DNA from: Bacteroidales bacterium
GTDB lineage: Bacteria > Bacteroidota > Bacteroidia > Bacteroidales > UBA1715
Length of the DNA stretch: 64,000 nucleotides
Assembly: GCA_024409235.1 (NCBI GenBank)
Contig: JAKSUA010000006.1
Coordinates: forward strand, 1 to 64,000
Direction of reading: 5' to 3'
In this document: piece after piece, positions 1 through 64,000 of the stretch
Layout: each line of letters starts with the position of its first letter
How positions within the stretch are numbered: position 1 is the first letter of the stretch
Notes under the pieces: generated by a model
The model's input: only the letters and a program-made list of their open reading frames with translations
Database searches by the model: none
Told to the model about the DNA's origin: nothing
Translations under genes and position numbers: made by a program

Positions 1-200
1 TCCACACATGATCCGCCACAGAAATACACGCTCATCAGCGAACGGACTATCTCGCTGTACTGATACCCGATGATACTACAGCATCTCTGACCCAATGTTG
101 AGTCAATAACAGGTGATAGCATGGAGTCAAATTGCTCCATGATAGAAAAAATTCCACCAAAAGGTGTGAGTTTCTCAGATTTTATTTGTACCTTTGCCAT
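1..200 (-). CDS. IS1380-family transposase, N-terminal fragment cut by the window edge
   Basis: Reading leftward from an ATG at 198-200 there is an open frame of 66 codons to the window edge with no stop. The predicted protein begins MAKVQIKSEKLTPFGG, and contains MEQFDSML and then YSEIVRSLMSVYFCGG. I recognise this N-terminus from memory as the Bacteroides IS1380-type transposases (DDE recombinases that move small insertion sequences). The catalytic DDE residues lie outside the window, so activity cannot be judged. A later in-frame ATG exists at 138-140, but the longer start carries family-typical residues. The element's outer end should lie somewhere between 201 and about 320. IS1380 elements in Bacteroides can carry outward promoters that activate neighbours, so the rightward gene at 411 could be influenced; that is inference. 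Confidence 0.75.
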   Translation of the reverse strand, partial: MAKVQIKSEKLTPFGGIFSIMEQFDSMLSPVIDSTLGQRCCSIIGYQYSEIVRSLMSVYFCGGSCV

Positions 201-268
201 GTCTTGTTGGGATTTTTGCTTGTTTTGAATTGCAACACTAAGATAAGTGAAAAATCTGACATGGCAAA
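193..268. repeat. 11-bp inverted repeat in the IS leader, TTTGCCATGTC / GACATGGCAAA
   Basis: TTTGCCATGTC at 193-203, overlapping the transposase start codon, is repeated perfectly inverted as GACATGGCAAA at 258-268. A second short dyad, GCAAC-TTTTT-GTTGC, lies at 276-290. These could fold in the leader of the transposase mRNA and limit its translation, as is known for several IS families. They might instead be part of the terminal repeat. Without the other IS end I cannot say which. Confidence 0.4.
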
Positions 269-383
269 ATACTGGGCAACTTTTTGTTGCTCAGGAACTT
301 ATAATTTAATTTAGATCAAAGTGTTGCGGAATTTAGGTAAAACAAAAAAGTGCTTCGTTAAAGATTTTTGTAACTAAAATCAC

Positions 384-391
384 TACATTTG
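384..391 (+). promoter_or_regulatory. Bacteroidetes -7 box (TACATTTG) for the gene at 411
   Basis: TACATTTG matches the TAnnTTTG consensus and lies 19 bases before the start codon at 411. No convincing TTTG element sits 19 to 21 bases upstream of it, so this is a half-supported promoter. Confidence 0.4.
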
Positions 392-410
392 AAAAAAATC
401 TGAAAGAATT

Positions 411-1172
411 ATGATTTTCTATTTTTCTGGTTGTGGTAATAGTAAGTTTGTTGCTTTAGAATTAGCGCATAGGCTTAATGAGAAACTTATTTTTATCCCA
501 GATGCTGTGAAAAAAAATGAATTTGAATATCATTTTTCTGACAATGAGATGTTAGGATTTGTTTTTCCTGTTTATTGTTGGGCTCCGCCACAATTAGTGT
601 TAGACTTTATAAGTAAATTGGTGATCGAGAGAAAACCTTCTTATACATATTTTGTAACAACATATGGCGATAATGCAGGATATACGGATAGGGTTTTTGA
701 AAAAGCTTTGGCTGAAAAAGGAATAGATTTTTCAGCTGGCTTTGGAGTGCAGATGCCTGAGACTTATGTTAATATGGCGGGAATGGATGTGGATAAACCA
801 GAAATTGCCATACAAAAAGTCGAGAAGGCGAAACAAAAATTGCCATATATCATGGATTCTATAGCTGAAAGACGTCATGGAATCAGTCTTGAGATAGGAA
901 AACATCCATTTATAAAAACATATATTGTAAAACCAATATTTTATAAGGCATTAGTAACAGATAAAAAATGGTGGACTACAGAAGATTGTGTTGGTTGTGG
1001 TTCATGTGCATCTGTTTGTCCCTTAGAAAATATATCGTTGAATTCGCAAAAGAAACCTCAATGGAACGGCAATTGTACGACATGTGAAGCCTGTTATCAC
1101 ATTTGTCCTAAAAATGCAATCCAATTTGCTGATGCCACAAAAGGAAAAGGACAATTTTCACGTTATTGTTAG
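411..1172 (+). CDS. EFR1-type flavodoxin/ferredoxin fusion protein
   Basis: This 253-residue protein has a flavodoxin-like N-terminus (FSGCGNSK phosphate loop from residue 5, then FVFPVYCWAPP). It ends in two 4Fe-4S motifs, C193/C196/C199 with C203 and C222/C225/C228 with C232. That is the architecture of the EFR1 family of cytoplasmic electron carriers. The family probably moves electrons at low potential between FMN and iron-sulfur centres in anaerobes; no physiological partner is established. It lies alone on the plus strand next to the IS fragment and opposite a leftward set of flavin-related genes. All cluster cysteines are present, so it looks functional. Confidence 0.85.
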   Translation: MIFYFSGCGNSKFVALELAHRLNEKLIFIPDAVKKNEFEYHFSDNEMLGFVFPVYCWAPPQLVLDFISKLVIERKPSYTYFVTTYGDNAGYTDRVFEKALAEKGIDFSAGFGVQMPETYVNMAGMDVDKPEIAIQKVEKAKQKLPYIMDSIAERRHGISLEIGKHPFIKTYIVKPIFYKALVTDKKWWTTEDCVGCGSCASVCPLENISLNSQKKPQWNGNCTTCEACYHICPKNAIQFADATKGKGQFSRYC

Positions 1173-1208
1173 TTCTATTTTAGTGATGATTGGGTAATAG
1201 CATCACTT

Positions 1209-1493
1209 TTAAATTTCTTTAGCAAACATGTTGTCAAGTTCTGCTTGTGTAAATGGACACGGTTCGTTTCTTTCTTTTGCTAACTGAAATTGTTTACAAG
1301 CATTGATTATAGATGCTTCTTCGAAACATTTGAACAACATTTCTTTTAATTCGTCAAGATGCTCTGAGTCTGTATCAGAGAATTTGTGGGAAGATTTGTA
1401 ACTTCTGTCCTTTTCCGGAAGTATACCATGGTAATAGTATGACCATACGAGAAAGCGCATGCATACGTCTGGAGTCATTAAAATTTCCTGCAT
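1209..1493 (-). CDS. Hypothetical 94-residue protein downstream of a flavin reductase
   Basis: I do not recognise this family. The protein is small, soluble and slightly acidic, with an aromatic patch (WSYYYHG near residue 18) and a predicted helical second half rich in Leu, Glu and Lys. There is no signal peptide or metal motif. Its ATG follows the stop codon of the flavin-reductase-like gene by two bases, so the two are almost certainly cotranscribed and probably translationally coupled. This suggests a role tied to that enzyme. The tight spacing makes it a believable gene, but the function is unknown. Confidence 0.6.
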   Translation of the reverse strand: MQEILMTPDVCMRFLVWSYYYHGILPEKDRSYKSSHKFSDTDSEHLDELKEMLFKCFEEASIINACKQFQLAKERNEPCPFTQAELDNMFAKEI

Positions 1494-1495
1494 GA

Positions 1496-2062
1496 TTAAG
1501 CTTTTAGTTTGTTTCCGTCAGAGAATGCTTGTCCTATTTTTGATCCTAATTGAATGTAACTGTGATGAATAGGATCATATGTTATTAATTCCATTTTCTC
1601 AATGTCGGGTTTTCCGTCAATTGCAAGATATTTTTCGTCAACGAGAATATTGATAATTTCTGCGACAAGATAAAACCCGGTTTCGCTTTCATCAATTTTA
1701 TTTTTAATACGACATTCTAGTGTCATAGGAAAATCGCTAAAAACAGGAGCGTTGATTTTTTCTGCTTTTATTATTTTCCATTTTGTTTTTGCTATTTTGT
1801 TTGGATCGTTTTTGGCGCTTACAATTCCTACAAAATCAGATGCAACTAATGTGCTTTTTGTGGCAAATGCAACTGTAAATTCTCCATTTGCGTTAAGGTT
1901 TTCTGTAGTAGCATGGGCTCCCATCGAAATAATAATTTCGTTTGTGTCCCATTGACCACCCCATGCAGCATTCATGGCATTAGCATTCCCGTTTTTATCA
2001 AAAGTTCCAATAATTAAAACTGGTTGCGGAGCCAACCATGGTTTAGGTGAAAAAGACTTCAT
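1496..2062 (-). CDS. Flavin reductase-like FMN-binding split-barrel protein
   Basis: A 188-residue single-domain protein. The opening segment (WLAPQPVLIIGTFDKNG), the small-residue run NAMNAAWGG near residue 27 and the strand GEFTVAF fit the flavin reductase-like split-barrel fold that binds FMN. Members reduce flavin or other small substrates using NAD(P)H, or act as bound-flavin redox proteins, in the cytoplasm. There is no signal peptide. It sits between the 94-residue hypothetical gene and a cysteine-rich small gene in a run of leftward redox genes. The substrate cannot be predicted from sequence. Confidence 0.85.
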   Translation of the reverse strand: MKSFSPKPWLAPQPVLIIGTFDKNGNANAMNAAWGGQWDTNEIIISMGAHATTENLNANGEFTVAFATKSTLVASDFVGIVSAKNDPNKIAKTKWKIIKAEKINAPVFSDFPMTLECRIKNKIDESETGFYLVAEIINILVDEKYLAIDGKPDIEKMELITYDPIHHSYIQLGSKIGQAFSDGNKLKA

Positions 2063-2074
2063 CTGTTTATTTTG

Positions 2075-2245
2075 TTATTTCGTTTGTTTTGTATCAAGGT
2101 TTCTTAAACATAACGGCAAGTTGCCATGTTCTCTGTGATGTGCTACACATAAACAACATTTTCCATGTCGTGGACATTCTTTTGGACAAGGACAATCAAT
2201 AGTTGAATTATGCGCACAGACTTGTTTTATTGTATTGTTTTCCAT
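2075..2245 (-). CDS. 56-residue cysteine-rich protein, DUF6485-like
   Basis: Translating leftward from ATG 2243-2245 gives 56 residues with a dense metal-binding look: CPCPKECPRHGKCCLC starting at residue 18, then VAHHREHGNLPLC. The order Cys-x-Cys-x3-Cys-x2-His-x2-Cys-Cys-x-Cys followed by a His-rich turn and one more Cys resembles the small DUF6485 proteins of anaerobes. I name that family from memory and have not searched. It probably binds zinc or iron. It lies between two flavin-binding split-barrel genes, with gaps of 12 and 7 bases, so it should share their transcript. It is too short for many gene callers. Confidence 0.75.
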   Translation of the reverse strand: MENNTIKQVCAHNSTIDCPCPKECPRHGKCCLCVAHHREHGNLPLCLRNLDTKQTK

Positions 2246-2252
2246 AAGTAAA

Positions 2253-2768
2253 TTATTTCATTCTTCCGTATTTCATTTCTTCGCCGTTTGCGTCGTATTG
2301 TTTTCTTTTACCAACAGGTGGTTCCGTTAGTTGGATTCGTACCACAGCAGTTCTTTGCAAACTTCTTGCAATAGATGTGTCGAAAGCTTCCATATGTTGT
2401 GGTAGAAATCGTTGACAGATAACTCGTAAAGCGTTGATTTTTTCTGCGTCATCTTCTATTTCTTCAGCTATGCCGAATGCAATAGCTGATTGAAATTCTA
2501 ACGTGAAACTTCCGTCTTTAGGACCGACAGTTGGTTTACATTTAGAAACGGCGTTAAGACAAACATGTGGATTTTTTTTAAGAATATCTAATTTTTTCCC
2601 TTCTTTGGCACAATGAAAATAAAATGTTTTTTCATCTGTTCTTGCTAGAGAAAGAGGAATTGAATAAGGAAGTCCGTTTTCTTCTGTCATGCTAACAGTA
2701 ATGAATGGGGCACGGTCCATTACTTTTAATGCCCATTCTGCGTCCATCTGTCTGCTTTGTTTTCTCAT
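2253..2768 (-). CDS. Pyridoxamine 5'-phosphate oxidase-family (Nim-like) flavoprotein
   Basis: A 171-residue protein starting MRKQSRQM, followed by APFITVSMTEENGLPYSIPL and YFHCAKEGKKLDIL. This pattern is typical of PPOX/Nim split-barrel proteins that bind FMN or haem. Some relatives (NimA to NimK) reduce 5-nitroimidazole drugs, while most have no known substrate, so a resistance role must not be assumed. The gene is separated by one base from the lipoprotein flavodoxin gene upstream, which could supply electrons. Length is normal for the family and nothing is truncated. Confidence 0.8.
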   Translation of the reverse strand: MRKQSRQMDAEWALKVMDRAPFITVSMTEENGLPYSIPLSLARTDEKTFYFHCAKEGKKLDILKKNPHVCLNAVSKCKPTVGPKDGSFTLEFQSAIAFGIAEEIEDDAEKINALRVICQRFLPQHMEAFDTSIARSLQRTAVVRIQLTEPPVGKRKQYDANGEEMKYGRMK

Positions 2769-2769
2769 T

Positions 2770-3588
2770 CTATCTAATTACTTGAGTAAATTCAGCTTTT
2801 GAATCGTTTTCTTTTGATTTCGTAACATAAATGGTTGCTGTAATGTCTTCACCATTTTGATTTTTACTTTGTACATAAAATTCGTAGTCGGTAGAGTTTT
2901 TTGTTTCACGAACAGCGACATCGATAGGAGTGCCAAGTGGAAATTGATAGTCGCCACAGGCTTCGTCAAAAATATCAGCATCCTCTTGTGTAACAGGTTT
3001 ATGTTCCATAAATGCTGGAAGAGCTTCTATTTCTCCTTGTTTGAATCCTCTTTCTATAAGAAAACGGTTTATTTCTGCAGAAGATTTTTCTATTCTTGCA
3101 TTTCTAACTCCGTAACCTTCAATAATCTCAGCTTTTGGTAATGCTTGTTTTAAGTTTTCTGTGCTTGCTTGTAGTCCTCCACTGCCAAATGTGCAGAATG
3201 TTACGATTTTCTTGCCTTCAAAAGACTCGTTTTTTACTAAACCAGCAATTGGTTGCGCATATGTTCCAAACCAAACAGGATAACCAAGAAATATGATATC
3301 GTAATCATTGATGTTTGATTGTAAAGCTTTGGTATTTGGAACAGTTCCTGATTCTATTTCTTGTATGCAACGGTCAATTGTTTCTTTATAATTTCCGTCG
3401 TATGGATTTTCTATTTCAATAGCTTCAATGTCAGCATTGAGCTGTTGTTTTATTTCTTCTGCAACCGTTTTTGTTGCTCCGGTCTGGGAATAATAAAGAA
3501 CTAAAATCTTTTGTGAGTCATCTTTTGTTTGTGAGTTACAAGCAGCAAGACCAAGGCTTGCGAGTAAAATTGTAAATACTTTCTTCAT
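2770..3588 (-). CDS. Flavodoxin-domain lipoprotein
   Basis: The first 17 residues form a signal peptide with a lipobox, LAAC, so the protein should be lipidated at Cys17 and leave the cytoplasm. The flavodoxin domain follows: ILVLYYSQTGATKTVAEEI is the FMN phosphate loop and FLGYPVWFGTYAQP the isoalloxazine loop. The total of 272 residues is longer than plain flavodoxins because of a C-terminal extension after about residue 215. It is the first gene of the leftward redox run (2770, 2253, 2075, 1496, 1209). A periplasmic or surface flavodoxin is unusual because FMN loading normally happens inside the cell. Related secreted flavodoxins are common in Bacteroidota, but their partners are not known to me. 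Confidence 0.85.
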   Translation of the reverse strand: MKKVFTILLASLGLAACNSQTKDDSQKILVLYYSQTGATKTVAEEIKQQLNADIEAIEIENPYDGNYKETIDRCIQEIESGTVPNTKALQSNINDYDIIFLGYPVWFGTYAQPIAGLVKNESFEGKKIVTFCTFGSGGLQASTENLKQALPKAEIIEGYGVRNARIEKSSAEINRFLIERGFKQGEIEALPAFMEHKPVTQEDADIFDEACGDYQFPLGTPIDVAVRETKNSTDYEFYVQSKNQNGEDITATIYVTKSKENDSKAEFTQVIR

Positions 3589-3802
3589 TTTATCGTAATT
3601 TTTTATTCTGTAATTTATGGTACAATTTTAATCAAACTATTTGAATTATTTTCCTCTTTAATCGTTTGAATTTGAACTAATTTTATGCGTAGTGGTTAGG
3701 AGCCTTTTGTTTCGTGTTTTTATTTAGAACATAATTGTTTTTTTCATTTAAGTTTGAAATTTTATTTTGTAATAAAATATTTTAAAAGAGATTTTTTTGT
3801 AA

Positions 3803-3824
3803 TTTTACATCAATAATTGTAAAA
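3803..3824. promoter_or_regulatory. Inverted repeat TTTTACA-N8-TGTAAAA upstream of rubrerythrin
   Basis: Two perfect 7-bp arms separated by 8 bases lie 18 bases before the rubrerythrin start. Position and symmetry fit an operator for a dimeric regulator. A peroxide-responsive factor would make sense for rubrerythrin, but the regulator is inferred. No full-consensus -33/-7 pair was found here. Confidence 0.4.
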
Positions 3825-3842
3825 ATTTAAAAAATATAAGAT

Positions 3843-4382
3843 ATGGCAACAAAGTATGCAGGAACCCAGACTGAGAAAAATCTGGAAGCAGCGTTTGCTG
3901 GTGAAAGCCAGGCACGCAACAAGTACACTTATTTTGCTTCAAAAGCAAAAAAAGAAGGTTTTGAACAAATTGCAGAATTATTTTTGAAAACTGCAGAAAA
4001 TGAAAAAGAACATGCAAAATTATGGTTCAAGGAATTGAACGGTATTGGTTCAACTGCAGAAAATCTTTCGGCAGCTGCTGATGGCGAAAACTTTGAATGG
4101 ACTGATATGTATGAAAGTTTTGCAAAAACAGCAGAAGAAGAAGGTTTCCCTGCTTTAGCAAAAAAATTCCGTTTGGTAGGTGCAATTGAAAAACATCATG
4201 AAGAACGTTACCGTGCATTACTTCATAACATTGAAGCTCAGGAAGTTTTTGCAAAAAGCGAAGTGAAAGTTTGGGAATGTCGTAACTGTGGTCATATTGT
4301 AGTTGGAGAAAAAGCTCCTGAAGTTTGTCCTACATGTGCTCACCCTCAGGCTTATTTTGAGGTTCACAACGACAATTTTTAA
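3843..4382 (+). CDS. rbr: Rubrerythrin
   Basis: A 179-residue protein with an N-terminal ferritin-like four-helix domain. The ligand region GESQARNKY at residues 20-28 and [10 protein letters not shown] at 52-61 supply the expected Glu and His ligands of the di-iron site, and EKHHEERY at 116-123 the later ones. A C-terminal rubredoxin domain binds iron through C146/C149 and C162/C165. Rubrerythrin reduces hydrogen peroxide in the cytoplasm of anaerobes, using NADH-derived electrons passed through the rubredoxin centre. It is followed after 5 bases by superoxide dismutase. The two therefore form one transcript that converts superoxide to peroxide and then to water. Confidence 0.95.
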
Positions 4383-4387
4383 TTTAT

Positions 4388-4969
4388 ATGAATACAATCA
4401 CAATGCCAGAGCTTCGCTATAAAGCCGATGCTCTGGCACCCGTGATAAGTGAAGCTACTGTTAATTTCCATTATGGAAAACATCTTCAAACTTATGTTAA
4501 CAATTTAAATAATCTTATCCCGGGAACAGAATTCGCGGAATCTTCATTAGAAGAGATCGTGATAAAATCAGAGGGAGCTATTGCAAATAATGCAGGGCAG
4601 ATATTTAATCACTTTATGTATTTTGAACAATTCTCTCCTGTATTGACAAATCCATCTCAAGTATTGCTTGATGCAATAGAAAGCAGTTTTGGCTCTTTTG
4701 ATGAAATGAAATCAAAAATGTCTGTTGCTGCAAATACACTTTTTGGAAGTGGTTGGGCCTGGCTCTGTGTAGATAACGGGGTGTTGAAAATAACTCAAAT
4801 GGCTAATGCAGATAACCCATTACGTCACGGATTAAAACCATTATTGACTATTGATGTATGGGAACATGCTTATTATCTTGATTATCAGAGTCGACGGGCA
4901 GATTATACAACGGCATTTTGGAATATCGTAGATTGGAATGTTGTTGAAAGAAGATTGTTAAAAAAATAA
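4388..4969 (+). CDS. sodB: Superoxide dismutase, Fe/Mn family
   Basis: A 193-residue protein of normal length for the family. The four metal ligands are visible: H28 (in FHYGKH), H75 (in FNHF), D156 and H160 (in DVWEHAYY). It dismutates superoxide in the cytoplasm. The Bacteroides fragilis enzyme is known to work with iron or manganese, and the metal used here cannot be read with certainty from sequence. It is the second gene of the rbr-sod transcript and is followed by a strong hairpin terminator. Confidence 0.95.
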   Translation: MNTITMPELRYKADALAPVISEATVNFHYGKHLQTYVNNLNNLIPGTEFAESSLEEIVIKSEGAIANNAGQIFNHFMYFEQFSPVLTNPSQVLLDAIESSFGSFDEMKSKMSVAANTLFGSGWAWLCVDNGVLKITQMANADNPLRHGLKPLLTIDVWEHAYYLDYQSRRADYTTAFWNIVDWNVVERRLLKK

Positions 4970-4984
4970 GATTTGCTGTAAACG

Positions 4985-5017
4985 AAAAAAAGGCGTATTT
5001 ACAAATACGCCTTTTTT
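4985..5017 (+). terminator. Rho-independent terminator after sodB
   Basis: GGCGTATTT at 4992-5000 pairs with AAATACGCC at 5003-5011. An A-run precedes the stem and TTTTTT follows it, so the hairpin works best rightward, 16 bases after the sodB stop. Confidence 0.85.
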
Positions 5018-5120
5018 GTATATGAAAACATTACTTTTATCGATTTTCTTTGTTTTTCAATGCTTTATTAACAATAAATCAATGTGTTTTATGTAATTAA
5101 AAATATAAAATACAAAAGAT

Positions 5121-5276
5121 ATGTTGGAGTATTGTAAGAAAATATTGAGTGTAATGACATTTGATGTGGAACTCTTTAAGAAAGAGTTGCAAAAATGTTT
5201 TTCGTATTTGAATTTTCAGGAAAGATTAGATTTAGGAATATGGAATGATAATAACTATTTAAAGTTACCAGCCTAA
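5121..5276 (+). CDS. 51-residue conserved Bacteroidetes small protein
   Basis: ATG at 5121 opens a 51-codon frame ending TAA at 5274-5276. The start MLEYCKKILSVMTFDVELFK and the following KELQKCFSYLNFQERLDLG resemble a family of 50 to 60 residue cytoplasmic proteins I recall from Bacteroides genomes. Members begin MLEYCKxIL and continue with a helical KELxKA segment. Their function is unknown to me. It is flanked by terminators on both sides, so it is probably transcribed alone. No good promoter was identified. The short length limits confidence. Confidence 0.55.
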   Translation: MLEYCKKILSVMTFDVELFKKELQKCFSYLNFQERLDLGIWNDNNYLKLPA

Positions 5277-5300
5277 ATAAAAATCTTGTGGAGAAATAAA

Positions 5301-5328
5301 AAACGACCATCTATTAAGATGATCGTTT
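5301..5328 (-). terminator. Hairpin terminator after the Crp/Fnr regulator
   Basis: AAACGACCATCT (5301-5312) and AGATGATCGTTT (5317-5328) form a 12-bp stem with one mismatch and an ATTA loop. On the minus strand the stem is followed by TTTATTTC, so it ends the leftward regulator transcript. It may also serve the small plus-strand ORF. Confidence 0.65.
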
Positions 5329-5337
5329 CTCAAAACT

Positions 5338-6030
5338 TTATGATTCGTAACTTATTTCAAGAAGCTTCTCTTTATCTTTGATTTTAATTGTTTTCTTCTC
5401 AAGAACAACAATACCTTCTTTTTCAAAATCGCTTAATAATCTGATTGTGCTTCCTGTTGCAATACCGGAACATTCTGCTAAATCATTTCTAGAAATAGGT
5501 AAGTCTATAAAATCTTCGTCTTCTGTAAGTTGTGTTATGTTCAATAGCGTACAAGCTAATCTTGAACGTATAGATTTTTGACTTAATTCAGAAATCTGAC
5601 GTAACTGATTTCTTATCGCATTACATGAAAATTCGTACATTCTATATGCACAACTTGGATTCGATTTTATTATATCATAGAAATCCTGTTTGTTAAAAAA
5701 TGCCACAACAGCGTTGTTCATTGCAGCTGCTGTTGTTTTATATGTTGTGTCCGCTAATGTGGAAACACCAAGAATAGAAACAGGTTTTTTTATGCCAATA
5801 ATTGTTCCATGTGCATTAGATGGATTCTCAACAGTAAACTTACATAAACCTTTTACTAAAACTGCAATTTCAGTAATTGTAGCTCCTTGTTTAAAAATAT
5901 TCTCGCCTTTTGAGTAAGAGATAAATTTTAAGGAACTCTCTAATTTTGCTATGTCTTTAGAGGAAAGAAGTTTTGCTAATTCTGTTTTTAATAATTCTTT
6001 CTTTAATTCGTCTTTAGAAGGAATACGCAT
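5338..6030 (-). CDS. Crp/Fnr-family transcription regulator
   Basis: A 230-residue protein. Residues about 30-125 match a cyclic-nucleotide-binding-type beta barrel (GENIFKQGATITEIAVLVKG), then a long dimer helix. The C-terminal winged helix-turn-helix from about residue 165 includes LPISRNDLAECSGIATGSTI and RLLSDFEKEGIV. No Cys cluster for an iron-sulfur centre is seen, so it is not a classical oxygen-sensing FNR. The effector is unknown. Its position beside rubrerythrin and superoxide dismutase suggests a stress role, but it is transcribed away from them. The APE-like operon ends about 120 bases upstream of its start. Confidence 0.85.
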   Translation of the reverse strand: MRIPSKDELKKELLKTELAKLLSSKDIAKLESSLKFISYSKGENIFKQGATITEIAVLVKGLCKFTVENPSNAHGTIIGIKKPVSILGVSTLADTTYKTTAAAMNNAVVAFFNKQDFYDIIKSNPSCAYRMYEFSCNAIRNQLRQISELSQKSIRSRLACTLLNITQLTEDEDFIDLPISRNDLAECSGIATGSTIRLLSDFEKEGIVVLEKKTIKIKDKEKLLEISYES

Positions 6031-6145
6031 ATTATTTTCTTTTTTTTAGTACTACAAAATTGAATAAAATATTTAAAAATACCTTTTTTTCACTCCTGTT
6101 TTTTTCTAAAATGTAGAAAAAAACAACTGAGTTGTAAAAAACTTA

Positions 6146-6766
6146 TTATTTATATAATTTGTGTATGTTTTCTATAGAGAAAATTTCTTTTGTTTGCTTG
6201 TTTTGACGGTTAATAAACAAAAATAAAACATCGCAGTTGTTTTTGTAATATTCAACCCATCCGCAGAGACATGAATTTGTTGTTTCATCTTGAAAAGCTC
6301 CGCAGACGAAATTGTAAAAGTTTTGTGCATCAAATTGTTCCATAATATAAAATGCACTTTCTCCCATTGTTTTATTTCTGATGGAAATTTCTCCTGTTAC
6401 AATATTTGCTAATGTATATACAAAAACAGCAGGTGAGGGATAGTAGTTGTTGTTATCTTGAATTGTCTTTTGGTATTCACTGTCATCATCAAGCGAAGAA
6501 CTTCGGTTGCAACATACAACAGCAATGTCTTCTTTTGGTGTAGTTTTATCAAAATCAATTGATTGTAAGGTAAGTTCGGAACCTAAAAAACCTGATTTTG
6601 CAAGATTGTCCATCTTGAAAAACTTTGGATACGAAATGTTTTGTGAGTGATAGATATCCGTAAGCCATGATGAATCAGAATCACTTCGTGGGATCTGTAA
6701 TTCCTTTCCGTTTACAATTACTTTATCGTTAGTGATTCTGCAATATGAAGTGATTTCTAAGTTCAT
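6146..6766 (-). CDS. Ketosynthase-like protein lacking catalytic residues (aryl-polyene type)
   Basis: A 206-residue protein related to the N-terminal half of beta-ketoacyl synthases. The stretches YPKFFKMDNLAKSGFLGSE, EDIAVVCCNRSSSLDDD and YPSPAVFVYTLANIVTGEI are typical of the small ketosynthase-like proteins found in flexirubin and aryl-polyene clusters. No active-site Cys in a CxSG/CISG setting and no HGT or GHT histidines are present. It is therefore probably a partner or chain-length factor for the true synthase encoded just upstream (gap 5 bases). It is the last gene of the five-gene leftward operon 9866-6146. Confidence 0.75.
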   Translation of the reverse strand: MNLEITSYCRITNDKVIVNGKELQIPRSDSDSSWLTDIYHSQNISYPKFFKMDNLAKSGFLGSELTLQSIDFDKTTPKEDIAVVCCNRSSSLDDDSEYQKTIQDNNNYYPSPAVFVYTLANIVTGEISIRNKTMGESAFYIMEQFDAQNFYNFVCGAFQDETTNSCLCGWVEYYKNNCDVLFLFINRQNKQTKEIFSIENIHKLYK

Positions 6767-6771
6767 TTGTA

Positions 6772-7911
6772 TTACATTTTTTTGAAAAGTAGTGCGGCAT
6801 TACTTCCTCCAAAGCCGGAAAGTACTTTTAAAAATTTGTTTTCCGTACAAGTTTTATTTTCCAGTAAAGAATTTATTGGAGCTACAGTTCCTCTTTCTGT
6901 TAAGTTGTTGACTTTAAGTGCAGTATTATCAATAATTGCTAAAGATGAAATTATTGATTCTAAAACACCTGCAGCACCAAGAGTATGACCAAAGTAAGCT
7001 TTTAGACTATTGATTGGTCTTTCCTGTAAATTAGCACTTGTAAATGCAAGAGATTCCATGTCGTCGTTGTATGCTGTAGCTGTTCCATGGGCATTGATAA
7101 ATGCAATTTCGTCAGGATTTGTTTCGTGTAAAACTTTATTAATGGCTAAAAATAAACCGGCTCCTGTTCTTGATGGTCCTGAAATATGATTCGCATCGTT
7201 TGCCATTGAGCCATTTTGAAGAACTATTGTATTCTGTGGTAAGGCCGATTCCTTTGTTTTCCCATAAATAATTGTTGCTGCAGCTTCTCCTAAATTTAAA
7301 CCGATACGATTTTTATCGTAAGGCTTACATAATTCAGGTGATAACGCCTTGAACGATTGAAATCCAGACACAATAAACTTGGAAAGCATGTCGGCTCCGA
7401 TTACAATAACATTCTTACATTGGTTGTTATCCAGTAATCTTTTTGCTGTTATTTGTGCTGAAGCTCCTGATATACAAGCGTTTGAAATTATTATTGGCGT
7501 GTTTTTATTTTCAAAAAAATTAGCGATTAATTGTGCGGATTTCCATAAATAAATTCTATCGGAATCAAAGCCATTTAAATTGTCAAGTAGATGTACATTT
7601 CCTTTTGTTGAAGATAGTACGAATTGTACATCATCAGAATTTGCCAGAATATCAGTATTTTCTAATGCTTTGTAAATACTGAGAATAGAAGCTTTTTCAA
7701 ATTTGGTGTATTTGAAGTTGTTTCTGTTAATTAAAGCAAATTCTTCGTTGAGTAGTTCTTCATCAATTATGGCACCAACGAATGGAGTAGGTAATCCAAA
7801 AATGTTTTCTTGGAGTTTAAGGTTTGTTAATCCTTGTTTTACGGCTCGGTAGTTTACTTCCGAAGAAAAACCAAGTGAGGAAATTATATTATGTGAAATC
7901 TGATAAATCAT
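6772..7911 (-). CDS. Beta-ketoacyl-ACP synthase (aryl-polyene/flexirubin type)
   Basis: I place the start at ATG 7909-7911, two bases after the thioesterase stop. A longer reading (to 7968) would overlap that gene for no gain. The 379-residue protein has a complete Cys-His-His set: C146 (NACISGASA), H275 (NAHGTATAYND) and H309 (YFGHTLGAAG). It should perform decarboxylative condensation of malonyl-ACP onto a growing acyl chain in the cytoplasm. Its small partner follows, with thioesterase, dehydratase and methyltransferase upstream. The short, divergent N-terminus is typical of polyene-cluster synthases rather than FabF of primary metabolism. Confidence 0.85.
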   Translation of the reverse strand: MIYQISHNIISSLGFSSEVNYRAVKQGLTNLKLQENIFGLPTPFVGAIIDEELLNEEFALINRNNFKYTKFEKASILSIYKALENTDILANSDDVQFVLSSTKGNVHLLDNLNGFDSDRIYLWKSAQLIANFFENKNTPIIISNACISGASAQITAKRLLDNNQCKNVIVIGADMLSKFIVSGFQSFKALSPELCKPYDKNRIGLNLGEAAATIIYGKTKESALPQNTIVLQNGSMANDANHISGPSRTGAGLFLAINKVLHETNPDEIAFINAHGTATAYNDDMESLAFTSANLQERPINSLKAYFGHTLGAAGVLESIISSLAIIDNTALKVNNLTERGTVAPINSLLENKTCTENKFLKVLSGFGGSNAALLFKKM

Positions 7912-7913
7912 TT

Positions 7914-8345
7914 TTATGCAATTCCATTCTTTTTTTTCCATTCTTTGATAAATGGAGGAACATCCCACATAAGGTTACGGTCTTTGTCAAGGAAAACTTG
8001 AACTGTATGGCCGGTGACGCATAGTTCGTTTGTTTTCAGATCATAAATTTCGTAATCAAACACTAGTTTCGCTGCGTTAGTGTTGTGAAATTTAATGACA
8101 ATTTTAGCCTTGTCTTGATATTTGAGAGGACGTTTGTAATTGAATTTTAATTCAACTAAAGGGGCGTAGAAGCCGAAATCGTACATCCGTAAATATTCCA
8201 GCTGAAATTTTCTGCCAAATTCTTCCCTTGCATCTTCGAAATAAAGAGCATACGAACCATGCCATACAATTTGCATTGCATCGACTTCGCTGAAGCGAAT
8301 GTCAAATTCTTTTTCTGCCTGTAAAACAACTGAAGATTCGTTCAT
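7914..8345 (-). CDS. 4HBT-type acyl-(ACP/CoA) thioesterase
   Basis: A 143-residue single hotdog domain. The motif DAMQIVWHGSYALYFEDARE around residues 22-41 carries the conserved Asp22 and the WHG/ALYFEDARE signature of 4-hydroxybenzoyl-CoA thioesterases. It probably hydrolyses a thioester of a pathway intermediate or releases the finished chain. Its start codon overlaps the stop of the dehydratase gene by one base, which points to translational coupling. Family and context are clear; the substrate is inferred. Confidence 0.85.
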   Translation of the reverse strand: MNESSVVLQAEKEFDIRFSEVDAMQIVWHGSYALYFEDAREEFGRKFQLEYLRMYDFGFYAPLVELKFNYKRPLKYQDKAKIVIKFHNTNAAKLVFDYEIYDLKTNELCVTGHTVQVFLDKDRNLMWDVPPFIKEWKKKNGIA

Positions 8346-8779
8346 TAGTTACTTTCTTTATCTGTAAGTGCAACTTTGATTTCACATTCTGCGAGTAATG
8401 AGCCTGCACATTCAACTTTTGCGTTCAGTAGAGTCATATTCATTAAACCACTGAAAGTTTCTTCTACAGTTGTGGTTATTGTTTCGCCAACTGCAGGATA
8501 TGAATGTATGACAAGGTTTTTGATTGAACCAATAACACCTATTTTTACTTTCTGTGATTCCAAAAATCTGCTGACGTAGCCAATTCTAGCAGCACAGGTT
8601 TGTGCCATATTTTCAATAAGGCCTCCTGCTGACAATTTTCCATTGTCGCCAAGCATGATATTATCACTTTTTACCTCAAATTGAGAAGTTGCAGTCTTTT
8701 CTTCAATTGTAGTCAATTTGTCAACCATTACAAACGGAGGACGTTGGGGTAGAAGTTCTAAAATAGAAATTTCTGTCAT
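8345..8779 (-). CDS. FabZ-like hotdog 3-hydroxyacyl-ACP dehydratase of a polyene pathway
   Basis: I start at ATG 8777-8779, directly after the methyltransferase stop. The longer reading to 8800 runs into that gene. The 144-residue hotdog protein begins with the FabA/FabZ-like segment LPQRPPFVMVDKL, and GGLIENMAQTCAARIGY corresponds to the central helix of FabZ. The FabZ catalytic His of the HFP motif is not visible in the corresponding place (SDNIMLGDNGKLSAGG), while the Glu of the helix is kept. Aryl-polyene dehydratases show similar departures, from memory. Activity is therefore likely but not assured. Confidence 0.75.
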   Translation of the reverse strand: MTEISILELLPQRPPFVMVDKLTTIEEKTATSQFEVKSDNIMLGDNGKLSAGGLIENMAQTCAARIGYVSRFLESQKVKIGVIGSIKNLVIHSYPAVGETITTTVEETFSGLMNMTLLNAKVECAGSLLAECEIKVALTDKESN

Positions 8780-8780
8780 G

Positions 8781-9866
8781 TTATTGCAGTTTACAAACAA
8801 TAATACTATGACCTAATCCAAGTCCGTCATGGATTGTATCAACTTGTAAACCGGCGTTTTCTATGCAACGAATCATGTCCCCTGAATAATACATTTTAGA
8901 ATTACCGTTTGCTAATGCAGTGAAATACAGGCTGATTTGTGCTAAACAGTATGAGGCTGTTTCAAAACGTTGACGGTCCCATAAAGTTTCCATGATGTAC
9001 AATTTACAGTCCTTGTTCATTGATTTTGCTGCACGGGAAAGAATACTAGTAACTTCTTCTTCTGAGAAACAATCAAGAAACTGACTCATCCAAATAGCAT
9101 CGAATCCTGTAGGGAATGGTACGTTTTTATCTAAAAGATTTGCTCCATGTCCAGAGATTCGGTCTGCACCAGGAATGTCTTTTGTCTGTTCACGCATCAT
9201 TTGTAATTGCTGTGGCAAATCCATAATGGTAACTTGTACGTCTTTGTTGAAACCTACGCACTGTAAAGCCCATCGTCCTGTGTTGCCTCCAACGTCAAGC
9301 AATGATTTTGGTTTGTTCGAGAAAACTATTTCTAATGCTTGTTGAAAAGAATTGTCAGAATAAAAATGGTCAAAACCAAACCAACTTTTCTGAACTTGTT
9401 TTGGAAGTTGTGAAAGTCCTTCATAAATAGTTGGCCAGATACCAAAAACTTTTAATCCTTCTGGTTTTCCGTTGATTAAAGCTTCCTCAAGATTGAAAAG
9501 TCCAAGATAATTTACATCATGGTTGAAATCCATGTTTACACGTGCCATGTCATCATGGATAAGGAACCAACCGGCTTTTGCTAAATAGAATTTCTTTTCT
9601 TTTAGAAGAATGGTACCAATTGTTAACGATGATTCTAATAAACATTGAACAGCATAACGAGAAAGTTTTGTTTTCTCAACAATTTCGTCCATTGTCAAAC
9701 CATCTTTGTTATCATCAAGCATTTGGAAAATACCGAATTTTACCATCAATCTTGATACTTGAAAAACAACAGGCCCAAATGCAATTTCTTGAGCTAAACG
9801 TTGTGCTTGTAAAGCATTGAAACGTTCTTTTGAATATATTTCTTTTTGCGGAGATTGTAATTCCAT
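8781..9866 (-). CDS. SAM-dependent O-methyltransferase of the polyene operon
   Basis: A 361-residue protein with a helical N-terminal dimerisation domain (residues about 25-100, with a winged-helix-like DEIVEKTKLSRYAVQCLLES). A Rossmann methyltransferase domain follows, in which LLDVGGNTGRW (189-199) is the SAM-binding motif I. This is the layout of Methyltransf_2-type O-methyltransferases. In aryl-polyene and flexirubin clusters such enzymes methylate the aryl head group, which is the likely job here. It is the first gene of the operon and has its own promoter in the gap it shares divergently with uvrB. Confidence 0.85.
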   Translation of the reverse strand: MELQSPQKEIYSKERFNALQAQRLAQEIAFGPVVFQVSRLMVKFGIFQMLDDNKDGLTMDEIVEKTKLSRYAVQCLLESSLTIGTILLKEKKFYLAKAGWFLIHDDMARVNMDFNHDVNYLGLFNLEEALINGKPEGLKVFGIWPTIYEGLSQLPKQVQKSWFGFDHFYSDNSFQQALEIVFSNKPKSLLDVGGNTGRWALQCVGFNKDVQVTIMDLPQQLQMMREQTKDIPGADRISGHGANLLDKNVPFPTGFDAIWMSQFLDCFSEEEVTSILSRAAKSMNKDCKLYIMETLWDRQRFETASYCLAQISLYFTALANGNSKMYYSGDMIRCIENAGLQVDTIHDGLGLGHSIIVCKLQ

Positions 9867-9882
9867 CTGATTTCAATTTGTA

Positions 9883-9914
9883 CAAAAGTACTTTAAATTG
9901 CTGTTTTCTACAAG
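9883..9914 (-). promoter_or_regulatory. Promoter of the aryl-polyene-like operon
   Basis: On the minus strand, CTTG (at 9914-9911) is followed after 20 bases by TACTTTTG (9890-9883), a match to TAnnTTTG. The -7 box ends 16 bases before the methyltransferase start codon, giving a very short leader. The -33 element has one mismatch from TTTG. Confidence 0.55.
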
Positions 9915-9922
9915 AAGGACGG

Positions 9923-9953
9923 TTTGTTTATTTTTCATATAGAAATAATTCTG
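9923..9953 (+). promoter_or_regulatory. Promoter of uvrB
   Basis: TTTG at 9923-9926, 19 bases, then TAATTCTG at 9946-9953, which differs from TAnnTTTG in one position. It ends 17 bases before the uvrB start codon and supports choosing ATG 9971. Confidence 0.5.
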
Positions 9954-9970
9954 TATTATTGTGCCGCATT

Positions 9971-11947
9971 ATGGAATTCTCATTAGTCTCAAAATATCAA
10001 CCGACAGGTGATCAGCCTGAAGCAATCCGTCAGTTATCCGAGGGTGTTAATGATGGACTGAAACATCAGGTTTTGCTAGGTGTGACGGGCTCTGGAAAGA
10101 CTTTTACCATTGCTAACGTTGTAAAAAATGTGAATAAACCGACTCTTATTTTGAGTCACAATAAAACTCTTGCAGCACAATTATATAATGAGTTTAAACA
10201 GTTTTTCCCAGAAAATGCTGTAGAATATTTTGTTTCGTATTACGATTATTATCAGCCGGAAGCATATATTCCTCAGACAAACACTTATATAGAGAAAGAA
10301 CTGGATATAAATGATGAACTGGAAAAACTTCGTCTGAGTACAACAAGCACGCTTCTTTCCGGACGAAAGGATATTATTATAGTTTCCTCTGTATCATGTA
10401 TTTATGGTATGGGGAATCCGAATAATTTTGAGGAACGTTCACTTCATCTTCGTGTAGGACAAAAGGTTGCACAGGATGTTTTACTTCGGGATCTAGTAGA
10501 TGATTTGTATTCTCGTAATGAATTGGAGTTTAAGCGTGGAACATTCCGTGTGAAAGGTGATACAATTGATGTTTATGAGGCTTCGCATGATTATGCAATC
10601 CGCATAGAGATGTGGGATGATGAAATTGATTGTTTGGCTGCAATTGATCCAGAAACAGGAAAAACTATAGAGGAACTTGAAGAAACCGTGATTTATCCTG
10701 CAAATTTATTTATATCAAGTAAGGGCGGTTTCGAAAAGGCTATCCGTGATATTCAAGATGATTTGGTAAAGCAGATTGATTTTCTGGAAAGTATTGATAG
10801 GCATTTGGAAGCTCAGCGTTTAAAGGAACGTGTGGAATATGACCTTGAAATGATTAAGGAAATAGGTTATTGTTCTGGAATAGAAAATTATTCTCGCTAT
10901 TTTGATGGCAGGGCGGAAGGAGTGCGGCCTTATTGCTTGTTCGATTATTTACCCAAGGATTTTTTGTTAGTGATTGACGAAAGCCATGTTACTGTTCCTC
11001 AAATACATGGAATGTACGGTGGTGATCATTCAAGAAAAATTAATTTGGTTGATAATGGTTTTCGTTTGCCGGCGGCTTTGGATAATAGACCATTGAATTT
11101 TGAAGAGTTTGAGTCTTTATGTAATCAGGTGATTTATGTGAGTGCAACTCCGGCAGATTTTGAATTACGTCGCTCCGAAGGTGTTATTGTAGAACAGGTT
11201 ATTCGTCCAACTGGATTACTTGATCCAGAAATTGAGGTAAAACCAACTGAAAATCAGATAGATGATTTGATTGAGGAGATAAATAAACGTTCTGCTTTAA
11301 ATGAGCGTGTTTTGGTTACAACATTGACCAAGCGTATGGCGGAGGAACTTCAAAAATATTTAACACGTCTTGGAATACGAAGTGCTTATATTCATAGTGA
11401 CGTGGATACTTTGGAACGAGTAGAAATTCTTGAAAATCTTAGAGCTGGCAGTTTTGATGTTTTGGTAGGTGTAAACTTACTCCGCGAAGGTCTTGATTTA
11501 CCAGAAGTTTCGCTTGTGGCAATTCTTGATGCAGATAAGGAAGGATTTCTTCGTTGTGAACGTTCGTTGACACAAACTGCGGGACGTGCTGCAAGAAATG
11601 TTAATGGACATGTTATAATGTATGCTGACAAAATAACTGAAAGCATGCAGAGAACAATTGATGAAACAAATCGTCGTAGGGAGAAACAGATTCGTTATAA
11701 TAACGAACATAATATTGTACCAAAACAAATTGTGAAGGCAATAGACAGCTCATTAGCAAAAAAAGACGACGTGGAGAAAAAATCTGGTATAGCTGCAGAT
11801 CCTGTTGTGAAATATATGAGTAAAGATGGGTTGAAAGAATTAATTGCAAAAACCAAGAAAGAAATGGAAGCTGCCGCAAAAGAAATGGATTTTGATACTG
11901 CTGCAAAATTACGTGACGAAATGTTTGAATTGCAAAAATTATTGTAG
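9971..11947 (+). CDS. uvrB: UvrABC system protein B
   Basis: A 658-residue nucleotide excision repair helicase-like protein. Visible motifs are Walker A (LLGVTGSGKT), the beta-hairpin that probes damage (SYYDYYQPEAYIPQ), helicase motif VI (QTAGRAARN) and a C-terminal UVR domain (KEMDFDTAAKLRDEMFEL) that contacts UvrC. UvrB verifies lesions delivered by UvrA and recruits UvrC to cut. The start at 9971 gives the standard N-terminus MEFSLVSKYQPTGDQPEAI. The frame stays open back to 9830, but that would cross the promoter and add residues unlike the family. The last 9 bases overlap the end of ispE, which runs the opposite way. Confidence 0.97.
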   Translation: MEFSLVSKYQPTGDQPEAIRQLSEGVNDGLKHQVLLGVTGSGKTFTIANVVKNVNKPTLILSHNKTLAAQLYNEFKQFFPENAVEYFVSYYDYYQPEAYIPQTNTYIEKELDINDELEKLRLSTTSTLLSGRKDIIIVSSVSCIYGMGNPNNFEERSLHLRVGQKVAQDVLLRDLVDDLYSRNELEFKRGTFRVKGDTIDVYEASHDYAIRIEMWDDEIDCLAAIDPETGKTIEELEETVIYPANLFISSKGGFEKAIRDIQDDLVKQIDFLESIDRHLEAQRLKERVEYDLEMIKEIGYCSGIENYSRYFDGRAEGVRPYCLFDYLPKDFLLVIDESHVTVPQIHGMYGGDHSRKINLVDNGFRLPAALDNRPLNFEEFESLCNQVIYVSATPADFELRRSEGVIVEQVIRPTGLLDPEIEVKPTENQIDDLIEEINKRSALNERVLVTTLTKRMAEELQKYLTRLGIRSAYIHSDVDTLERVEILENLRAGSFDVLVGVNLLREGLDLPEVSLVAILDADKEGFLRCERSLTQTAGRAARNVNGHVIMYADKITESMQRTIDETNRRREKQIRYNNEHNIVPKQIVKAIDSSLAKKDDVEKKSGIAADPVVKYMSKDGLKELIAKTKKEMEAAAKEMDFDTAAKLRDEMFELQKLL

Positions 11948-12745
11948 TTGTCCAAACCAAATTGGTTTAATGTGTTCCGGCACAGTTAATTCGTGATCAA
12001 AAATACCATAAACTGTAGCTCCACTTCCACTCATTGAAGCATAAACGGCTCCCAGTTCATACATTTGAGCTTTTACAGCTGCAATTTCAGGATGATTAAT
12101 GAATATTGAGGCTTCAAAATCGTTGTCAATGTGATTTTTCCATTGATGTAGATCAGTAGAAATTTCCTCTGTAATTTTTTTTTCTCTTTTAAAAGGATGT
12201 ACTCCACGATACGCTTCAGCTGTACTTATTGCAACGTCTGGTTTTACAAGTAATATCCAATATCCTTTTAGGGAAATATCTGTTGATGAAAATATTTCTC
12301 CTCGTCCTTCGGCAAATACAGGTTGGTTTTTTATGAAAAAAGGACAGTCGCTACCGAGTTCTAATGCCATTTTCTCTAATTCTTGAGTGGATGCTCCAAC
12401 AGAGAAATAAGAATTTAATGCGGTGAGTAAAAATGAAGCATCAGCTGAACCTCCTCCAAGTCCGCCTCCAAAAGGAATATTTTTGTGTAGAATCATGTGG
12501 ACTGGGGGAATGTCGAATTTTGCCTTGAAAATATTCCATGCTTTTACACATAGATTTTTTTCTGGCGGTGTATCAATTTGAATACCAGTATTTTCAAATG
12601 TTAATTTAGAAGACTCAATAAATTCCAAACAATCACAAAATCCATGAACTGGATAAAAAATGGTTTCTAAATTATGAAAACCATCAGCTCTTTTTTCAGT
12701 AATTCTTAATCCAAGATTAATTTTTGCATTAGGAAAACAAATCAT
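11939..12745 (-). CDS. ispE: 4-diphosphocytidyl-2-C-methyl-D-erythritol kinase
   Basis: A 268-residue GHMP kinase. The N-terminal NAKINLGLRI and the ATP loop PFGGGLGGGSADAS are diagnostic, and ELGSDCPFF and MSGSGATVYGIF are further GHMP motifs. IspE phosphorylates CDP-methylerythritol with ATP in the methylerythritol pathway to isoprenoids. It lies two bases downstream of the dnaX tau extension, so it belongs to the dnaX transcript. Its C-terminus overlaps the uvrB end tail to tail. Confidence 0.95.
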   Translation of the reverse strand: MICFPNAKINLGLRITEKRADGFHNLETIFYPVHGFCDCLEFIESSKLTFENTGIQIDTPPEKNLCVKAWNIFKAKFDIPPVHMILHKNIPFGGGLGGGSADASFLLTALNSYFSVGASTQELEKMALELGSDCPFFIKNQPVFAEGRGEIFSSTDISLKGYWILLVKPDVAISTAEAYRGVHPFKREKKITEEISTDLHQWKNHIDNDFEASIFINHPEIAAVKAQMYELGAVYASMSGSGATVYGIFDHELTVPEHIKPIWFGQLQ

Positions 12746-12747
12746 TT

Positions 12748-13116
12748 TTAGGAAATATTGAGTTCAAATGTTTTGGTTAGTTTTAATAGAAGTGGATTTT
12801 CCTTAGAAAGTGCTTCGAACTTGTCTTTGTTTGAAATCAAAGGCTTTGTATTTGGTATAGCCTCTTGTGTCGTTACTTTGGGCGCCTCTTGCTGTGGTTG
12901 AATTTGTGGCTTTTGTGGTTGAACAGTTGGAGGTGGAGTAACTTTTCCAGAAAGCATGTCGGACATAAAATTTGTCCTAGGCTTGCTAATCCGTTGAGTG
13001 ATAACCTCTTTTGAAACTTCAGTTTGATTTGTTGTTTGCTGAACTTGTGGTGTAGAAACAGTTCTGTTGTTTTGAATTGTAGGTTGCTGTGCAGTTTCTA
13101 CATTAGTTTTTTTTTT
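12748..13116 (-). CDS. dnaX: dnaX tau-specific C-terminal extension in the -1 frame
   Basis: This frame continues DnaX only if the reading frame moves back by one base at the A10 run (minus strand, 13116-13107). After KKK the protein reads TNVETAQQP, then a long Gln/Pro/Thr-rich linker, and ends KFEALSKENPLLLKLTKTFELNI, which looks like the tail I remember from Bacteroidetes DnaX proteins. Tau would have about 485 residues in all. The frame also contains an ATG at 13126-13128, so it might be called as a free 126-residue ORF. The lack of any domain and the overlap with dnaX make an independent gene unlikely. Tau's extra region normally binds DnaB helicase and the polymerase core. Confidence 0.75.
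   Translation of the reverse strand, partial: KKKTNVETAQQPTIQNNRTVSTPQVQQTTNQTEVSKEVITQRISKPRTNFMSDMLSGKVTPPPTVQPQKPQIQPQQEAPKVTTQEAIPNTKPLISNKDKFEALSKENPLLLKLTKTFELNIS
13051..13116 (-). promoter_or_regulatory. Candidate programmed -1 frameshift signal in dnaX (A10 slippery run plus stem)
   Basis: On the minus strand the coding sequence holds ten consecutive A at 13116-13107, read TTA AAA AAA AAA in the zero frame. The zero frame ends CTA ATG TAG (stop at 13100-13098). Four bases after the run, TGTAGAAAC (13102-13094) pairs perfectly with GTTTCTACA (13059-13051) across a 34-base loop. A slippery A-run, an early zero-frame stop and a downstream stem are the parts known from E. coli dnaX (ribosomal) and Thermus dnaX (transcriptional slippage). 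A homopolymer sequencing error is the alternative. Confidence 0.6.
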
Positions 13117-14204
13117 AATATGTTGCATAACTGCAACAATGCCAACTCTATGTGAAGTCTTTTATTATTACTTTCCTTGTACTTTTCATCAAATTTCTGT
13201 GCCATATCGAGGGCGGCAAAAAGAAATTCGGTCGGACATTTTTTTGCTTGTTCTGCGTAGTGATTTTTTGTTGACTCACTAACTTCAAGTAAAGGAAGTG
13301 TTTTAACGTCTTTACTGACTAATAAATCTCTGAAATGGCTGCATAAACCAAGCAAGAAATTTCTGTCATCAAAACCTTTGTTTAGTATTTCATCAAATGT
13401 TACTAAGGCAGAGGCATAATCTGATGCTAGAAAATAATCTGTCATCCTAAAGAAATACTCGTAGTCAAGTACATTTAGATTTTCGATTGTACTTTGATAT
13501 GTAACAGTTTTTCCTGAGAAACTAACTATTTGGTCAAAAATAGAAAGTGCATCACGAAGTCCACCGCTTGCTTTCGTTGCAATAACATTAAGTGCTTCTG
13601 GTTCAATGGAAATATCTTCTTGCTGAGCCACATGTCCAATGTGCTTTACAATGTCATCTATTTTTATTCTGTTGAAATCAAATATCTGACAACGCGAAAG
13701 TATTGTTGGCAGAATCTTGTGTTTTTCTGTTGTAGCAAGAATGAAAATAGCATGTTTTGGTGGTTCTTCCAATGTTTTAAGAAAAGCATTGAATGCCTGT
13801 TGAGAAAGCATATGAACCTCGTCGATGATATATACGCTATATTTACCAACTTGAGGTGGAATTCTCACCTGGTCAATCAGTTGGCGAATATCATCAACCG
13901 AGTTATTTGATGCGGCATCAAGTTCAACTACGTTGAATGATGCAGAAGCATTGAATGATTGGCATGAAGCACATTGATCGCATGCTTCAACTTCAGCTGT
14001 TAGACTTTGACAATTAATAGTTTTTGCAAAAATACGGGCACAGGTGGTTTTGCCGACTCCACGTGGACCACAAAACAGATAGGCTTGACCTAAGTGTCCT
14101 GAACCAATGGAATTTTTTAACGTACGTGTAATTGATTCTTGTCCAATTACGGTCGAAAACGTCGCTGGTCTATATTTTCTTGCTGAAACTATGAATTTAT
14201 CCAT
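13098..14204 (-). CDS. dnaX: DNA polymerase III gamma subunit (zero-frame product of dnaX)
   Basis: A 368-residue product with the clamp-loader AAA+ core. Walker A is GPRGVGKTTCARIF, a four-Cys zinc site lies in INCQSLTAEVEACDQCASCQ, Walker B is YIIDEVHMLS, and LATTEKHKILPTILSRC carries sensor 1 and the SRC arginine finger. It loads the beta clamp (encoded here by dnaN at 37098) onto DNA. The zero frame ends three codons after an A10 run, giving a gamma-like short form, while shifted readers would make tau. A good promoter lies immediately upstream (14212-14242). The start MDKFIVSARKYRP is the conserved one. Confidence 0.93.
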   Translation of the reverse strand: MDKFIVSARKYRPATFSTVIGQESITRTLKNSIGSGHLGQAYLFCGPRGVGKTTCARIFAKTINCQSLTAEVEACDQCASCQSFNASASFNVVELDAASNNSVDDIRQLIDQVRIPPQVGKYSVYIIDEVHMLSQQAFNAFLKTLEEPPKHAIFILATTEKHKILPTILSRCQIFDFNRIKIDDIVKHIGHVAQQEDISIEPEALNVIATKASGGLRDALSIFDQIVSFSGKTVTYQSTIENLNVLDYEYFFRMTDYFLASDYASALVTFDEILNKGFDDRNFLLGLCSHFRDLLVSKDVKTLPLLEVSESTKNHYAEQAKKCPTEFLFAALDMAQKFDEKYKESNNKRLHIELALLQLCNILKKKLM

Positions 14205-14211
14205 AACACTA

Positions 14212-14242
14212 CAAATGTAGTTCTTTTTGGTTTAATAACAAA
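14212..14242 (-). promoter_or_regulatory. Promoter of dnaX-ispE
   Basis: Minus strand: TTTG (14242-14239), 19 bases, TACATTTG (14219-14212), both perfect. The -7 box ends only 7 bases before the dnaX ATG, so the transcript should have almost no leader. Confidence 0.7.
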
Positions 14243-14245
14243 GAA

Positions 14246-15502
14246 TTAGGTTTTCTGTTTTTTCTTTTTTGCAGCAGGAAATAATACATTGTTGAGTATC
14301 AGTCGGTAACCTGCAGAATTTTTGTGGTTGTCGAGATTTGTTGGCTGATCGCCGACAAAATGACGGTAGTCTTCCGGATCGTGTCCTCCGTAAAATGTCC
14401 ATGTACCTTTACCAAAAGTTCCGTGAATATATTTTGCTTCTTTGGCTGATTTTAGTTCACCCATAATTATGGTTGTTGGTTTTATAAGGTTTTCATTGAA
14501 TGCTGTTGTTTGTCCCATAAAACCTTTGATAATATTTGTGTGATTCTGGCAAAGCATTGTTGGCACGGGATCCCATTTTGCTGAAAATTCAAAAAGGGTG
14601 AAAAAATCCGCACTTTCGTTCACATTTCTTGTTTCCGTAACATCAATGTCTGAATATTCATATTCAAGAGGATTACGTTTTAGTGTAAAATTTTGAAAGG
14701 CAAAACAATTATTATAGTCTAGCTTTGATTGCGCTTGAGGATCAGCAGGATCCCCGTCAAACATACTCTCACAAATGTCAACGTTTTCAGCGGAAAGAGC
14801 AATGTCAAATGAATCTGTTCCGGAACACATCGCAAATAGAAATCCTCCATTTTCAACGTATTGCTTTATTGTTTTAGCTACGTATAGCTTTAAATCAGAT
14901 ACTTTTGAAAAACCATATGAATGTGCTGCTTCTTCAGCATTACGTTGTTGATCTCGGTACCATTGAGCGTTTTTGTAGCTTGCATAGAATTTTCCGTATT
15001 GCCCAGTAAAATCTTCGTGATGCATGTGTAGCCAGTCATATTTTGAAAGTTCCCCATTAACAATTTCCCCATCATAAATTACAGTGTATGGAATTTCGGC
15101 GTAGGTGAGTGCAAGTGTAACAGCATCGTCCCATGGAAGTTTGTCTTTAGGAGAATAAACAGCCATTTTAGGTGCTTTTTCTAGTTTCACGGCATCCATG
15201 TTTACGTCGTCAGATGAAACTTCGGCAAGAATTGAGGATACTTTAGTATCGGCAATGATTTCGTAAGAAACTCCTCTAATGTCACATTCGTTTTTTATGT
15301 CAGGATTGTATTCCATTAGAAAACTGCCTCCACGGTAATTCAGCAACCAATCGATGGAAAGGTTGTTTTGAAGAATCCAATAGGCTATGCCATATGCTTT
15401 TAGATGATTTTTTTGGCTGTTGTCCATAGGAATCAGAAAACCAAAAGCAAAGCAGCTTTGACAGAAAAGAAATAGTAATGCCGAAAAAATTAGTCTCTTC
15501 AT
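14246..15502 (-). CDS. Conserved secreted Bacteroidetes protein (often mislabelled asparagine synthetase B)
   Basis: A 418-residue protein with a signal peptide (residues 1-19, ending CQSCFA). The sequence FLIPMDNSQKNHLKAYGIAYWIL near the start marks a family that databases, from memory, label asparagine synthetase B. I see no glutaminase Cys2 (the mature protein starts after a signal peptide) and no PP-loop for ATP, so that label is not supported. Middle segments (YTVIYDGEIVNGELSKYDWL, GGFLFAMCSGTD) suggest a class-I amidotransferase-like or ThuA-like fold; this is inference. It overlaps the dnaB stop by one base, but a role with DnaB is unlikely for an exported protein. Confidence 0.7.
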   Translation of the reverse strand: MKRLIFSALLFLFCQSCFAFGFLIPMDNSQKNHLKAYGIAYWILQNNLSIDWLLNYRGGSFLMEYNPDIKNECDIRGVSYEIIADTKVSSILAEVSSDDVNMDAVKLEKAPKMAVYSPKDKLPWDDAVTLALTYAEIPYTVIYDGEIVNGELSKYDWLHMHHEDFTGQYGKFYASYKNAQWYRDQQRNAEEAAHSYGFSKVSDLKLYVAKTIKQYVENGGFLFAMCSGTDSFDIALSAENVDICESMFDGDPADPQAQSKLDYNNCFAFQNFTLKRNPLEYEYSDIDVTETRNVNESADFFTLFEFSAKWDPVPTMLCQNHTNIIKGFMGQTTAFNENLIKPTTIIMGELKSAKEAKYIHGTFGKGTWTFYGGHDPEDYRHFVGDQPTNLDNHKNSAGYRLILNNVLFPAAKKKKQKT

Positions 15503-17028
15503 TAAAAAGGTGATGTGTTTTCTGGAGGAATATTATTTAACATAAGTGGATCAGAATTGAAATCTGGAGGATTGCTGTTTATTGAAGAATTAAAGATTTT
15601 GTTTTGCTCTGCATTAAATCCTGTATTCGGATTTACTGGAGTAGTATTAGGATCAATGAATTTCATGTATTCTCCAATAAAATACAAATCAACATCACCA
15701 CCTGCACCATGTCGGTTTTTAGCAATAACAATCTGTGCATCTCTGGAAATATCATTTCCGGAACTGTCTATTGTTGAGTTTGTTGCTTTTGCTTCTCTAT
15801 GGATAAACATAACTAAGTCAGCATCTTGTTCTATCGCTCCAGATTCACGGAGGTCGGAAAGGCGAGGTTTTTTATCTGCATTCTGTCGTCCTTCAATACC
15901 ACGGTTTAGCTGAGCTAATGCGATAATTGGTATTTTCAATTCCATGGCAACGGATTTTATCTGACGTGAAATGGAACTTACTTCTTGTTCACGACTTCCA
16001 ATTCCAGGGGCTGTCATCAGCTGCAAATAGTCAACAACAATACATTGTACTTTGTACTTTTCAACAAGTCTTCTACATTTAGAACGAAAATCGTAAATAT
16101 TTAATCCTGGGGTGTCGTCTAAATAAATTGGAGCTTTTTCTAGTTTTTCTTTTGCAGACGAAAGTTTTCCAATATCATTTAAGTCGATTTTTCCTGTTTG
16201 TAGTTTACTTTGTTGTATTTCGGCTTCGCCAACAAAAAGACGTGTGGCTAATTGCTCACAGCTCATTTCCAAAGAAAACATGCCTACAGGAATATTGTAT
16301 TCAACAGCAATGTTGCGAAGCATTGTTAGTACAAATGCAGTTTTACCCATACCAGGACGGGCTGCTAAAACTATCATACTTCCAGGTTGCCAACCTGTTG
16401 TTATTCTGTCTAATTCTGTAAATCCAGAAGGAACACCAGTAAAATCTTTTTCGTTTTTGCTTGCCTCCAAAAAATGCTCATATACGGATGCTGCAACTCG
16501 GTCAATACTAACAATAGATTTTTTTTGCAGACTTTGATCTGTAACGGAAAAAACTTCTTTTTCTGCCAAATCAATTAGTTCTGACAATTGGCAGGATGGG
16601 TCAAATGCTTTTTCACTAATTAAAGCAGAAACACGGATAAGTTCACGTTGCAAATATTTCTGAACTAATATTTTTGCATGGTTTTCAATGCTTGCCGAGG
16701 AAGATACCTTCATTGATAAGTCAGTGATGAAGGAAGCTCCGCCAACATTGTTTAGTTCTTCTTTTTGTTGTAGTCGTTCGATTGTTGTAACCAAAGTGAT
16801 AGGCTCGTTTTGTTTAGCCAATTCACTCATGGATTCAAATATTATTTGATGTTTAGGAAAGTAGAAAATATCCTTTTTACTCAACAAGTTCATTACGTCT
16901 GAAATTGCATCGCAGTTAATCATTAACTGGCCTAACACCGTTTCTTCTATTTGCTGAGAATAGGGTGGAATTTTTCCGTCGTAATCGACATGGAGAGTTA
17001 TTTCTTTCTGAAAATTGCTTTTTGCCAT
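15502..17028 (-). CDS. dnaB: Replicative DNA helicase
   Basis: A 508-residue protein. The N-terminal helical domain (residues about 20-120, IEETVLGQLMINCDAIS) is followed by a RecA-like motor with Walker A AARPGMGKTAF, the Walker B and H3 region IVVDYLQLMTAPG, and the arginine-finger region AKNRHGAGGDVDLYF. It unwinds DNA at the replication fork as a hexamer. The C-terminal tail is Asn/Pro-rich. The likely loader, DciA (DUF721), is encoded at 54331. A strong promoter lies just upstream. Confidence 0.96.
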   Translation of the reverse strand: MAKSNFQKEITLHVDYDGKIPPYSQQIEETVLGQLMINCDAISDVMNLLSKKDIFYFPKHQIIFESMSELAKQNEPITLVTTIERLQQKEELNNVGGASFITDLSMKVSSSASIENHAKILVQKYLQRELIRVSALISEKAFDPSCQLSELIDLAEKEVFSVTDQSLQKKSIVSIDRVAASVYEHFLEASKNEKDFTGVPSGFTELDRITTGWQPGSMIVLAARPGMGKTAFVLTMLRNIAVEYNIPVGMFSLEMSCEQLATRLFVGEAEIQQSKLQTGKIDLNDIGKLSSAKEKLEKAPIYLDDTPGLNIYDFRSKCRRLVEKYKVQCIVVDYLQLMTAPGIGSREQEVSSISRQIKSVAMELKIPIIALAQLNRGIEGRQNADKKPRLSDLRESGAIEQDADLVMFIHREAKATNSTIDSSGNDISRDAQIVIAKNRHGAGGDVDLYFIGEYMKFIDPNTTPVNPNTGFNAEQNKIFNSSINSNPPDFNSDPLMLNNIPPENTSPF

Positions 17029-17048
17029 TTATTCAATTTTTTCTGGTA

Positions 17049-17079
17049 CAAAAATAGTCAACTCTTTTGATGCTCCAAA
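17049..17079 (-). promoter_or_regulatory. Promoter of dnaB, with the -33 box inside a hairpin
   Basis: Minus strand: TTTG (17079-17076), 19 bases, TATTTTTG (17056-17049), both perfect. The -33 box lies in one arm of an 8-bp dyad, CTCTTTTG (17062-17069) with CAAAAGAG (17076-17083). The dyad could be the 3'-end hairpin of fmt or an operator. Confidence 0.7.
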
Positions 17080-17123
17080 AGAGAAATATAAACACAACGT
17101 TGTTTAATTGTTGTTAAAATAAG

Positions 17124-18083
17124 TTAACTGATTGATACGTCAGCGAATGAAAAACCTCGAAGAAATTCGTTGATATTCATTCTTTTTTTCCCTTCAAGTT
17201 GAATTTCAATAGGTTCTAGAAATCCATCTTTTGTGGAAATGGCGATTGAAGAATTTTTTTCAACAATTTGTCCTGGTTTTAGGGTGTGTTTTTCTAAAAG
17301 GACTTTTGCAGAGAAAATTTTGAAAACCAGTTGATTCCCTCCTTTGGTCACTGTAGTCCATGCTCCAGGATATGGCGAGAATCCTCGTATTTGATTATTA
17401 ATAGATATTGTATCCTTTTCCCAGTTTATTCTACAAGTTTCTTTGAAAATTTTCGGAGCAGGTTTTAGTTCACTTTCGTTAGAAAACAATGTTGATTGAT
17501 TGATTCCCTGTTGTTTTCCGCTTTCAAGTAGATGTAATGTTTCGATAAGAAGTTGTGAACCGCTTTCTTGTAATTTATCATGAAGTGTACCTACGGTTTC
17601 TTCGTCAGTGATCTCAACTTCTTTTTGTAGAAGTATATTGCCAGTATCAATAACTTCATTAATTAAGAAACTTGTAACTCCAGTTTTTTTCTCTCCGTTA
17701 ATAATAGCCCAATTTATTGGGGCAGCACCTCTGTATTGTGGTAGGAGAGAGGCATGAATATTTATTGTACCTATTGAAGGTATTTGCCAAACAACTTTAG
17801 GTAACATTTTAAATGCAACAACTACAATTAGATCTATATTTAGTTCTTTTAGTTGTGCAATGAATGCCTCATCTTTAAGGGATTCTGGTTGTAGAATAGG
17901 AAGGTTCTGTTCCTTAGCATAAATTTTTACAGCAGATTCGTTGATTTTTTTCCCTCTTCCTGCTGGCTTATCCTGTCCAGTAACAACCGCAACAATATTA
18001 TAGTTGTTTTCCAACATGATTTGCAGAGGACGTACTGCAAAATCAGGGTTTCCCATATATACGATACGTAGAGGACTCTGCAT
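17124..18083 (-). CDS. fmt: Methionyl-tRNA formyltransferase
   Basis: A 319-residue protein with a formyltransferase N-domain. IHASLLPQYRGAAPINWAI contains the catalytic His and the SLLPxYRG signature, and FLINEVIDTGNIL supplies the catalytic Asp. The C-domain (KIFSAKVLLEKHTLKPG) binds tRNA. It formylates initiator Met-tRNA using 10-formyl-tetrahydrofolate in the cytoplasm. It follows the polysaccharide kinase gene after two bases, so it is probably in that transcript. The length is normal. Confidence 0.95.
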   Translation of the reverse strand: MQSPLRIVYMGNPDFAVRPLQIMLENNYNIVAVVTGQDKPAGRGKKINESAVKIYAKEQNLPILQPESLKDEAFIAQLKELNIDLIVVVAFKMLPKVVWQIPSIGTINIHASLLPQYRGAAPINWAIINGEKKTGVTSFLINEVIDTGNILLQKEVEITDEETVGTLHDKLQESGSQLLIETLHLLESGKQQGINQSTLFSNESELKPAPKIFKETCRINWEKDTISINNQIRGFSPYPGAWTTVTKGGNQLVFKIFSAKVLLEKHTLKPGQIVEKNSSIAISTKDGFLEPIEIQLEGKKRMNINEFLRGFSFADVSIS

Positions 18084-18085
18084 GG

Positions 18086-20506
18086 CTATGCTTTCTTAAA
18101 GATTTTTTTATACCAAGGTGTTTCTTCAGAATCTTCGTCGGTATAGTATCCGTGATGATTGTTTTTGTCACGGTATGTTCCGTAGCCATATCCATATCCG
18201 TAGCCGTAGCCAGCTGTAATATCTACGTCATTTAATAGGATACATAGATTTGTCATTTGCTGTTCTTTAACCAAGGAATTTGCTAGCGTAATAGAATCTG
18301 TTGTCGTATAATTTTGACGCATTACAAATATATTGCAGTCTGCATATTTTGAAATTGCAATAGTGTCTGCAACTAAGCCGATAGGGGGTGTGTCTAATAT
18401 AATGTAATCGTAACCTCTTGCCTTACAGTTGTCTATAAATTCTTCGAATTCTTTGCTTTCAATAAGTTCTGCTGGATTTGGAGGAATTGGTCCGGCAACT
18501 ATTGCATCAAGATTAGGAACTTCGGTATTTATGATAATATCGTCTAATGTGTCGCGTCCGATTAAATGTGATGTTACACCAATTTTATTTGATGTATTAA
18601 GCATTTCTGCTAATCTTGGTTTACGTAAGTCTAATCCAATGATAAGAACTCTCTTATTTAGAAGAGATAGAATTGCTGCTACGTTTAATGAACAAAATGA
18701 TTTTCCTTCACCGGAAATAGTTGATGTTAAGGCGATTATATTTGTTCTTGATGAATCTTTTAAAAAGAATGCAAGGTTGGAACGTATTGCACGGAAGGAC
18801 TCTGCAATAGAAGATTTAGGTTTGTTCTTCACTGGTAACTGATCTGCATGTCTGTTGTGAAGAATTGTACCAATAATTGGAACAGAAGATTTACTTTCAA
18901 TATCACTCTTATCTTTTATTGTATGATCCAAATAATGTCTTATAATAATGATGCTGCATGGAATGCAGATGCCTAAGAAAATAGCTATTAATAATAATAG
19001 TTTTAAACGTGGAAATGACAATTCTGCGTTTTCTGCACGTGCAGGGTCAACAATTTTTATGTCAGAGACATTTGCTGCTTTAGTAAGTCCAATTTCTGCA
19101 CGTTTTTGTAATAGGAAACTGTAAACAGAGTTATTTATATCAAATTGTCTTTGGATACTTATCAGCTCTCGTTCTGTTCCTGGCAATTGTTGAATTTCGT
19201 TATCTGTTTTTTCTATTTCCTTTTTAAGCTCGTTCAGCTCTAGTTTTGTTGATTCAATCAAGCTTTTTACATTATCAACAAGGGATGATACAGTTTGTTC
19301 AATTTTCATATTGACAATCTGTAAATTTGGATTGTCTGGAGTTGCACTGTATGTAAGTACTTGTTTTTCTGTATATAGCGAGTTTAATTGCGAAATCAAA
19401 GAATTTAAAAGTGGGTCGTTAATTCCTGTAATTGACGGCATTTTAATATCCTGAACATCATCTGTTTTTATTGAACGAAGCAGATAGTCATAATATTTTA
19501 AACGCATGTCTATCTGAGATCTAGAAGATTCCTGTTCTTCAAGTTTCTTATACAAAATAGTTCCTTCGTTACTTAAATTCACAATTTTGTTATTGGAGCG
19601 GAATTCTTCAAGATTTGATTCTGCAAAAATCAGTGAATCAGATATTTGTACTAATTGCTCGTTGATGAAATCTTCAGATCGCTTTGACGTTTCATTTTTG
19701 TCTTCTAAGTCTTGCTCAATGCAAACTTCAATTAAACCATTAAGGAAATCAGTCGCTTTTTCTGGAACATTGTCTTTAATGGAAAGATTAACAATAGTAC
19801 CTTTTTTCGAATTAGCTTCAACTGTAAGATTTTCTTGATATTGTTTAGTTAATGTATTGTAGTTGTTTATAACAAATAGAAAAACTTTTCTTGTTTTCTC
19901 TAACTCTTCCATATCAAAAGTAGGTGCTTTTCTTATGGAAAATTTATAAATAGAATCTTGGTACTGCTCATCCCAATGTAAAGTTTTGGAGATTGTGCAG
20001 GTGTCTCGTTGAATAGTAAGTTGAAATTCTTGTTCTGTAAGAATATCTACATTAATAAACTCAGGATTATATTTATTCTTATTGTTATAGTTAAAATAGG
20101 AGGTGTCTAAATCAACAATAAATGGAGTGTTTTTATAAATCTCCACGTCGTGAACACGTCCATTTACATAATAGGAAATTTGAAAATTCTGTTTTTCAAG
20201 ATTTTTTCTGATAAGGCTGTATGATTGTAGAATACCAATTTGATTGTCGATGTTTGTTTTTCCTCCTGTAGCAGAACCAAATTCTTTCAACAGTGAACTC
20301 ATGCTACCTAACGCATCTTCTTTTTCTACTATCATAATAGATGCATTGGCCTCAAATTCCTTTGTTGCATAACGGTTAATTAACAATGCTAGGGCACCAC
20401 AAATAATACAAGAAAATAAAATCCAATACCATTTGGAAATCAAAAGTCTTGCATATGCTAATATGTCAATGTCTTCTTCAAGTTCAAGGTCTTGCTCGTT
20501 TGTCAT
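18086..20506 (-). CDS. Polysaccharide co-polymerase/BY-kinase (Wzc-like)
   Basis: An 806-residue inner-membrane protein. A Wzz-type domain begins at about residue 10 with the first membrane helix (WYWILFSCIICGALALLI). A long periplasmic coiled region follows, then a second helix near 505 (LLLLIAIFLGICIPCSIIII). The cytoplasmic tyrosine kinase domain has Walker A STISGEGKSFCSLN, Walker A' LIIGLDLRKPRL and Walker B DYIILDTPPIGLVAD. The C-terminus carries a Tyr-rich tail (GYGYGYGYGYG, then GYY), the usual autophosphorylation cluster. It controls chain length and export of capsule or exopolysaccharide. The Wza-type export protein gene lies just upstream (gap 11). Confidence 0.93.
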   Translation of the reverse strand: MTNEQDLELEEDIDILAYARLLISKWYWILFSCIICGALALLINRYATKEFEANASIMIVEKEDALGSMSSLLKEFGSATGGKTNIDNQIGILQSYSLIRKNLEKQNFQISYYVNGRVHDVEIYKNTPFIVDLDTSYFNYNNKNKYNPEFINVDILTEQEFQLTIQRDTCTISKTLHWDEQYQDSIYKFSIRKAPTFDMEELEKTRKVFLFVINNYNTLTKQYQENLTVEANSKKGTIVNLSIKDNVPEKATDFLNGLIEVCIEQDLEDKNETSKRSEDFINEQLVQISDSLIFAESNLEEFRSNNKIVNLSNEGTILYKKLEEQESSRSQIDMRLKYYDYLLRSIKTDDVQDIKMPSITGINDPLLNSLISQLNSLYTEKQVLTYSATPDNPNLQIVNMKIEQTVSSLVDNVKSLIESTKLELNELKKEIEKTDNEIQQLPGTERELISIQRQFDINNSVYSFLLQKRAEIGLTKAANVSDIKIVDPARAENAELSFPRLKLLLLIAIFLGICIPCSIIIIRHYLDHTIKDKSDIESKSSVPIIGTILHNRHADQLPVKNKPKSSIAESFRAIRSNLAFFLKDSSRTNIIALTSTISGEGKSFCSLNVAAILSLLNKRVLIIGLDLRKPRLAEMLNTSNKIGVTSHLIGRDTLDDIIINTEVPNLDAIVAGPIPPNPAELIESKEFEEFIDNCKARGYDYIILDTPPIGLVADTIAISKYADCNIFVMRQNYTTTDSITLANSLVKEQQMTNLCILLNDVDITAGYGYGYGYGYGTYRDKNNHHGYYTDEDSEETPWYKKIFKKA
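18179..18211 (-). repeat. Hexanucleotide tandem repeat encoding a Gly-Tyr tail
   Basis: About five and a half copies of a GGnTAn unit (minus strand) encode GYGYGYGYGYG in the BY-kinase tail. The copies differ at third codon positions, so the array is not perfectly slippery. Changes in copy number would alter the number of phosphorylatable tyrosines. Confidence 0.6.
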
Positions 20507-20517
20507 AATAGTATTAA

Positions 20518-21294
20518 TTATTTAAGTACAGAATAGAAGAATGTTAGGGTTGTTACTAATGTTGTTAAACCACTGAAAACCAATGAAATTGTTTGGGAAT
20601 TTAATCTAAATGCACGGAGAGGCAGTGGCTCTACGATGACAATATCATTAGGTAATAAATAGAATTGCTGGGTAGCAAGTATGTTCTCTTTCGTCAAATC
20701 AACTCGGAAAGTGATGTTTTTGTTATCAATAGTTCGTATAATCAATACGCTTTTTCTGTCTCCAAATTGTGTGATATCTCCAGCAAGAGCCAGGGCTTCA
20801 AATAGATTTATACTATTGCGAAGAATACTATATGTTCCTGGTTTATTGACTTCGCCTAATACTGAGATTTTGGTATTCAACAATTTTAGAATAACGGTTG
20901 CGTTTTTGAAATATCCGTCAATTCGTTGTTGAACAAGTTGTTCTGCTTCACTGATAGACAAGCCTGCAACTTGAATAGTATCAACAACCGGAAGTCGAAT
21001 GTAGCCATGTTCATCCAATGTGTAGCCTCGTAAAGTAGTAGAAACTTCTCCTGTAGCTGAACTTCCTGTCATATCCAAGTTGAATAAGGAACTTGTAACT
21101 TTATCCAAACTTAAGACTTTAATGTAAACGACATCACCTGGTTGTAAAATTACACTGAGATCGTTTTGATTGAAGTTAACAATGGTGTCTCCTTTGGGGT
21201 GATCGTTTATATATACCAAGTTTTTCCTTGAAGTACAGCTAGATACAAGAATTAATCCTATAATCGCAGCAAAAAGACATAATTTTCTATTCAT
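20518..21294 (-). CDS. Polysaccharide export outer-membrane lipoprotein (Wza-like)
   Basis: A 258-residue protein with a lipoprotein signal (ILVSSC, Cys20). The polysaccharide biosynthesis/export domain follows (LQPGDVVYIKVLSL), then an SLBB domain (KISVLGEVNKPGTYSILRNSINLFEALALAGD). A single helix near residue 235 (FSGLTTLVTTLTFFYSVL) may span the outer membrane. Wza-type proteins form the exit channel for capsule or exopolysaccharide and pair with the kinase encoded next. A TACATTTG -7 box (minus strand, 21320-21313) lies 19 bases before the start, suggesting this pair begins its own transcript. Confidence 0.92.
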   Translation of the reverse strand: MNRKLCLFAAIIGLILVSSCTSRKNLVYINDHPKGDTIVNFNQNDLSVILQPGDVVYIKVLSLDKVTSSLFNLDMTGSSATGEVSTTLRGYTLDEHGYIRLPVVDTIQVAGLSISEAEQLVQQRIDGYFKNATVILKLLNTKISVLGEVNKPGTYSILRNSINLFEALALAGDITQFGDRKSVLIIRTIDNKNITFRVDLTKENILATQQFYLLPNDIVIVEPLPLRAFRLNSQTISLVFSGLTTLVTTLTFFYSVLK

Positions 21295-21333
21295 ACAAAC
21301 CTATTTGGGTGACAAATGTACAAAAAAGAATTG

Positions 21334-22140
21334 TCATAATGAGTAAAAGAATGAAATCATGTGTGAAAATCCTAAATAAAAATTAATACTTGTTTCGTAT
21401 TCGCATACAAAATTATGTAACGGTATTTGTATAGCAAAAGTGACTGGTGATTCTGTATTTCTATATGTAATGGTTGTTTTTACGAATCTATTGACTGTGA
21501 ATCCGCTTCCTATCGCAACTTCCATTTTGTTGTCTTCTAATTGTGCATTGCCGCCAATTGATATAAGCTTTGATACTTTATATTCTCCTTGAATTGCAAA
21601 AGTTGAATGTATGTATTTGTTTCTATTTACGATTTGCAATGGATTTACAATAGAGATTCCAAATAAAGTCTTTTCAAATTCTCCATAATATGATAGTTCG
21701 GGAAAAATAAATCTTGATGTTCCGTATTCTTCCTGTTTTTGTGAAAGAATGTTAAATTTTATTCCTATTGCGTTATGTGAGTTTATTTTACGTGAAAAAC
21801 ATGTAGAAAAATATGATTCACTAAAATGCAGATTCCCATAATGCAACAGTGATGTCCCACAAGAAATTTGTTTCATTTGTGTGCACGCATTTATACGAGC
21901 ACAGACCATATCCGAAATGCTGTAGTTTGTAATGTACGAAACACCAATTCCTGTCGGAGCACAAAAAGCGAGTAGGGCAGGATTTGTTTGTATGGCCCAA
22001 ACGTTTTTCGCATACGACAATATACTACCCTTACCTGAAAATGTTCCAGATGTATATTGTGTCTCTTGAGAAAAAATGGAAAATGGTAAACTACAGAAAA
22101 TGAATACGAAACAAATGGTTTTAATTTGTCTTGTATTCAA
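21334..22140 (-). CDS. Secreted protein, probable outer-membrane beta-barrel (PorV/PorQ-like in style)
   Basis: A 268-residue protein with a signal peptide (residues 1-25, ending SIFSQ). The rest alternates polar and aromatic residues in short strands rich in Tyr, Phe and Gly, and ends in FYSL, as outer-membrane barrels do. The phrase NVWAIQTNPALLAF resembles the start of PorV/PorQ and related FadL-like barrels of Bacteroidetes; that similarity is from memory and weak. The first 20 bases overlap the end of purE. No later Met gives a better start, so the overlap is probably real. Confidence 0.55.
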   Translation of the reverse strand: MNTRQIKTICFVFIFCSLPFSIFSQETQYTSGTFSGKGSILSYAKNVWAIQTNPALLAFCAPTGIGVSYITNYSISDMVCARINACTQMKQISCGTSLLHYGNLHFSESYFSTCFSRKINSHNAIGIKFNILSQKQEEYGTSRFIFPELSYYGEFEKTLFGISIVNPLQIVNRNKYIHSTFAIQGEYKVSKLISIGGNAQLEDNKMEVAIGSGFTVNRFVKTTITYRNTESPVTFAIQIPLHNFVCEYETSINFYLGFSHMISFFYSL

Positions 22141-22627
22141 AATGTATGTCTTTTAAGTCTGCGTTTGCTTTTTCTATTTTGTTTTTTAGTGCCTCTTTAT
22201 ATGTTGCCAGTTCATTAGCAACACGCTCGTCTGCCATTGCAATGAACTGAGCTGCTAATACACCTGCATTTTCAGCGGCATTAATACCTACTGTTGCAAC
22301 AGGAATACCGGAAGGCATTTGAACAATAGCAAGAAGTGCATCTATACCTTGTAAACTTGCACTGATAGGAACGCCAATAACAGGAACTGTTGTCATAGAT
22401 GCAATTACACCAGGTAAATGTGCGGCCATACCTGCTGCTGCAATAATAACTTTTATTCCGTTTGCTTTTGCGTTTTTTGCGAATTTCTCAACAGCTTCAG
22501 GTGTTCTGTGTGCTGATAAAGCAAGGATTTCAAATGGAATTTGGAACTTGTCTAATAATTTCGCTGCTTTTTCCATTACGGGCATATCTGAAGTACTGCC
22601 CATAATAATACTGACTTGTGGTTTCAT
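22121..22627 (-). CDS. purE: N5-carboxyaminoimidazole ribonucleotide mutase
   Basis: A 168-residue class I PurE. GSTSDMPVMEKAAKLLD near the N-terminus forms the nucleotide-binding loop with its catalytic His partner later in SAHRTPEAVEKF. AAAGMAAHLPGVIAS and GVPISASLQGIDALL complete the signature. It rearranges N5-CAIR to CAIR in purine synthesis. The gene has a clear promoter upstream and ends inside the start of the secreted protein gene. Confidence 0.96.
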   Translation of the reverse strand: MKPQVSIIMGSTSDMPVMEKAAKLLDKFQIPFEILALSAHRTPEAVEKFAKNAKANGIKVIIAAAGMAAHLPGVIASMTTVPVIGVPISASLQGIDALLAIVQMPSGIPVATVGINAAENAGVLAAQFIAMADERVANELATYKEALKNKIEKANADLKDIHFEYKTN

Positions 22628-22647
22628 TGTTTTTAATTTTTATTAGG

Positions 22648-22679
22648 CAAATATAACAATTTACTTTGTTAACATCAAA
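22648..22679 (-). promoter_or_regulatory. Promoter of purE
   Basis: Minus strand: TTTG (22679-22676), 20 bases, TATATTTG (22655-22648), a perfect pair ending 21 bases before the ATG. No purine riboswitch was recognised in the short leader. Confidence 0.75.
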
Positions 22680-22766
22680 CCTTTGGATTTAGAATGTAGA
22701 TAAGTATTTCAATAGAAATAATAATAAAGTCCTATAAATAAAAACAAGCTTACGATTGTAAACGAA

Positions 22767-23360
22767 TTATTCTTCAACAATGGAACCTATATATTCTAAA
22801 AGTTCTTCTTTTCCGATTTTTTTCTCAGCAGACGTGATAAACATTGGTGGTAATTCTGCCCATTCAAGAAATAGTGTGTCTTGATAATTTTTTATGTTTT
22901 TTTCTAATTCAGCAGGCTTTAATTTGTCTGCTTTTGTCATTACAATGCAGATAGGTATATTTTTTTCGCCGCACCATCGAATAAATTCCAAATCAATTTT
23001 GTGAGGTTCATGGCGGCTGTCAACGAGTATGAATACGCAGTCAAGGTTTTCTCGGTTAATAAGATAGGCGCTTATAAAATCCTCAAATTTCTGTCTTAGT
23101 GATTTATTGACTTTTGCATATCCGTAGCCAGGAAGGTCAACCAAATACCATGATTTATTGATGATAAAATGGTTTATTGTTTGTGTTTTTCCTGGTGTGG
23201 AGGAAGTCTTTGCTAATCGTTTGTTGTCACATAACATATTGATTAGTGACGATTTCCCCACGTTTGATCGTCCAATAAAAGCAATTTCATGCAATGTCGG
23301 AGCTGGACATTGTATATGATTTGTTACACTTTTTACAAAAGAAGATTCTTTTATTATCAT
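22767..23360 (-). CDS. engB: Ribosome biogenesis GTPase YsxC/EngB
   Basis: A 197-residue TRAFAC GTPase. G1 is GRSNVGKSSL, G2 lies in TPGKTQTINHF, G3 is DLPGYGYAKV and G4 is TKADKLKP. EngB helps assemble the 50S ribosomal subunit in the cytoplasm. It is downstream of the acyltransferase gene (33-base gap) and probably shares its transcript. The length and all motifs are normal. Confidence 0.96.
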   Translation of the reverse strand: MIIKESSFVKSVTNHIQCPAPTLHEIAFIGRSNVGKSSLINMLCDNKRLAKTSSTPGKTQTINHFIINKSWYLVDLPGYGYAKVNKSLRQKFEDFISAYLINRENLDCVFILVDSRHEPHKIDLEFIRWCGEKNIPICIVMTKADKLKPAELEKNIKNYQDTLFLEWAELPPMFITSAEKKIGKEELLEYIGSIVEE

Positions 23361-23393
23361 CTTTTTGCTTTTAATGGCTTTAGATAGTAAATT

Positions 23394-24530
23394 CTATTTG
23401 TTTAGATTTAACTTATTCTTTACCGGATTGGCATAGATTGTTAAGACAATGTTTTCAATATCGCTTTTGTTTTTTGGTGTGTCTAGTTGTTCTATACCGT
23501 TAGCAATATATTCAAGAAATACATTCTTGTCTTCATCTGAATATTTGTCTGCAAACTGTTTTCCCTTGTTAAGAATGTCATATGCAATATAATTGTTCTT
23601 TTCAAGCACGTATGCATCGTAGATTCGTTGATCTATGATTTTTGCAAGTTGAACAAACTTTTCACTTTTATCAAAAGTGTCGCAATATTGTAATTCTTCT
23701 AGGGTAATTGGCTTTGTTACGGTAAAATTAACATGGCCTTTCTTGCCAATAATTCCGTTCCAAATGCTTTCGTAATCTTCGTGTTTGCCCTTTTTATAGG
23801 TTGTGAAAGATGACACAAAAAGTTCTGCAGCTTTAGCAAAAGCACATGGCTCATATTCGTATGAAACAGAAACTGGAGTGATGGATAATTGAGAAAGATT
23901 TTCAACAAAAGAATCTTCACTGCTCATTGCAAACATTTTTAGTACAGCAGATTCTGTTTTGTCATCTCCATCTTTTGTTCTTCCGCTTCGTTGTGCAATC
24001 CAAACAGAACGTTTTTTTTCTGTGATTACGTGACGGATGTATGAAGAAACTGAAAAATAATCTCTATATAAATCACGTAAATTTCCGCTTCTGTTTATTC
24101 GGAACATGCGGTTTAGTTTTCCTAGATCAACAGAGATTTTATTTTTCATTAAATTACTTCCGAATGTAATTTCAGTTTGCTCATGGCCGGTTTTAAGTAG
24201 ATGCCAGTTTAATAAAGCTGCATCAAGTACAATGTCGCGGTGGTTTGAAATAAACAGATAAGGTTTATCTGTTGGGATTTTTTCACCTCCGTCACAGGTA
24301 AAGCTAGAAATAGTGCCGCTAATAATTCGTTCCAGAACAGAGAAAACTATTTTTTCCTGAAATTCTTGAACGGTTTTTATTGATTGAAATTTCTTTATGA
24401 CTTCATCAATCGGTTTGTTTGGAGCAAGATTTTTTGCTAACCAAGGAAAATATATGTCCGATAGAATACGCTGGATTGCAGCTGGTACTTCATCGTCATT
24501 GTATGGTCTTATGTCGTCAAAATTTGGCAT
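23394..24530 (-). CDS. LPLAT-superfamily acyltransferase (glycerol-phosphate acyltransferase-like)
   Basis: The start is ATG 24528-24530, four bases after the stop of the ligase gene. A longer reading would run into that gene. The 378-residue protein carries the acyltransferase motif NHRDIVLD (HxxxxD variant) and IAQRSGRTKDGDD. From memory, a protein of this layout beginning MPxFDDIRPY is conserved in many Bacteroidetes as a general phospholipid-type acyltransferase, so its presence here may be housekeeping rather than pathway-specific. No membrane helix is obvious, so it is probably peripheral. The substrate is unknown. Confidence 0.8.
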   Translation of the reverse strand: MPNFDDIRPYNDDEVPAAIQRILSDIYFPWLAKNLAPNKPIDEVIKKFQSIKTVQEFQEKIVFSVLERIISGTISSFTCDGGEKIPTDKPYLFISNHRDIVLDAALLNWHLLKTGHEQTEITFGSNLMKNKISVDLGKLNRMFRINRSGNLRDLYRDYFSVSSYIRHVITEKKRSVWIAQRSGRTKDGDDKTESAVLKMFAMSSEDSFVENLSQLSITPVSVSYEYEPCAFAKAAELFVSSFTTYKKGKHEDYESIWNGIIGKKGHVNFTVTKPITLEELQYCDTFDKSEKFVQLAKIIDQRIYDAYVLEKNNYIAYDILNKGKQFADKYSDEDKNVFLEYIANGIEQLDTPKNKSDIENIVLTIYANPVKNKLNLNK

Positions 24531-24534
24531 AGTA

Positions 24535-25830
24535 CTATTTTTTACGATAATCAAAAAATTTAATCGGTTTTCGCTTCGCTTCAGGGAAATTTCTTTTGTT
24601 AATTTCGTCGATAGGAAGGAATTGTATATTTGGAGCAATTCTGATTCTTGCTCTAAAACGGTCTTTTAAGTCTTTTATAAGTTCTTCGTTTGCATTTCTG
24701 CATCCAATAGAAACAGTAACGTCATCAGTTCCAATTTCATTAGTTGTTGCTTCAACCAAATAATTGTCAACATATTCAACATTATCAAGGACATCGAATA
24801 TTGCGGCAGGATAAAGTGTTGTTCCTTTAACCTTTAACATTTGATTTTTACGTCCTTTTAGTGGACTGATACGCATAGTTGTTCTTCCGCAGGAACATGG
24901 TTCATAATGAAAACATGCAATATCTCCTGTTCTGAAACGGAGTAGTGGCATACCTTCAACACCAAGTGTGCTAATGGTAAGTTCACCATATTCTCCTTCC
25001 TTAACATTATTTCCGTTTTCGTCAATAATTTCACAGATAATTAATTCTGGATGATGATGCCCTCCTTTTCCTGCACCACATTCACAGAAAGATGTTCCCA
25101 TTTCAGTGGAAGCGTATGTCGAATACAATTTGATATCCCATTTTTCTTTGATTCTTGTTCCTAATAGGTTCAAATTGTAATTTTCGTCACGCAAATTTTC
25201 ACCGATGCATATTGCTTTCTTTACACTGCTGTTTTTATAGTCTATTCCGTTTTCTTCTGCAAATTTTATAATTCGTAGAATGAATGATGGAACGCAGATA
25301 ATAGCATCTGGTTTTAAGCGTTTGATGGTTTCCCATTGTAGGGCAGGTATTCCATTACCAACACGGATAATAGATGCTCCCATTAATTTGATACCTTCAA
25401 AATATGCAAGTCCAGCCATAAAGCGCTTGTCCAGTGTAGTCATAAGCTGGTAGCATTCTCCCGGTTTTCCGTCAGCGCATGTGAATGAAATAGCTTCATT
25501 GTAGGCAAGTCTTTTCCAGTCGTTCGCTGTTGCCGCAAATGTGGTCGGTTCGCTTAATGTTCCAGAAGTTGACATGTAATCCACAACTTTAGAAGGATCA
25601 ACGCAAAGAAAATCCATGTTGCGTATTTGTAAATCTTCTTTTGTTGTGAATGGAATGTTTTGTAGATCTTCTAAGGTTTTGATTTTTGTTATATCAATAT
25701 GTTCTCTAAGAAACATATCTTGATAAAATGGAGATTTTGCCTGTAAGTATTGCAATAACTCCTGCATTTTCGTCTCTTGATATTTTTTTATAACCTCTCG
25801 AGATTCGTATTCTATTGCTGGATTGAACAT
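24535..25830 (-). CDS. PaaK-like AMP-forming CoA/ACP ligase
   Basis: I choose ATG 25828-25830 because a -7 box lies between it and the farther start at 25860. The 431-residue protein is related to phenylacetate-CoA ligase. STSGTLSEPTTF is the nucleotide loop, YASTEMGTSFCE the adenylate motif, LRFRTGDIA the core hinge, and GRKNQMLKVKGTTLYPAAIFD the C-terminal domain. A Cys-rich patch (EPCSCGRTT) is usual for PaaK. It activates an aromatic or acyl acid with ATP. In flexirubin-type pathways a ligase of this class could load the aryl starter; that is inference. Confidence 0.8.
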   Translation of the reverse strand: MFNPAIEYESREVIKKYQETKMQELLQYLQAKSPFYQDMFLREHIDITKIKTLEDLQNIPFTTKEDLQIRNMDFLCVDPSKVVDYMSTSGTLSEPTTFAATANDWKRLAYNEAISFTCADGKPGECYQLMTTLDKRFMAGLAYFEGIKLMGASIIRVGNGIPALQWETIKRLKPDAIICVPSFILRIIKFAEENGIDYKNSSVKKAICIGENLRDENYNLNLLGTRIKEKWDIKLYSTYASTEMGTSFCECGAGKGGHHHPELIICEIIDENGNNVKEGEYGELTISTLGVEGMPLLRFRTGDIACFHYEPCSCGRTTMRISPLKGRKNQMLKVKGTTLYPAAIFDVLDNVEYVDNYLVEATTNEIGTDDVTVSIGCRNANEELIKDLKDRFRARIRIAPNIQFLPIDEINKRNFPEAKRKPIKFFDYRKK

Positions 25831-25849
25831 GCTATATTCATTAGTCCGG

Positions 25850-25857
25850 CAAATATA
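25850..25857 (-). promoter_or_regulatory. -7 box (TATATTTG) of the ligase-acyltransferase-engB transcript
   Basis: TATATTTG on the minus strand ends 20 bases before the ATG at 25830, and no clear TTTG lies at the right distance. It implies that the ligase is transcribed separately from the MMPL gene. Confidence 0.45.
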
Positions 25858-25913
25858 CATATATTTATAATAACGTCTGCGATTGTTTATAACTGGTAAT
25901 AAGATTCACTGTT

Positions 25914-28900
25914 TTATTCCTTGATTGTTTGAAAATGAAGGTTTTCTGGTACAGAAAAACAGTTCTCTGCTATGGCAATTTTGTTAGCATCTGTATCAGT
26001 AGCAGTGATTTGTAGTCTTTTCTTAACCAATGCGGCAAGCAATGCGAATTCTCCTTGTCCGCAATTTTCTATAGTATATGTGCCTTCATCAGGAAGTTCT
26101 GCGATTTTTTTGCTTAAATCTTTTTCTTTAAGAACTTTTCTACAAGAAAATTCAATTTGACGGCCTTTGTATAAATAATTATGTAGGACTAAGTCTTTGT
26201 AATAATCCGCAGTTTCTACTTCGCCAGCGATTTTTCCGTATTCTGTTTTATAGAATTGACGGAATGTTTTTGCCATTTCTTTGTATTCTTTTCCTTCACG
26301 GAATTCTTTGTTGTCAGGAGTTATTCTATCGAGAATTTTTATTGTTGCTTTTCCTTTACGTAGCAAAAATTCTGATTTTGGGAAAAAGTGTCCGATTCCA
26401 TGAATTACAACAGGAATTATGTCCATATTTAGTTTGTCTGCTAAATAAAAAGCGCCTTTATGAAAACGAAGAATATCGCAGTTTTCGGAACGGGTTCCTT
26501 CTGGAAATACTAAAATAGAATATCCTTTCTGGGTTATTTTTTCTAGAGTATCAATGTTGTCTTCAATACCGTTTTCAACAGGATAGAAGTCTGCATAGCG
26601 GATAATCCATCCATAGAATGGACAGCGCCATACCCAATGGTTTGTAAGGCAAATAATTTTTGGATTCAGCATCAGTAAATACATTAAGTCCAAATGTGAC
26701 TGATGATTTGAAATTATGATTCCTGGTTTTTCAAAGGTTTCTTTTGCAATATTTTGTATTTCGTAATCAACGTTTGGCGTTACTTTTACTAAGAAACGGA
26801 ATATATTGCATAAGCGTTTGTGATACCATTTTTTGTGATTATCTGTTTTACCTAAAATTGTTATTGCGAAAAATCCGGCAAGGGTAAGGTAAATTGTTCC
26901 GATTAAGAATATTATAAATGCAAAAACTGTTGCGCATAAGTTCTTGAGAGTGATTGGTATAAGTCTTTTTTTGCCATTCTTTTGTGTAAGGAAACGGAAC
27001 ACAAGTGGTGGAAATAAATATGCCATCAGGACAACTGAAAACATACCGATAATTGTTACTTCTCCAAGGGAACGCATTGCGGGATGTTTGGCAAGGATAA
27101 GTGAACCAATACCAATAAACATGATTGTAGCTGAAAGCCATACGGAGTTTTTATAAGAAGCAAGCATTTTTTTCTTGTATGTGTATTCGTACATTAAACC
27201 TTCGGTGACAAAGATTGTATAATCATCACCTTGTCCAAATATAAATGTCGCAAGAATAATGTTTACAATATTGAATTTCATGTCGAAAAGTCCCATGAGT
27301 CCAAGAATCCATATCCAACCGACAGTTAAAGGAATGAAGGCGGTAATGCTTAATTCTAAACGTCCGAAAGAGAATGTGAGGAAAATAAATACAATGAGTC
27401 CACAGATATAAAGTACGTAATCAAAGTCTTCGGACAGGGCGTCAACCATTTGATTAATAATAGTAGCATTGTCAAATGTGAAAATGTTTTTTTGTAGGTG
27501 GTTAAGCTGTTGCTCGATACTTTCTTTTGTATCATTTTCAGTTTCGATAATTGTATAGATTAAAACTCTATTGTCCTCATTTGAAATAAAATTATTACCA
27601 ATAGATTTTATAATTGGTTCAAAATAAGTCGGTTCTTGAGCATGGAATTCACTGTTAAGTATTGATTCAAAATCGGCAAAGGAATTTTCTTTGAAACCAG
27701 TTTTCTTACAAGCTTCTGATAGATTCTCTAAAATTGTGTTTTTGTTTTTTTCAATGAATTTATTCCATTTTGCTATTTTTTCTTGTTGTAGTTTTTGAGA
27801 AGGTATGAATAGATTAATTCCCGTTGTGTGAATTTCTTCTTTTTGTTTGATGGAGTCTAATGTTGGTAGTAGTTGTTCGTAGTTTTGTAGGGCTGATTCT
27901 ACATTTTCTCCTTCTGCAACACAGAAAAAAGTAGGCTTATTACTTTCTGTTTGCTCATTCAGTTTGGTAATTTTCTCCCGTTGTGAATCCGTCATGTAAT
28001 TTATGGCATGAAGGTCGGTTTCAAACGTTGTTTTTTTGCTTAAGATGTATAGTGGAATCGTTAGAATAATGATGGAAACAACTATGATTTTGTTTTTGTC
28101 AATATTGTAGGATGCTATTTTGTTGAATGCTAGGTTGGAACTTAAACGTTCCTGCTTAGCAAATAAATTCTTTTTAAAGAGATGGGGAAGAAATAGTAAC
28201 ACAAATAAAATTGTTCCAATAAGAAGAAATGATGCAAATAACCCCAAGTCTTTCATTGCGTTTGAATGAATGAAGATTAGGCTCAGAAATGCTCCAACTG
28301 TCGTTAAATTCCCTGTTACTAAAGGATCTACAATATCTTGAATTGTCTGTTCTTTACTGTAACCTTGCTGATAATGGGCAAGAAAATGCAGTGGGTAATT
28401 TGTTGCAATTCCAACAATAATGGAACCAATTCCAATTGCAATGATTGACACAGAGTCTTGAAAAATGGAGACAAAAGCCATTCCAAATAATCCTCCGAAA
28501 ATCAGTGAAAAGAGAATGATAAAAAGAGCTCTTATATCACGGAAAAAATATAAGAGAACTATAAGTATGAAGATTAAAGCAATTGATGTCGAGATAAAAC
28601 TATCTAATTTTATTCTTTGGGCATTACCGAGCGAAATTACTGATGCTCCAATACAATCTAGTTTTATTTCTGGATGCTTTTGCATTGTTACAGCCATGGC
28701 TGAATCAATATCTGCAATTAATTTGGCATTTTCGGATGTTTCGCTAACAGGAAACTTTGAACTGATTGCTATAAGTGCTTCTTTCCCCGATTTGTCAAAG
28801 ATGTATCCGTCAATAATTTCGTAGTTTGAATTTGGATTAGCTTGATTAAGCAAGTCAAGAATTCGTGAAGAGTAGTGAAGTGGATCAAGTGTGATGAAAT

Positions 28901-29402
28901 TTTTTACGAAACCTCCCATTGGCGAAAGAAGAAGTTTTTTATTTCCTTCCATCTTTGCGGAAATAGAGTCTATGCTAAGGTTTTGTTCAATATAATTGTA
29001 GTCTTCATCGGATAAGTAATAAGGCATGTTGTTTATAACAAACTTACCTACATTGAGAATTTGTTGTTCATCTATTGTATAGAGGATATCTAAAATGCGG
29101 TTTCCGTTGTCATATTCATTTATTTCATTAACGAAAGATTCTACTGCATCCATTATTTCATATTCGTCTGCAGTGTTTGAAGAAACAGAAACCATGAGTT
29201 TATTTGTTGCTCCGATATGCTGTGATGCGTATTGAATGCGTTCATTTTCTGCGCTTTGTGGTAAAAAAGAACTGATGTCTTCGACAAAAGAAATACGGAA
29301 AATTGCACAAATGCAGATAATAATTATTGAAGTAAGAAAACAACGTAATAAAGCGGTTCTCTCGTCAAAAAAATGAAATATGCGTATAAGAAAATTTGTC
29401 AT
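25914..29402 (-). CDS. MMPL-family exporter fused to an LPLAT acyltransferase and a C-terminal Rossmann-like domain
   Basis: A 1162-residue protein. Residues 1 to about 830 form an RND/MMPL exporter with two sets of membrane helices (for example ALIFILIVLLYFF near 275 and YVLYICGLIVFIFLTFSFG near 655) and two large periplasmic loops. Residues about 880-1060 are an acyltransferase domain (ISNHQSHLDLMYLL and FPEGTRSENCDILRFHKGAFY). The last 80 residues (YTIENCGQGEFALLAALV, then ITATDTDANKIAIAENC) look like the first part of a SAM-type Rossmann fold. Such fusions occur in Bacteroidetes flexirubin/aryl-polyene loci, where they would attach and export a lipid-like polyene. The exact substrate is unknown. 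Confidence 0.85.
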   Translation of the reverse strand: MTNFLIRIFHFFDERTALLRCFLTSIIIICICAIFRISFVEDISSFLPQSAENERIQYASQHIGATNKLMVSVSSNTADEYEIMDAVESFVNEINEYDNGNRILDILYTIDEQQILNVGKFVINNMPYYLSDEDYNYIEQNLSIDSISAKMEGNKKLLLSPMGGFVKNFITLDPLHYSSRILDLLNQANPNSNYEIIDGYIFDKSGKEALIAISSKFPVSETSENAKLIADIDSAMAVTMQKHPEIKLDCIGASVISLGNAQRIKLDSFISTSIALIFILIVLLYFFRDIRALFIILFSLIFGGLFGMAFVSIFQDSVSIIAIGIGSIIVGIATNYPLHFLAHYQQGYSKEQTIQDIVDPLVTGNLTTVGAFLSLIFIHSNAMKDLGLFASFLLIGTILFVLLFLPHLFKKNLFAKQERLSSNLAFNKIASYNIDKNKIIVVSIIILTIPLYILSKKTTFETDLHAINYMTDSQREKITKLNEQTESNKPTFFCVAEGENVESALQNYEQLLPTLDSIKQKEEIHTTGINLFIPSQKLQQEKIAKWNKFIEKNKNTILENLSEACKKTGFKENSFADFESILNSEFHAQEPTYFEPIIKSIGNNFISNEDNRVLIYTIIETENDTKESIEQQLNHLQKNIFTFDNATIINQMVDALSEDFDYVLYICGLIVFIFLTFSFGRLELSITAFIPLTVGWIWILGLMGLFDMKFNIVNIILATFIFGQGDDYTIFVTEGLMYEYTYKKKMLASYKNSVWLSATIMFIGIGSLILAKHPAMRSLGEVTIIGMFSVVLMAYLFPPLVFRFLTQKNGKKRLIPITLKNLCATVFAFIIFLIGTIYLTLAGFFAITILGKTDNHKKWYHKRLCNIFRFLVKVTPNVDYEIQNIAKETFEKPGIIISNHQSHLDLMYLLMLNPKIICLTNHWVWRCPFYGWIIRYADFYPVENGIEDNIDTLEKITQKGYSILVFPEGTRSENCDILRFHKGAFYLADKLNMDIIPVVIHGIGHFFPKSEFLLRKGKATIKILDRITPDNKEFREGKEYKEMAKTFRQFYKTEYGKIAGEVETADYYKDLVLHNYLYKGRQIEFSCRKVLKEKDLSKKIAELPDEGTYTIENCGQGEFALLAALVKKRLQITATDTDANKIAIAENCFSVPENLHFQTIKE

Positions 29403-29403
29403 A

Positions 29404-30306
29404 TTAGGATTCTAATTCTGTTTGTATTGTTTTTACTGAATGTTTTGATAGGTAAATTATAAATCCCACAAGAATAAGAAAACTTATGATACCTAATAAA
29501 ATGTTGTTTTCAGAAGTTCCTATTGTTTCAAAATATTTGGAATACTGGGTTGTGTTAAATAGAATAACCCAGGTGTTGTGAAGTAAATGCGTGATAATCG
29601 GATATATAATATTTTGTGTGTAAAGAAATAGATATCCTAGAAGAATGCCTAAAAGCATACGTGGAATAAAGTTGAAAATGTCACCATGTAGGATACTGAA
29701 AACTGCAGCCGTAGTAAAGACTGCAAAATGTCTATTTTTTAAAGCCCTAATTGCCGTTGTTTGTAGAAATCCTCTAAAAAACATTTCTTCGCAGATGGCT
29801 GGAATAAAAGCCATTGTAAATATGTTTGTCCAAACTAAATCTTTCGAAATTAGCTTCTCTGTAAATGTTTCCAACTTTTGATATTGAAGCCATTTTTCTG
29901 AATTTTCCCCAAAAAGAGCAAGCATTCCTGATATGTTGATTTCTGAAAGAAGATTGATTCCTGGAATGTTTGCCGTAGTAACAAAAATAACAATAAAAAA
30001 GAGTGTTATTTTTTGAGAGATATTTAAATCTCTGGTAAATAATACCTTTGAAGGTTTTAGGAAAATCGCAAAAAGTAGAATGAGTGCTGGTATGAGAAAA
30101 ATACTGATAGTTTCTATGGAAAGAAAATAGAGGATGTGTATTCTTTCGTTATCATTGAAATCTACGTTTGTTAATATGTCAGTGATATTCGTTGGAATAA
30201 AGAAATAGCAACATCCTGTAAAAAACAAAAAGGATAGAAAAACGGCTGTAATAAAGCCGCTTACTATCCTAAAAGGTAAACTTTTTTCTAAAAAATAGAA
30301 ATGCAC
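29404..30306 (-). CDS. CPBP-family intramembrane metalloprotease
   Basis: A 300-residue multi-pass membrane protein with six to eight hydrophobic helices. The conserved CPBP/Abi motifs are present: EEMFFRGFLQ (paired Glu and Arg), then FSILHGDIFNFIPRMLLG with its His, and a late HLLHN. Members cleave prenylated or other membrane proteins, or act in bacteriocin self-immunity. The start overlaps the argF stop by one base and the gene is followed after one base by the MMPL gene. It is therefore transcribed with the exporter and may process or regulate it. Confidence 0.85.
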   Translation of the reverse strand: MHFYFLEKSLPFRIVSGFITAVFLSFLFFTGCCYFFIPTNITDILTNVDFNDNERIHILYFLSIETISIFLIPALILLFAIFLKPSKVLFTRDLNISQKITLFFIVIFVTTANIPGINLLSEINISGMLALFGENSEKWLQYQKLETFTEKLISKDLVWTNIFTMAFIPAICEEMFFRGFLQTTAIRALKNRHFAVFTTAAVFSILHGDIFNFIPRMLLGILLGYLFLYTQNIIYPIITHLLHNTWVILFNTTQYSKYFETIGTSENNILLGIISFLILVGFIIYLSKHSVKTIQTELES

Positions 30307-31304
30307 TATTCGCCTAAAGTTGCAACCATTACTGCTTTAATTGAATGCATACGGTTTCCTGCTTCATCAAAAACGATAGATGCAGGAGATTCGAAAACTT
30401 CTTCTGTAACTTCAATTCCGTCTAAGCTGAATTGTTTGTTAACATCTCGTCCCACTTGAGTTTCCAAGTTGTGGTATGCTGGAAGGCAGTGCATAAATTT
30501 GCAGTTTGGATTTCCTGTCATTTTCATCATTTCTGAATTAACTTGGTATGGTTTTAACAACGCTATTCGTTCAGCCCAAACTTCTTTAGGTTCACCCATT
30601 GAAACCCATACGTCAGTATATAAGAAATCACATCCTTTAACACCTTCGGCAACATTGTCGGTAATAGTAAGTGTTGCACCTGTTTCTTTAGCGATTTTCT
30701 TACATTCAGCAACAAGTTCTGCGTCTGGTTGTAAAGCTTTTGGAGCAACAATTCTTACGTCCATACCCATTTTTACACCACCGACCATTAGTGAATTTCC
30801 CATATTGTAACGGGCGTCACCTAAATATGCATAACTGATTTTGTTAAGTGGTTTTTCGCAGTGTTCTTCCATTGTCATGAAATCAGCAAGAATTTGAGTT
30901 GGATGGAATTCGTTTGTTAGACCATTCCATACAGGTACTCCGGAATATTTTGCTAATTCTTCTACAATTGATTGTTCGTAACCTCTATATTCAATTGCGT
31001 CATAAATTTGTCCTAACACACGAGCAGTGTCTTTCATTGATTCTTTAACACCGATTTGCGAACCAGTTGGACCTAAATAAGTAGTGTGCGCACCTTGATC
31101 AGCAGCTGCAACTTCGAATGAACAACGAGTACGTGTTGATGTTTTCTCAAAAATCAAAGCTATGTTTTTGCCTTTCATAGTTTGTTTTTCAACACCATTC
31201 TTTTTGTCTGCTTTTAATTTATGTGCTAAATCAAGAAAATAACGAATTTCAGAAGGAGTAAAATCTAAAAGTTTTAGAAAATTTTTTCCGTGTAATGATT
31301 CCAT
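30306..31304 (-). CDS. argF: Ornithine carbamoyltransferase
   Basis: A 332-residue protein with all carbamoyltransferase signatures: the carbamoyl-phosphate loop [27 protein letters not shown], and the ornithine-site loop MHCLPAYHN. It makes citrulline from ornithine and carbamoyl phosphate in arginine synthesis, or runs the reverse in catabolism. Several Bacteroides instead use an N-succinylornithine variant. The HCLPA motif indicates the ordinary enzyme. A TATTTTTG -7 box (minus, 31331-31324) precedes it. The CPBP protease gene overlaps its stop by one base. Confidence 0.93.
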
Positions 31305-31407
31305 AACGTTTATTTGTTTTTTGCAAAAATAGGAATTTGCATCAACATTTTTGTTTTTATATAAATAAAATATAATGGATTAATTCTCCTTGAATGTGAG
31401 GAAATAA

Positions 31408-31434
31408 AAAAGGGCAAACATTTGTTTGCCCTTT
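31408..31434 (-). terminator. Rho-independent terminator after mdh
   Basis: GGGCAAAC (31412-31419) and GTTTGCCC (31424-31431) form a perfect stem with an ATTT loop. On the minus strand the stem is followed by TTTTTT, 23 bases past the mdh stop. Confidence 0.85.
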
Positions 31435-31456
31435 CTGCTATTGTTTGAAAGTAATA

Positions 31457-32395
31457 TTAAACTAATTTCAATTCTTTCAATGTGTTGATGTTTCCTTGTA
31501 CAGATTTAGCACTTGCTTCGAATTTAGCTTTTTCTTCATCGTTCAATGGAAGTTCAACGATTTTTTCAACACCGTTTTTGCCTAAGATTACAGGAACACC
31601 GATGCAGATGTCGTTTTGTCCATATTCGCCTTCAAGAAGAACTGAGCAAGGAATCATTTTCTTTTGATCGTGAAGGATAGCTTCAACAACTGCTGCTCCT
31701 GCTGCACCTGGAGCGTACCAAGCAGAAGTACCAAGTAAACCTGTCAATGTAGCACCACCAACCATTGTTGATTTAGCAACTTCTTCAATCTTTTCTGCAG
31801 AAAGGAAGTTTGAAACAGGAAGACCTTTGTATGTAGCGAAACGAGTCATAGGGATCATAGTCGTGTCACCGTGACCACCGATTACGAAACCTTCAACTTC
31901 GCTTGAATGGCAACCAATTGCTTGTGATAAGAAATATTTGAAACGAGAACTGTCAAGAGCACCACCCATACCGATTACTCTGTTCTTTGGTAAACCAAGA
32001 GATTTAAGAGCAAGGTAAGTCATTGTATCCATTGGGTTAGAGATACAAACGATGATAGTGTTAGGAGAGTATTTTAAAATGTTTTCTGCAACACCTTTAA
32101 CGATACCTGCGTTAACGCCAAGAAGTTCTTCACGAGTCATACCTGGTTTACGAGGAATACCTGAAGTGATTACAACTACATCAGAATTAGCAGTTTTTGC
32201 GTAATCGTTTGTGCAACCAATGATGCGAGTATCCATGCTCAATAGTTGAGCAGTTTGCATCATATCCATTGCTTTACCTTCTGAAACGCCTTCTTTGATG
32301 TCAAGCATTACAACTTCGTCTGCAATTTCCTTAAATGCAAGAACGTTAGCACAAGTGGCTCCAACATTTCCTGCTCCAACAACTGTTACTTTCAT
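31457..32395 (-). CDS. mdh: Malate dehydrogenase
   Basis: The start is ATG 32393-32395 (MKVTVVGAGNVGATCA), giving 312 residues. Earlier ORF codons lie in the A/T-rich leader. The NAD loop GAGNVGATCA, the substrate loop IPRKPGMTREELL with its Arg residues, and the catalytic His of VIGGHGDTTMIP identify an LDH-like malate dehydrogenase. It interconverts malate and oxaloacetate, and in anaerobic Bacteroidales serves the reductive branch to fumarate and succinate. It is transcribed alone, between its own -7 box and a terminator. Confidence 0.95.
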   Translation of the reverse strand: MKVTVVGAGNVGATCANVLAFKEIADEVVMLDIKEGVSEGKAMDMMQTAQLLSMDTRIIGCTNDYAKTANSDVVVITSGIPRKPGMTREELLGVNAGIVKGVAENILKYSPNTIIVCISNPMDTMTYLALKSLGLPKNRVIGMGGALDSSRFKYFLSQAIGCHSSEVEGFVIGGHGDTTMIPMTRFATYKGLPVSNFLSAEKIEEVAKSTMVGGATLTGLLGTSAWYAPGAAGAAVVEAILHDQKKMIPCSVLLEGEYGQNDICIGVPVILGKNGVEKIVELPLNDEEKAKFEASAKSVQGNINTLKELKLV

Positions 32396-32456
32396 ATTTT
32401 TTTGTTTTTTAGAATTTATCAATAAATAAAATTTTTTCTGATTTCAACAACACTTG

Positions 32457-32464
32457 CAAATATA
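32457..32464 (-). promoter_or_regulatory. -7 box (TATATTTG) of mdh
   Basis: TATATTTG on the minus strand lies 61 bases before the mdh start, so the leader would be about 55 bases. No -33 match was found at the usual distance. Confidence 0.45.
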
Positions 32465-32527
32465 TAAAAAATTACAAATTGCTTTTATTGGAATGTAAAT
32501 TTGTATGATGTTTTTGTGCTTATTTTA

Positions 32528-33718
32528 CTAAGACAAACTACTGAAAACGGAAATTATGTCTGATGCAACTTCTTTTTTCGATTTTAAATCATATTTAATT
32601 ACATCTCCAGTTCTTTTGATGATGGTGATTTTGTTTGTGTCGTAGCCGAATCCAGCTCCTTTGTCAGCTAAAGAGTTCAGTACGATAAAATCGAAGTTTT
32701 TCTTTTCTAATTTTGCTTTTGCGTGTTCAAATTCATTATTAGTTTCCAATGCAAAACCAGCAAGAACTTGTTCAGTTTTTTTTATTTTTCCTAACTCTTG
32801 TGCTATGTCAGGAGTTGGTTTTAAATCAACGGAAAGCGATTGTTTTTCTTTAATTTTTATGTTGTGTTTGGTAACAGGAGTAAAGTCGGCAACTGCGGCA
32901 CTTAAAATTGCGCCATCAACAGTAGGGAAGTGCTGTAATGCTGCTTCATACATCTCTTGGGCTGACTTTACGTCTATTCTGGTAATTCTAGGGTTAGTTG
33001 TAGTGATTTGTACTGGACCTGTTATTAAAATAACTTCAGCACCTCTGTTTGCAGCTTCTTCAGCTATAGCAAATCCCATTTTTCCGGAAGAATAGTTACC
33101 TATAAAGCGGACGGGGTCAATTGCTTCATAAGTTGGTCCTGCCGTTATCAGTATTTTTTTTTTTAGCGATTCTTTTTTGTCGAAAAAATCAGATAACCAT
33201 TGAGTAATGGCTTCTGGTTCTGCCATACGGCCTTTTCCTTCGAGTCCACTCGCAAGTTCACCGCAAGGTGGTTCAATAAATGAAACACCGTCTTGTTGTA
33301 ATGTCGCAATGTTACGTTGTGTGGCTTTATGGGCGTACATGTCCATATCCATAGCAGGAGCTATAACCACAGGACAACGAACAGACAAATATGATGTTAA
33401 TAGAAGATTATCGGCAATTCCGTTTGCCATTTTAGCAAGAGAATTAGCCGTACAAGGTGCAATTATGAATACATCGGCCCAGAGCCCTAGTTCAACATGA
33501 CTATTCCAACTTCCGTCGTCGTGATGGAAAAACTCTGATAAAACTGTGTTTTTGCTTAATGTAGCTAATGTAACAGGTGTAATGAACTCTTTAGCAAGGG
33601 GAGTCATTACTATTTTTACAGTTGCTCCTTGTTTTATTAGTAAACGAGTAAGTGTCGCTGCTTTATAGGCAGCAATACTTCCCGTTATACCTAATAATAT
33701 ATGTTTACCTTGAAGCAT
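32528..33718 (-). CDS. coaBC: Bifunctional phosphopantothenoylcysteine decarboxylase/phosphopantothenate-cysteine ligase
   Basis: A 396-residue protein. The N-terminal flavoprotein half has GITGSIAAYKAATLTR and the PAMDMDMYAHKATQRN motif. The C-terminal ligase half begins ITAGPTYEAIDPVRFIGN and contains SSGKMGFAIAEEA. It performs two consecutive steps of coenzyme A synthesis. It follows the omega-like gene by one base in the bamD-omega-coaBC transcript, a gene order I recall from many Bacteroidetes. All key motifs are present. Confidence 0.95.
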   Translation of the reverse strand: MLQGKHILLGITGSIAAYKAATLTRLLIKQGATVKIVMTPLAKEFITPVTLATLSKNTVLSEFFHHDDGSWNSHVELGLWADVFIIAPCTANSLAKMANGIADNLLLTSYLSVRCPVVIAPAMDMDMYAHKATQRNIATLQQDGVSFIEPPCGELASGLEGKGRMAEPEAITQWLSDFFDKKESLKKKILITAGPTYEAIDPVRFIGNYSSGKMGFAIAEEAANRGAEVILITGPVQITTTNPRITRIDVKSAQEMYEAALQHFPTVDGAILSAAVADFTPVTKHNIKIKEKQSLSVDLKPTPDIAQELGKIKKTEQVLAGFALETNNEFEHAKAKLEKKNFDFIVLNSLADKGAGFGYDTNKITIIKRTGDVIKYDLKSKKEVASDIISVFSSLS

Positions 33719-33719
33719 A

Positions 33720-34052
33720 TTACGCTTCTGTTTCTTCAGTTTCTGGTTTTCTGAAATAAACCTGATCCTCTAAAAATTCTTGAACAGCAATAAGTACAGG
33801 ATTTGGTAATTTTTCATAGAATTTAGAGATTTCTATTTGCTCGCGGTTTTCGAATGTTTCCTCTAGAGTATCGTTAACAGATGCAAATTCTTCCAATTTC
33901 GAGTCAAGTTCTTTTTTCAAATCTGTTTCAATTTGATCCGCTCTTTTAGCGATAATTGCAATAGATTCGTAAATGTTGTTAGTGCCTTTCTCCAACGTTT
34001 GAATGTCTCTCGTAATTGTGGAAGCAGGTGCTTTTGTTTTTTTGTAATCCAT
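33720..34052 (-). CDS. rpoZ: RNA polymerase omega subunit (Rpb6-like, Bacteroidetes type)
   Basis: A 110-residue protein beginning MDYKKTKAPASTITRDIQTL. The central segment TNNIYESIAIIAKRADQI is the Rpb6/omega core, in which the helix packs against the beta' subunit. The acidic C-terminus is variable. The position between bamD and coaBC is the usual place for this subunit in the phylum (recalled). It should stabilise RNA polymerase assembly. The family assignment rests on this short core and on context. Confidence 0.8.
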   Translation of the reverse strand: MDYKKTKAPASTITRDIQTLEKGTNNIYESIAIIAKRADQIETDLKKELDSKLEEFASVNDTLEETFENREQIEISKFYEKLPNPVLIAVQEFLEDQVYFRKPETEETEA

Positions 34053-34068
34053 TTCTATAAAAATTAAA

Positions 34069-34851
34069 TTATTTTGTTCTTTTCATTATTTGTAAAAATA
34101 TCTTTTCGGCATCTTTTGCCCATTGTCCATTCGGAAATTCGTCAATATATGCGTGATAATCGTCAACTGCAAGATCGTAACGGTCATCTTTTTTTGATTC
34201 TACACTGTTTTCTGCAAGTAGAAATGACGATTTAAGAGTTAAAAACAATAATTCTTCACGGTATTTAGTGTCGGGATATTGTTTAAGGCAATTCTTTAAT
34301 GATGTTACAGCAGCTTTGTAATCTTCTAGATTGTAGAAAATTTTACTGTTGTTGTATGCTTTTTCTTCCAATTTTTCTCTCAATTTACCTATGTTTTCAT
34401 TGCTTTCTTTTACGTATGAACCATTAGGAAATTTGTTGATGTATAATTGAAAACTTTGTACAGCTTTCTCTGTGTAGGTTTGGTCTAAGGTAGAAACTGG
34501 AGACACATTGTAATAGCATACTGCCGAATAAAAATATGCATATTCTACTTGAGTACTTGTAGGATATGTTATTGCAAATCGTTCGAAATAGTATGCTGCC
34601 ATAAGGTAATCTTGCTCTTCGTAATAACTCTTTGCCAACATCATAGTGATGTTTTCTCCTTTTTCTGTAAGACGAAATGCAGGTAAGGCTTTTTCTAAGA
34701 GTCCGTAGCTTTTATAGTAATCCTTTGCATCAAAGTATCTGACTGCCCCTTCATATACTGCATCATAATCGTCAGACTTTAAGAGCTTCTGATATTCGCT
34801 CTGGCATCCGATGCAGCTTAATAAAGCTATTATAAACAAATACTTCTTCAT
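34069..34851 (-). CDS. bamD: Outer-membrane assembly lipoprotein BamD
   Basis: A 260-residue protein with a lipoprotein signal (LLSCIGC, with Cys16 the probable lipidated residue). Tandem TPR-like helices follow: YDAVYEGAVRYFDAKDYYKS, TMMLAKSYYEEQDYLMAAYYF, and others to about residue 220. It is part of the BAM complex that inserts beta-barrel proteins into the outer membrane. A TAACTTTG -7 box (minus strand, 34876-34869) lies 17 bases upstream, in the gap shared divergently with gyrB. Confidence 0.93.
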   Translation of the reverse strand: MKKYLFIIALLSCIGCQSEYQKLLKSDDYDAVYEGAVRYFDAKDYYKSYGLLEKALPAFRLTEKGENITMMLAKSYYEEQDYLMAAYYFERFAITYPTSTQVEYAYFYSAVCYYNVSPVSTLDQTYTEKAVQSFQLYINKFPNGSYVKESNENIGKLREKLEEKAYNNSKIFYNLEDYKAAVTSLKNCLKQYPDTKYREELLFLTLKSSFLLAENSVESKKDDRYDLAVDDYHAYIDEFPNGQWAKDAEKIFLQIMKRTK

Positions 34852-34868
34852 ACCTTATAATTAACGTG

Positions 34869-34876
34869 CAAAGTTA
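34869..34876 (-). promoter_or_regulatory. -7 box (TAACTTTG) of bamD
   Basis: TAACTTTG on the minus strand fits TAnnTTTG, 17 bases before the bamD start. The upstream element is only CTTTT-like, so confidence is moderate to low. Confidence 0.4.
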
Positions 34877-35068
34877 CAAAAGTTTTTTGTATAAAAGTGT
34901 ATGTGACAAAGATTGTTTTGTCTTTTTGTGAAAAATGTGCTGGTGAAATATAATTAACTCGTGTTGTTAATAACTTTTCATTTCTTGCACAGATAAATAT
35001 ATGGTCGAATTTTTCTTTTTGTGTATTTTCGCTTGCATTTCCTATAAAAGGGAAAACGAAAAGATTAA

Positions 35069-37063
<1,995 letters not shown>

Positions 37064-37097
37064 TTAATTTCTAAATTAAATTTTAACACTATATACA

Positions 37098-38234
37098 ATG
37101 GAATTTATAGTTTCAACATCAGAATTATTAAGTCAATTAAATACAATAAAGGGTGTTATCAATTCTAAGAATGCTCTTCCTATTCTTGATAATTTCCTTT
37201 TCACTTTGGAAGGAAATACTCTAAAGATTGAAGCTTCGGACTTGGAAACACGTTTGGAAACAAAAATTGAATTGGAGAATGTAAAGGGTAGCGGTATTGT
37301 TGCTATTGAAGCAAAACGTTTGACAGATATGTTGGGATTGTTCTCCGATGAGCCTTTAACATTTAAGGTTGATTTGACAAATTATAAGATTGATATACTT
37401 TCTGCAAGTGGTAAGTATAGCATAGCTGGTGCAAGCGGTGAAGAATTCCCAAAGAATTTGTCTTTGGAGGAAACAAAGTCTTCTTTCACAATTGCTTCGG
37501 ACATTCTACAGAAAGCTATTGCTAGTACAGTTTTTGCAACTTCAGATGAAGATTCACGTCCAATTTTTACTGGAATTTTGTTTGAATTGACAAATGAACA
37601 CTTACGTTTAGTTGCAACTGATTCTCACAAATTGGCTCGTTATACAAGAACAGACATTAAGTCTGATTCAGCTGCATCTTTCATTTTCCCTAAAAAACCT
37701 GCAAATATTTTGAAAAACATCCTTTCAAAGGAAAATGGTGATGTGAAAGTTGAATTTGATGAAAAACAGGTTGTCATTACAATGTCTTCAAATATCATGA
37801 GCTGCCGTTTGATCGATGGAAAATATCCAAACTATAGTGCAGTAATTCCAACAGAAAATCCTAATGTTCTTTTAATCAACAAAGACGATTTCTATAAGAA
37901 ATTACGTCGAGTTGCTTTCTTCTCAAATCCAGCAAACAACTTAGCTCGATTGGAAATGTCTGGAACACGTTTGTTGATTTCTGCACAAAATATCGATTAT
38001 GCAAGTTCTGCAAAAGAAGAGTTGAACTGCCGTTATGAAGGTGAAGATATGCAGATTGGTTTCAAATCAAAATTGTTGTTGACAATATTAGACAATTTGA
38101 ACAGCGAGGATGTTAGTCTTGAAATGTCAGAACCTTCTCGTGCCGGTTTGATTATTCCTGTAGATAAGGAAGATGAAAACGAAGATGTTCTTATGTTGTT
38201 GATGCCTATGATGTTGATGCCGGTATCAGAATAA
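37098..38234 (+). CDS. dnaN: DNA polymerase III beta sliding clamp
   Basis: A 378-residue protein of three repeated clamp domains. The N-domain starts MEFIVSTSELLSQLNTIKGV, the middle carries TGILFELTNEHLRLVATDSHKLA, and the C-domain ends with MLLMPMMLMP near the terminus, where the partner-binding groove lies. It tethers polymerases to DNA and is loaded by the dnaX products. It lies in one transcript with gyrB, an arrangement that recalls the dnaA-dnaN-gyrB neighbourhoods near origins. No DnaA boxes were recognised here. Confidence 0.96.
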   Translation: MEFIVSTSELLSQLNTIKGVINSKNALPILDNFLFTLEGNTLKIEASDLETRLETKIELENVKGSGIVAIEAKRLTDMLGLFSDEPLTFKVDLTNYKIDILSASGKYSIAGASGEEFPKNLSLEETKSSFTIASDILQKAIASTVFATSDEDSRPIFTGILFELTNEHLRLVATDSHKLARYTRTDIKSDSAASFIFPKKPANILKNILSKENGDVKVEFDEKQVVITMSSNIMSCRLIDGKYPNYSAVIPTENPNVLLINKDDFYKKLRRVAFFSNPANNLARLEMSGTRLLISAQNIDYASSAKEELNCRYEGEDMQIGFKSKLLLTILDNLNSEDVSLEMSEPSRAGLIIPVDKEDENEDVLMLLMPMMLMPVSE

Positions 38235-38255
38235 TTGAAATTAAGATAAACTATG

Positions 38256-38290
38256 AAGAGTGGCGGATTTTTCGTCACTCTTTTTATTTT
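38256..38290 (+). terminator. Rho-independent terminator after dnaN
   Basis: AAGAGTGGCG (38256-38265) pairs with CGTCACTCTT (38273-38282), including one G-T pair, followed by a T-rich run. It ends only 8 bases before the next gene, whose start codon therefore follows the terminator closely. Confidence 0.75.
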
Positions 38291-38297
38291 TAAGAAA

Positions 38298-39065
38298 ATG
38301 AAATTACAGTTAAATAGACCGATTGCTTTTTTTGATTTAGAAACAACTGGCGTTGATGTTGTAAAAGACAGAATTGTTGAAATATCAATTTTGAAAGTAT
38401 TTCCAAATGGGGATGAAAATGCAATAACTCGAAGAGTAAATCCTCAGATGCATATTCCGGAAGCAGCAACTGCTGTACATCACATAACAGATGAAGATGT
38501 TGCTGATAAACCTACTTTTTCACAAATAGCAAAAGAGATTGCATTGATGTTGGAGGACTGTGATATTGCCGGTTATAATTCCAATAAATTTGATGTTCCT
38601 TTGTTAGCTGAGGAATTCTCTCGTGCAGATGTGATATTTGACTGGTCTAAAAGAAAAATGGTTGATGTACATGTTCTTTATTTGAAAAAAGAACCACGTA
38701 CTCTTTCGGCTGCATATAAATTCTATTGTGAAAAAGATTTGGAGGGAGCACATTCCGCAGATGCTGACACTTTTGCCACATACGAAGTATTGCAGGCTCA
38801 GTTGGACAAATATCCTGATGTTCAAAATACTGTGGATTTTTTAAGTGATTTTACGCATCATACAAACAATGTAGATTTTGCGGGAAGAATTATCTATAAT
38901 GAGAAAAAACAGGAAGTCTTTAATTTCGGGAAATACAAAGGACAGCTTGTTGCTGATGTATTTAAAAAAGATCCGAGTTATTATTCATGGATGATGAATG
39001 GCGATTTTCTTTCTAATACAAAACAAGTGATTACAGCAATAAAATTACGTACATTCGGAAAATAA
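38298..39065 (+). CDS. DnaQ-like 3'-5' exonuclease
   Basis: The start is ATG 38298 (MKLQLNRPIAFFDLETTGVD). The longer ORF start at 38253 would precede the terminator. The 255-residue protein has the DEDDh active site: FDLETTG (first Asp and Glu), GYNSNKFDVPLL (second Asp) and HSADADTFAT (His and last Asp). It is probably a nuclease of the DNA polymerase epsilon type acting in proofreading or repair. A C-terminal part (FGKYKGQLVADVFKKDPSYYSWMM) resembles the short domain seen after exonucleases of this family in Bacteroidetes. Its stop overlaps the next start by one base. Confidence 0.9.
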   Translation: MKLQLNRPIAFFDLETTGVDVVKDRIVEISILKVFPNGDENAITRRVNPQMHIPEAATAVHHITDEDVADKPTFSQIAKEIALMLEDCDIAGYNSNKFDVPLLAEEFSRADVIFDWSKRKMVDVHVLYLKKEPRTLSAAYKFYCEKDLEGAHSADADTFATYEVLQAQLDKYPDVQNTVDFLSDFTHHTNNVDFAGRIIYNEKKQEVFNFGKYKGQLVADVFKKDPSYYSWMMNGDFLSNTKQVITAIKLRTFGK

Positions 39066-39637
39066 TGAAAATACTTGCACTAGAATATGGCCATGATGTG
39101 GCAAGTCTTGATGAAGCAATGGCTTGTTATCCGGATTCATCGTTGATTAGAAACAATGATGATTTTTATGTTCCGAATTTCTCAAATCAGATTGTTGCAT
39201 ACGCAGGAATATATCTGCAGTTCAATAAAATTGGAAAATGTATAGAACCTCGTTTTGTTGACCGTTATTTTAAAGAGGTTGGATGTGCTGTAAAATTTAT
39301 GGCTGCTGATGTAATTGAACGCAATAAAAAAAATGGAACAGCAACGGATATAGCATGCAGTTTTGATTCTTCCTTAGCAATAAGTAACGAGAAAATTCTT
39401 GTTGATAAGACTGATTTACAAGTTTCTATTTTGTTTAATAAACAACAAATAGAGTTTGATTTTAATGTGATAAAAACGATTCCGGAATTTGTTGCTACGG
39501 CAACGAAGTATTATACGGTAAAAATAGGGGATTTATTCTTTGTTCCGTTAACAAGAACTCCAATGCCTGTTTCAATAGGAGATGTATTTGATTTATCGTT
39601 GCAACAGCGTCAGTTATTAACTTGTACTGTGAAATAA
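39065..39637 (+). CDS. Degenerate fumarylacetoacetate hydrolase-family protein
   Basis: A 190-residue protein aligning in order with FAH-family proteins of Bacteroides. RNNDDFYVPNFSNQIVAY, CIEPRFVDRYFKEVGCAVKF and the late VKIGDLFFVP and IGDVFDLSLQ match known segments. The catalytic metal site, normally an Ex(V)E pair after the segment DFS, is missing; the corresponding place reads IVAYAGIYLQ. It therefore probably does not catalyse C-C hydrolysis and may be a structural or binding protein. Start and stop overlap the exonuclease and DUF2461 genes, so it is translated with them. Confidence 0.65.
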   Translation: MKILALEYGHDVASLDEAMACYPDSSLIRNNDDFYVPNFSNQIVAYAGIYLQFNKIGKCIEPRFVDRYFKEVGCAVKFMAADVIERNKKNGTATDIACSFDSSLAISNEKILVDKTDLQVSILFNKQQIEFDFNVIKTIPEFVATATKYYTVKIGDLFFVPLTRTPMPVSIGDVFDLSLQQRQLLTCTVK

Positions 39638-40315
39638 ATGGCTTCGATTGATTTACATTGTGTTTGGAATTTCCTTTCTGATTTGGCATTAAACAATAAT
39701 AAGAATTGGTTTGATGCGCATAAAAGCCTTTATAAACAGGCTCATGAAAATTCTATGGCTTTTGCCGAAGCTTTAATTACTGGTTTAGCAAAATTTGATA
39801 AAGATGTTGCAGGTTTGTCGGTAAAAGATTGCACGTATAGAATATATCGTGATTTACGTTTTTCTATTGACAAAACGCCGTACAAAAAACATATAGGAAT
39901 TTATGTTTGCCCTCAGGGAAAGAAGAGTGAAAATGCAGGGTATTATGTCCATATTGAACCAAGTAGCGAATGTATGCTTGTTTCCGGATTATATATGCCT
40001 TCGCCTGCCGCGTTAAAGAGTGTGAGAGAAGAAATTATGTGTGAAGGTGAGTTGTTTGAAAACGCTATAAAAGCTTGTGAAGGTTTTGAATTAGATTGGA
40101 GTACTGCTTTGAAACGTATTCCGCAAGGTTGGAATTCTGCAGATAAGTATTCTGAATATTATAAGTTGAAAGATTTTAATGTGATTCAGAAAATAACAAA
40201 AGAACAAATTTTGTCGCCTGATTTTTTAGAGTTTGTTCTGCAGGAATTTAAAAAGACGCATGAATTAAATGTAATTTTAAATCGTTGTGTGTCTTATGCA
40301 AAAGAAAATTATTGA
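39638..40315 (+). CDS. DUF2461-family protein
   Basis: A 225-residue cytoplasmic protein. The motif FLSDLALNNNKNWFDAHKSLYKQA near the start, followed by YRIYRDLRFSIDKTPYKKHIG and the region AGYYVHIEPSSECMLVSGLY, is the DUF2461 signature (also called TIGR02453), recalled. No function is established. It starts directly after the stop of the degenerate FAH gene. The stop is TGA (40313-40315), which shows that TGA is a normal stop here. Confidence 0.88.
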   Translation: MASIDLHCVWNFLSDLALNNNKNWFDAHKSLYKQAHENSMAFAEALITGLAKFDKDVAGLSVKDCTYRIYRDLRFSIDKTPYKKHIGIYVCPQGKKSENAGYYVHIEPSSECMLVSGLYMPSPAALKSVREEIMCEGELFENAIKACEGFELDWSTALKRIPQGWNSADKYSEYYKLKDFNVIQKITKEQILSPDFLEFVLQEFKKTHELNVILNRCVSYAKENY

Positions 40316-40335
40316 AACGATTTTTTCTAAAAAGA

Positions 40336-40369
40336 AAAGCCTGTTGATTTTTCAACAGGCTTTCTTTTT
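40336..40369. terminator. Bidirectional terminator between DUF2461 and guaA
   Basis: AAAGCCTGTTGA (40336-40347) and TCAACAGGCTTT (40352-40363) form a 12-bp perfect stem between two converging genes, with T-runs on the plus side and on the minus side. Confidence 0.85.
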
Positions 40370-41974
40370 TTATTCCCATTCAATTGTTGAAGGTGGTTTT
40401 GAAGAAATGTCGTAGCATACTCGGTTAACACCTTTCACTTTGTTTATGATGTCGTTAGACACTTTTGCCATAAATTCGTATGGTAGGTGAGCCCAGTCTG
40501 CCGTCATTGCATCGGTACTTGTTACTGCACGCAACGCAACGGCACGTTCGTATGTTCTTTCGTCGCCCATAACGCCTACGCTCTTGATTGGCAATAAAAC
40601 AACACCAGCTTGCCAGATTTGATCGTACAAAGAAACTTCAATTTCTCCGTTTGTCATATCGGCAGGAACACCTGCTGCAAGCACTTTACGAGCCTCTTCA
40701 CCGGAAAGTTTTACTTTCCAGTCACGAAGACCTTGAATGAATATATCGTCTGCATCTTGAAGAATGCGAACTTTTTCTCTTGTAATGTCGCCCAAAATAC
40801 GAACAGCCAAACCTGGTCCAGGGAATGGGTGACGAGTAATCAAATGCTCAGGCATACCCATTTGGCGACCAACACGACGAACTTCGTCTTTGAACAACCA
40901 TTTTAATGGCTCGCAAAGTTGTAGGTGCATTTTTTCTGGAAGACCACCAACATTATGGTGACTCTTGATTACCATACCTGTAATGCTCAAACTTTCAATT
41001 CTATCAGGGTAGATAGTACCTTGTGCCAACCATTTAGCGTCTGTAATTTTTTGTGCTTCTGCATCAAATACATCAATGAAACCAGCACCGATAATTTTAC
41101 GTTTGCGTTCTGGTTCTGTAACACCTTCCAATTCTTTGAAGAATTTCTCGCTTGCGTCAACACCAATTACGTTCAAACCAAGACATTCGTAATCGTGAAG
41201 CACATTTTTGAACTCATCTTTACGAAGCATACCGTGGTCAACGAAAATACAAGTCAAATTCTTACCGATAGCCTTATTCAAAAGTACGGCAGCAACCGAA
41301 GAATCAACACCACCACTTAAACCAAGGATTACGCGGTCGTTACCAAGTTGTGCTTTAAGTTCAGCGACAGTAGTTTCAACAAATGATGCAGGACTCCACG
41401 ATTGTTTACCGCCACAGATATCAACAACGAAGTTTTTCAACAATAATGTACCTTGTACAGAGTGGAACACTTCTGGGTGGAACTGTACGCCCCAAACTTG
41501 TTCACCTTCAAATTGATATGCTGCAAATTCAACCTTGTCAGTTGAAGCGATTTTCTTTGCGTTAGCCGGAAGTTTTGTGATAGTATCACCGTGACTCATC
41601 CAGACTTGCGAATTGTCGTCTAATCCTTGTAGAAGAGGATTTGTCTTGTCAAATGACGAAAGATTTGCACGACCATATTCTCTTGTTCCCGCAGATTCAA
41701 CCTTGCCACCAAATGTTTGTGCCATAAATTGCGCACCATAGCAAATACCAAGAATAGGGTATTTACCACGAATATCAGTCAAATCAACTTTGAAAGCCTT
41801 TTCGTCATATACGCTAAATGGCGAACCGCTTAAAATGACACCAATGACATCTTTGTCATCTTTCGGAAACTTGTTGTAGGGAACGATTTCGCAGAACATA
41901 TCCAATTCACGGACACGGCGACCAATAAGTTGTGTCGTCTGCGAACCGAAGTCTAAAATGATAATTTTTTCCAT
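40370..41974 (-). CDS. guaA: GMP synthase (glutamine-hydrolysing)
   Basis: The start is ATG 41972-41974 ([20 protein letters not shown]). The longer reading to 42004 adds ten residues before the promoter region. In the 534-residue protein the glutaminase domain has [11 protein letters not shown] (nucleophile Cys) and [11 protein letters not shown]. The ATP-PPase domain has the P-loop [11 protein letters not shown], and the C-terminal dimer domain ends KPPSTIEWE. It makes GMP from XMP, glutamine and ATP. A TATTTTTG -7 box precedes it. Confidence 0.96.
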
Positions 41975-41993
41975 TCTTTTTGTAATTGTGCTG

Positions 41994-42001
41994 CAAAAAT
42001 A
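41994..42001 (-). promoter_or_regulatory. -7 box (TATTTTTG) of guaA
   Basis: TATTTTTG on the minus strand, 19 bases before the chosen guaA start. No TTTG lies at 19 to 21 bases upstream. Confidence 0.45.
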
Positions 42002-42060
42002 CAAGGATTATTCAAAATGAAAATGTATTTGAACTACAAATATTTAACAAGTAATGAAGT

Positions 42061-43407
42061 TTATTTGTATTCTTTTACAAACTCAACTAATAAATTGAAT
42101 AATTCGTTGAATTTTGTAAGTGGAAGTTGGTTAGGATTGTCGTTGAGGTCATGATATGCCTGTGTTCCACCTTTCGTGTAGATATAAAAACAAGGAATGT
42201 TTTTCTTGTAGAAAGAGCAGTGGTCGCTGTTACATGCTTCTCCTCGAATCTGAATTTTGGAAAAATAATTTTTCTCGTTGTTTATCTTTTGAATGAGTTC
42301 CAGCTCTTTGTCAAATATTTTTCCATTTACAATACAAATGCCTTCTTCGCCTGTTCCAACTAAATCAAGGTTGATTACAAAATCAAAATCTTCGGGTTCA
42401 ACAAGTTCCTGTACAAATTTTTTTGATCCTAACAATCCTAATTCTTCGCCGGTAAAAGCAATGAAATAAATGTCTGTATTTTCTCTGAACGACGGATTTT
42501 CATGATAAAATTTAGCAAGACTTAATAACAAGGCCATTCCACTTGCATTGTCATTTGCACCATTGTATGTAATTGGTCCATATTGCCCTAAATGGTCGTA
42601 ATGTGCGGTGAATGCAATTGTTTTTCGTGCTTTTGTGCTTGCTGGTAAATAGCCAAAAATGTTTGAAGTGTTACATTCTTCCAGTTTTTGTGTTATTTCA
42701 AACTGAATGTTTTTTGGTGTTGTAGATTGAAATTTTTTGTTAGAAAGAATGATGTAGGGAATATTACCGCAGATTGATGAAATATTTTGAGTTAACTTTT
42801 GATTCGTGAGTTTTACTATTGCGCCAATGTTGTAAACACCGCTCCAAACTAAATCAACAGTAATCCAATTGTTGATTGTCTCAATTTCATTTTTTGTGAA
42901 AGTTGTGTCGGTTTCATCGAAAATAAGACAATATTGAGCGTATTTAGACTTATATTTTTCTTTAAGTTCTGTTGTTTTTTGTCCTAAGCAAATATTCTGC
43001 AGATCTTTTTTGTTGAAAGGAATGCATTTTAGCGTTTTTTCTCCTCCGCCACTAATTTCGTGTACAATAAAGTCTTCTCCAGGGATAAGTTTCTGTCCGT
43101 CAATGGTAATGTTTAATTTATCAGGAAAAGTATTTACGTTATAGCTGATTCTCTGGATATAACAATCTCTTGAAACCGTTTTATTGCTGTCAGGATTACA
43201 TTCTTTGTCTGTAAAGATTGACTGCAGCCCAAATTCTCTAAATTTATTGTAGATATAATTTGAGGCGTTTTGGATGCCATTGTTCACATATCCACGTCCG
43301 TGCATTTTATCAGAACAAAGTTCATTAAGAAATTTTCTTCCGTCTTCTATTTGAGCTTGGAGAGATATCGAAATTAGTGTAAATAGGAGGATTGACAGTT
43401 TTTTCAT
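42061..43407 (-). CDS. Secreted M28-family metallopeptidase
   Basis: A 448-residue protein with a signal peptide (residues 1-19, ending LQAQ). The C-terminal M28 domain has the zinc set HYDHLG, ANDNASG, GEELGLLGS, DLVG and SDHCSFY. The long N-terminal part (20-230) resembles a PA-like lid inserted before the catalytic domain. It is probably a periplasmic or secreted aminopeptidase acting on peptide N-termini. It is flanked by unrelated genes and probably has its own promoter. Confidence 0.9.
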   Translation of the reverse strand: MKKLSILLFTLISISLQAQIEDGRKFLNELCSDKMHGRGYVNNGIQNASNYIYNKFREFGLQSIFTDKECNPDSNKTVSRDCYIQRISYNVNTFPDKLNITIDGQKLIPGEDFIVHEISGGGEKTLKCIPFNKKDLQNICLGQKTTELKEKYKSKYAQYCLIFDETDTTFTKNEIETINNWITVDLVWSGVYNIGAIVKLTNQKLTQNISSICGNIPYIILSNKKFQSTTPKNIQFEITQKLEECNTSNIFGYLPASTKARKTIAFTAHYDHLGQYGPITYNGANDNASGMALLLSLAKFYHENPSFRENTDIYFIAFTGEELGLLGSKKFVQELVEPEDFDFVINLDLVGTGEEGICIVNGKIFDKELELIQKINNEKNYFSKIQIRGEACNSDHCSFYKKNIPCFYIYTKGGTQAYHDLNDNPNQLPLTKFNELFNLLVEFVKEYK

Positions 43408-43538
43408 TGTTGTATGTTTTTCTAGACAATTCGCTGTTTTACTATTTCGATTTTCTTTGAAATTTGTATGATATTGATTTATCTAGTGGTTGTTACTAAA
43501 CCTGTTTTTATAAAGAATTTAGTATCAGAAGAAAATTT

Positions 43539-43578
43539 GACAGATGTTTGTGCAAGATAATTCTGCACAAACATTGTC
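43539..43578 (-). terminator. Strong hairpin after the DUF3127 gene
   Basis: ATGTTTGTGCA (43544-43554) and TGCACAAACAT (43564-43574) form a perfect 11-bp stem, extended by GACA/TGTC after a bulge. It lies 15 bases past the stop, but the T-run on the minus strand is weak (AAATTTTC). Termination or mRNA 3'-end protection are both possible. Confidence 0.55.
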
Positions 43579-43592
43579 AATAGAGGATATTC

Positions 43593-44288
43593 TTAGAAAG
43601 GAAGCTCTTCGCTTGGATCATTATTTTTCATTTGGTCTGCTGAAATTGGATCTGGAGCTACAGTTGTGGTAGTTGTAGTTCCGACCGAGGCATCAACACC
43701 ATAAGTTGTGTTCGTTGGCATTTGCACATTATTTGTTGCAATACCGCTGACAGCTTTGTATGCTTGAACACTTGCAAACCATCCGCCATTTTTACCTTCT
43801 CGGCTGTCAATGTCAACAGAAACAGTAACAGTTTTACCATTTTCTAATGTTGCAGCGTTGATTCTGTCATTCCATACAGAAAAACAAACTTTAGGTGCGT
43901 ATGCTTCTTGTAATTCAATAACAAATTCTTGTACCGTCCATGGACCTTTAGCTCCTGTTCCTTCACGTTTCGGTAATGCGCGGATAACAGTACCGGCTAT
44001 TTCTAATGGAGTTGATTGGCCATTTGCACCAGGAGTTACTCTCCAGGCACGGAAATTTGTCATCCAGCGGTCTTTATATTCACGGCTGTCTATATTAAAA
44101 GCAACAGTAATTATTTCTCCAATTTGAATGTTGGAAATTTGAGTTTTATCGTTATTTATAGTGAAACAGATTTTTTTGGGATATTGAGAAATTGTCTCAA
44201 TAATGAAATCTTGTCTTTTCCATTGACCGTTAGAACTTTCTCCCGTTACAGGATCTAAAATCTGAAGTAGTTTTCCTTGAATTTCCAT
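43593..44288 (-). CDS. Tandem DUF3127 protein with SSB-like C-terminal tail
   Basis: The 231-residue protein holds two copies of the DUF3127 domain: residues 1-95 (GQWKRQDFIIETISQYPKKI and AFNIDSREYKDRWM) and 95-190 (GPWTVQEFVIELQEAYAPKV and SVDIDSREGKNGG). A flexible tail ends DPSEELPF, similar to the acidic tip of bacterial SSB that binds repair partners. DUF3127 is a Bacteroidetes domain with an OB-like pattern of no proven function. I infer a role in single-stranded DNA or RNA binding. A -7 box TACATTTG (minus, 44312-44305) lies 16 bases upstream. Confidence 0.8.
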   Translation of the reverse strand: MEIQGKLLQILDPVTGESSNGQWKRQDFIIETISQYPKKICFTINNDKTQISNIQIGEIITVAFNIDSREYKDRWMTNFRAWRVTPGANGQSTPLEIAGTVIRALPKREGTGAKGPWTVQEFVIELQEAYAPKVCFSVWNDRINAATLENGKTVTVSVDIDSREGKNGGWFASVQAYKAVSGIATNNVQMPTNTTYGVDASVGTTTTTTVAPDPISADQMKNNDPSEELPF

Positions 44289-44430
44289 TGAAAATAAATT
44301 TTTTCAAATGTACTATAATTTTTTATACTAAACCATTTTGCCCAATAATGACTTTGAAAACTTATGAACAAGGAAAAGGATGGGGTGTAGATTAAAGATA
44401 GTTATGTTTTTCTATAAAGGCTGAAAATAA

Positions 44431-44464
44431 AAAACGACGAGGTTTTATCAAACTCGTCGTTTTT
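44431..44464 (-). terminator. Terminator after comB, end of the long wall/polysaccharide run
   Basis: AAAACGACGAG (44431-44441) pairs with CTCGTCGTTTT (44454-44464). On the minus strand it is followed by TTATTTTC, 25 bases past the comB stop. Confidence 0.75.
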
Positions 44465-44489
44465 AATAGTATGTATTAGGTTCAACTAT

Positions 44490-45209
44490 CTATTTTAACG
44501 CATCTGTGATTTTTCCGTCTTTATAAACTGGAACTACTTTACATGTGTCTAAGGTTATGCAGTAATCTATACAGTCATCAACGCCATTGTTTCTTAGGCG
44601 GGTACGTTGGGCACAGTATTCAATAAATCCTCTAAGGTCATTCTTGTGATTGTTCCACATGTCTTGAGCTGCTATGGTAGAATCGCAGATTGTTTCATAT
44701 TCTCCTGTTTGTAGTAACGCGTCTGCTATAGCTCCCATAAATATGGAATCTTCTATGTTGTATTTACCTTTCCAACCTGCACAAAGTAGGGTTACGTCAC
44801 TGTTCTGTTGGCGAATCCATTCAACTAATACTGTAAAATTCGCAAAAGAACCGATAGCAACAGCCTTACAGTTTTCTCCCATTTGTATTGTTCTGGTTCC
44901 GTTTGTGGTACTGTAAACAATATCCTTACCTTCAATAATTTCTCTCTTAAAGTTTTCTGGAGAATTACCGAAGTCTGCAAAATCAAGTTTTTTCCCGTTT
45001 CTTTCGGCGGCAATCAAATATCCTCTCTTTTGATATTCTTTTGCTTCTTCTTCTGTTTTTACAGGAATGATTGTTTTTACTCCGTTGGCAAATGCAGTGC
45101 ATATTGATGTTGTAGCTCTAAAAACGTCTGTAACAACCACAACTGCGTTTTTATTTTCGAAAATATCAAAAAGTGCTGAAGAATAGCAAGTTTCAATTAT
45201 GTGCTTCAT
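44490..45209 (-). CDS. comB: 2-phosphosulfolactate phosphatase family (ComB)
   Basis: A 239-residue protein with the ComB motifs TDVFRATTSICTAFANG, IVYSTTNGTRTIQ and CAGWKGKYNIEDSIFMGA. ComB removes phosphate from 2-phosphosulfolactate, first described in coenzyme M synthesis. Bacteria with this gene usually lack coenzyme M, and here it may serve a sulfonate or other phosphatase reaction. The gene overlaps the O-antigen ligase end by 17 bases, so it is the last gene of the leftward run. Confidence 0.85.
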   Translation of the reverse strand: MKHIIETCYSSALFDIFENKNAVVVVTDVFRATTSICTAFANGVKTIIPVKTEEEAKEYQKRGYLIAAERNGKKLDFADFGNSPENFKREIIEGKDIVYSTTNGTRTIQMGENCKAVAIGSFANFTVLVEWIRQQNSDVTLLCAGWKGKYNIEDSIFMGAIADALLQTGEYETICDSTIAAQDMWNNHKNDLRGFIEYCAQRTRLRNNGVDDCIDYCITLDTCKVVPVYKDGKITDALK

Positions 45210-46635
45210 CTGATAAATGTTTGTTTTTTATATCTAACATGACAATTATAGCTATAAATCCCCAAAAAAGAGATGCTATTTTGTCCATGTCGAGAAAATC
45301 GTTTAAAAATGCATGTAAATAATAGGTAATGAGACCTAATAGCAGAAACAGTACCGTTTCTTTTGTAAGTTCGTCTTTTGTTGTATTGTAGAGGTTAAAA
45401 CCAGTTATAAGGACAGTTATAAGAATTGCTATAAAAGACAATGCTCCAAATAAACCGGCGTCTGCTAATAAACCTAAATATTCGCTGTGGGCATTTCCTA
45501 AATCTGCTGCGTTGGTGCTGATTTTTGTTCTGTCTTCGGAATGTTGATATGGTGCGTATTTGAACATATATGTGCCCGGACCAAATCCTGTAATTGGTTT
45601 GTCTGCAAACATTCGTAAAGCACATTTCCAACGGTTTATACGTTCCGTATTTGAATCATCGGATGAAATATTTGATACAGACTTTAAGTGAAATAAGAAA
45701 TTGGTACTTGAGACTTCTGTATTCTTCGACATTTTATAGATAATGTCATTGTAGAATGGAGCAATTAAAATTATGGCAGTTAAAGCACTGATAATAAGTG
45801 TCTTAATTTTTATTCGTAGTTTTAATACTGTCCATAATGCAAATACTCCAAGAATTCCTGCCCATGCTGCACGTGTGTATGAAAATAGGAGTGCGATACA
45901 TAATAACCCAAGTAGCAGTAGGTTGAAGAATTTTATGCTAAAGTCTTTACCTGTTCTTTTTATTACAACAATCATTGCAGGAATAAGTAGCGCAAGTGCA
46001 GCACCGTATGATGTGTGATCCTTAAAGAATGGTTGCATCACTCTATACGATGTGTCATGTGAGAAATATGATGGAGCGTGATTTATAAGTGTATAGAGTA
46101 TAACAAATGTAAATCCTAAGACATAAGCTATGATGTATTTTACTATATTTTTTTCATTTACAACAAATTGAGTTACAATGAAATAAAAACATGATATGAA
46201 CCATAGTCTCGTTAGTAGATATTTGAGCGAAACCACAGGCATTTCTGAAGTTAAACAGGTGATGGACAACCAGCCTAAATATACATAGATACATATTGTA
46301 ACTGGATGTTTTAAAACTTCTTTGTCAAATCTTCTTTCACTGAGCAGTTTTATGAAAAACATGCACATTGTCAGAAAAATAAATGGTTCCGTCGGTAAAC
46401 TCATGTTAAAAGGCATGTTAGGAACAATTTCCGACAATTCTAGCGACAAAGGCGTGAAAAACATTATTATCAGTAGCAGTTTGTCTAGAGCTAGGAGGGC
46501 AAGAAAACAAAGTGCAAGACCAAATGGAATAAGTGTGATTATGTATGACTCATTCCATATACCAACCATGCTTGCAATTATAAACAGAATTGCAGCAACA
46601 TAAAGGCAGATAATAGTTTTTCTCTCAGAAATCAC
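45193..46635 (-). CDS. O-antigen ligase/polymerase-family membrane protein
   Basis: A 480-residue protein with about twelve hydrophobic helices. The large loop and the motif DLGNAHSEYLGLLADAGLFG near residue 390 are the Wzy_C/O-antigen ligase signature (the EY/H region that binds the lipid-linked sugar). It joins or polymerises surface polysaccharide units in the inner membrane. It is adjacent to a Wzz-type chain-length protein, as expected. The ligase and polymerase roles cannot be separated by sequence alone. Confidence 0.85.
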   Translation of the reverse strand: MISERKTIICLYVAAILFIIASMVGIWNESYIITLIPFGLALCFLALLALDKLLLIIMFFTPLSLELSEIVPNMPFNMSLPTEPFIFLTMCMFFIKLLSERRFDKEVLKHPVTICIYVYLGWLSITCLTSEMPVVSLKYLLTRLWFISCFYFIVTQFVVNEKNIVKYIIAYVLGFTFVILYTLINHAPSYFSHDTSYRVMQPFFKDHTSYGAALALLIPAMIVVIKRTGKDFSIKFFNLLLLGLLCIALLFSYTRAAWAGILGVFALWTVLKLRIKIKTLIISALTAIILIAPFYNDIIYKMSKNTEVSSTNFLFHLKSVSNISSDDSNTERINRWKCALRMFADKPITGFGPGTYMFKYAPYQHSEDRTKISTNAADLGNAHSEYLGLLADAGLFGALSFIAILITVLITGFNLYNTTKDELTKETVLFLLLGLITYYLHAFLNDFLDMDKIASLFWGFIAIIVMLDIKNKHLSDEAHN

Positions 46636-46636
46636 T

Positions 46637-47668
46637 TTATTCCTTTGATTGATTTTTAGCTTCTTCCTGAAGCTTGAATTCTTTTAATAATTCAATGAAA
46701 ATCAACACTATGAATGTGAAAATAAATGTGGCAATTGTTGAAATACCAACAATAATAGCACGTTTAGGTTTTGCTTTTTTGTCAGACTTAATAGCTTTGT
46801 TTACAACGAAATAGTGTGTCAGTAACTGTTCTGCGTCAACTTTAGCTTCTTTATATTTCTGGTTTAATGCACTCAACTGTTCACTTTCAAATTCTAGGAA
46901 ATCACGAAGTGAAACGTATGCGGCACCATATTTTGCTAATGTGTCCAATTGTTCTTTAATTCGTTCGGCACCTTTTGTGTTTCCTGATGCAAGAGCTTGA
47001 GCGTATGCTTCAACAACAACTTCAGATTGTGATTCATAGTCGTAAATTCCCTTTTCCATAATTCTTTTGAGGGAATCGTTGAAATCACTTATTTGCTCCT
47101 CTTTTGTTTTGTATTCGTACTCAACAATATTTAAAACTTCTTTCGCACGTGTATGTTCCATTCCATTCATCACTGTGTCGATTAAAGTTGCTATGTCGTT
47201 GGCAATCATAGCTGCTGTGTCAGGATCTGCATCCAATACAGAAATTTCAACAGCCATATATTCTGTACGTCTATATGAAATTCGTTTCTGAAATTTCTTC
47301 AACATTTTGTCGTTAGGATATCTAACATTTGCTGAATCAATATCATAATGTTTCCATAAGTCATATTTGTTGATGATTCTTGTTCGTAGTTCGTCGCTAT
47401 TTAAAACTTGAAGAATTTGTTCTGTTTCTTTATCTTCTCCGTAAATTGATTCTTTTTTCGCAACATCTTTTGTTTTAATTGATTCCGAAATCGCTAAAGA
47501 TGGGGCAGGGTATAAAACAAAAGTTGAACGGTAAAGCGGAGTAATAAGAAAAGAAACAATGATTGCAACAATTGCTCCAATTGTAGTTGTGATAAGTAAC
47601 GGTTTTTTATAATGAAATACTTTGAAAAGTAATTCGTTTGAATTGAATGAATAACGGTTGTCTTCCAT
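46637..47668 (-). CDS. Wzz-family polysaccharide chain-length regulator
   Basis: The start is ATG 47666-47668. The ORF could open earlier with a TTG (47692) inside the dNK gene, which is less likely. In 343 residues there is an N-terminal membrane helix (LLITTTIGAIVAIIVSFLI) followed by PLYRSTFVLYPAPS, the Wzz motif. A coiled periplasmic domain of about 230 residues comes next, then a second helix at 300-325 (AIIVGISTIATFIFTFIVLIFI). No kinase domain is present, unlike the long homologue at 18086. It governs the length of the chain made by the neighbouring polymerase. Confidence 0.85.
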   Translation of the reverse strand: MEDNRYSFNSNELLFKVFHYKKPLLITTTIGAIVAIIVSFLITPLYRSTFVLYPAPSLAISESIKTKDVAKKESIYGEDKETEQILQVLNSDELRTRIINKYDLWKHYDIDSANVRYPNDKMLKKFQKRISYRRTEYMAVEISVLDADPDTAAMIANDIATLIDTVMNGMEHTRAKEVLNIVEYEYKTKEEQISDFNDSLKRIMEKGIYDYESQSEVVVEAYAQALASGNTKGAERIKEQLDTLAKYGAAYVSLRDFLEFESEQLSALNQKYKEAKVDAEQLLTHYFVVNKAIKSDKKAKPKRAIIVGISTIATFIFTFIVLIFIELLKEFKLQEEAKNQSKE

Positions 47669-47675
47669 TGAGTTA

Positions 47676-48293
47676 TTATTTGAATAAACCAAAAAGTTCT
47701 GTGTCTATTTTATTTACAATTTTGCTGAAATCCTCTGGATTATCAATAAAATTGATTGAATCAGTATCTATAACGAGTATATTTCCTAAATCATATGATT
47801 TTACCCATGTTTCGTAGCGTCTGTTAAGGCTTTCAAGGTAATCAATGCGGATTGTGTTCTCATATTCACGTCCTTTAGACTGAATACGTTTAACTAATGT
47901 TGGAATAGAAGCTTTTAAATAAATTAGCAAATCTGGAGCTTGCAAAAGCTGTTCTATTTGACGGAATAATGAAAAATATGTCTCAAAATCTCTTGTTGCC
48001 ATTAATTTCATTCCGTGTAGATTTGGGGCAAAAATATAAGCGTCTTCGTAAATAGTACGGTCTTGAATAACATCTTGTCCTGAATTACGAATAGCCATAA
48101 TTCTTTGTAAACGGGAATGTAAATAAGAAATCTGCACATTGAATGACCATGCTTTCATGTCTTGATAAAAGTCATTCAAATATGGGTTGTCATCAACAAC
48201 TTCGTAATTTGCTTCCCAACCGTAATGTTTTGCTAACATTCCTGTTAGAGTAGTTTTCCCAACTCCAATATTTCCTGCTATAGCTATATGCAT
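47676..48293 (-). CDS. Deoxynucleoside kinase-family protein
   Basis: A 205-residue protein starting MHIAIAGNIGVGKTTLT (Walker A). NPYLNDFYQDMKAWSFNVQI and QDRTIYEDAYIFA form the substrate-side DRS-like region, and a LID follows near SKGREYENTIRIDYLESL. It phosphorylates deoxynucleosides (deoxyadenosine, deoxyguanosine or related) with ATP for salvage. It lies between the Wzz and SpoIID genes; the wall functions around it seem unrelated. Confidence 0.88.
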   Translation of the reverse strand: MHIAIAGNIGVGKTTLTGMLAKHYGWEANYEVVDDNPYLNDFYQDMKAWSFNVQISYLHSRLQRIMAIRNSGQDVIQDRTIYEDAYIFAPNLHGMKLMATRDFETYFSLFRQIEQLLQAPDLLIYLKASIPTLVKRIQSKGREYENTIRIDYLESLNRRYETWVKSYDLGNILVIDTDSINFIDNPEDFSKIVNKIDTELFGLFK

Positions 48294-48328
48294 ATTTAAA
48301 GTTTTTTAGTCTGCAAAAATACAAAAGT

Positions 48329-49477
48329 CTATTCTATTTGAAAAAATTTCAGGTTGGAAATGTTCATGAGTGAAACATTTGTGTAATAAAACTGCAGTAT
48401 GTCCCGGTATGAATATCCTTGTCGTGCCATTTCCATGGCTCCTTCCTGAGACATTCCAACGCCGTGTCCGAATCCTTTTCCGTATATTACAACTTCATCT
48501 TCTCTGGAATCAATGCAGAAAAATGTTGATTTTAGTTTCCAGTCTGTTCGAATTGTCGTCAATAGTAGGAGAGAGTCTGCTGTTTCGGATGAAAGGTATT
48601 TTTTTCGGTTAAACTGATCGAATGAAAAGTCGGTTGAGTCGGACACGTCAACTCCTTTTCCCTGTAAATATGTTTCCCATTCTTTCCTTGATATTGTTTT
48701 TTCCCATTCATAGCCTGGCTGCCCAATGCTGAAAGGATCTTCTTTTCCTCGCAAATACGAAATTTGTTTGTTCCATACGTATTCGCTGTTACAACTCTCT
48801 CCACCGGAATTTGCGTAAAATGTTGCTTCAATAAGGTTTTGCTTTTCATCAACAAGAACTAAACCTTTTGTGGCTTTTGTTGCTTCTACAATAGCCTTAC
48901 TGTACCTGCAGCGTCCCATATAGGCTTGGCAATGTACGGCATCGCATAAATTATATCCTGTTTTTAAATGGCGGTTGTAAAATTTTGCTGCGTATGTTCT
49001 GCATAGAATCGCCTGGGCTTTGTAATACGCAATGTTCGCTTTTGCTCCACCTTCGGATTCTACTACACCGGCGATGTATTTTTCAAAGTTTACATCATTT
49101 ATCAGTACCAAAGAATTTTTGGTAGTTTTTATGTATAAATCATTGTCATATTCTCTTGCTTTGGGCTTTCCATTTTGAAAACGAACCTGAAAAATATTAT
49201 CCTGTGTATTTCCGCGGACAAGTAGGAGCGTGTCTGCGGAGTGAACTCCAGAACGTGTACTGACATATAATTTATGGTTTCGTCTCGTAATTGTTGCCGA
49301 TTGACCTTCCTCTATGGAACAAAGCATCTGATTATTTGCAACAAAATCGTATTTTCCTGATTTTGCGTAGAATACGAAGGTTTCTATTTTGTTGTCGGAG
49401 AAAATACGGACGTTAATGTTTTGGCTTAAACAAAATAAAGAAAAAAATAAACTTATGATTGTAAGCCTGAAACGCAT
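48329..49477 (-). CDS. Secreted SpoIID/LytB-domain protein
   Basis: A 382-residue protein with a signal peptide (residues 1-18, ending CLSQ). The SpoIID domain spans about 125-345: EKYIAGVVESEGG, YYKAQAILCRTYAAKFY, ATFYANSGGESCNSEYVW and GKGFGHGVGMSQEGAMEMA. SpoIID of Bacillus is a lytic transglycosylase acting on peptidoglycan. This homologue probably remodels the wall in the periplasm. Its next gene upstream is the RapZ-C protein (one-base gap). Confidence 0.88.
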   Translation of the reverse strand: MRFRLTIISLFFSLFCLSQNINVRIFSDNKIETFVFYAKSGKYDFVANNQMLCSIEEGQSATITRRNHKLYVSTRSGVHSADTLLLVRGNTQDNIFQVRFQNGKPKAREYDNDLYIKTTKNSLVLINDVNFEKYIAGVVESEGGAKANIAYYKAQAILCRTYAAKFYNRHLKTGYNLCDAVHCQAYMGRCRYSKAIVEATKATKGLVLVDEKQNLIEATFYANSGGESCNSEYVWNKQISYLRGKEDPFSIGQPGYEWEKTISRKEWETYLQGKGVDVSDSTDFSFDQFNRKKYLSSETADSLLLLTTIRTDWKLKSTFFCIDSREDEVVIYGKGFGHGVGMSQEGAMEMARQGYSYRDILQFYYTNVSLMNISNLKFFQIE

Positions 49478-49478
49478 G

Positions 49479-49880
49479 TTATAACTCTTTGTATATGTTT
49501 TGCTCCCGATGATTTACAACAACTTTTACAGGATAATGTTCCTTTATGTATTCTGCTGTTTTTTCTGCAAAATATACAGAACGGTGCTGACCGCCTGTAC
49601 AGCCAAAATTAATCATGAGATGTGTGAAATCACGTTCAATATATTTTTCTATGCTTGGCGAAGTTATATTGATGATGTTGGACAAAAAGACGTCACATTC
49701 TTTGTAAGGCTTAAAAAAATCTTGTACTACCTGCTGTGTACCGTTTACTTGTTTGTATTCTTCGTATCTGCCTGGATTAGGCAATGCTCTGCAGTCAAAT
49801 ACAAAACCTCCTCCGTTTCCGCTTTTGTCTTCAGGATATCCTTTTTTGAAGGAAAAACTTGTTATTTCAATGGTAAGCAT
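49479..49880 (-). CDS. Standalone RapZ C-terminal-domain protein
   Basis: A 133-residue protein. The sequence SFSFKKGYP, then FDCRALPNPGRY, ends in INFGCTGGQHRSVYFAE, which is the RapZ C-terminal signature. RapZ in E. coli binds amino sugars and GlmZ/GlmY RNAs and controls glucosamine-6-phosphate synthesis; the N-terminal ATP-binding part is absent here. It follows the sugar-kinase-like gene by two bases, so amino-sugar sensing or recycling is a reasonable guess. Confidence 0.88.
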   Translation of the reverse strand: MLTIEITSFSFKKGYPEDKSGNGGGFVFDCRALPNPGRYEEYKQVNGTQQVVQDFFKPYKECDVFLSNIINITSPSIEKYIERDFTHLMINFGCTGGQHRSVYFAEKTAEYIKEHYPVKVVVNHREQNIYKEL

Positions 49881-49882
49881 TT

Positions 49883-50890
49883 TTATTGAATTTGTAGTTC
49901 TTTTAATTCATTAATTAGATTTGTTAAATATGGCATAGGAACAATTTTATTTATTACTAAAGCCTGCTCTTTAAGATTTTTTAGTGCTTGTGGAATGCTT
50001 TGAATAAAATGTTCTTTGTGCTGGATGTAACCTCTGAAACCGTATGCTCCGAGAGTTTGAAGTATTCTGATGAAAACAAAACCTTGAAATTCTTCTTTAA
50101 ATTTTTTTTCATCCACGGAGATTCTGCTTTTTAGAATTTCAATGTAAAATGAAAGTAGTTCTTCCCTCATCTCATTCGATAAATTAGCTTTTGCCTGATA
50201 GAGTAGGGAAACAACATCGTATTGCAATGGTCCTTTCATTCCTCCCTGAAAGTCAATGTATCCTAATAGGTTGTTTTTCAGTAATATATTTCGCGACTGA
50301 AAGTCTCTGTACATGAAATAATTTCTTGAACTTTTGTCAAGAAAATCTAAGAGTTTGTCAAAATCTTCTTCTAACTTTTGATCATTAAATTCTAATCCGC
50401 TGATTTTAAGGTAGTAATATTTGAAATAATATAAATCCCAACGCATTGCAGTTTTGTCAAATTCATGACGGACAAAACATTTGGAAAAGTCTATTTTTTC
50501 TCCACCAACAAATTGAATTTGTACAAGATCTTCAAGAATTCGTTTGTATAGTTCTAATGTTTCTTTTTCATTAAGATTTTCTTTTGCAGATAATACGTCG
50601 GTATATCCTAAATCTGTTATTATGTAAAGATCTTTGTCGAAAGAAAGCACTTCGGGTACATTGATGCTCGACTTGCAAAAAATAGAACTGAAATAGTTGA
50701 ATGTTTCGTTTTCTTCAATATTCGTTCCATAGCAAGCTAAAAGGGTTTTCTTATTTGTGAGAATTATTCTGTAATATCGTCTTGAAGAACCAGCTCCTGG
50801 AAGTAATTGAAATTCAGCAATCTCTTCCGAAATAGAAGTTTTTGATTTTATTAGGTTTTTAATTCGATATAGAATAGTTGAGTCTTCCAT
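49883..50890 (-). CDS. APH-family sugar kinase, AmgK-like
   Basis: The start is ATG 50888-50890 (MEDSTILYRIKNLIKSK), giving 335 residues. The kinase-like fold shows LLPGAGSSRRYYRI (nucleotide loop), the catalytic MYRDFQSRNILL and the metal site YIDFQGGMKGPLQYDVVSLLY. AmgK of Pseudomonas phosphorylates the anomeric carbon of MurNAc/GlcNAc in wall recycling. The adjoining RapZ-C gene and the SpoIID gene make that plausible. I have not confirmed the substrate and no MurU-type nucleotidyltransferase is in the window. Confidence 0.82.
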   Translation of the reverse strand: MEDSTILYRIKNLIKSKTSISEEIAEFQLLPGAGSSRRYYRIILTNKKTLLACYGTNIEENETFNYFSSIFCKSSINVPEVLSFDKDLYIITDLGYTDVLSAKENLNEKETLELYKRILEDLVQIQFVGGEKIDFSKCFVRHEFDKTAMRWDLYYFKYYYLKISGLEFNDQKLEEDFDKLLDFLDKSSRNYFMYRDFQSRNILLKNNLLGYIDFQGGMKGPLQYDVVSLLYQAKANLSNEMREELLSFYIEILKSRISVDEKKFKEEFQGFVFIRILQTLGAYGFRGYIQHKEHFIQSIPQALKNLKEQALVINKIVPMPYLTNLINELKELQIQ

Positions 50891-50938
50891 TATTTTTTTG
50901 TTAAAAGTATTGCTTTTTCGCAAATAGAGACTGATATT

Positions 50939-51598
50939 TTATATGTTTTTCTGAAAATTTATACCTTCTAACATTGGTACGAATGCACATTCTCCGTGCA
51001 AGGTTTGTTCAAAATCAGTATCGCTGATTTTTTTTATACGGATAAGTTCCTGTTTTTTATCGTTTTCTATTGGAGAAACTAATATTCCGCCAATTTTTAA
51101 TTGATCAAGTAGAGTTCTAGGTATAAATGGAGCTGCTGCTGTAATTATGATTCTATCGAATGGTGCGTATTGTGGTAAACCTTTAAAACCGTCTCCTAAA
51201 AATGTAGATACAGCATATTTTAATTCTTTCAGAAGGCTTGTTGTATTTGTGTATAATTCCTGTTGTCTTTCAATAGAATAAACCGAAGCTCCCATCAATG
51301 AAAGAACTGCAGCCTGGTAACCTGAGCCAGTTCCTATTTCGAGAACTTTTTCTCTGCCTGTAATATTTAACAACTGTGATTCTAATGCTACAGTATAAGG
51401 CTGAGAAATTGTTTGATGTGAAGCAATAGGAAAAGCTTTGTCTTCGTAGGCGAATTTCTCTAATGCTTTATCAAAAAAAAACAGATGACGGGGAATTTGT
51501 CCTATTGCAAATAGAACTTTTTCATCTGTAATACCTTTATCACGAAGGGCTTTTACTAACTGATTTCGCTGACCTTTATGTATGAGAGAATCTTCCAT
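50939..51598 (-). CDS. pcm: Protein-L-isoaspartate O-methyltransferase
   Basis: A 219-residue protein with PCMT motifs HQTISQPYTVALESQLLN, VLEIGTGSGYQAAVLS (SAM site) and FDRIIITAAAPFIP. It methylates isoaspartyl residues to start their repair. Its start codon overlaps the ppx stop by one base, so both are translated from the same transcript. Length and motifs are typical. Confidence 0.93.
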   Translation of the reverse strand: MEDSLIHKGQRNQLVKALRDKGITDEKVLFAIGQIPRHLFFFDKALEKFAYEDKAFPIASHQTISQPYTVALESQLLNITGREKVLEIGTGSGYQAAVLSLMGASVYSIERQQELYTNTTSLLKELKYAVSTFLGDGFKGLPQYAPFDRIIITAAAPFIPRTLLDQLKIGGILVSPIENDKKQELIRIKKISDTDFEQTLHGECAFVPMLEGINFQKNI

Positions 51599-52512
51599 TA
51601 TTGCATAAGTGCGTGCATAACACCTTCTTTCAATGAATATTTTGATTGAACAAGCATAGGAATATTGTATCTTTTTACAACAAAATCAGCAATGAATCCG
51701 GCAATAGGTAAAAGCGGAGCTCTTGGAATAGACATTCCTTTCATTGATTCTATCTCATCAAGTTTTTTTGTTGATAAGAATTCTATGATGTTGTCGAAGT
51801 TTTTTAATGGAATTTCTTCGGCATTAGTGTCTGGATTCGGTAAATTCTCCTGTGCAAAATAAATTGATCTAAAAACATCAAAAGCACCGGCCGAACCAAT
51901 TAATAAATCAATCTTGTGTCGGGCAATCTCCTGAGTTAAAAGTGCGAAATTTTCCTCTAGATAGTTGTAGATGTTTTCTTTTGTTTTGCAAGGAATAGGG
52001 TGTGTTAAACCAAAAGCTGATGTTATTCGCTGCATTCCACATTCAAAACTGTGTTTCCATAATATTTTATCATGTTTGCAGATAATACATTCATTGCTTC
52101 CGCCGCCAATATCTAAAATAAGTGCAGTTTTGTCTCCCCAGTCAAAAGCTAAGTTGTTGCCGAGAAAGATGTATTCTGCTTCCTGCTCTCCTTGAATAAT
52201 GGTTATATCAAAATCAAACAGTTCTTTTGCTTTGGAACAGAAAACATTGGCGTTTTTTGCGTTTCTTAATGCTGAAGTACCTATCAGTTTTACCTTTTCA
52301 CAGTGAAAAGGTGTGATTTTTTCTTTTATAACTCGTAAAGATTCAATTCCTCGTTCAATAGCTTCATCAGAAAGAACACCGTAAGCAACACCGTTTTCCC
52401 CTAATCTTGGATATTCGTGGAATTCTGTTAGTAATACGAATGAATTGCACGACAAATCAACAACACTGCAATTGAATGTGTTGGTTCCTAAGTCAACAAT
52501 AGCAACAATCAT
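51598..52512 (-). CDS. Ppx/GppA-family phosphatase
   Basis: A 304-residue protein of the ASKHA fold with VAIVDLGTNTFNCSVVDL (phosphate 1), LIGTSALRNAKN, and LILDIGGGSNECIIC (phosphate 2). Such enzymes degrade polyphosphate or pppGpp. The single domain lacks the C-terminal HD extension of E. coli Ppx. It is five bases after the MORN gene and overlaps pcm. Confidence 0.92.
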   Translation of the reverse strand: MIVAIVDLGTNTFNCSVVDLSCNSFVLLTEFHEYPRLGENGVAYGVLSDEAIERGIESLRVIKEKITPFHCEKVKLIGTSALRNAKNANVFCSKAKELFDFDITIIQGEQEAEYIFLGNNLAFDWGDKTALILDIGGGSNECIICKHDKILWKHSFECGMQRITSAFGLTHPIPCKTKENIYNYLEENFALLTQEIARHKIDLLIGSAGAFDVFRSIYFAQENLPNPDTNAEEIPLKNFDNIIEFLSTKKLDEIESMKGMSIPRAPLLPIAGFIADFVVKRYNIPMLVQSKYSLKEGVMHALMQ

Positions 52513-52517
52513 ATTGA

Positions 52518-52949
52518 TTATTTAAAAGACTCGAAAGATGGATTTTTTAATCTATTACCTTTGTCGTCCCAAAGTTTCTGGTCAATGTTTTTGTCGTTGC
52601 GGTAGGTGATTTCTTTTGCTACCTGACCGTTCTGATGCCAGAAATAGGTTGTACCTTCTTTTTTATTTTCGTGATAAGTAGATTCTCTTTTCTTTTCTCC
52701 TGTAGAATACCAGTAAACCCAAGTTCCTTCTTTTTTACCGTCGGCATACTCTCCGATAAGGCCGATTTTTCCGTTAGGATGTTTTGCGAATACTTTGCCA
52801 GTGTATGGAGCTCCGTCAAGATATGCAACTTCAATATCTTCTCTTCCTACTGTAATCCACTTTGTTGTAAGTTTAGAAAGCTCAACATTTTGTGAAAATG
52901 CACCAAGAGAAACTAATGAAATTACTATTGTAATCAAAAATCTTTTCAT
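52518..52949 (-). CDS. Secreted MORN-repeat protein
   Basis: A 143-residue protein with a signal peptide (ending GAFSQ at residue 20). Three or four MORN-2-type repeats follow, such as HPNGKIGLIGEYADGKKEG, YSTGEKKRESTYHENKKEG and HQNGQVAKEITYRNDK. Each repeat makes a short beta-hairpin. These often act as scaffolds, and no function is known here. It is the first gene of the run that continues through ppx and pcm. Confidence 0.8.
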   Translation of the reverse strand: MKRFLITIVISLVSLGAFSQNVELSKLTTKWITVGREDIEVAYLDGAPYTGKVFAKHPNGKIGLIGEYADGKKEGTWVYWYSTGEKKRESTYHENKKEGTTYFWHQNGQVAKEITYRNDKNIDQKLWDDKGNRLKNPSFESFK

Positions 52950-53045
52950 TTTTCTGATTTTTATATCTAATCTGCAATATTAAAAATTAAAATCGATTTT
53001 ATATCATTCAAACTCAAAAAAATTATAAAAAAGAGAAACTAATCT

Positions 53046-53053
53046 TATATTTG
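53046..53053 (+). promoter_or_regulatory. -7 box (TATATTTG) of the M48 peptidase gene
   Basis: TATATTTG, 24 bases before ATG 53078, which supports this start over the farther one at 53051. No -33 match was found at the normal spacing. Confidence 0.5.
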
Positions 53054-53077
53054 CATATAAATCATAAAACAAGAACG

Positions 53078-54328
53078 ATGAATTCTACTATTTTATTTTG
53101 GATTGTTATTACAATTATTGTTGTTGACTATGCGTTGGAGCGAATTTTAGATGCATTGAATGGAAAAATGCGTGGCTCTAAAATTCCTGAAGAAGTTTCT
53201 GATATTTATAATGAGGATGATTACCAAAAACAGCAGAACTATGAATTGGCAAAATCAAAGATAAGTTTCTGGATTAGTTCTGTAAGTTTTGCTCTCATAA
53301 TGGTTTTATTTTTTGTTGATGGCTTTGCTCTGTTAGATCAATGGATAACGACACTGAATTTCGGCTCTATCATATCTGGATTGTTGTTTTTCGGAATTTT
53401 GTTCCTTTTGTCTGATATACTTGAAACTCCATTTGAATGGTACAATATTTTTGTTATAGAGGAAAAATTCGGTTTTAATAAAATGACTCCAAAGATTTTT
53501 ATTATGGATAAAATAAAATCTTTGTGTTTGTCTGCTGTTGTTGGCGGTGGCTTGCTTGCAGGATTGATGTGGCTGATTTCCGTGTTTGGTGAGAGTTTTT
53601 GGGTAATAGCATGGGTTGCGGTATCTGTTTTCTTAATATTTGTGTATATGTTTTATTCCACATTGATAGTTCCTTTGTTTAACAAACAGACTCCGTTGGA
53701 GGATGGTGAATTGAAAGATGCAATATTTTCTTTCAGTCAGAAGGCAGGTTTTGAACTGGATAATATTTATGTGATTGACGGTTCAAAACGTTCTACAAAG
53801 GCTAATGCGTATTTCAGTGGGTTAGGGGTAAAAAAACGTATAGTGCTGTATGATACATTAATACAGGAACTTACAGTTCCAGAAATTGTTGCTGTATTAG
53901 CCCATGAAATTGGACATTACAAAAAGAAACATACTATTATGATGTTATGTTCTTCTGTTCTGCAAATGGGTGTTATTTTATATTTGTTCGGATTATTTTT
54001 GGCAGAGCCTGCATTTACACAGGTTTTAGGAATTGATTATTCTCCTGAAAAAAGTTATGCTTCATTCTATGTGTTCAGTATTTTGTTTACTCCAATTTCT
54101 TTTTTCATTGGTTTGGCATTAAACGCATTTTCTCGCAAAAATGAATACCAGGCCGATAGATTTTCCGGTGAAAATTATTCTCCTGAAGAATTAGAGTCTG
54201 CATTAAAGAAACTTACTAAATCAAGTCTGTCTAACTTAACTCCTCATTCTTGGTATGTTTTTTGTTACTACTCACATCCAACGCTATATCAAAGAATTAA
54301 AGCGTTGAGAAACATTAAAAATGAGTAG
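53078..54328 (+). CDS. M48-family (Ste24/HtpX-like) membrane metallopeptidase
   Basis: A 416-residue protein with about six to seven membrane helices and the zinc motif AHEIGHYKKKH. A distant Glu ligand lies in NEYQADRF. The layout (N-terminal TM domain, loop with YFSGLGVKKRIVLYDTLI, then HEIGH) is that of the CaaX/Ste24 endopeptidases. It is probably involved in membrane-protein quality control. The M48 stop is followed after two bases by the DciA gene. Confidence 0.9.
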   Translation: MNSTILFWIVITIIVVDYALERILDALNGKMRGSKIPEEVSDIYNEDDYQKQQNYELAKSKISFWISSVSFALIMVLFFVDGFALLDQWITTLNFGSIISGLLFFGILFLLSDILETPFEWYNIFVIEEKFGFNKMTPKIFIMDKIKSLCLSAVVGGGLLAGLMWLISVFGESFWVIAWVAVSVFLIFVYMFYSTLIVPLFNKQTPLEDGELKDAIFSFSQKAGFELDNIYVIDGSKRSTKANAYFSGLGVKKRIVLYDTLIQELTVPEIVAVLAHEIGHYKKKHTIMMLCSSVLQMGVILYLFGLFLAEPAFTQVLGIDYSPEKSYASFYVFSILFTPISFFIGLALNAFSRKNEYQADRFSGENYSPEELESALKKLTKSSLSNLTPHSWYVFCYYSHPTLYQRIKALRNIKNE

Positions 54329-54330
54329 GT

Positions 54331-54660
54331 ATGGAAAATCAAACAAAATTCTCGTCGTGGAAATCTGCAATGAACAATGTTCGGATGCAGAAGAAAACGT
54401 TTGACAAGAATCCAATCTTTATTCATCCTTCAATTTTTGTAAGAATGGAGGAACTGGCTATAAAACAAAAGTGGAAGGAAGTTGTGGGGGATTTGTTCGC
54501 AAAACATGCAACGTTAATAACTATTGAAAATGAAATTTTGTATGTTACAGTGAATTCTGCGGCAATCAAGCATGAGTTAACGATGAACAAGTCTAATATT
54601 ATTACACGGATGAATAATGAACTTGGGAAGATTGCAGTAAGAGATATTATAATGCGGTAA
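54331..54660 (+). CDS. dciA: DciA-like (DUF721) helicase-loading protein
   Basis: A 109-residue protein with the DUF721 motif KWKEVVGDLFAKHATLITIENEILYVTV followed by AAIKHELTMNKSNII. DciA is the ancestral loader of DnaB in bacteria without DnaC/DnaI. DnaB itself is encoded at 15502. The match is through the domain's central part and is moderately long. It is the last gene of the short M48-dciA transcript. Confidence 0.8.
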   Translation: MENQTKFSSWKSAMNNVRMQKKTFDKNPIFIHPSIFVRMEELAIKQKWKEVVGDLFAKHATLITIENEILYVTVNSAAIKHELTMNKSNIITRMNNELGKIAVRDIIMR

Positions 54661-54749
54661 TTGTTATAAAAGTGTTAATATATTTGGCGTGTAACGTAAA
54701 ATCGAAAAGAAAAAATAACTAAATTTGGCTCACTTAAAATTGATAAAAA

Positions 54750-55250
54750 ATGAAAAAGTTACTAAGTATTTTATTCGTAGTTGTATTAGGACTTGTTAGT
54801 TCTAATGTATTTGCACAAAACAACTGTTTAAATTTTCATAAACAAAAATGTCAGTCTTATGCGTCTAAGGGTTATATCATGTCAAATGATTCTCGTAGTG
54901 CGATATTGAGAAAAGGACAAACTTCAGAGTTTAGAATTACAATTTACCAAGGTAAAGATTATAGAATTTCTGTTTGTGCAGATGAAGTTAATCTTGGTAG
55001 CACAGTTCACTTGAGATTGATTGACTACGATACGGATGAATTGTTGTATGATAACAAAGATTTCAATTATGTGAAAGATTTCGAATTCACTGTTGTTCAA
55101 ACTCGTACAATAAAAATTTCAATTGAAATACCAGAAGATCAAACTCAAAAAGCTTCTGCTAATACAACTGGTTTGATTTCTAAATCAATTAATCAAGGTT
55201 GTGTAGGTGTATTGATTGAAGAAATGAGTACTCCAAAAACTGGATTCTAA
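54750..55250 (+). CDS. Conserved secreted protein of unknown function
   Basis: A 166-residue protein with a signal peptide (residues 1-22, ending NVFAQ). The mature part has three Cys (CLNFHKQKCQ and VCADEV), a beta-rich body, and ends GCVGVLIEEMSTPKTGF. I do not recognise a domain beyond a C2/jelly-roll-like appearance (RITIYQGKDYRISVC). It is followed by a terminator and probably transcribed alone, with a TAAATTTG -7 box candidate at about 54719-54726. Confidence 0.7.
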   Translation: MKKLLSILFVVVLGLVSSNVFAQNNCLNFHKQKCQSYASKGYIMSNDSRSAILRKGQTSEFRITIYQGKDYRISVCADEVNLGSTVHLRLIDYDTDELLYDNKDFNYVKDFEFTVVQTRTIKISIEIPEDQTQKASANTTGLISKSINQGCVGVLIEEMSTPKTGF

Positions 55251-55268
55251 AATTGTAAAACAAATAGT

Positions 55269-55305
55269 AAAGGCATCGTTTTCCATAAAGCGATGCCTTT
55301 TTTTA
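55269..55305 (+). terminator. Rho-independent terminator after the secreted protein
   Basis: AAAGGCATCG (55269-55278) pairs with CGATGCCTTT (55291-55300), followed by TTTTT. It lies 18 bases past the stop and 14 bases before rlmN. Confidence 0.85.
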
Positions 55306-55318
55306 TGCTCAGAAAATC

Positions 55319-56362
55319 ATGCAGAAAAAAGATATTTTATCATTATCGTTTGACGAATTATGTAAGTCGTTGGACGAATTCGGAGAAAAGAAATTTCGTG
55401 CAACGCAGGTATATCAATGGATTTGGCAGAAACGCGTTCGTTCTTTTGAGGAAATGTCTAACATTTCCCAAGGATTGCGTGAAAAATTATCTGAAAACTT
55501 TTTCTTTCAGACTGTGAAAATTGCAAAGCCTCAAAGAAGTTCGGACGGCTCTTGTAAATTTGCTTTTGCTTTGAACGACGGAAATGTTGTTGAAGGGGTT
55601 TTGATTCCTGCAAAAGACCGAATGACTGCATGTATTTCTACGCAGGTGGGATGTGGTATGCAGTGTACGTTTTGTGCAACGGCTTCTCTTGGATTTACAA
55701 GAAATCTTACTGTTGGGGAAATAACAGATCAGTTTTTTGTAATGGACAAAATTGCACGTGAACAGGAAGGAAAAGCTATCTCGAATATCGTGTATATGGG
55801 AATGGGAGAACCATTGATGAACTATTCGGCTGTAATGGATTCAATAGCATGTTTGACAAATCCACAGACAGTGGGACTAGCTCCTTCTAGAATAACGTTG
55901 TCAACTTCAGGAATTATTAAGAATATTATAAAACTAGCAGACGATAAATTCGCCTGTAATCTTGCTGTTTCGTTACATGCTCCCAAAGATATGCTGCGTT
56001 CTCAGATTATGCCTATAAACAAAACAAATCCTATAGCTAAGCTAAGTGATGCGTTGGCATATTATCATGAAAAGACTGGAGGACGAATTACAATAGAATA
56101 TCTGTTATTGAAAGGTGTGAATGATTCTATTCAAAATGCACGTGATTTAGCTGAATTCACAAAACGTTTCCCTGTAAAAATAAATGTAATTGAATATAAT
56201 CCTCATGACGCTTCATCTTATAAGAAATCAGACAGACAGACTTTAGACGAATTCGTTGGATTTCTAAAAAAACTGAATTTGATAGTGAATGTTCGCTATT
56301 CAAAAGGGAAGGATATTGCTGCTGCTTGCGGACAGTTGGCTGCAAAAAATAAAAAGAAGTAA
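55319..56362 (+). CDS. rlmN: Dual-specificity rRNA/tRNA methyltransferase RlmN
   Basis: A 347-residue radical SAM enzyme. The cluster motif CGMQCTFCATA (three Cys) is followed by NIVYMGMGEPLMNY, SRITLSTSGI and the late VRYSKGKDIAAACGQL with the methylated Cys near the C-terminus. It methylates adenosine C2 in 23S rRNA and in some tRNAs. The start directly follows the terminator of the preceding gene. Confidence 0.95.
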   Translation: MQKKDILSLSFDELCKSLDEFGEKKFRATQVYQWIWQKRVRSFEEMSNISQGLREKLSENFFFQTVKIAKPQRSSDGSCKFAFALNDGNVVEGVLIPAKDRMTACISTQVGCGMQCTFCATASLGFTRNLTVGEITDQFFVMDKIAREQEGKAISNIVYMGMGEPLMNYSAVMDSIACLTNPQTVGLAPSRITLSTSGIIKNIIKLADDKFACNLAVSLHAPKDMLRSQIMPINKTNPIAKLSDALAYYHEKTGGRITIEYLLLKGVNDSIQNARDLAEFTKRFPVKINVIEYNPHDASSYKKSDRQTLDEFVGFLKKLNLIVNVRYSKGKDIAAACGQLAAKNKKK

Positions 56363-56479
56363 GTTTATAAAACAAAATTCTATAAGGCTAATTTTCGTTT
56401 ACGTATTATCGCAAAAGCCACTGACTTTAAATATTTTTATTTGCTTGTGTTTTGTGGTATTTGTTTATAAATGTTGTGG

Positions 56480-56510
56480 TTGCAACATATTGTAGCGTTT
56501 TCTACATTTG
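56480..56510 (+). promoter_or_regulatory. Promoter of the RhuM-like pseudogene
   Basis: TTG at 56480-56482 (GTTG), 20 bases, TACATTTG at 56503-56510. A GTTGCAAC palindrome overlaps the -33 element. The promoter looks intact although the gene is broken. Confidence 0.5.
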
Positions 56511-56528
56511 TACCAGAGTAAAAACACA

Positions 56529-57422
56529 ATGAAAGAAACGCAACAGAATTCGCTTGAAAATAAGGGCGAGATTATTTTGTATAATCCAAATGAAACAATT
56601 AGTTTAGATGTTCGTATTGATAACGAAACGATATGGCTAAGTCAAGGTCAAATGGCAGAATTGTTTGGCTGTAGTTCTGATAATGTAGGTTTACATTTGA
56701 AAAACATTTATAAAGAATGAGAATTAGAACAACAACGAACATCCGAGTTTTTCTCGGTAGTTCGAAAAGAAGGTGGTCGTTCTGTTATGCGTCAAATAAT
56801 TCATTATAATCTAGATGCAATTCTTTCGGTTGGCTATCGAATTAGTTCAAAAAATGCCACATTATTTCGTCAGTGGGCAAATAATGTGTTAAAAGAATAT
56901 TTGCTAAAAGGATTTTCTATAAATCAACGATTAAATGATATGGAGCAAAGGTTTGATAATCGTTTTGCTGCGAATGAAACAAAACTACGCGAGCACGAAG
57001 AGAAAATTGAATTTTTTGTAAAAACGGCTTTTCTACCAAGTGAGGGGATTTATTATCAAGGTCAGATTTTTGATGCTTATAAATTTGCTAACGATTTAAT
57101 TCGTTCAGCCAGAAAGCGAATTATTTTGATAGATAATTTTGTGGATGACACCACATTGTCAATGCTTGCAAAAAGGGAAGAGAATGTTTCTGCAACAATT
57201 TACACAAATCACATTTCGCATCAGTTAGAAAAGGATTTGGAAAAATACAACAAACAATATCCTCAAATAGAAATTGTGCGGTATACAAAATCCCACGATA
57301 GATTTATTCTGATCGATAATCAGGTATATTTTGTAGGTGCTAGTTTAAAGGATTTAGGTAAAAAGATGTTTGCTTTTTGCAATTTGGAAATAACTGCTGA
57401 TGAATTTGTAAAACATTTGTAG
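56529..57422 (+). pseudogene. RhuM-family gene interrupted by an in-frame TGA
   Basis: Two segments in the same frame, 56529-56720 and 56721-57422, join as one protein if the TGA at 56718-56720 is skipped. The N-part (DVRIDNETIWLSQGQMAELFG) is RhuM-like and the junction reads NIYKE-stop-ELEQQRTSEFFSVVRKEG, exactly the order in intact relatives. After the RhuM core (NLDAILSVGYRISSKNATLF), a C-terminal part shows KRIILIDNFVDD and SHDRFILIDN, like a PLD-type or RhuM tail in which the HxK pair is only HxR. A TGA stop ends other genes here, so this is a broken gene, perhaps by one mutation (GGA to TGA). A re-initiating second half is possible from ATG 56787. Confidence 0.75.
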
Positions 57423-57544
57423 GTATCCTAGTTCTGTTTAGAATAAATATCATTTGTAAATAGTCTTATAATTAGGCATATTTCAGCCATATAATTTGGA
57501 ATTTAAAGTTTCTGATACAGGGGATGCAATACGCTGTTGATAAA

Positions 57545-57576
57545 AAACGCTGAACCAATTTCTTGATTCAGCGTTT
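57545..57576 (-). terminator. Terminator after the mannan operon
   Basis: AAACGCTGAA (57545-57554) pairs with TTCAGCGTTT (57567-57576). On the minus strand a T-rich tail follows. It lies 20 bases past the GH130 stop. Confidence 0.8.
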
Positions 57577-57596
57577 CTTTTTATAGTACTAGTTGT

Positions 57597-58586
57597 TTAG
57601 AAAACTTCTGAGTTTTTCTTCATATAATCAATCAATTCATCTACTTGGCAGAATGCTAATGCAGTGAATGTGTCGGCAGCACCATAGTAAATGCAGATAC
57701 GGCCTGTTGCAGCATCGTACAAGTTTGCACAAGGGAATGTTACATTAGGAACGAATCCGCGTGTTTCGTAGTCAACTTCTGGAGTTAGTAAGTAATCGCG
57801 TGTTCTGTACAATACTTTTGAAGGATTGTCTATGTCAAGAAGAACAGCACCATAGCTATATACATAACCATTGCAAGTGCTTGAAACACCGTGGTAGAAC
57901 AATAACCAGCCTTCTGTTGTTTCAATAGGAACTGGTCCTGCACCAACTTTCATACCTTGCCACCAGCCTTGTCCGCCGTTAGTCATCACTAATTTGTGGT
58001 GACCCCAGTGTTCCATATCTGGACTTTCGCTGATGTAGATGTTACCGAATGGAGTATGGCCTGTGTCACTTGGACGGCTTAACAACATATATTTACCATT
58101 GATTTTTCGTGGGAATAACACACCGTTACGGTTGTATGGCATCAATGGATTAGGCATTCTTACAAATGTTTTGAAATCTTTTGTTTTACCTAAACCAATA
58201 GAAGGACCTTTCATATCGTCGCACCAAGTTACATAGTATGTATCGTCAATTTTTACTACGCGTGGATCGTATGCGTAACTTGTTGGATTTGGAGTTCCGT
58301 CTTCGTTCACCCATTGAATAGGTTCTGGATTTAATTCAATATTGATACCATCTTTACTGAAACCAGAGAATAGAGTAGCGCGGCCATTGCGTTGGTCGCC
58401 ACGGAATACGCCAGCAAAAGCACCGTTGAAAGGAACTACGGCACTATTGTAAACGCGTCCTGCTGTTGGAATTGGATTCCAGTCAATGATAGGATTTTTG
58501 CTATAACGCCAAAGAATGTCTTTGCATCCTGCTGGTTTTTCTTCCCAAGGAATATTTGGAAGATTGTTTCCGATAATTGTAGCCAT
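57597..58586 (-). CDS. GH130 beta-mannoside phosphorylase
   Basis: A 329-residue five-bladed propeller enzyme. SYAYDPRVVKIDDTYYVTW holds the catalytic Asp107, and GRATLFSGFSKDGINIE, NGVLFPRK and ICIYYGAADTF are further GH130 signatures. The length fits GH130 subfamily 2 rather than the longer mannosylglucose phosphorylases. There is no signal peptide, so it should split imported mannooligosaccharides (or Man-GlcNAc) with phosphate in the cytoplasm to give mannose 1-phosphate. With GH5 enzymes and a sugar symporter in the same operon, beta-mannan is the likely source. Confidence 0.85.
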   Translation of the reverse strand: MATIIGNNLPNIPWEEKPAGCKDILWRYSKNPIIDWNPIPTAGRVYNSAVVPFNGAFAGVFRGDQRNGRATLFSGFSKDGINIELNPEPIQWVNEDGTPNPTSYAYDPRVVKIDDTYYVTWCDDMKGPSIGLGKTKDFKTFVRMPNPLMPYNRNGVLFPRKINGKYMLLSRPSDTGHTPFGNIYISESPDMEHWGHHKLVMTNGGQGWWQGMKVGAGPVPIETTEGWLLFYHGVSSTCNGYVYSYGAVLLDIDNPSKVLYRTRDYLLTPEVDYETRGFVPNVTFPCANLYDAATGRICIYYGAADTFTALAFCQVDELIDYMKKNSEVF

Positions 58587-58614
58587 AATATTGTATTTAA
58601 TTAGATTTTCTTAA

Positions 58615-60084
58615 TTATTTATTTGCAGCTTCGCGTCTAATTTTTAGGTCTGATTGAATACCTTCCATTGTTTGTTCGTCAAGTTTGTAGAAGAATTTAA
58701 GAATGAAAAGAGCTATAACACCTGCAACAACAGGAATGATACTCATCATAGCTTTCAATCCGAAAAGAGTATCTTCGTTTTGGATTTCGTTGGCAACGAA
58801 ACCAGTTGCTTGAAGAATTACCATAGAAATCATACCGCCGATAGCCCAACCAAGTTTGTTAGACATAATTGACGCAGAGAATACAAGACCGTCTGCGCGA
58901 GTTCCATTTTTCCATTCTGAATAATCGGCTGTGTCAGCATACATTACCCAAAGTAATGATGAAATAGGTCCGCCACAAATAGATCCGATTCCTTGGAACA
59001 ACAAGATTAGGAACATATTTTCTGGATTCAAGAAGATGAATGAACCTGTGCAGATTATTGAAACTAATAACAAAATAACGCACGCGCGTTTTCTTCCGAA
59101 CATTTTTGAAAACCAAGGCACTGCAAGTACACCAACCAATGATAACAATTGTCCTAATGTGTTGAAAATTGATGCCAATGTTTCAAAACCGAATGTTTCG
59201 TTTTCTATTGGTGTTTCACGGAATACATTAAGAAGGCTTGTCAACCAAGAAACTTCTTGTGTTCCAATGTAATATTTGAAATAATGTGTGGTTACATTTA
59301 AACGAATACAGTTGTACAAAATGAAAAGTATTGTTACGATAAATAATAACACCCAAGGTTTATTGTGTACAATGTCTAACAAATCTTTGGAAACGGCTGT
59401 CTTTTCTTCTGAAATAGGTTTTACGCGTTCTTTAACGGCAAAGAAAGTAATTGCAAAACAAGCAATTGCTGCAATTGCATATACTATCATTGTGTAACTC
59501 CAACCAGATTGTTGTGCTTGAATTACGGCTTCTTTTGATGCACCTTCGTCAACGCTGCCGAAGTATGCAGCAAGTGGAAGTGCTGTTGCCGATACGATTA
59601 TACCGCCAAGATATGCGCCAACGAATTTGTACGATGATGCTTGGGTTCTGTCGTCAGCATCGGCGCTGATTACGCTAAGAAGTGAAGTGTAAGGAATGTT
59701 TACAGTTGAATACAAACACATAAACAAGATAAATGTTGCATATGCGTAAACAATGTTTCCTAGTTCACCGAATGCTGGCGTTGTAAATGCTGCAATTGCA
59801 GCAACAGATAGAGGAACTGCACCAAACACGATATATGGGCGGAATTTACCCCAACGAGTTTCTGTTCTATCGGCTGCCATACCTACGAATACATCAAAAA
59901 ATGCATCTATAATACGGGAAATTAAGAACATTGTTCCTGCTACGGCAGGTGCTAAACCAAATACATCTGTGTAGAAGTATGATAAATAAAATGTGATTGT
60001 TTGCCAGAATAGGCAAGAACCAAGGTCGCCAAATCCATAACAGATTTTTTCGCCTAATTTAGGTCTGTTGTTAAGTAAGTCCAT
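58615..60084 (-). CDS. GPH-family sugar:cation symporter
   Basis: A 489-residue protein with twelve predicted membrane helices. GFGDLGSCLFWQTITFYLSYF near the start and the loop DRTETRWGKFRPYI after helices 2-3 are the glycoside-pentoside-hexuronide symporter motifs. It should import sugars released outside, using a cation gradient. It lies between the GH5 genes and GH130. The product is the likely inner-membrane entry point for mannooligosaccharides. Confidence 0.9.
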   Translation of the reverse strand: MDLLNNRPKLGEKICYGFGDLGSCLFWQTITFYLSYFYTDVFGLAPAVAGTMFLISRIIDAFFDVFVGMAADRTETRWGKFRPYIVFGAVPLSVAAIAAFTTPAFGELGNIVYAYATFILFMCLYSTVNIPYTSLLSVISADADDRTQASSYKFVGAYLGGIIVSATALPLAAYFGSVDEGASKEAVIQAQQSGWSYTMIVYAIAAIACFAITFFAVKERVKPISEEKTAVSKDLLDIVHNKPWVLLFIVTILFILYNCIRLNVTTHYFKYYIGTQEVSWLTSLLNVFRETPIENETFGFETLASIFNTLGQLLSLVGVLAVPWFSKMFGRKRACVILLLVSIICTGSFIFLNPENMFLILLFQGIGSICGGPISSLLWVMYADTADYSEWKNGTRADGLVFSASIMSNKLGWAIGGMISMVILQATGFVANEIQNEDTLFGLKAMMSIIPVVAGVIALFILKFFYKLDEQTMEGIQSDLKIRREAANK

Positions 60085-60091
60085 ATAGTAT

Positions 60092-61150
60092 TTATTTGTT
60101 TTTTAATGTTTTTGAAAATGCTTTTGCTCCGGGTCCAAATGTCTTTATTGTCCCGAAATCTCCAACTCCGGCTCCATTTGATGTCCAAGGATATACACCT
60201 GAATATCCTAATAGATAGGGAAGTTTGTAGATTTCTTCGTATGAAATGGGAAACCCGTAGATTGTGTTGTTTCCTGGAGTTTCTCCTATAATACAAGGTT
60301 TATCTTGTAGTCCCCAGTATTCAGGATTTTTGTGGAATGGATTATCGAATTGATTCGTCCATTCATAGTAATGGATTTGCCAAAAGTCCATATAGGCTAA
60401 CGAATCCATTGTTATTTCTTGTAATGCTTTGTCGCTCCATTTGTTGCCTTCAAATCTGTCGCTGCTCCATTTTACCGCTGCACTTCCAACTGTTGCAAAT
60501 ATTGGTGAATCTACAGAATGTATAGTTGCTGCGCACATACCAATAAACATTTGCATATAATCCCATTCTAAACCGCCATATTTTTTGTGTTCGTGGGTCC
60601 ACTCAGGTTCATTGCAAATATCTATGGCAAAGAAATATGGATTGTCTTTGTAGCGTTCCAACAATGGTTTTAAGAACACATCGCAGTATAGCTGAACTTT
60701 CTGTGTGCAACCAAGCATAGTCAGCCAATTTTCTGATTCTTTCTTTGTGTTGTCAAGATTGTCAAACGAAGAAATTGTGGCGATAATGTAGATTTTGTGT
60801 TTTGCTGCTTTCGTCATCATATCGTCAAGATCACTCCAAAATTGTGCAGATGCAGGTTGTGCAAAACCTTCTTTATCAACCGTAGGTTGACCGGCAGCAT
60901 CGCAACTAATCCATATTCGTGAACTGTTTATACCGTTTTCTTCCAATCTTGCAAATTCATCTTCCCAAAATTGAGGGTTGTATTTCCCTCCAAAGTCATT
61001 CCAATTATCCCAAGGGGTATTGGTTCCTATAAAGAAAAATGGCTTTCCGTCTTTTAGGAATTGATTTCCGGAAATGGAAATTCTTTGTTGCCCAAAAACT
61101 GAACAACAAAGAATTGTAAGTGAATATATTAGAGATATAATTCGTGTCAT
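60092..61150 (-). CDS. Secreted GH5 glycoside hydrolase (beta-mannanase type)
   Basis: A 352-residue protein with a signal peptide (residues 1-20, ending CSVFG). The (beta/alpha)8 GH5 fold carries the acid/base Glu181 (DICNEPEW) and the nucleophile Glu290 (CIIGETPG). NWNDFGGKYNPQFWEDE and ISSFDNLDN fit GH5 mannan-active enzymes. It cleaves mannan or mannooligosaccharides outside the cytoplasm. Start overlaps the stop of the large GH5 gene by one base, so the two are translated together. It has no T9SS domain, so it is probably periplasmic. Confidence 0.85.
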   Translation of the reverse strand: MTRIISLIYSLTILCCSVFGQQRISISGNQFLKDGKPFFFIGTNTPWDNWNDFGGKYNPQFWEDEFARLEENGINSSRIWISCDAAGQPTVDKEGFAQPASAQFWSDLDDMMTKAAKHKIYIIATISSFDNLDNTKKESENWLTMLGCTQKVQLYCDVFLKPLLERYKDNPYFFAIDICNEPEWTHEHKKYGGLEWDYMQMFIGMCAATIHSVDSPIFATVGSAAVKWSSDRFEGNKWSDKALQEITMDSLAYMDFWQIHYYEWTNQFDNPFHKNPEYWGLQDKPCIIGETPGNNTIYGFPISYEEIYKLPYLLGYSGVYPWTSNGAGVGDFGTIKTFGPGAKAFSKTLKNK

Positions 61151-63588
61151 TATTCAATGATGACTTTTGACTTATATGTTTCTCCGTTAATACGAATAAT
61201 AATAGCATATACACCTTTTGCAAGACCATCTGTTAAGCAGGTAGCTTGACCATTTACAAATGTAATGTATTTAATTCCTGCAAGTTTGCCTTCGGAGTTT
61301 GTAAAAGAGGCAAGAGCTTTACCATTCACATTTGGCAGAACTACGCTAAATGAATCTTTGTTGCAAGGATTTGGAAAGATTCCTAGCGGATTTTCAATGT
61401 CAGCAATTGCCGTGTTAGGATTTGTAACTTCTATTTCTAAAACATAGCTATTAGTAACACCAAAGTAATCTTCCGCTTTTATTGTAATGTTGTAAGAACC
61501 AGTATCCTGTGTAGTTGGTGTTCCTGTGAAGAATAATGTTTCTGTGTTGAATTTCAACCAATTAGGAAGTGGTTCTGCTGTGATAGATAAAACATCATAG
61601 TTTTTATCTCCAAAATAAGAACGTAAGATTTGATATTTAAATTCAGTATTGACATTGGCTTCCTGATATTTCGTTCTTGTAGAAATAGTGATTTTAGGAT
61701 TATTATTTGCATGGTCATCAAAATCATATGCCTGAACTTCTGTTAGTGAATATCCCCAGCTTGTTGCTCTTTCTGTAAAATGGATTTTTATATAACGGCA
61801 AACAATAGGGGACTCTTCATCCTTACGTAGAACAATGTTACTTTTTTCTGTTTGACCTTGTTTCACAGAGAAAACAGTTTCCCATGTTTTTGCATCATTA
61901 GAAACTTCGATTGTATATGCTTGAGCATAAGCACCTTTTTTCTCTTCTGCATTCCATTCCCAGTTTAATACAATTCTTCGAATAGATTCTTCTTGTAGCA
62001 TGTCAAAAAGAAGGTATTCATCATCGTTATATTCTGAACTCCAGCGAGTTTCAGGATTACCATCGTTTGCATAAAATTGAACGTATTGAGATTCTTCTAT
62101 ACTTGAACTGCTTACAAAAGCTTTGTATAATTTATTGTCTGAAGTGTAGCCTTTCTCTCTCACAAGAATATAAAATGATTGAGATATTGTTTTTCCACCT
62201 TTGTCAGTTGCTGTTACAGTGATTTCACCGTAACCGATTTCATCTGTTTTTGTAGAGAAGCTGATGCTTCCATTTTCTGCAATTTCAGCTGATACAGGAC
62301 CGTTTGATGAAATCGTATAGGTTAGAACGTCGTTCTCGTCGTCTTCGAAGAAGTTGTTTGCATTTGCATAGTTCTCAACTTTTCCTGCATTTTTAAAAAG
62401 AACAGTGTCTGCTATTTTATTTGAGATACGAGGAATGTAATTAAAGGTAGGATCATGTTTTACAATAATGTGTTCTGGATGCATTTTTTTCAGACTATCC
62501 ATGGCTTCTGCCATGTCTGGTAAGCCCCCAAAACCGTCGTGAGCCGTGTAAGTCCATCCGAATCCACCGGAATAACCATTGTCATATAGCCAAAGCATAG
62601 CTTCTGTTGTGTTTTTCTGAACACGAAGGTTTGCCCAAGCTTGTCCTTTTACTTTTATAATACCGTGTGCAGGAAATTCTCCAATAATGGTATTTTTTTG
62701 TAGTTCAAAATCATTGAATGTTTTGTGGAAAGGCGAACCAGATGAACCAAGTTCACTTGGATAATAGTGGAACATATAAAAGTCCAAATATCCTTTTTCG
62801 TCTTTGCCGGCATTGAATAAGGCTTCATTGCTGTAGTAGTTTTTATTTCCAGAACCGTCTGTTATAAAAAATACACGCCAGCTTCCATTTGAAACTTTTG
62901 CGTTAGGGTCAGTTCTGTGTATTGCACCAGCACACATATTGACAAATCTTTGGATATCACTCATTTCAACATCGTCAATGTCGCTCCATCCTGCTAATTG
63001 AGTCATTCCTTCGGGTTCATTAAAAATTTCCCAACATAGGATTGCTGTGTGATCTTTCAATCTTGTTACCATTGGTATCAAGGCGTTATCAATATATCTT
63101 TGAGTTGCAACAGAATCGGAAAGAAGTAAACGGTTTCGACGAACACGGTTTTTCTGTGTTGTTGTTCCTTTATCTCCATCGTCGTTAGACATCATTCCAT
63201 GTGCCCAGAGGCATAAACTTACAACTACTCCCTTGGTTGCTGCAATATCCATTGCAAGGGCAAGATTTTCAATTGCAGTTTCACTCATTCCAATAACAGT
63301 GTCGTTTTTTGAATCGTAGGTTGGGGTAGAACGTCCGTCAACATGAATCCACCAACGAAGAGCATTTCCTCCGGCATTAATCACATCGTCGCATATAGAA
63401 CTCCATTTTTCACTGTTAAATTCTGTTAAATCATTACCATAATTCATCCATGCAACATTAATTCCGCTGATGAACAAATCTTGACCTCTATGGTTTATAA
63501 AACGTGGATTAGAAGCCTCTTGTGCCAAAGCATTAAGTGTAGCAAATACACTTAACATGAGTACTGCAAAAATATTCTTTAATTTCAT
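61150..63588 (-). CDS. Multidomain GH5 mannanase with discoidin domain and T9SS sorting domain
   Basis: An 812-residue secreted protein. The signal peptide (1-22) ends NALAQ. The GH5 domain spans about 25-380, with acid/base Glu191 (EIFNEPEG) and nucleophile Glu304 (IIGEFPAHG). A cadherin-like segment (about 400-475) follows, then an F5/8 type C (discoidin) domain (about 490-620, WSSEYNDDEYLLFDM, RYIKIHFTERATSWGY). An Ig-like region is followed by a C-terminal type 9 sorting domain (IFPNPCNKDSFSV to KGVYAIIIRING). The T9SS domain sends it to the cell surface or medium. It is the first gene of the four-gene mannan operon. Confidence 0.9.
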   Translation of the reverse strand: MKLKNIFAVLMLSVFATLNALAQEASNPRFINHRGQDLFISGINVAWMNYGNDLTEFNSEKWSSICDDVINAGGNALRWWIHVDGRSTPTYDSKNDTVIGMSETAIENLALAMDIAATKGVVVSLCLWAHGMMSNDDGDKGTTTQKNRVRRNRLLLSDSVATQRYIDNALIPMVTRLKDHTAILCWEIFNEPEGMTQLAGWSDIDDVEMSDIQRFVNMCAGAIHRTDPNAKVSNGSWRVFFITDGSGNKNYYSNEALFNAGKDEKGYLDFYMFHYYPSELGSSGSPFHKTFNDFELQKNTIIGEFPAHGIIKVKGQAWANLRVQKNTTEAMLWLYDNGYSGGFGWTYTAHDGFGGLPDMAEAMDSLKKMHPEHIIVKHDPTFNYIPRISNKIADTVLFKNAGKVENYANANNFFEDDENDVLTYTISSNGPVSAEIAENGSISFSTKTDEIGYGEITVTATDKGGKTISQSFYILVREKGYTSDNKLYKAFVSSSSIEESQYVQFYANDGNPETRWSSEYNDDEYLLFDMLQEESIRRIVLNWEWNAEEKKGAYAQAYTIEVSNDAKTWETVFSVKQGQTEKSNIVLRKDEESPIVCRYIKIHFTERATSWGYSLTEVQAYDFDDHANNNPKITISTRTKYQEANVNTEFKYQILRSYFGDKNYDVLSITAEPLPNWLKFNTETLFFTGTPTTQDTGSYNITIKAEDYFGVTNSYVLEIEVTNPNTAIADIENPLGIFPNPCNKDSFSVVLPNVNGKALASFTNSEGKLAGIKYITFVNGQATCLTDGLAKGVYAIIIRINGETYKSKVIIE

Positions 63589-63642
63589 AGATTATTTTTT
63601 TTCGTTACAAAAATGTATTTTTTAGAGAAAAGGTTCTTTTGA

Positions 63643-63650
63643 CAAAGATA
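63643..63650 (-). promoter_or_regulatory. -7 box candidate (TATCTTTG) for the mannan operon
   Basis: TATCTTTG on the minus strand, 54 bases before the GH5 start at 63588. The -33 match is poor: a CAAATTG context lies 16 bases away instead of 19 to 21. Confidence 0.3.
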
Positions 63651-63746
63651 TAAAATAAAAATAACACAATTTGTTTAAAAAATTTAAATTTTTCATTTGG
63701 GTAACTTTTCAAAAAAAACGAGGAGAACGTGGACTAAATTTTATAA

Positions 63747-63781
63747 TTTTGAAAACTCGCATAATATGCAGGTTTTCAAAA
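63747..63781. promoter_or_regulatory. 35-bp near-perfect dyad upstream of the lamin-tail gene
   Basis: TTTTGAAAAC (63747-63756) is repeated inverted as GTTTTCAAAA (63772-63781), with an inner GCAT-AAT-ATGC dyad (63759-63769). Only the two-base steps between arms are unpaired. It begins inside a -7-like TAATTTTG (63744-63751). It could be an operator or a leader hairpin. No T-run follows, so a simple terminator is unlikely. Confidence 0.6.
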
Positions 63782-63846
63782 TCCGGTTTAAATTGATGAG
63801 ATTTAAATCTAAAAATTTGTTTTAAAGGAAATAAGAAGTAAAATAA

Positions 63847-64000
63847 ATGAAGCGTTTAGTTCTACAATTCGTACTTGTATTAGGAATGACGGTAACTTCA
63901 TTCGGACAAGTAAAATTAAATGAGATTCAAACTTCGAATTCAAAAACCCAGATGGATCCAGATTTTTACAAATATAAAGACTGGGTTGAATTGTATAATC
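63847..64000 (+). CDS. Lamin-tail-domain (possibly CotH-type) secreted protein, N-terminal fragment
   Basis: The ATG at 63847 opens a frame that continues to the window end with 51 codons visible. A signal peptide (MKRLVLQFVLVLGMTVTSFG) is followed by QVKLNEIQTSNSKTQMDPDF and YKYKDWVELYN. This matches the start of a lamin-tail domain, in which NEIxxSN and DWxELYN are typical. In Bacteroidetes and others such domains often begin CotH-kinase or surface proteins with T9SS domains. The rest is cut off. Confidence 0.7.
   Translation, partial: MKRLVLQFVLVLGMTVTSFGQVKLNEIQTSNSKTQMDPDFYKYKDWVELYN

Follow-up and report, generated by a model that had tools for sequence, protein, structure and literature searches.

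The gene under study lies at 43593..44288 on the minus strand of the window, the 64,000-nucleotide stretch of Bacteroidales DNA that was analyzed as a whole. Its open frame runs from an ATG at 44288 to a stop codon at 43593-43595, encodes 231 amino acids and ends in ...NNDPSEELPF. Pfam family PF11325 (DUF3127) was found twice in the translation, with 177.3 bits for the whole protein (E 6.8e-53) relative to a gathering score of 27 bits. The first match corresponds to 44037-44285 (E 7.6e-29, 101.2 bits) and the second to 43755-44003 (E 6.0e-23, 82.3 bits). Neither copy contains a stop codon, and the duplicated DUF3127 chain of a preliminary description, made from the letters of the window, is thus borne out. 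Domain 1 (residues 1-84, 44037..44288) is delimited by its Pfam match, by its own model (mean pLDDT 90.5), by structural matches to SSB and PriB proteins at Z 10-11.6 and by a residue table; Domain 2 (residues 95-178, 43755..44006) is delimited by its Pfam match, the full-chain model and the residue table. Residues 179-231 (43596..43754) form a C-terminal linker and tail, presumably disordered given its low pLDDT and its variability across the family, and the last eight of these (residues 224-231, 43596..43619) are the SSB-type tip DPSEELPF. No second DUF3127 gene was found elsewhere in the genome, which holds one match to the canonical SSB family PF00436, located on contig C23 of G000 (locus L003).

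The sequence TACATTTG, at 44305..44312 on the minus strand, is 17-24 bases before the start codon and fits TAnnTTTG, which we take to be the Bacteroidota -7 consensus. Within the 3,249-base locus L001, TANNTTTG occurs once, as this candidate, versus 5.1 occurrences expected by chance, and the position of TACATTTG makes its reading as a -7 promoter element suggestive. Upstream of the DUF3127 gene is a 2-phosphosulpholactate phosphatase (ComB-like) gene (44490-45209, minus strand), which occupies the same place in loci L023 and L024. Genes for dnaN, an ExoX-type exonuclease, a 190-amino-acid protein without a Pfam match and a DUF2461 protein stand in a row at 37098-40312 on the plus strand; dnaN plus an exonuclease are likewise neighbors of DUF3127 in a related family. 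Among five same-order genomes examined, four have dnaN as the divergent neighbor of the DUF3127 gene at a distance of 150-200 bases. Adjacency to dnaN was rejected as a general clue: it is local to one related family, the window dnaN is about 5.4 kb away, and six other same-genus stretches were searched without finding dnaN. Across the phylum, no dominant family emerged as a conserved cellular neighbor among 92 neighbor ORFs from 46 loci.

The C-terminal tip

SSB proteins recruit partners through a D-D-(I/L)-P-F tip, and this SSB-Ct tip is directed at DNA enzymes. Tips were counted in a non-random sample of 98 cellular DUF3127 proteins, comprising all members from the bacterial family, the 30 top scorers in the survey of the phylum, those of 23 divergent genomes, those of multi-copy genomes and 20 chosen for spread. 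Repeat views of one gene (L002, L017-L024), a canonical SSB (L069) and fragments (L092, L099, L102) were left out. Terminal PF was present in 93 of the 98, and 89 fit [DE].?[LIVMA]PF; the five without a PF end are L085, which ends in DEEDEA, and four short copies in genomes G364 and G407. In the 93 tails, the final two residues showed an entropy of 0.09 bits, the three residues ahead of them 1.3-1.5 and the linker from position -9 on about 3.5-3.9. Such frequencies, set against so variable a linker, exclude chance as the source of the tip, which by residue entropy is the most conserved part of the family and sits on freely varying linkers. The window protein itself carries an acidic tip ending in LPF on a variable linker. 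Note that this tip reads E-E-L-P-F and not D-D-L-P-F; position -4 is E in 9 of the 93 tails and D in 71.

The same ending recurs in 39 of 42 distinct IMG/VR DUF3127 proteins, in all five named phages examined, in the canonical SSB of the window genome (DDLPF) and in 13 of 14 canonical SSBs among those listed for the bacterial family (16 loci). Conservation across cells, viral sequences and canonical SSBs indicates that selection maintains the tip and that it belongs to the same type as the canonical SSB tip. The SSB-like terminus noticed in the preliminary description is confirmed by the translation and by conservation across the family, and its interpretation as an SSB tip is strongly supported by that conservation and by the DDLPF end of the genome's own SSB. 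The window genome encodes both RecO and PriA, which shows the presence of possible partners and nothing beyond it.

Two departures from this pattern were seen. A viral DUF3127 protein (L133:5001-5381) extends eight residues beyond an NDLPF motif, so that its tip is not terminal. Genome G407 has three near-identical DUF3127 proteins of about 100 amino acids without a PF tip (L103, L105, L106) alongside a tipped copy (L036); the three have the appearance of copies carried by a repeated mobile element.

Predicted fold, sequence relatives and phage context

Domain 1, modeled alone (with 39 other sequences), gave a mean pLDDT of 90.5 and the strands of an OB barrel. Foldseek returned 40 matches at E up to 0.001, with SSB and PriB proteins on top. 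Using VIA-align 2, Domain 1 aligned to the yeast mitochondrial SSB Rim1 with Z 11.6 and an rmsd of 2.0 Å over 85 residues, and to bacterial SSBs with Z about 11 and an rmsd of about 2 Å. The full-chain model, built from 3 sequences, had a mean pLDDT of 65.1 and a pTM of 0.53, with residues 184-231 under 50, and the packing of Domain 1 against Domain 2 is uncertain for these reasons. Within this model of lower confidence, single-domain SSBs aligned to Domain 2 at Z about 6. The expectation that each copy folds as an OB domain thus holds as a prediction, at high confidence for Domain 1 and, from the full-chain model, at lower confidence for Domain 2; the predicted fold is of the SSB type.

In fold searches with the full chain, ranks 1-4 went to the SSBs of D. 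radiodurans (E 2.0e-6) and, in three entries, of Thermus (to 4.7e-5). Six Thermus/Deinococcus entries aligned at Z 10.5-11.2 over 162-169 residues, with sequence identity of about 14-16%; the next row reached 8.2 and the one after it 6.4. As modeled, the chain would have two OB barrels and one tail, as do the SSBs of Deinococcus and Thermus.

Because PF00436 gave no match to the window protein at E up to 1, we file it as SSB-like and not as a member of the canonical family. A mixed family profile with tails included (A2) matched the D. radiodurans SSB at 4.1e-8 among PDB sequences. To exclude the tail as the cause, 41 DUF3127 rows were trimmed to the domain and the search was repeated. The D. 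radiodurans SSB was again first, at E 2.2e-5 in two stretches, with separate domain alignments that are weak (10 and 16 bits). Below it, the 46 hits of this search are largely further SSBs whose E values are weak or not significant; they include Rho GDI chains (E 0.13 or higher), which were taken as noise. With a mostly viral profile (A3) nothing in the PDB was matched up to E 10, and a single-sequence query (P0001) against PDB sequences found nothing. PF00436 was touched by three of the 41 DUF3127 proteins (best E 2.6e-4), REPA_OB_2 by two, and RecJ_OB and BRCA-2_OB1 by one each, besides assorted noise families. Comparison by hhalign of DUF3127 domains (100 rows, 89 used) with 14 same-family canonical SSBs was not significant (probability 0.2% local; 0.7% global, in an alignment that is nonetheless collinear). 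The hhalign result being no evidence for homology, the argument rests on the profile match at 2.2e-5, the Pfam matches in 3 of 41 proteins and the folds. Genome G010, which belongs to the tandem genus, has on contig C53 a third PF00436 protein (L069, 189 amino acids), which gave two weak matches to the DUF3127 profile, 7.0 and 7.7 bits, and is possibly a longer or two-OB SSB.

No NCBIfam model matched the window protein, and PHROG 4932, a phage family named “single strand DNA binding protein”, matched it at E 5.6e-31. The preliminary statement that no proven function of DUF3127 was known needs amending for phages, where PHROG 4932 labels the domain an SSB by database annotation. A Pantoea phage SSB is reported to hold a DUF3127 domain, and PMC5686142 concerns a phage SSB tail. 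The phage DUF3127 proteins read here are single-domain. Four of five named phages have the gene near RecT, Erf, exonuclease, primase/helicase, NinG or replication-initiation genes; the near neighbors in LoVEphage are less telling. At IMG/VR loci, for 148 of 157 neighbor ORFs, the commonest named PHROGs were replication initiation (11 members) and primosomal proteins (four families of 7, 6, 6 and 6 members, where one ORF can match several). Since these loci were found by patterns including REYNGRWY, conservation of that motif among them was not used as evidence. None of the five named phages has a canonical SSB (PF00436) over the cut-off; the single match in phi10:1 (E 1.8e-4, below the cut-off) falls inside the DUF3127 gene itself.

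Fold, sequence relation, tip and phage context together support the single-strand-binding role proposed in the preliminary description. We consider it very probable that the window protein is a divergent bacterial SSB in which a flexible linker joins two SSB-type OB barrels to a conserved SSB-Ct tip, and that it would bind ssDNA and partner proteins. PriB structures are among the best Domain 1 matches, primosomal and replication-initiation proteins are among the phage neighbors, and the genome already holds a canonical SSB, all of which would suit an SSB-derived OB protein devoted to primosome assembly or another narrow task without general coating of ssDNA. Such a PriB-like role is unlikely, because nearly all DUF3127 proteins carry the SSB-Ct tip, the whole tandem chain is nearest to SSBs and not to PriB, and some phages have DUF3127 but no canonical SSB over the cut-off. 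To our knowledge, PriB has no SSB-Ct tip.

RNA, proteins and sugars are also among the ligands of OB folds, and RNA binding is common for these barrels. With the weak matches of two of the 41 DUF3127 proteins to the IF3 C-terminal domain (best E 0.044) and an editosome protein in the seventh row of the full-chain structural comparison, this could suggest a cold-shock or mRNA-handling protein. The location of phage members in DNA replication and recombination modules argues against RNA binding, as would the tip if, by analogy with SSB, it is directed at DNA enzymes, and we regard an RNA binder as very improbable.

Distribution and doubling of the domain

DUF3127 is present in 222 of 395 genomes of the phylum: 96 of 98 within the class (the window genome included; absent from G305 and G404) and 126 of 297 outside it. 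In the bacterial family, 13 of 14 genomes have both canonical SSB and DUF3127 genes. More than one DUF3127 match was found in 7 of the 222, and in the six besides the window genome these come from separate genes or, for G090, from one split gene. The sole DUF3127 gene of G090 (contig C4, 116703-116967; L099/L102) is broken into two parts that lie in different frames, the second ending in DDELPF, owing to decay or sequencing error.

In the phylum survey the tandem form was observed in one genus only, in 7 of 7 genomes as opposed to 0 of 7 in three other genera of the family. All seven have both copies in one open frame (234-254 amino acids). In a domain tree of 41 rows, first copies form one group (support 100/98) and second copies another (96/96). 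The intact frames and the supported groups show that the doubling is not an assembly accident, and, each copy being one group, a single duplication before the genus diversified suffices. The second copy may be nearer to other members of the order (support 89/69). The copies group within DUF3127 in this tree, which contained no Deinococcus/Thermus rows, and the other members of the family are single-domain; this speaks against common descent with the duplication there and makes the doubling convergent in plan.

The two copies within one protein are 31-52% identical and have lost different aromatic residues (family numbering). Of 56 close single-domain relatives, 42 have W45, which is found in 0 of 7 first copies and 7 of 7 second copies. 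W82 occurs in 52 of these 56 relatives; 7 of 7 first copies keep it, and 5 of 7 second copies have Y or F instead. E70 is retained in 7 of 7 first and 3 of 7 second copies, and R69 and W75 in all 14. In the window protein, Domain 1 lacks Trp at position 45 and keeps R69, E70, W75 and W82; Domain 2 keeps W45 and has Y at position 82. This unequal loss would look like the pattern expected if the barrels divided their labor. The missing tryptophan in first copies and the Y or F in second copies might instead suggest a decoy tail that competes with the canonical SSB for partners on OB domains that bind no nucleic acid, an idea that is most improbable given the retention of W75 and R69 in both copies of 7 of 7 proteins and the use of the single-domain form within phage replication modules.

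Proposed function and known systems

The reading as a divergent SSB rests on computed results: two domains, a predicted OB fold, a relation to SSBs, the tip, the phage context, a single origin of the doubling and unequal residue loss. From these we infer ssDNA binding, partner binding, the oligomeric state and the division of labor with the canonical SSB. The OB barrels most likely coat or cap single-stranded DNA, and the EELPF tip would recruit SSB-binding enzymes (RecO, PriA and the like), the protein working beside the canonical SSB and not as a replacement. Ordinary single-OB members presumably self-assemble. In this genus one ancestral duplication would have joined two barrels in a single chain; a pair of chains could then provide four barrels and only two tails, which is the Deinococcus/Thermus plan. 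The findings are most simply explained by a second SSB lineage in the class, mostly single-domain and doubled in this genus. A broader proposal, for and against which we find the balance even, is that the class runs two SSB systems side by side, the canonical one and an almost universal DUF3127 SSB with the same tip for recruiting partners, and that one genus evolved the Deinococcus/Thermus plan independently in the second system, its barrels dividing the binding surface to give an SSB that is obligately asymmetric and has half as many tails for each barrel.

The class includes major gut bacteria. If the SSB reading is right, almost all genomes sampled from the class encode a second SSB under the label “domain of unknown function”, and models of replication and repair in these bacteria miss a component that would compete for shared partners. 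The tandem genus would then be a natural experiment on how many tails and barrels an SSB needs, so far a question for Deinococcus and Thermus. DUF3127 proteins are small, probably soluble and easily tested.

Judged from the open-licence literature, the cellular family and its tandem form seem undescribed; the search there turned up DUF3127 for the Pantoea phage SSB, and nothing on PF11325 or on a paralogous or second SSB of Bacteroides/Bacteroidetes. In phages, members of the family already carry an SSB annotation (PHROGs), and two-OB SSBs are known, PMC3739723 describing D. radiodurans Ssb as a homodimer with two OB folds per subunit. Given both, the window protein is not a new kind of protein.

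Among known systems, PriB has an OB fold close to Domain 1. Proteins of PHROG 4932 have the same domain, the same tip and a replication-module context; those read have one domain where the window protein has two, and their SSB label is a database annotation. Canonical SSBs (PF00436, e.g. locus L003) also combine an OB fold, a variable linker and a DDLPF tip and show weak repeated sequence matches to DUF3127, but they form a separate Pfam family, which co-occurs with DUF3127 in the family genomes counted above. Closest are the two-OB SSBs of the heat- and radiation-resistant Thermus and Deinococcus (1se8, 3udg, 2fxq, 2cwa), which likewise have two SSB-type OB barrels and one acidic tail per chain and gave both the best whole-chain fold matches and the best sequence match of the family profile. 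There the two-OB protein is the main SSB, whereas in the window genome it would be a second SSB beside the canonical one, and the doubling is independent since it arose within the DUF3127 family in one genus.
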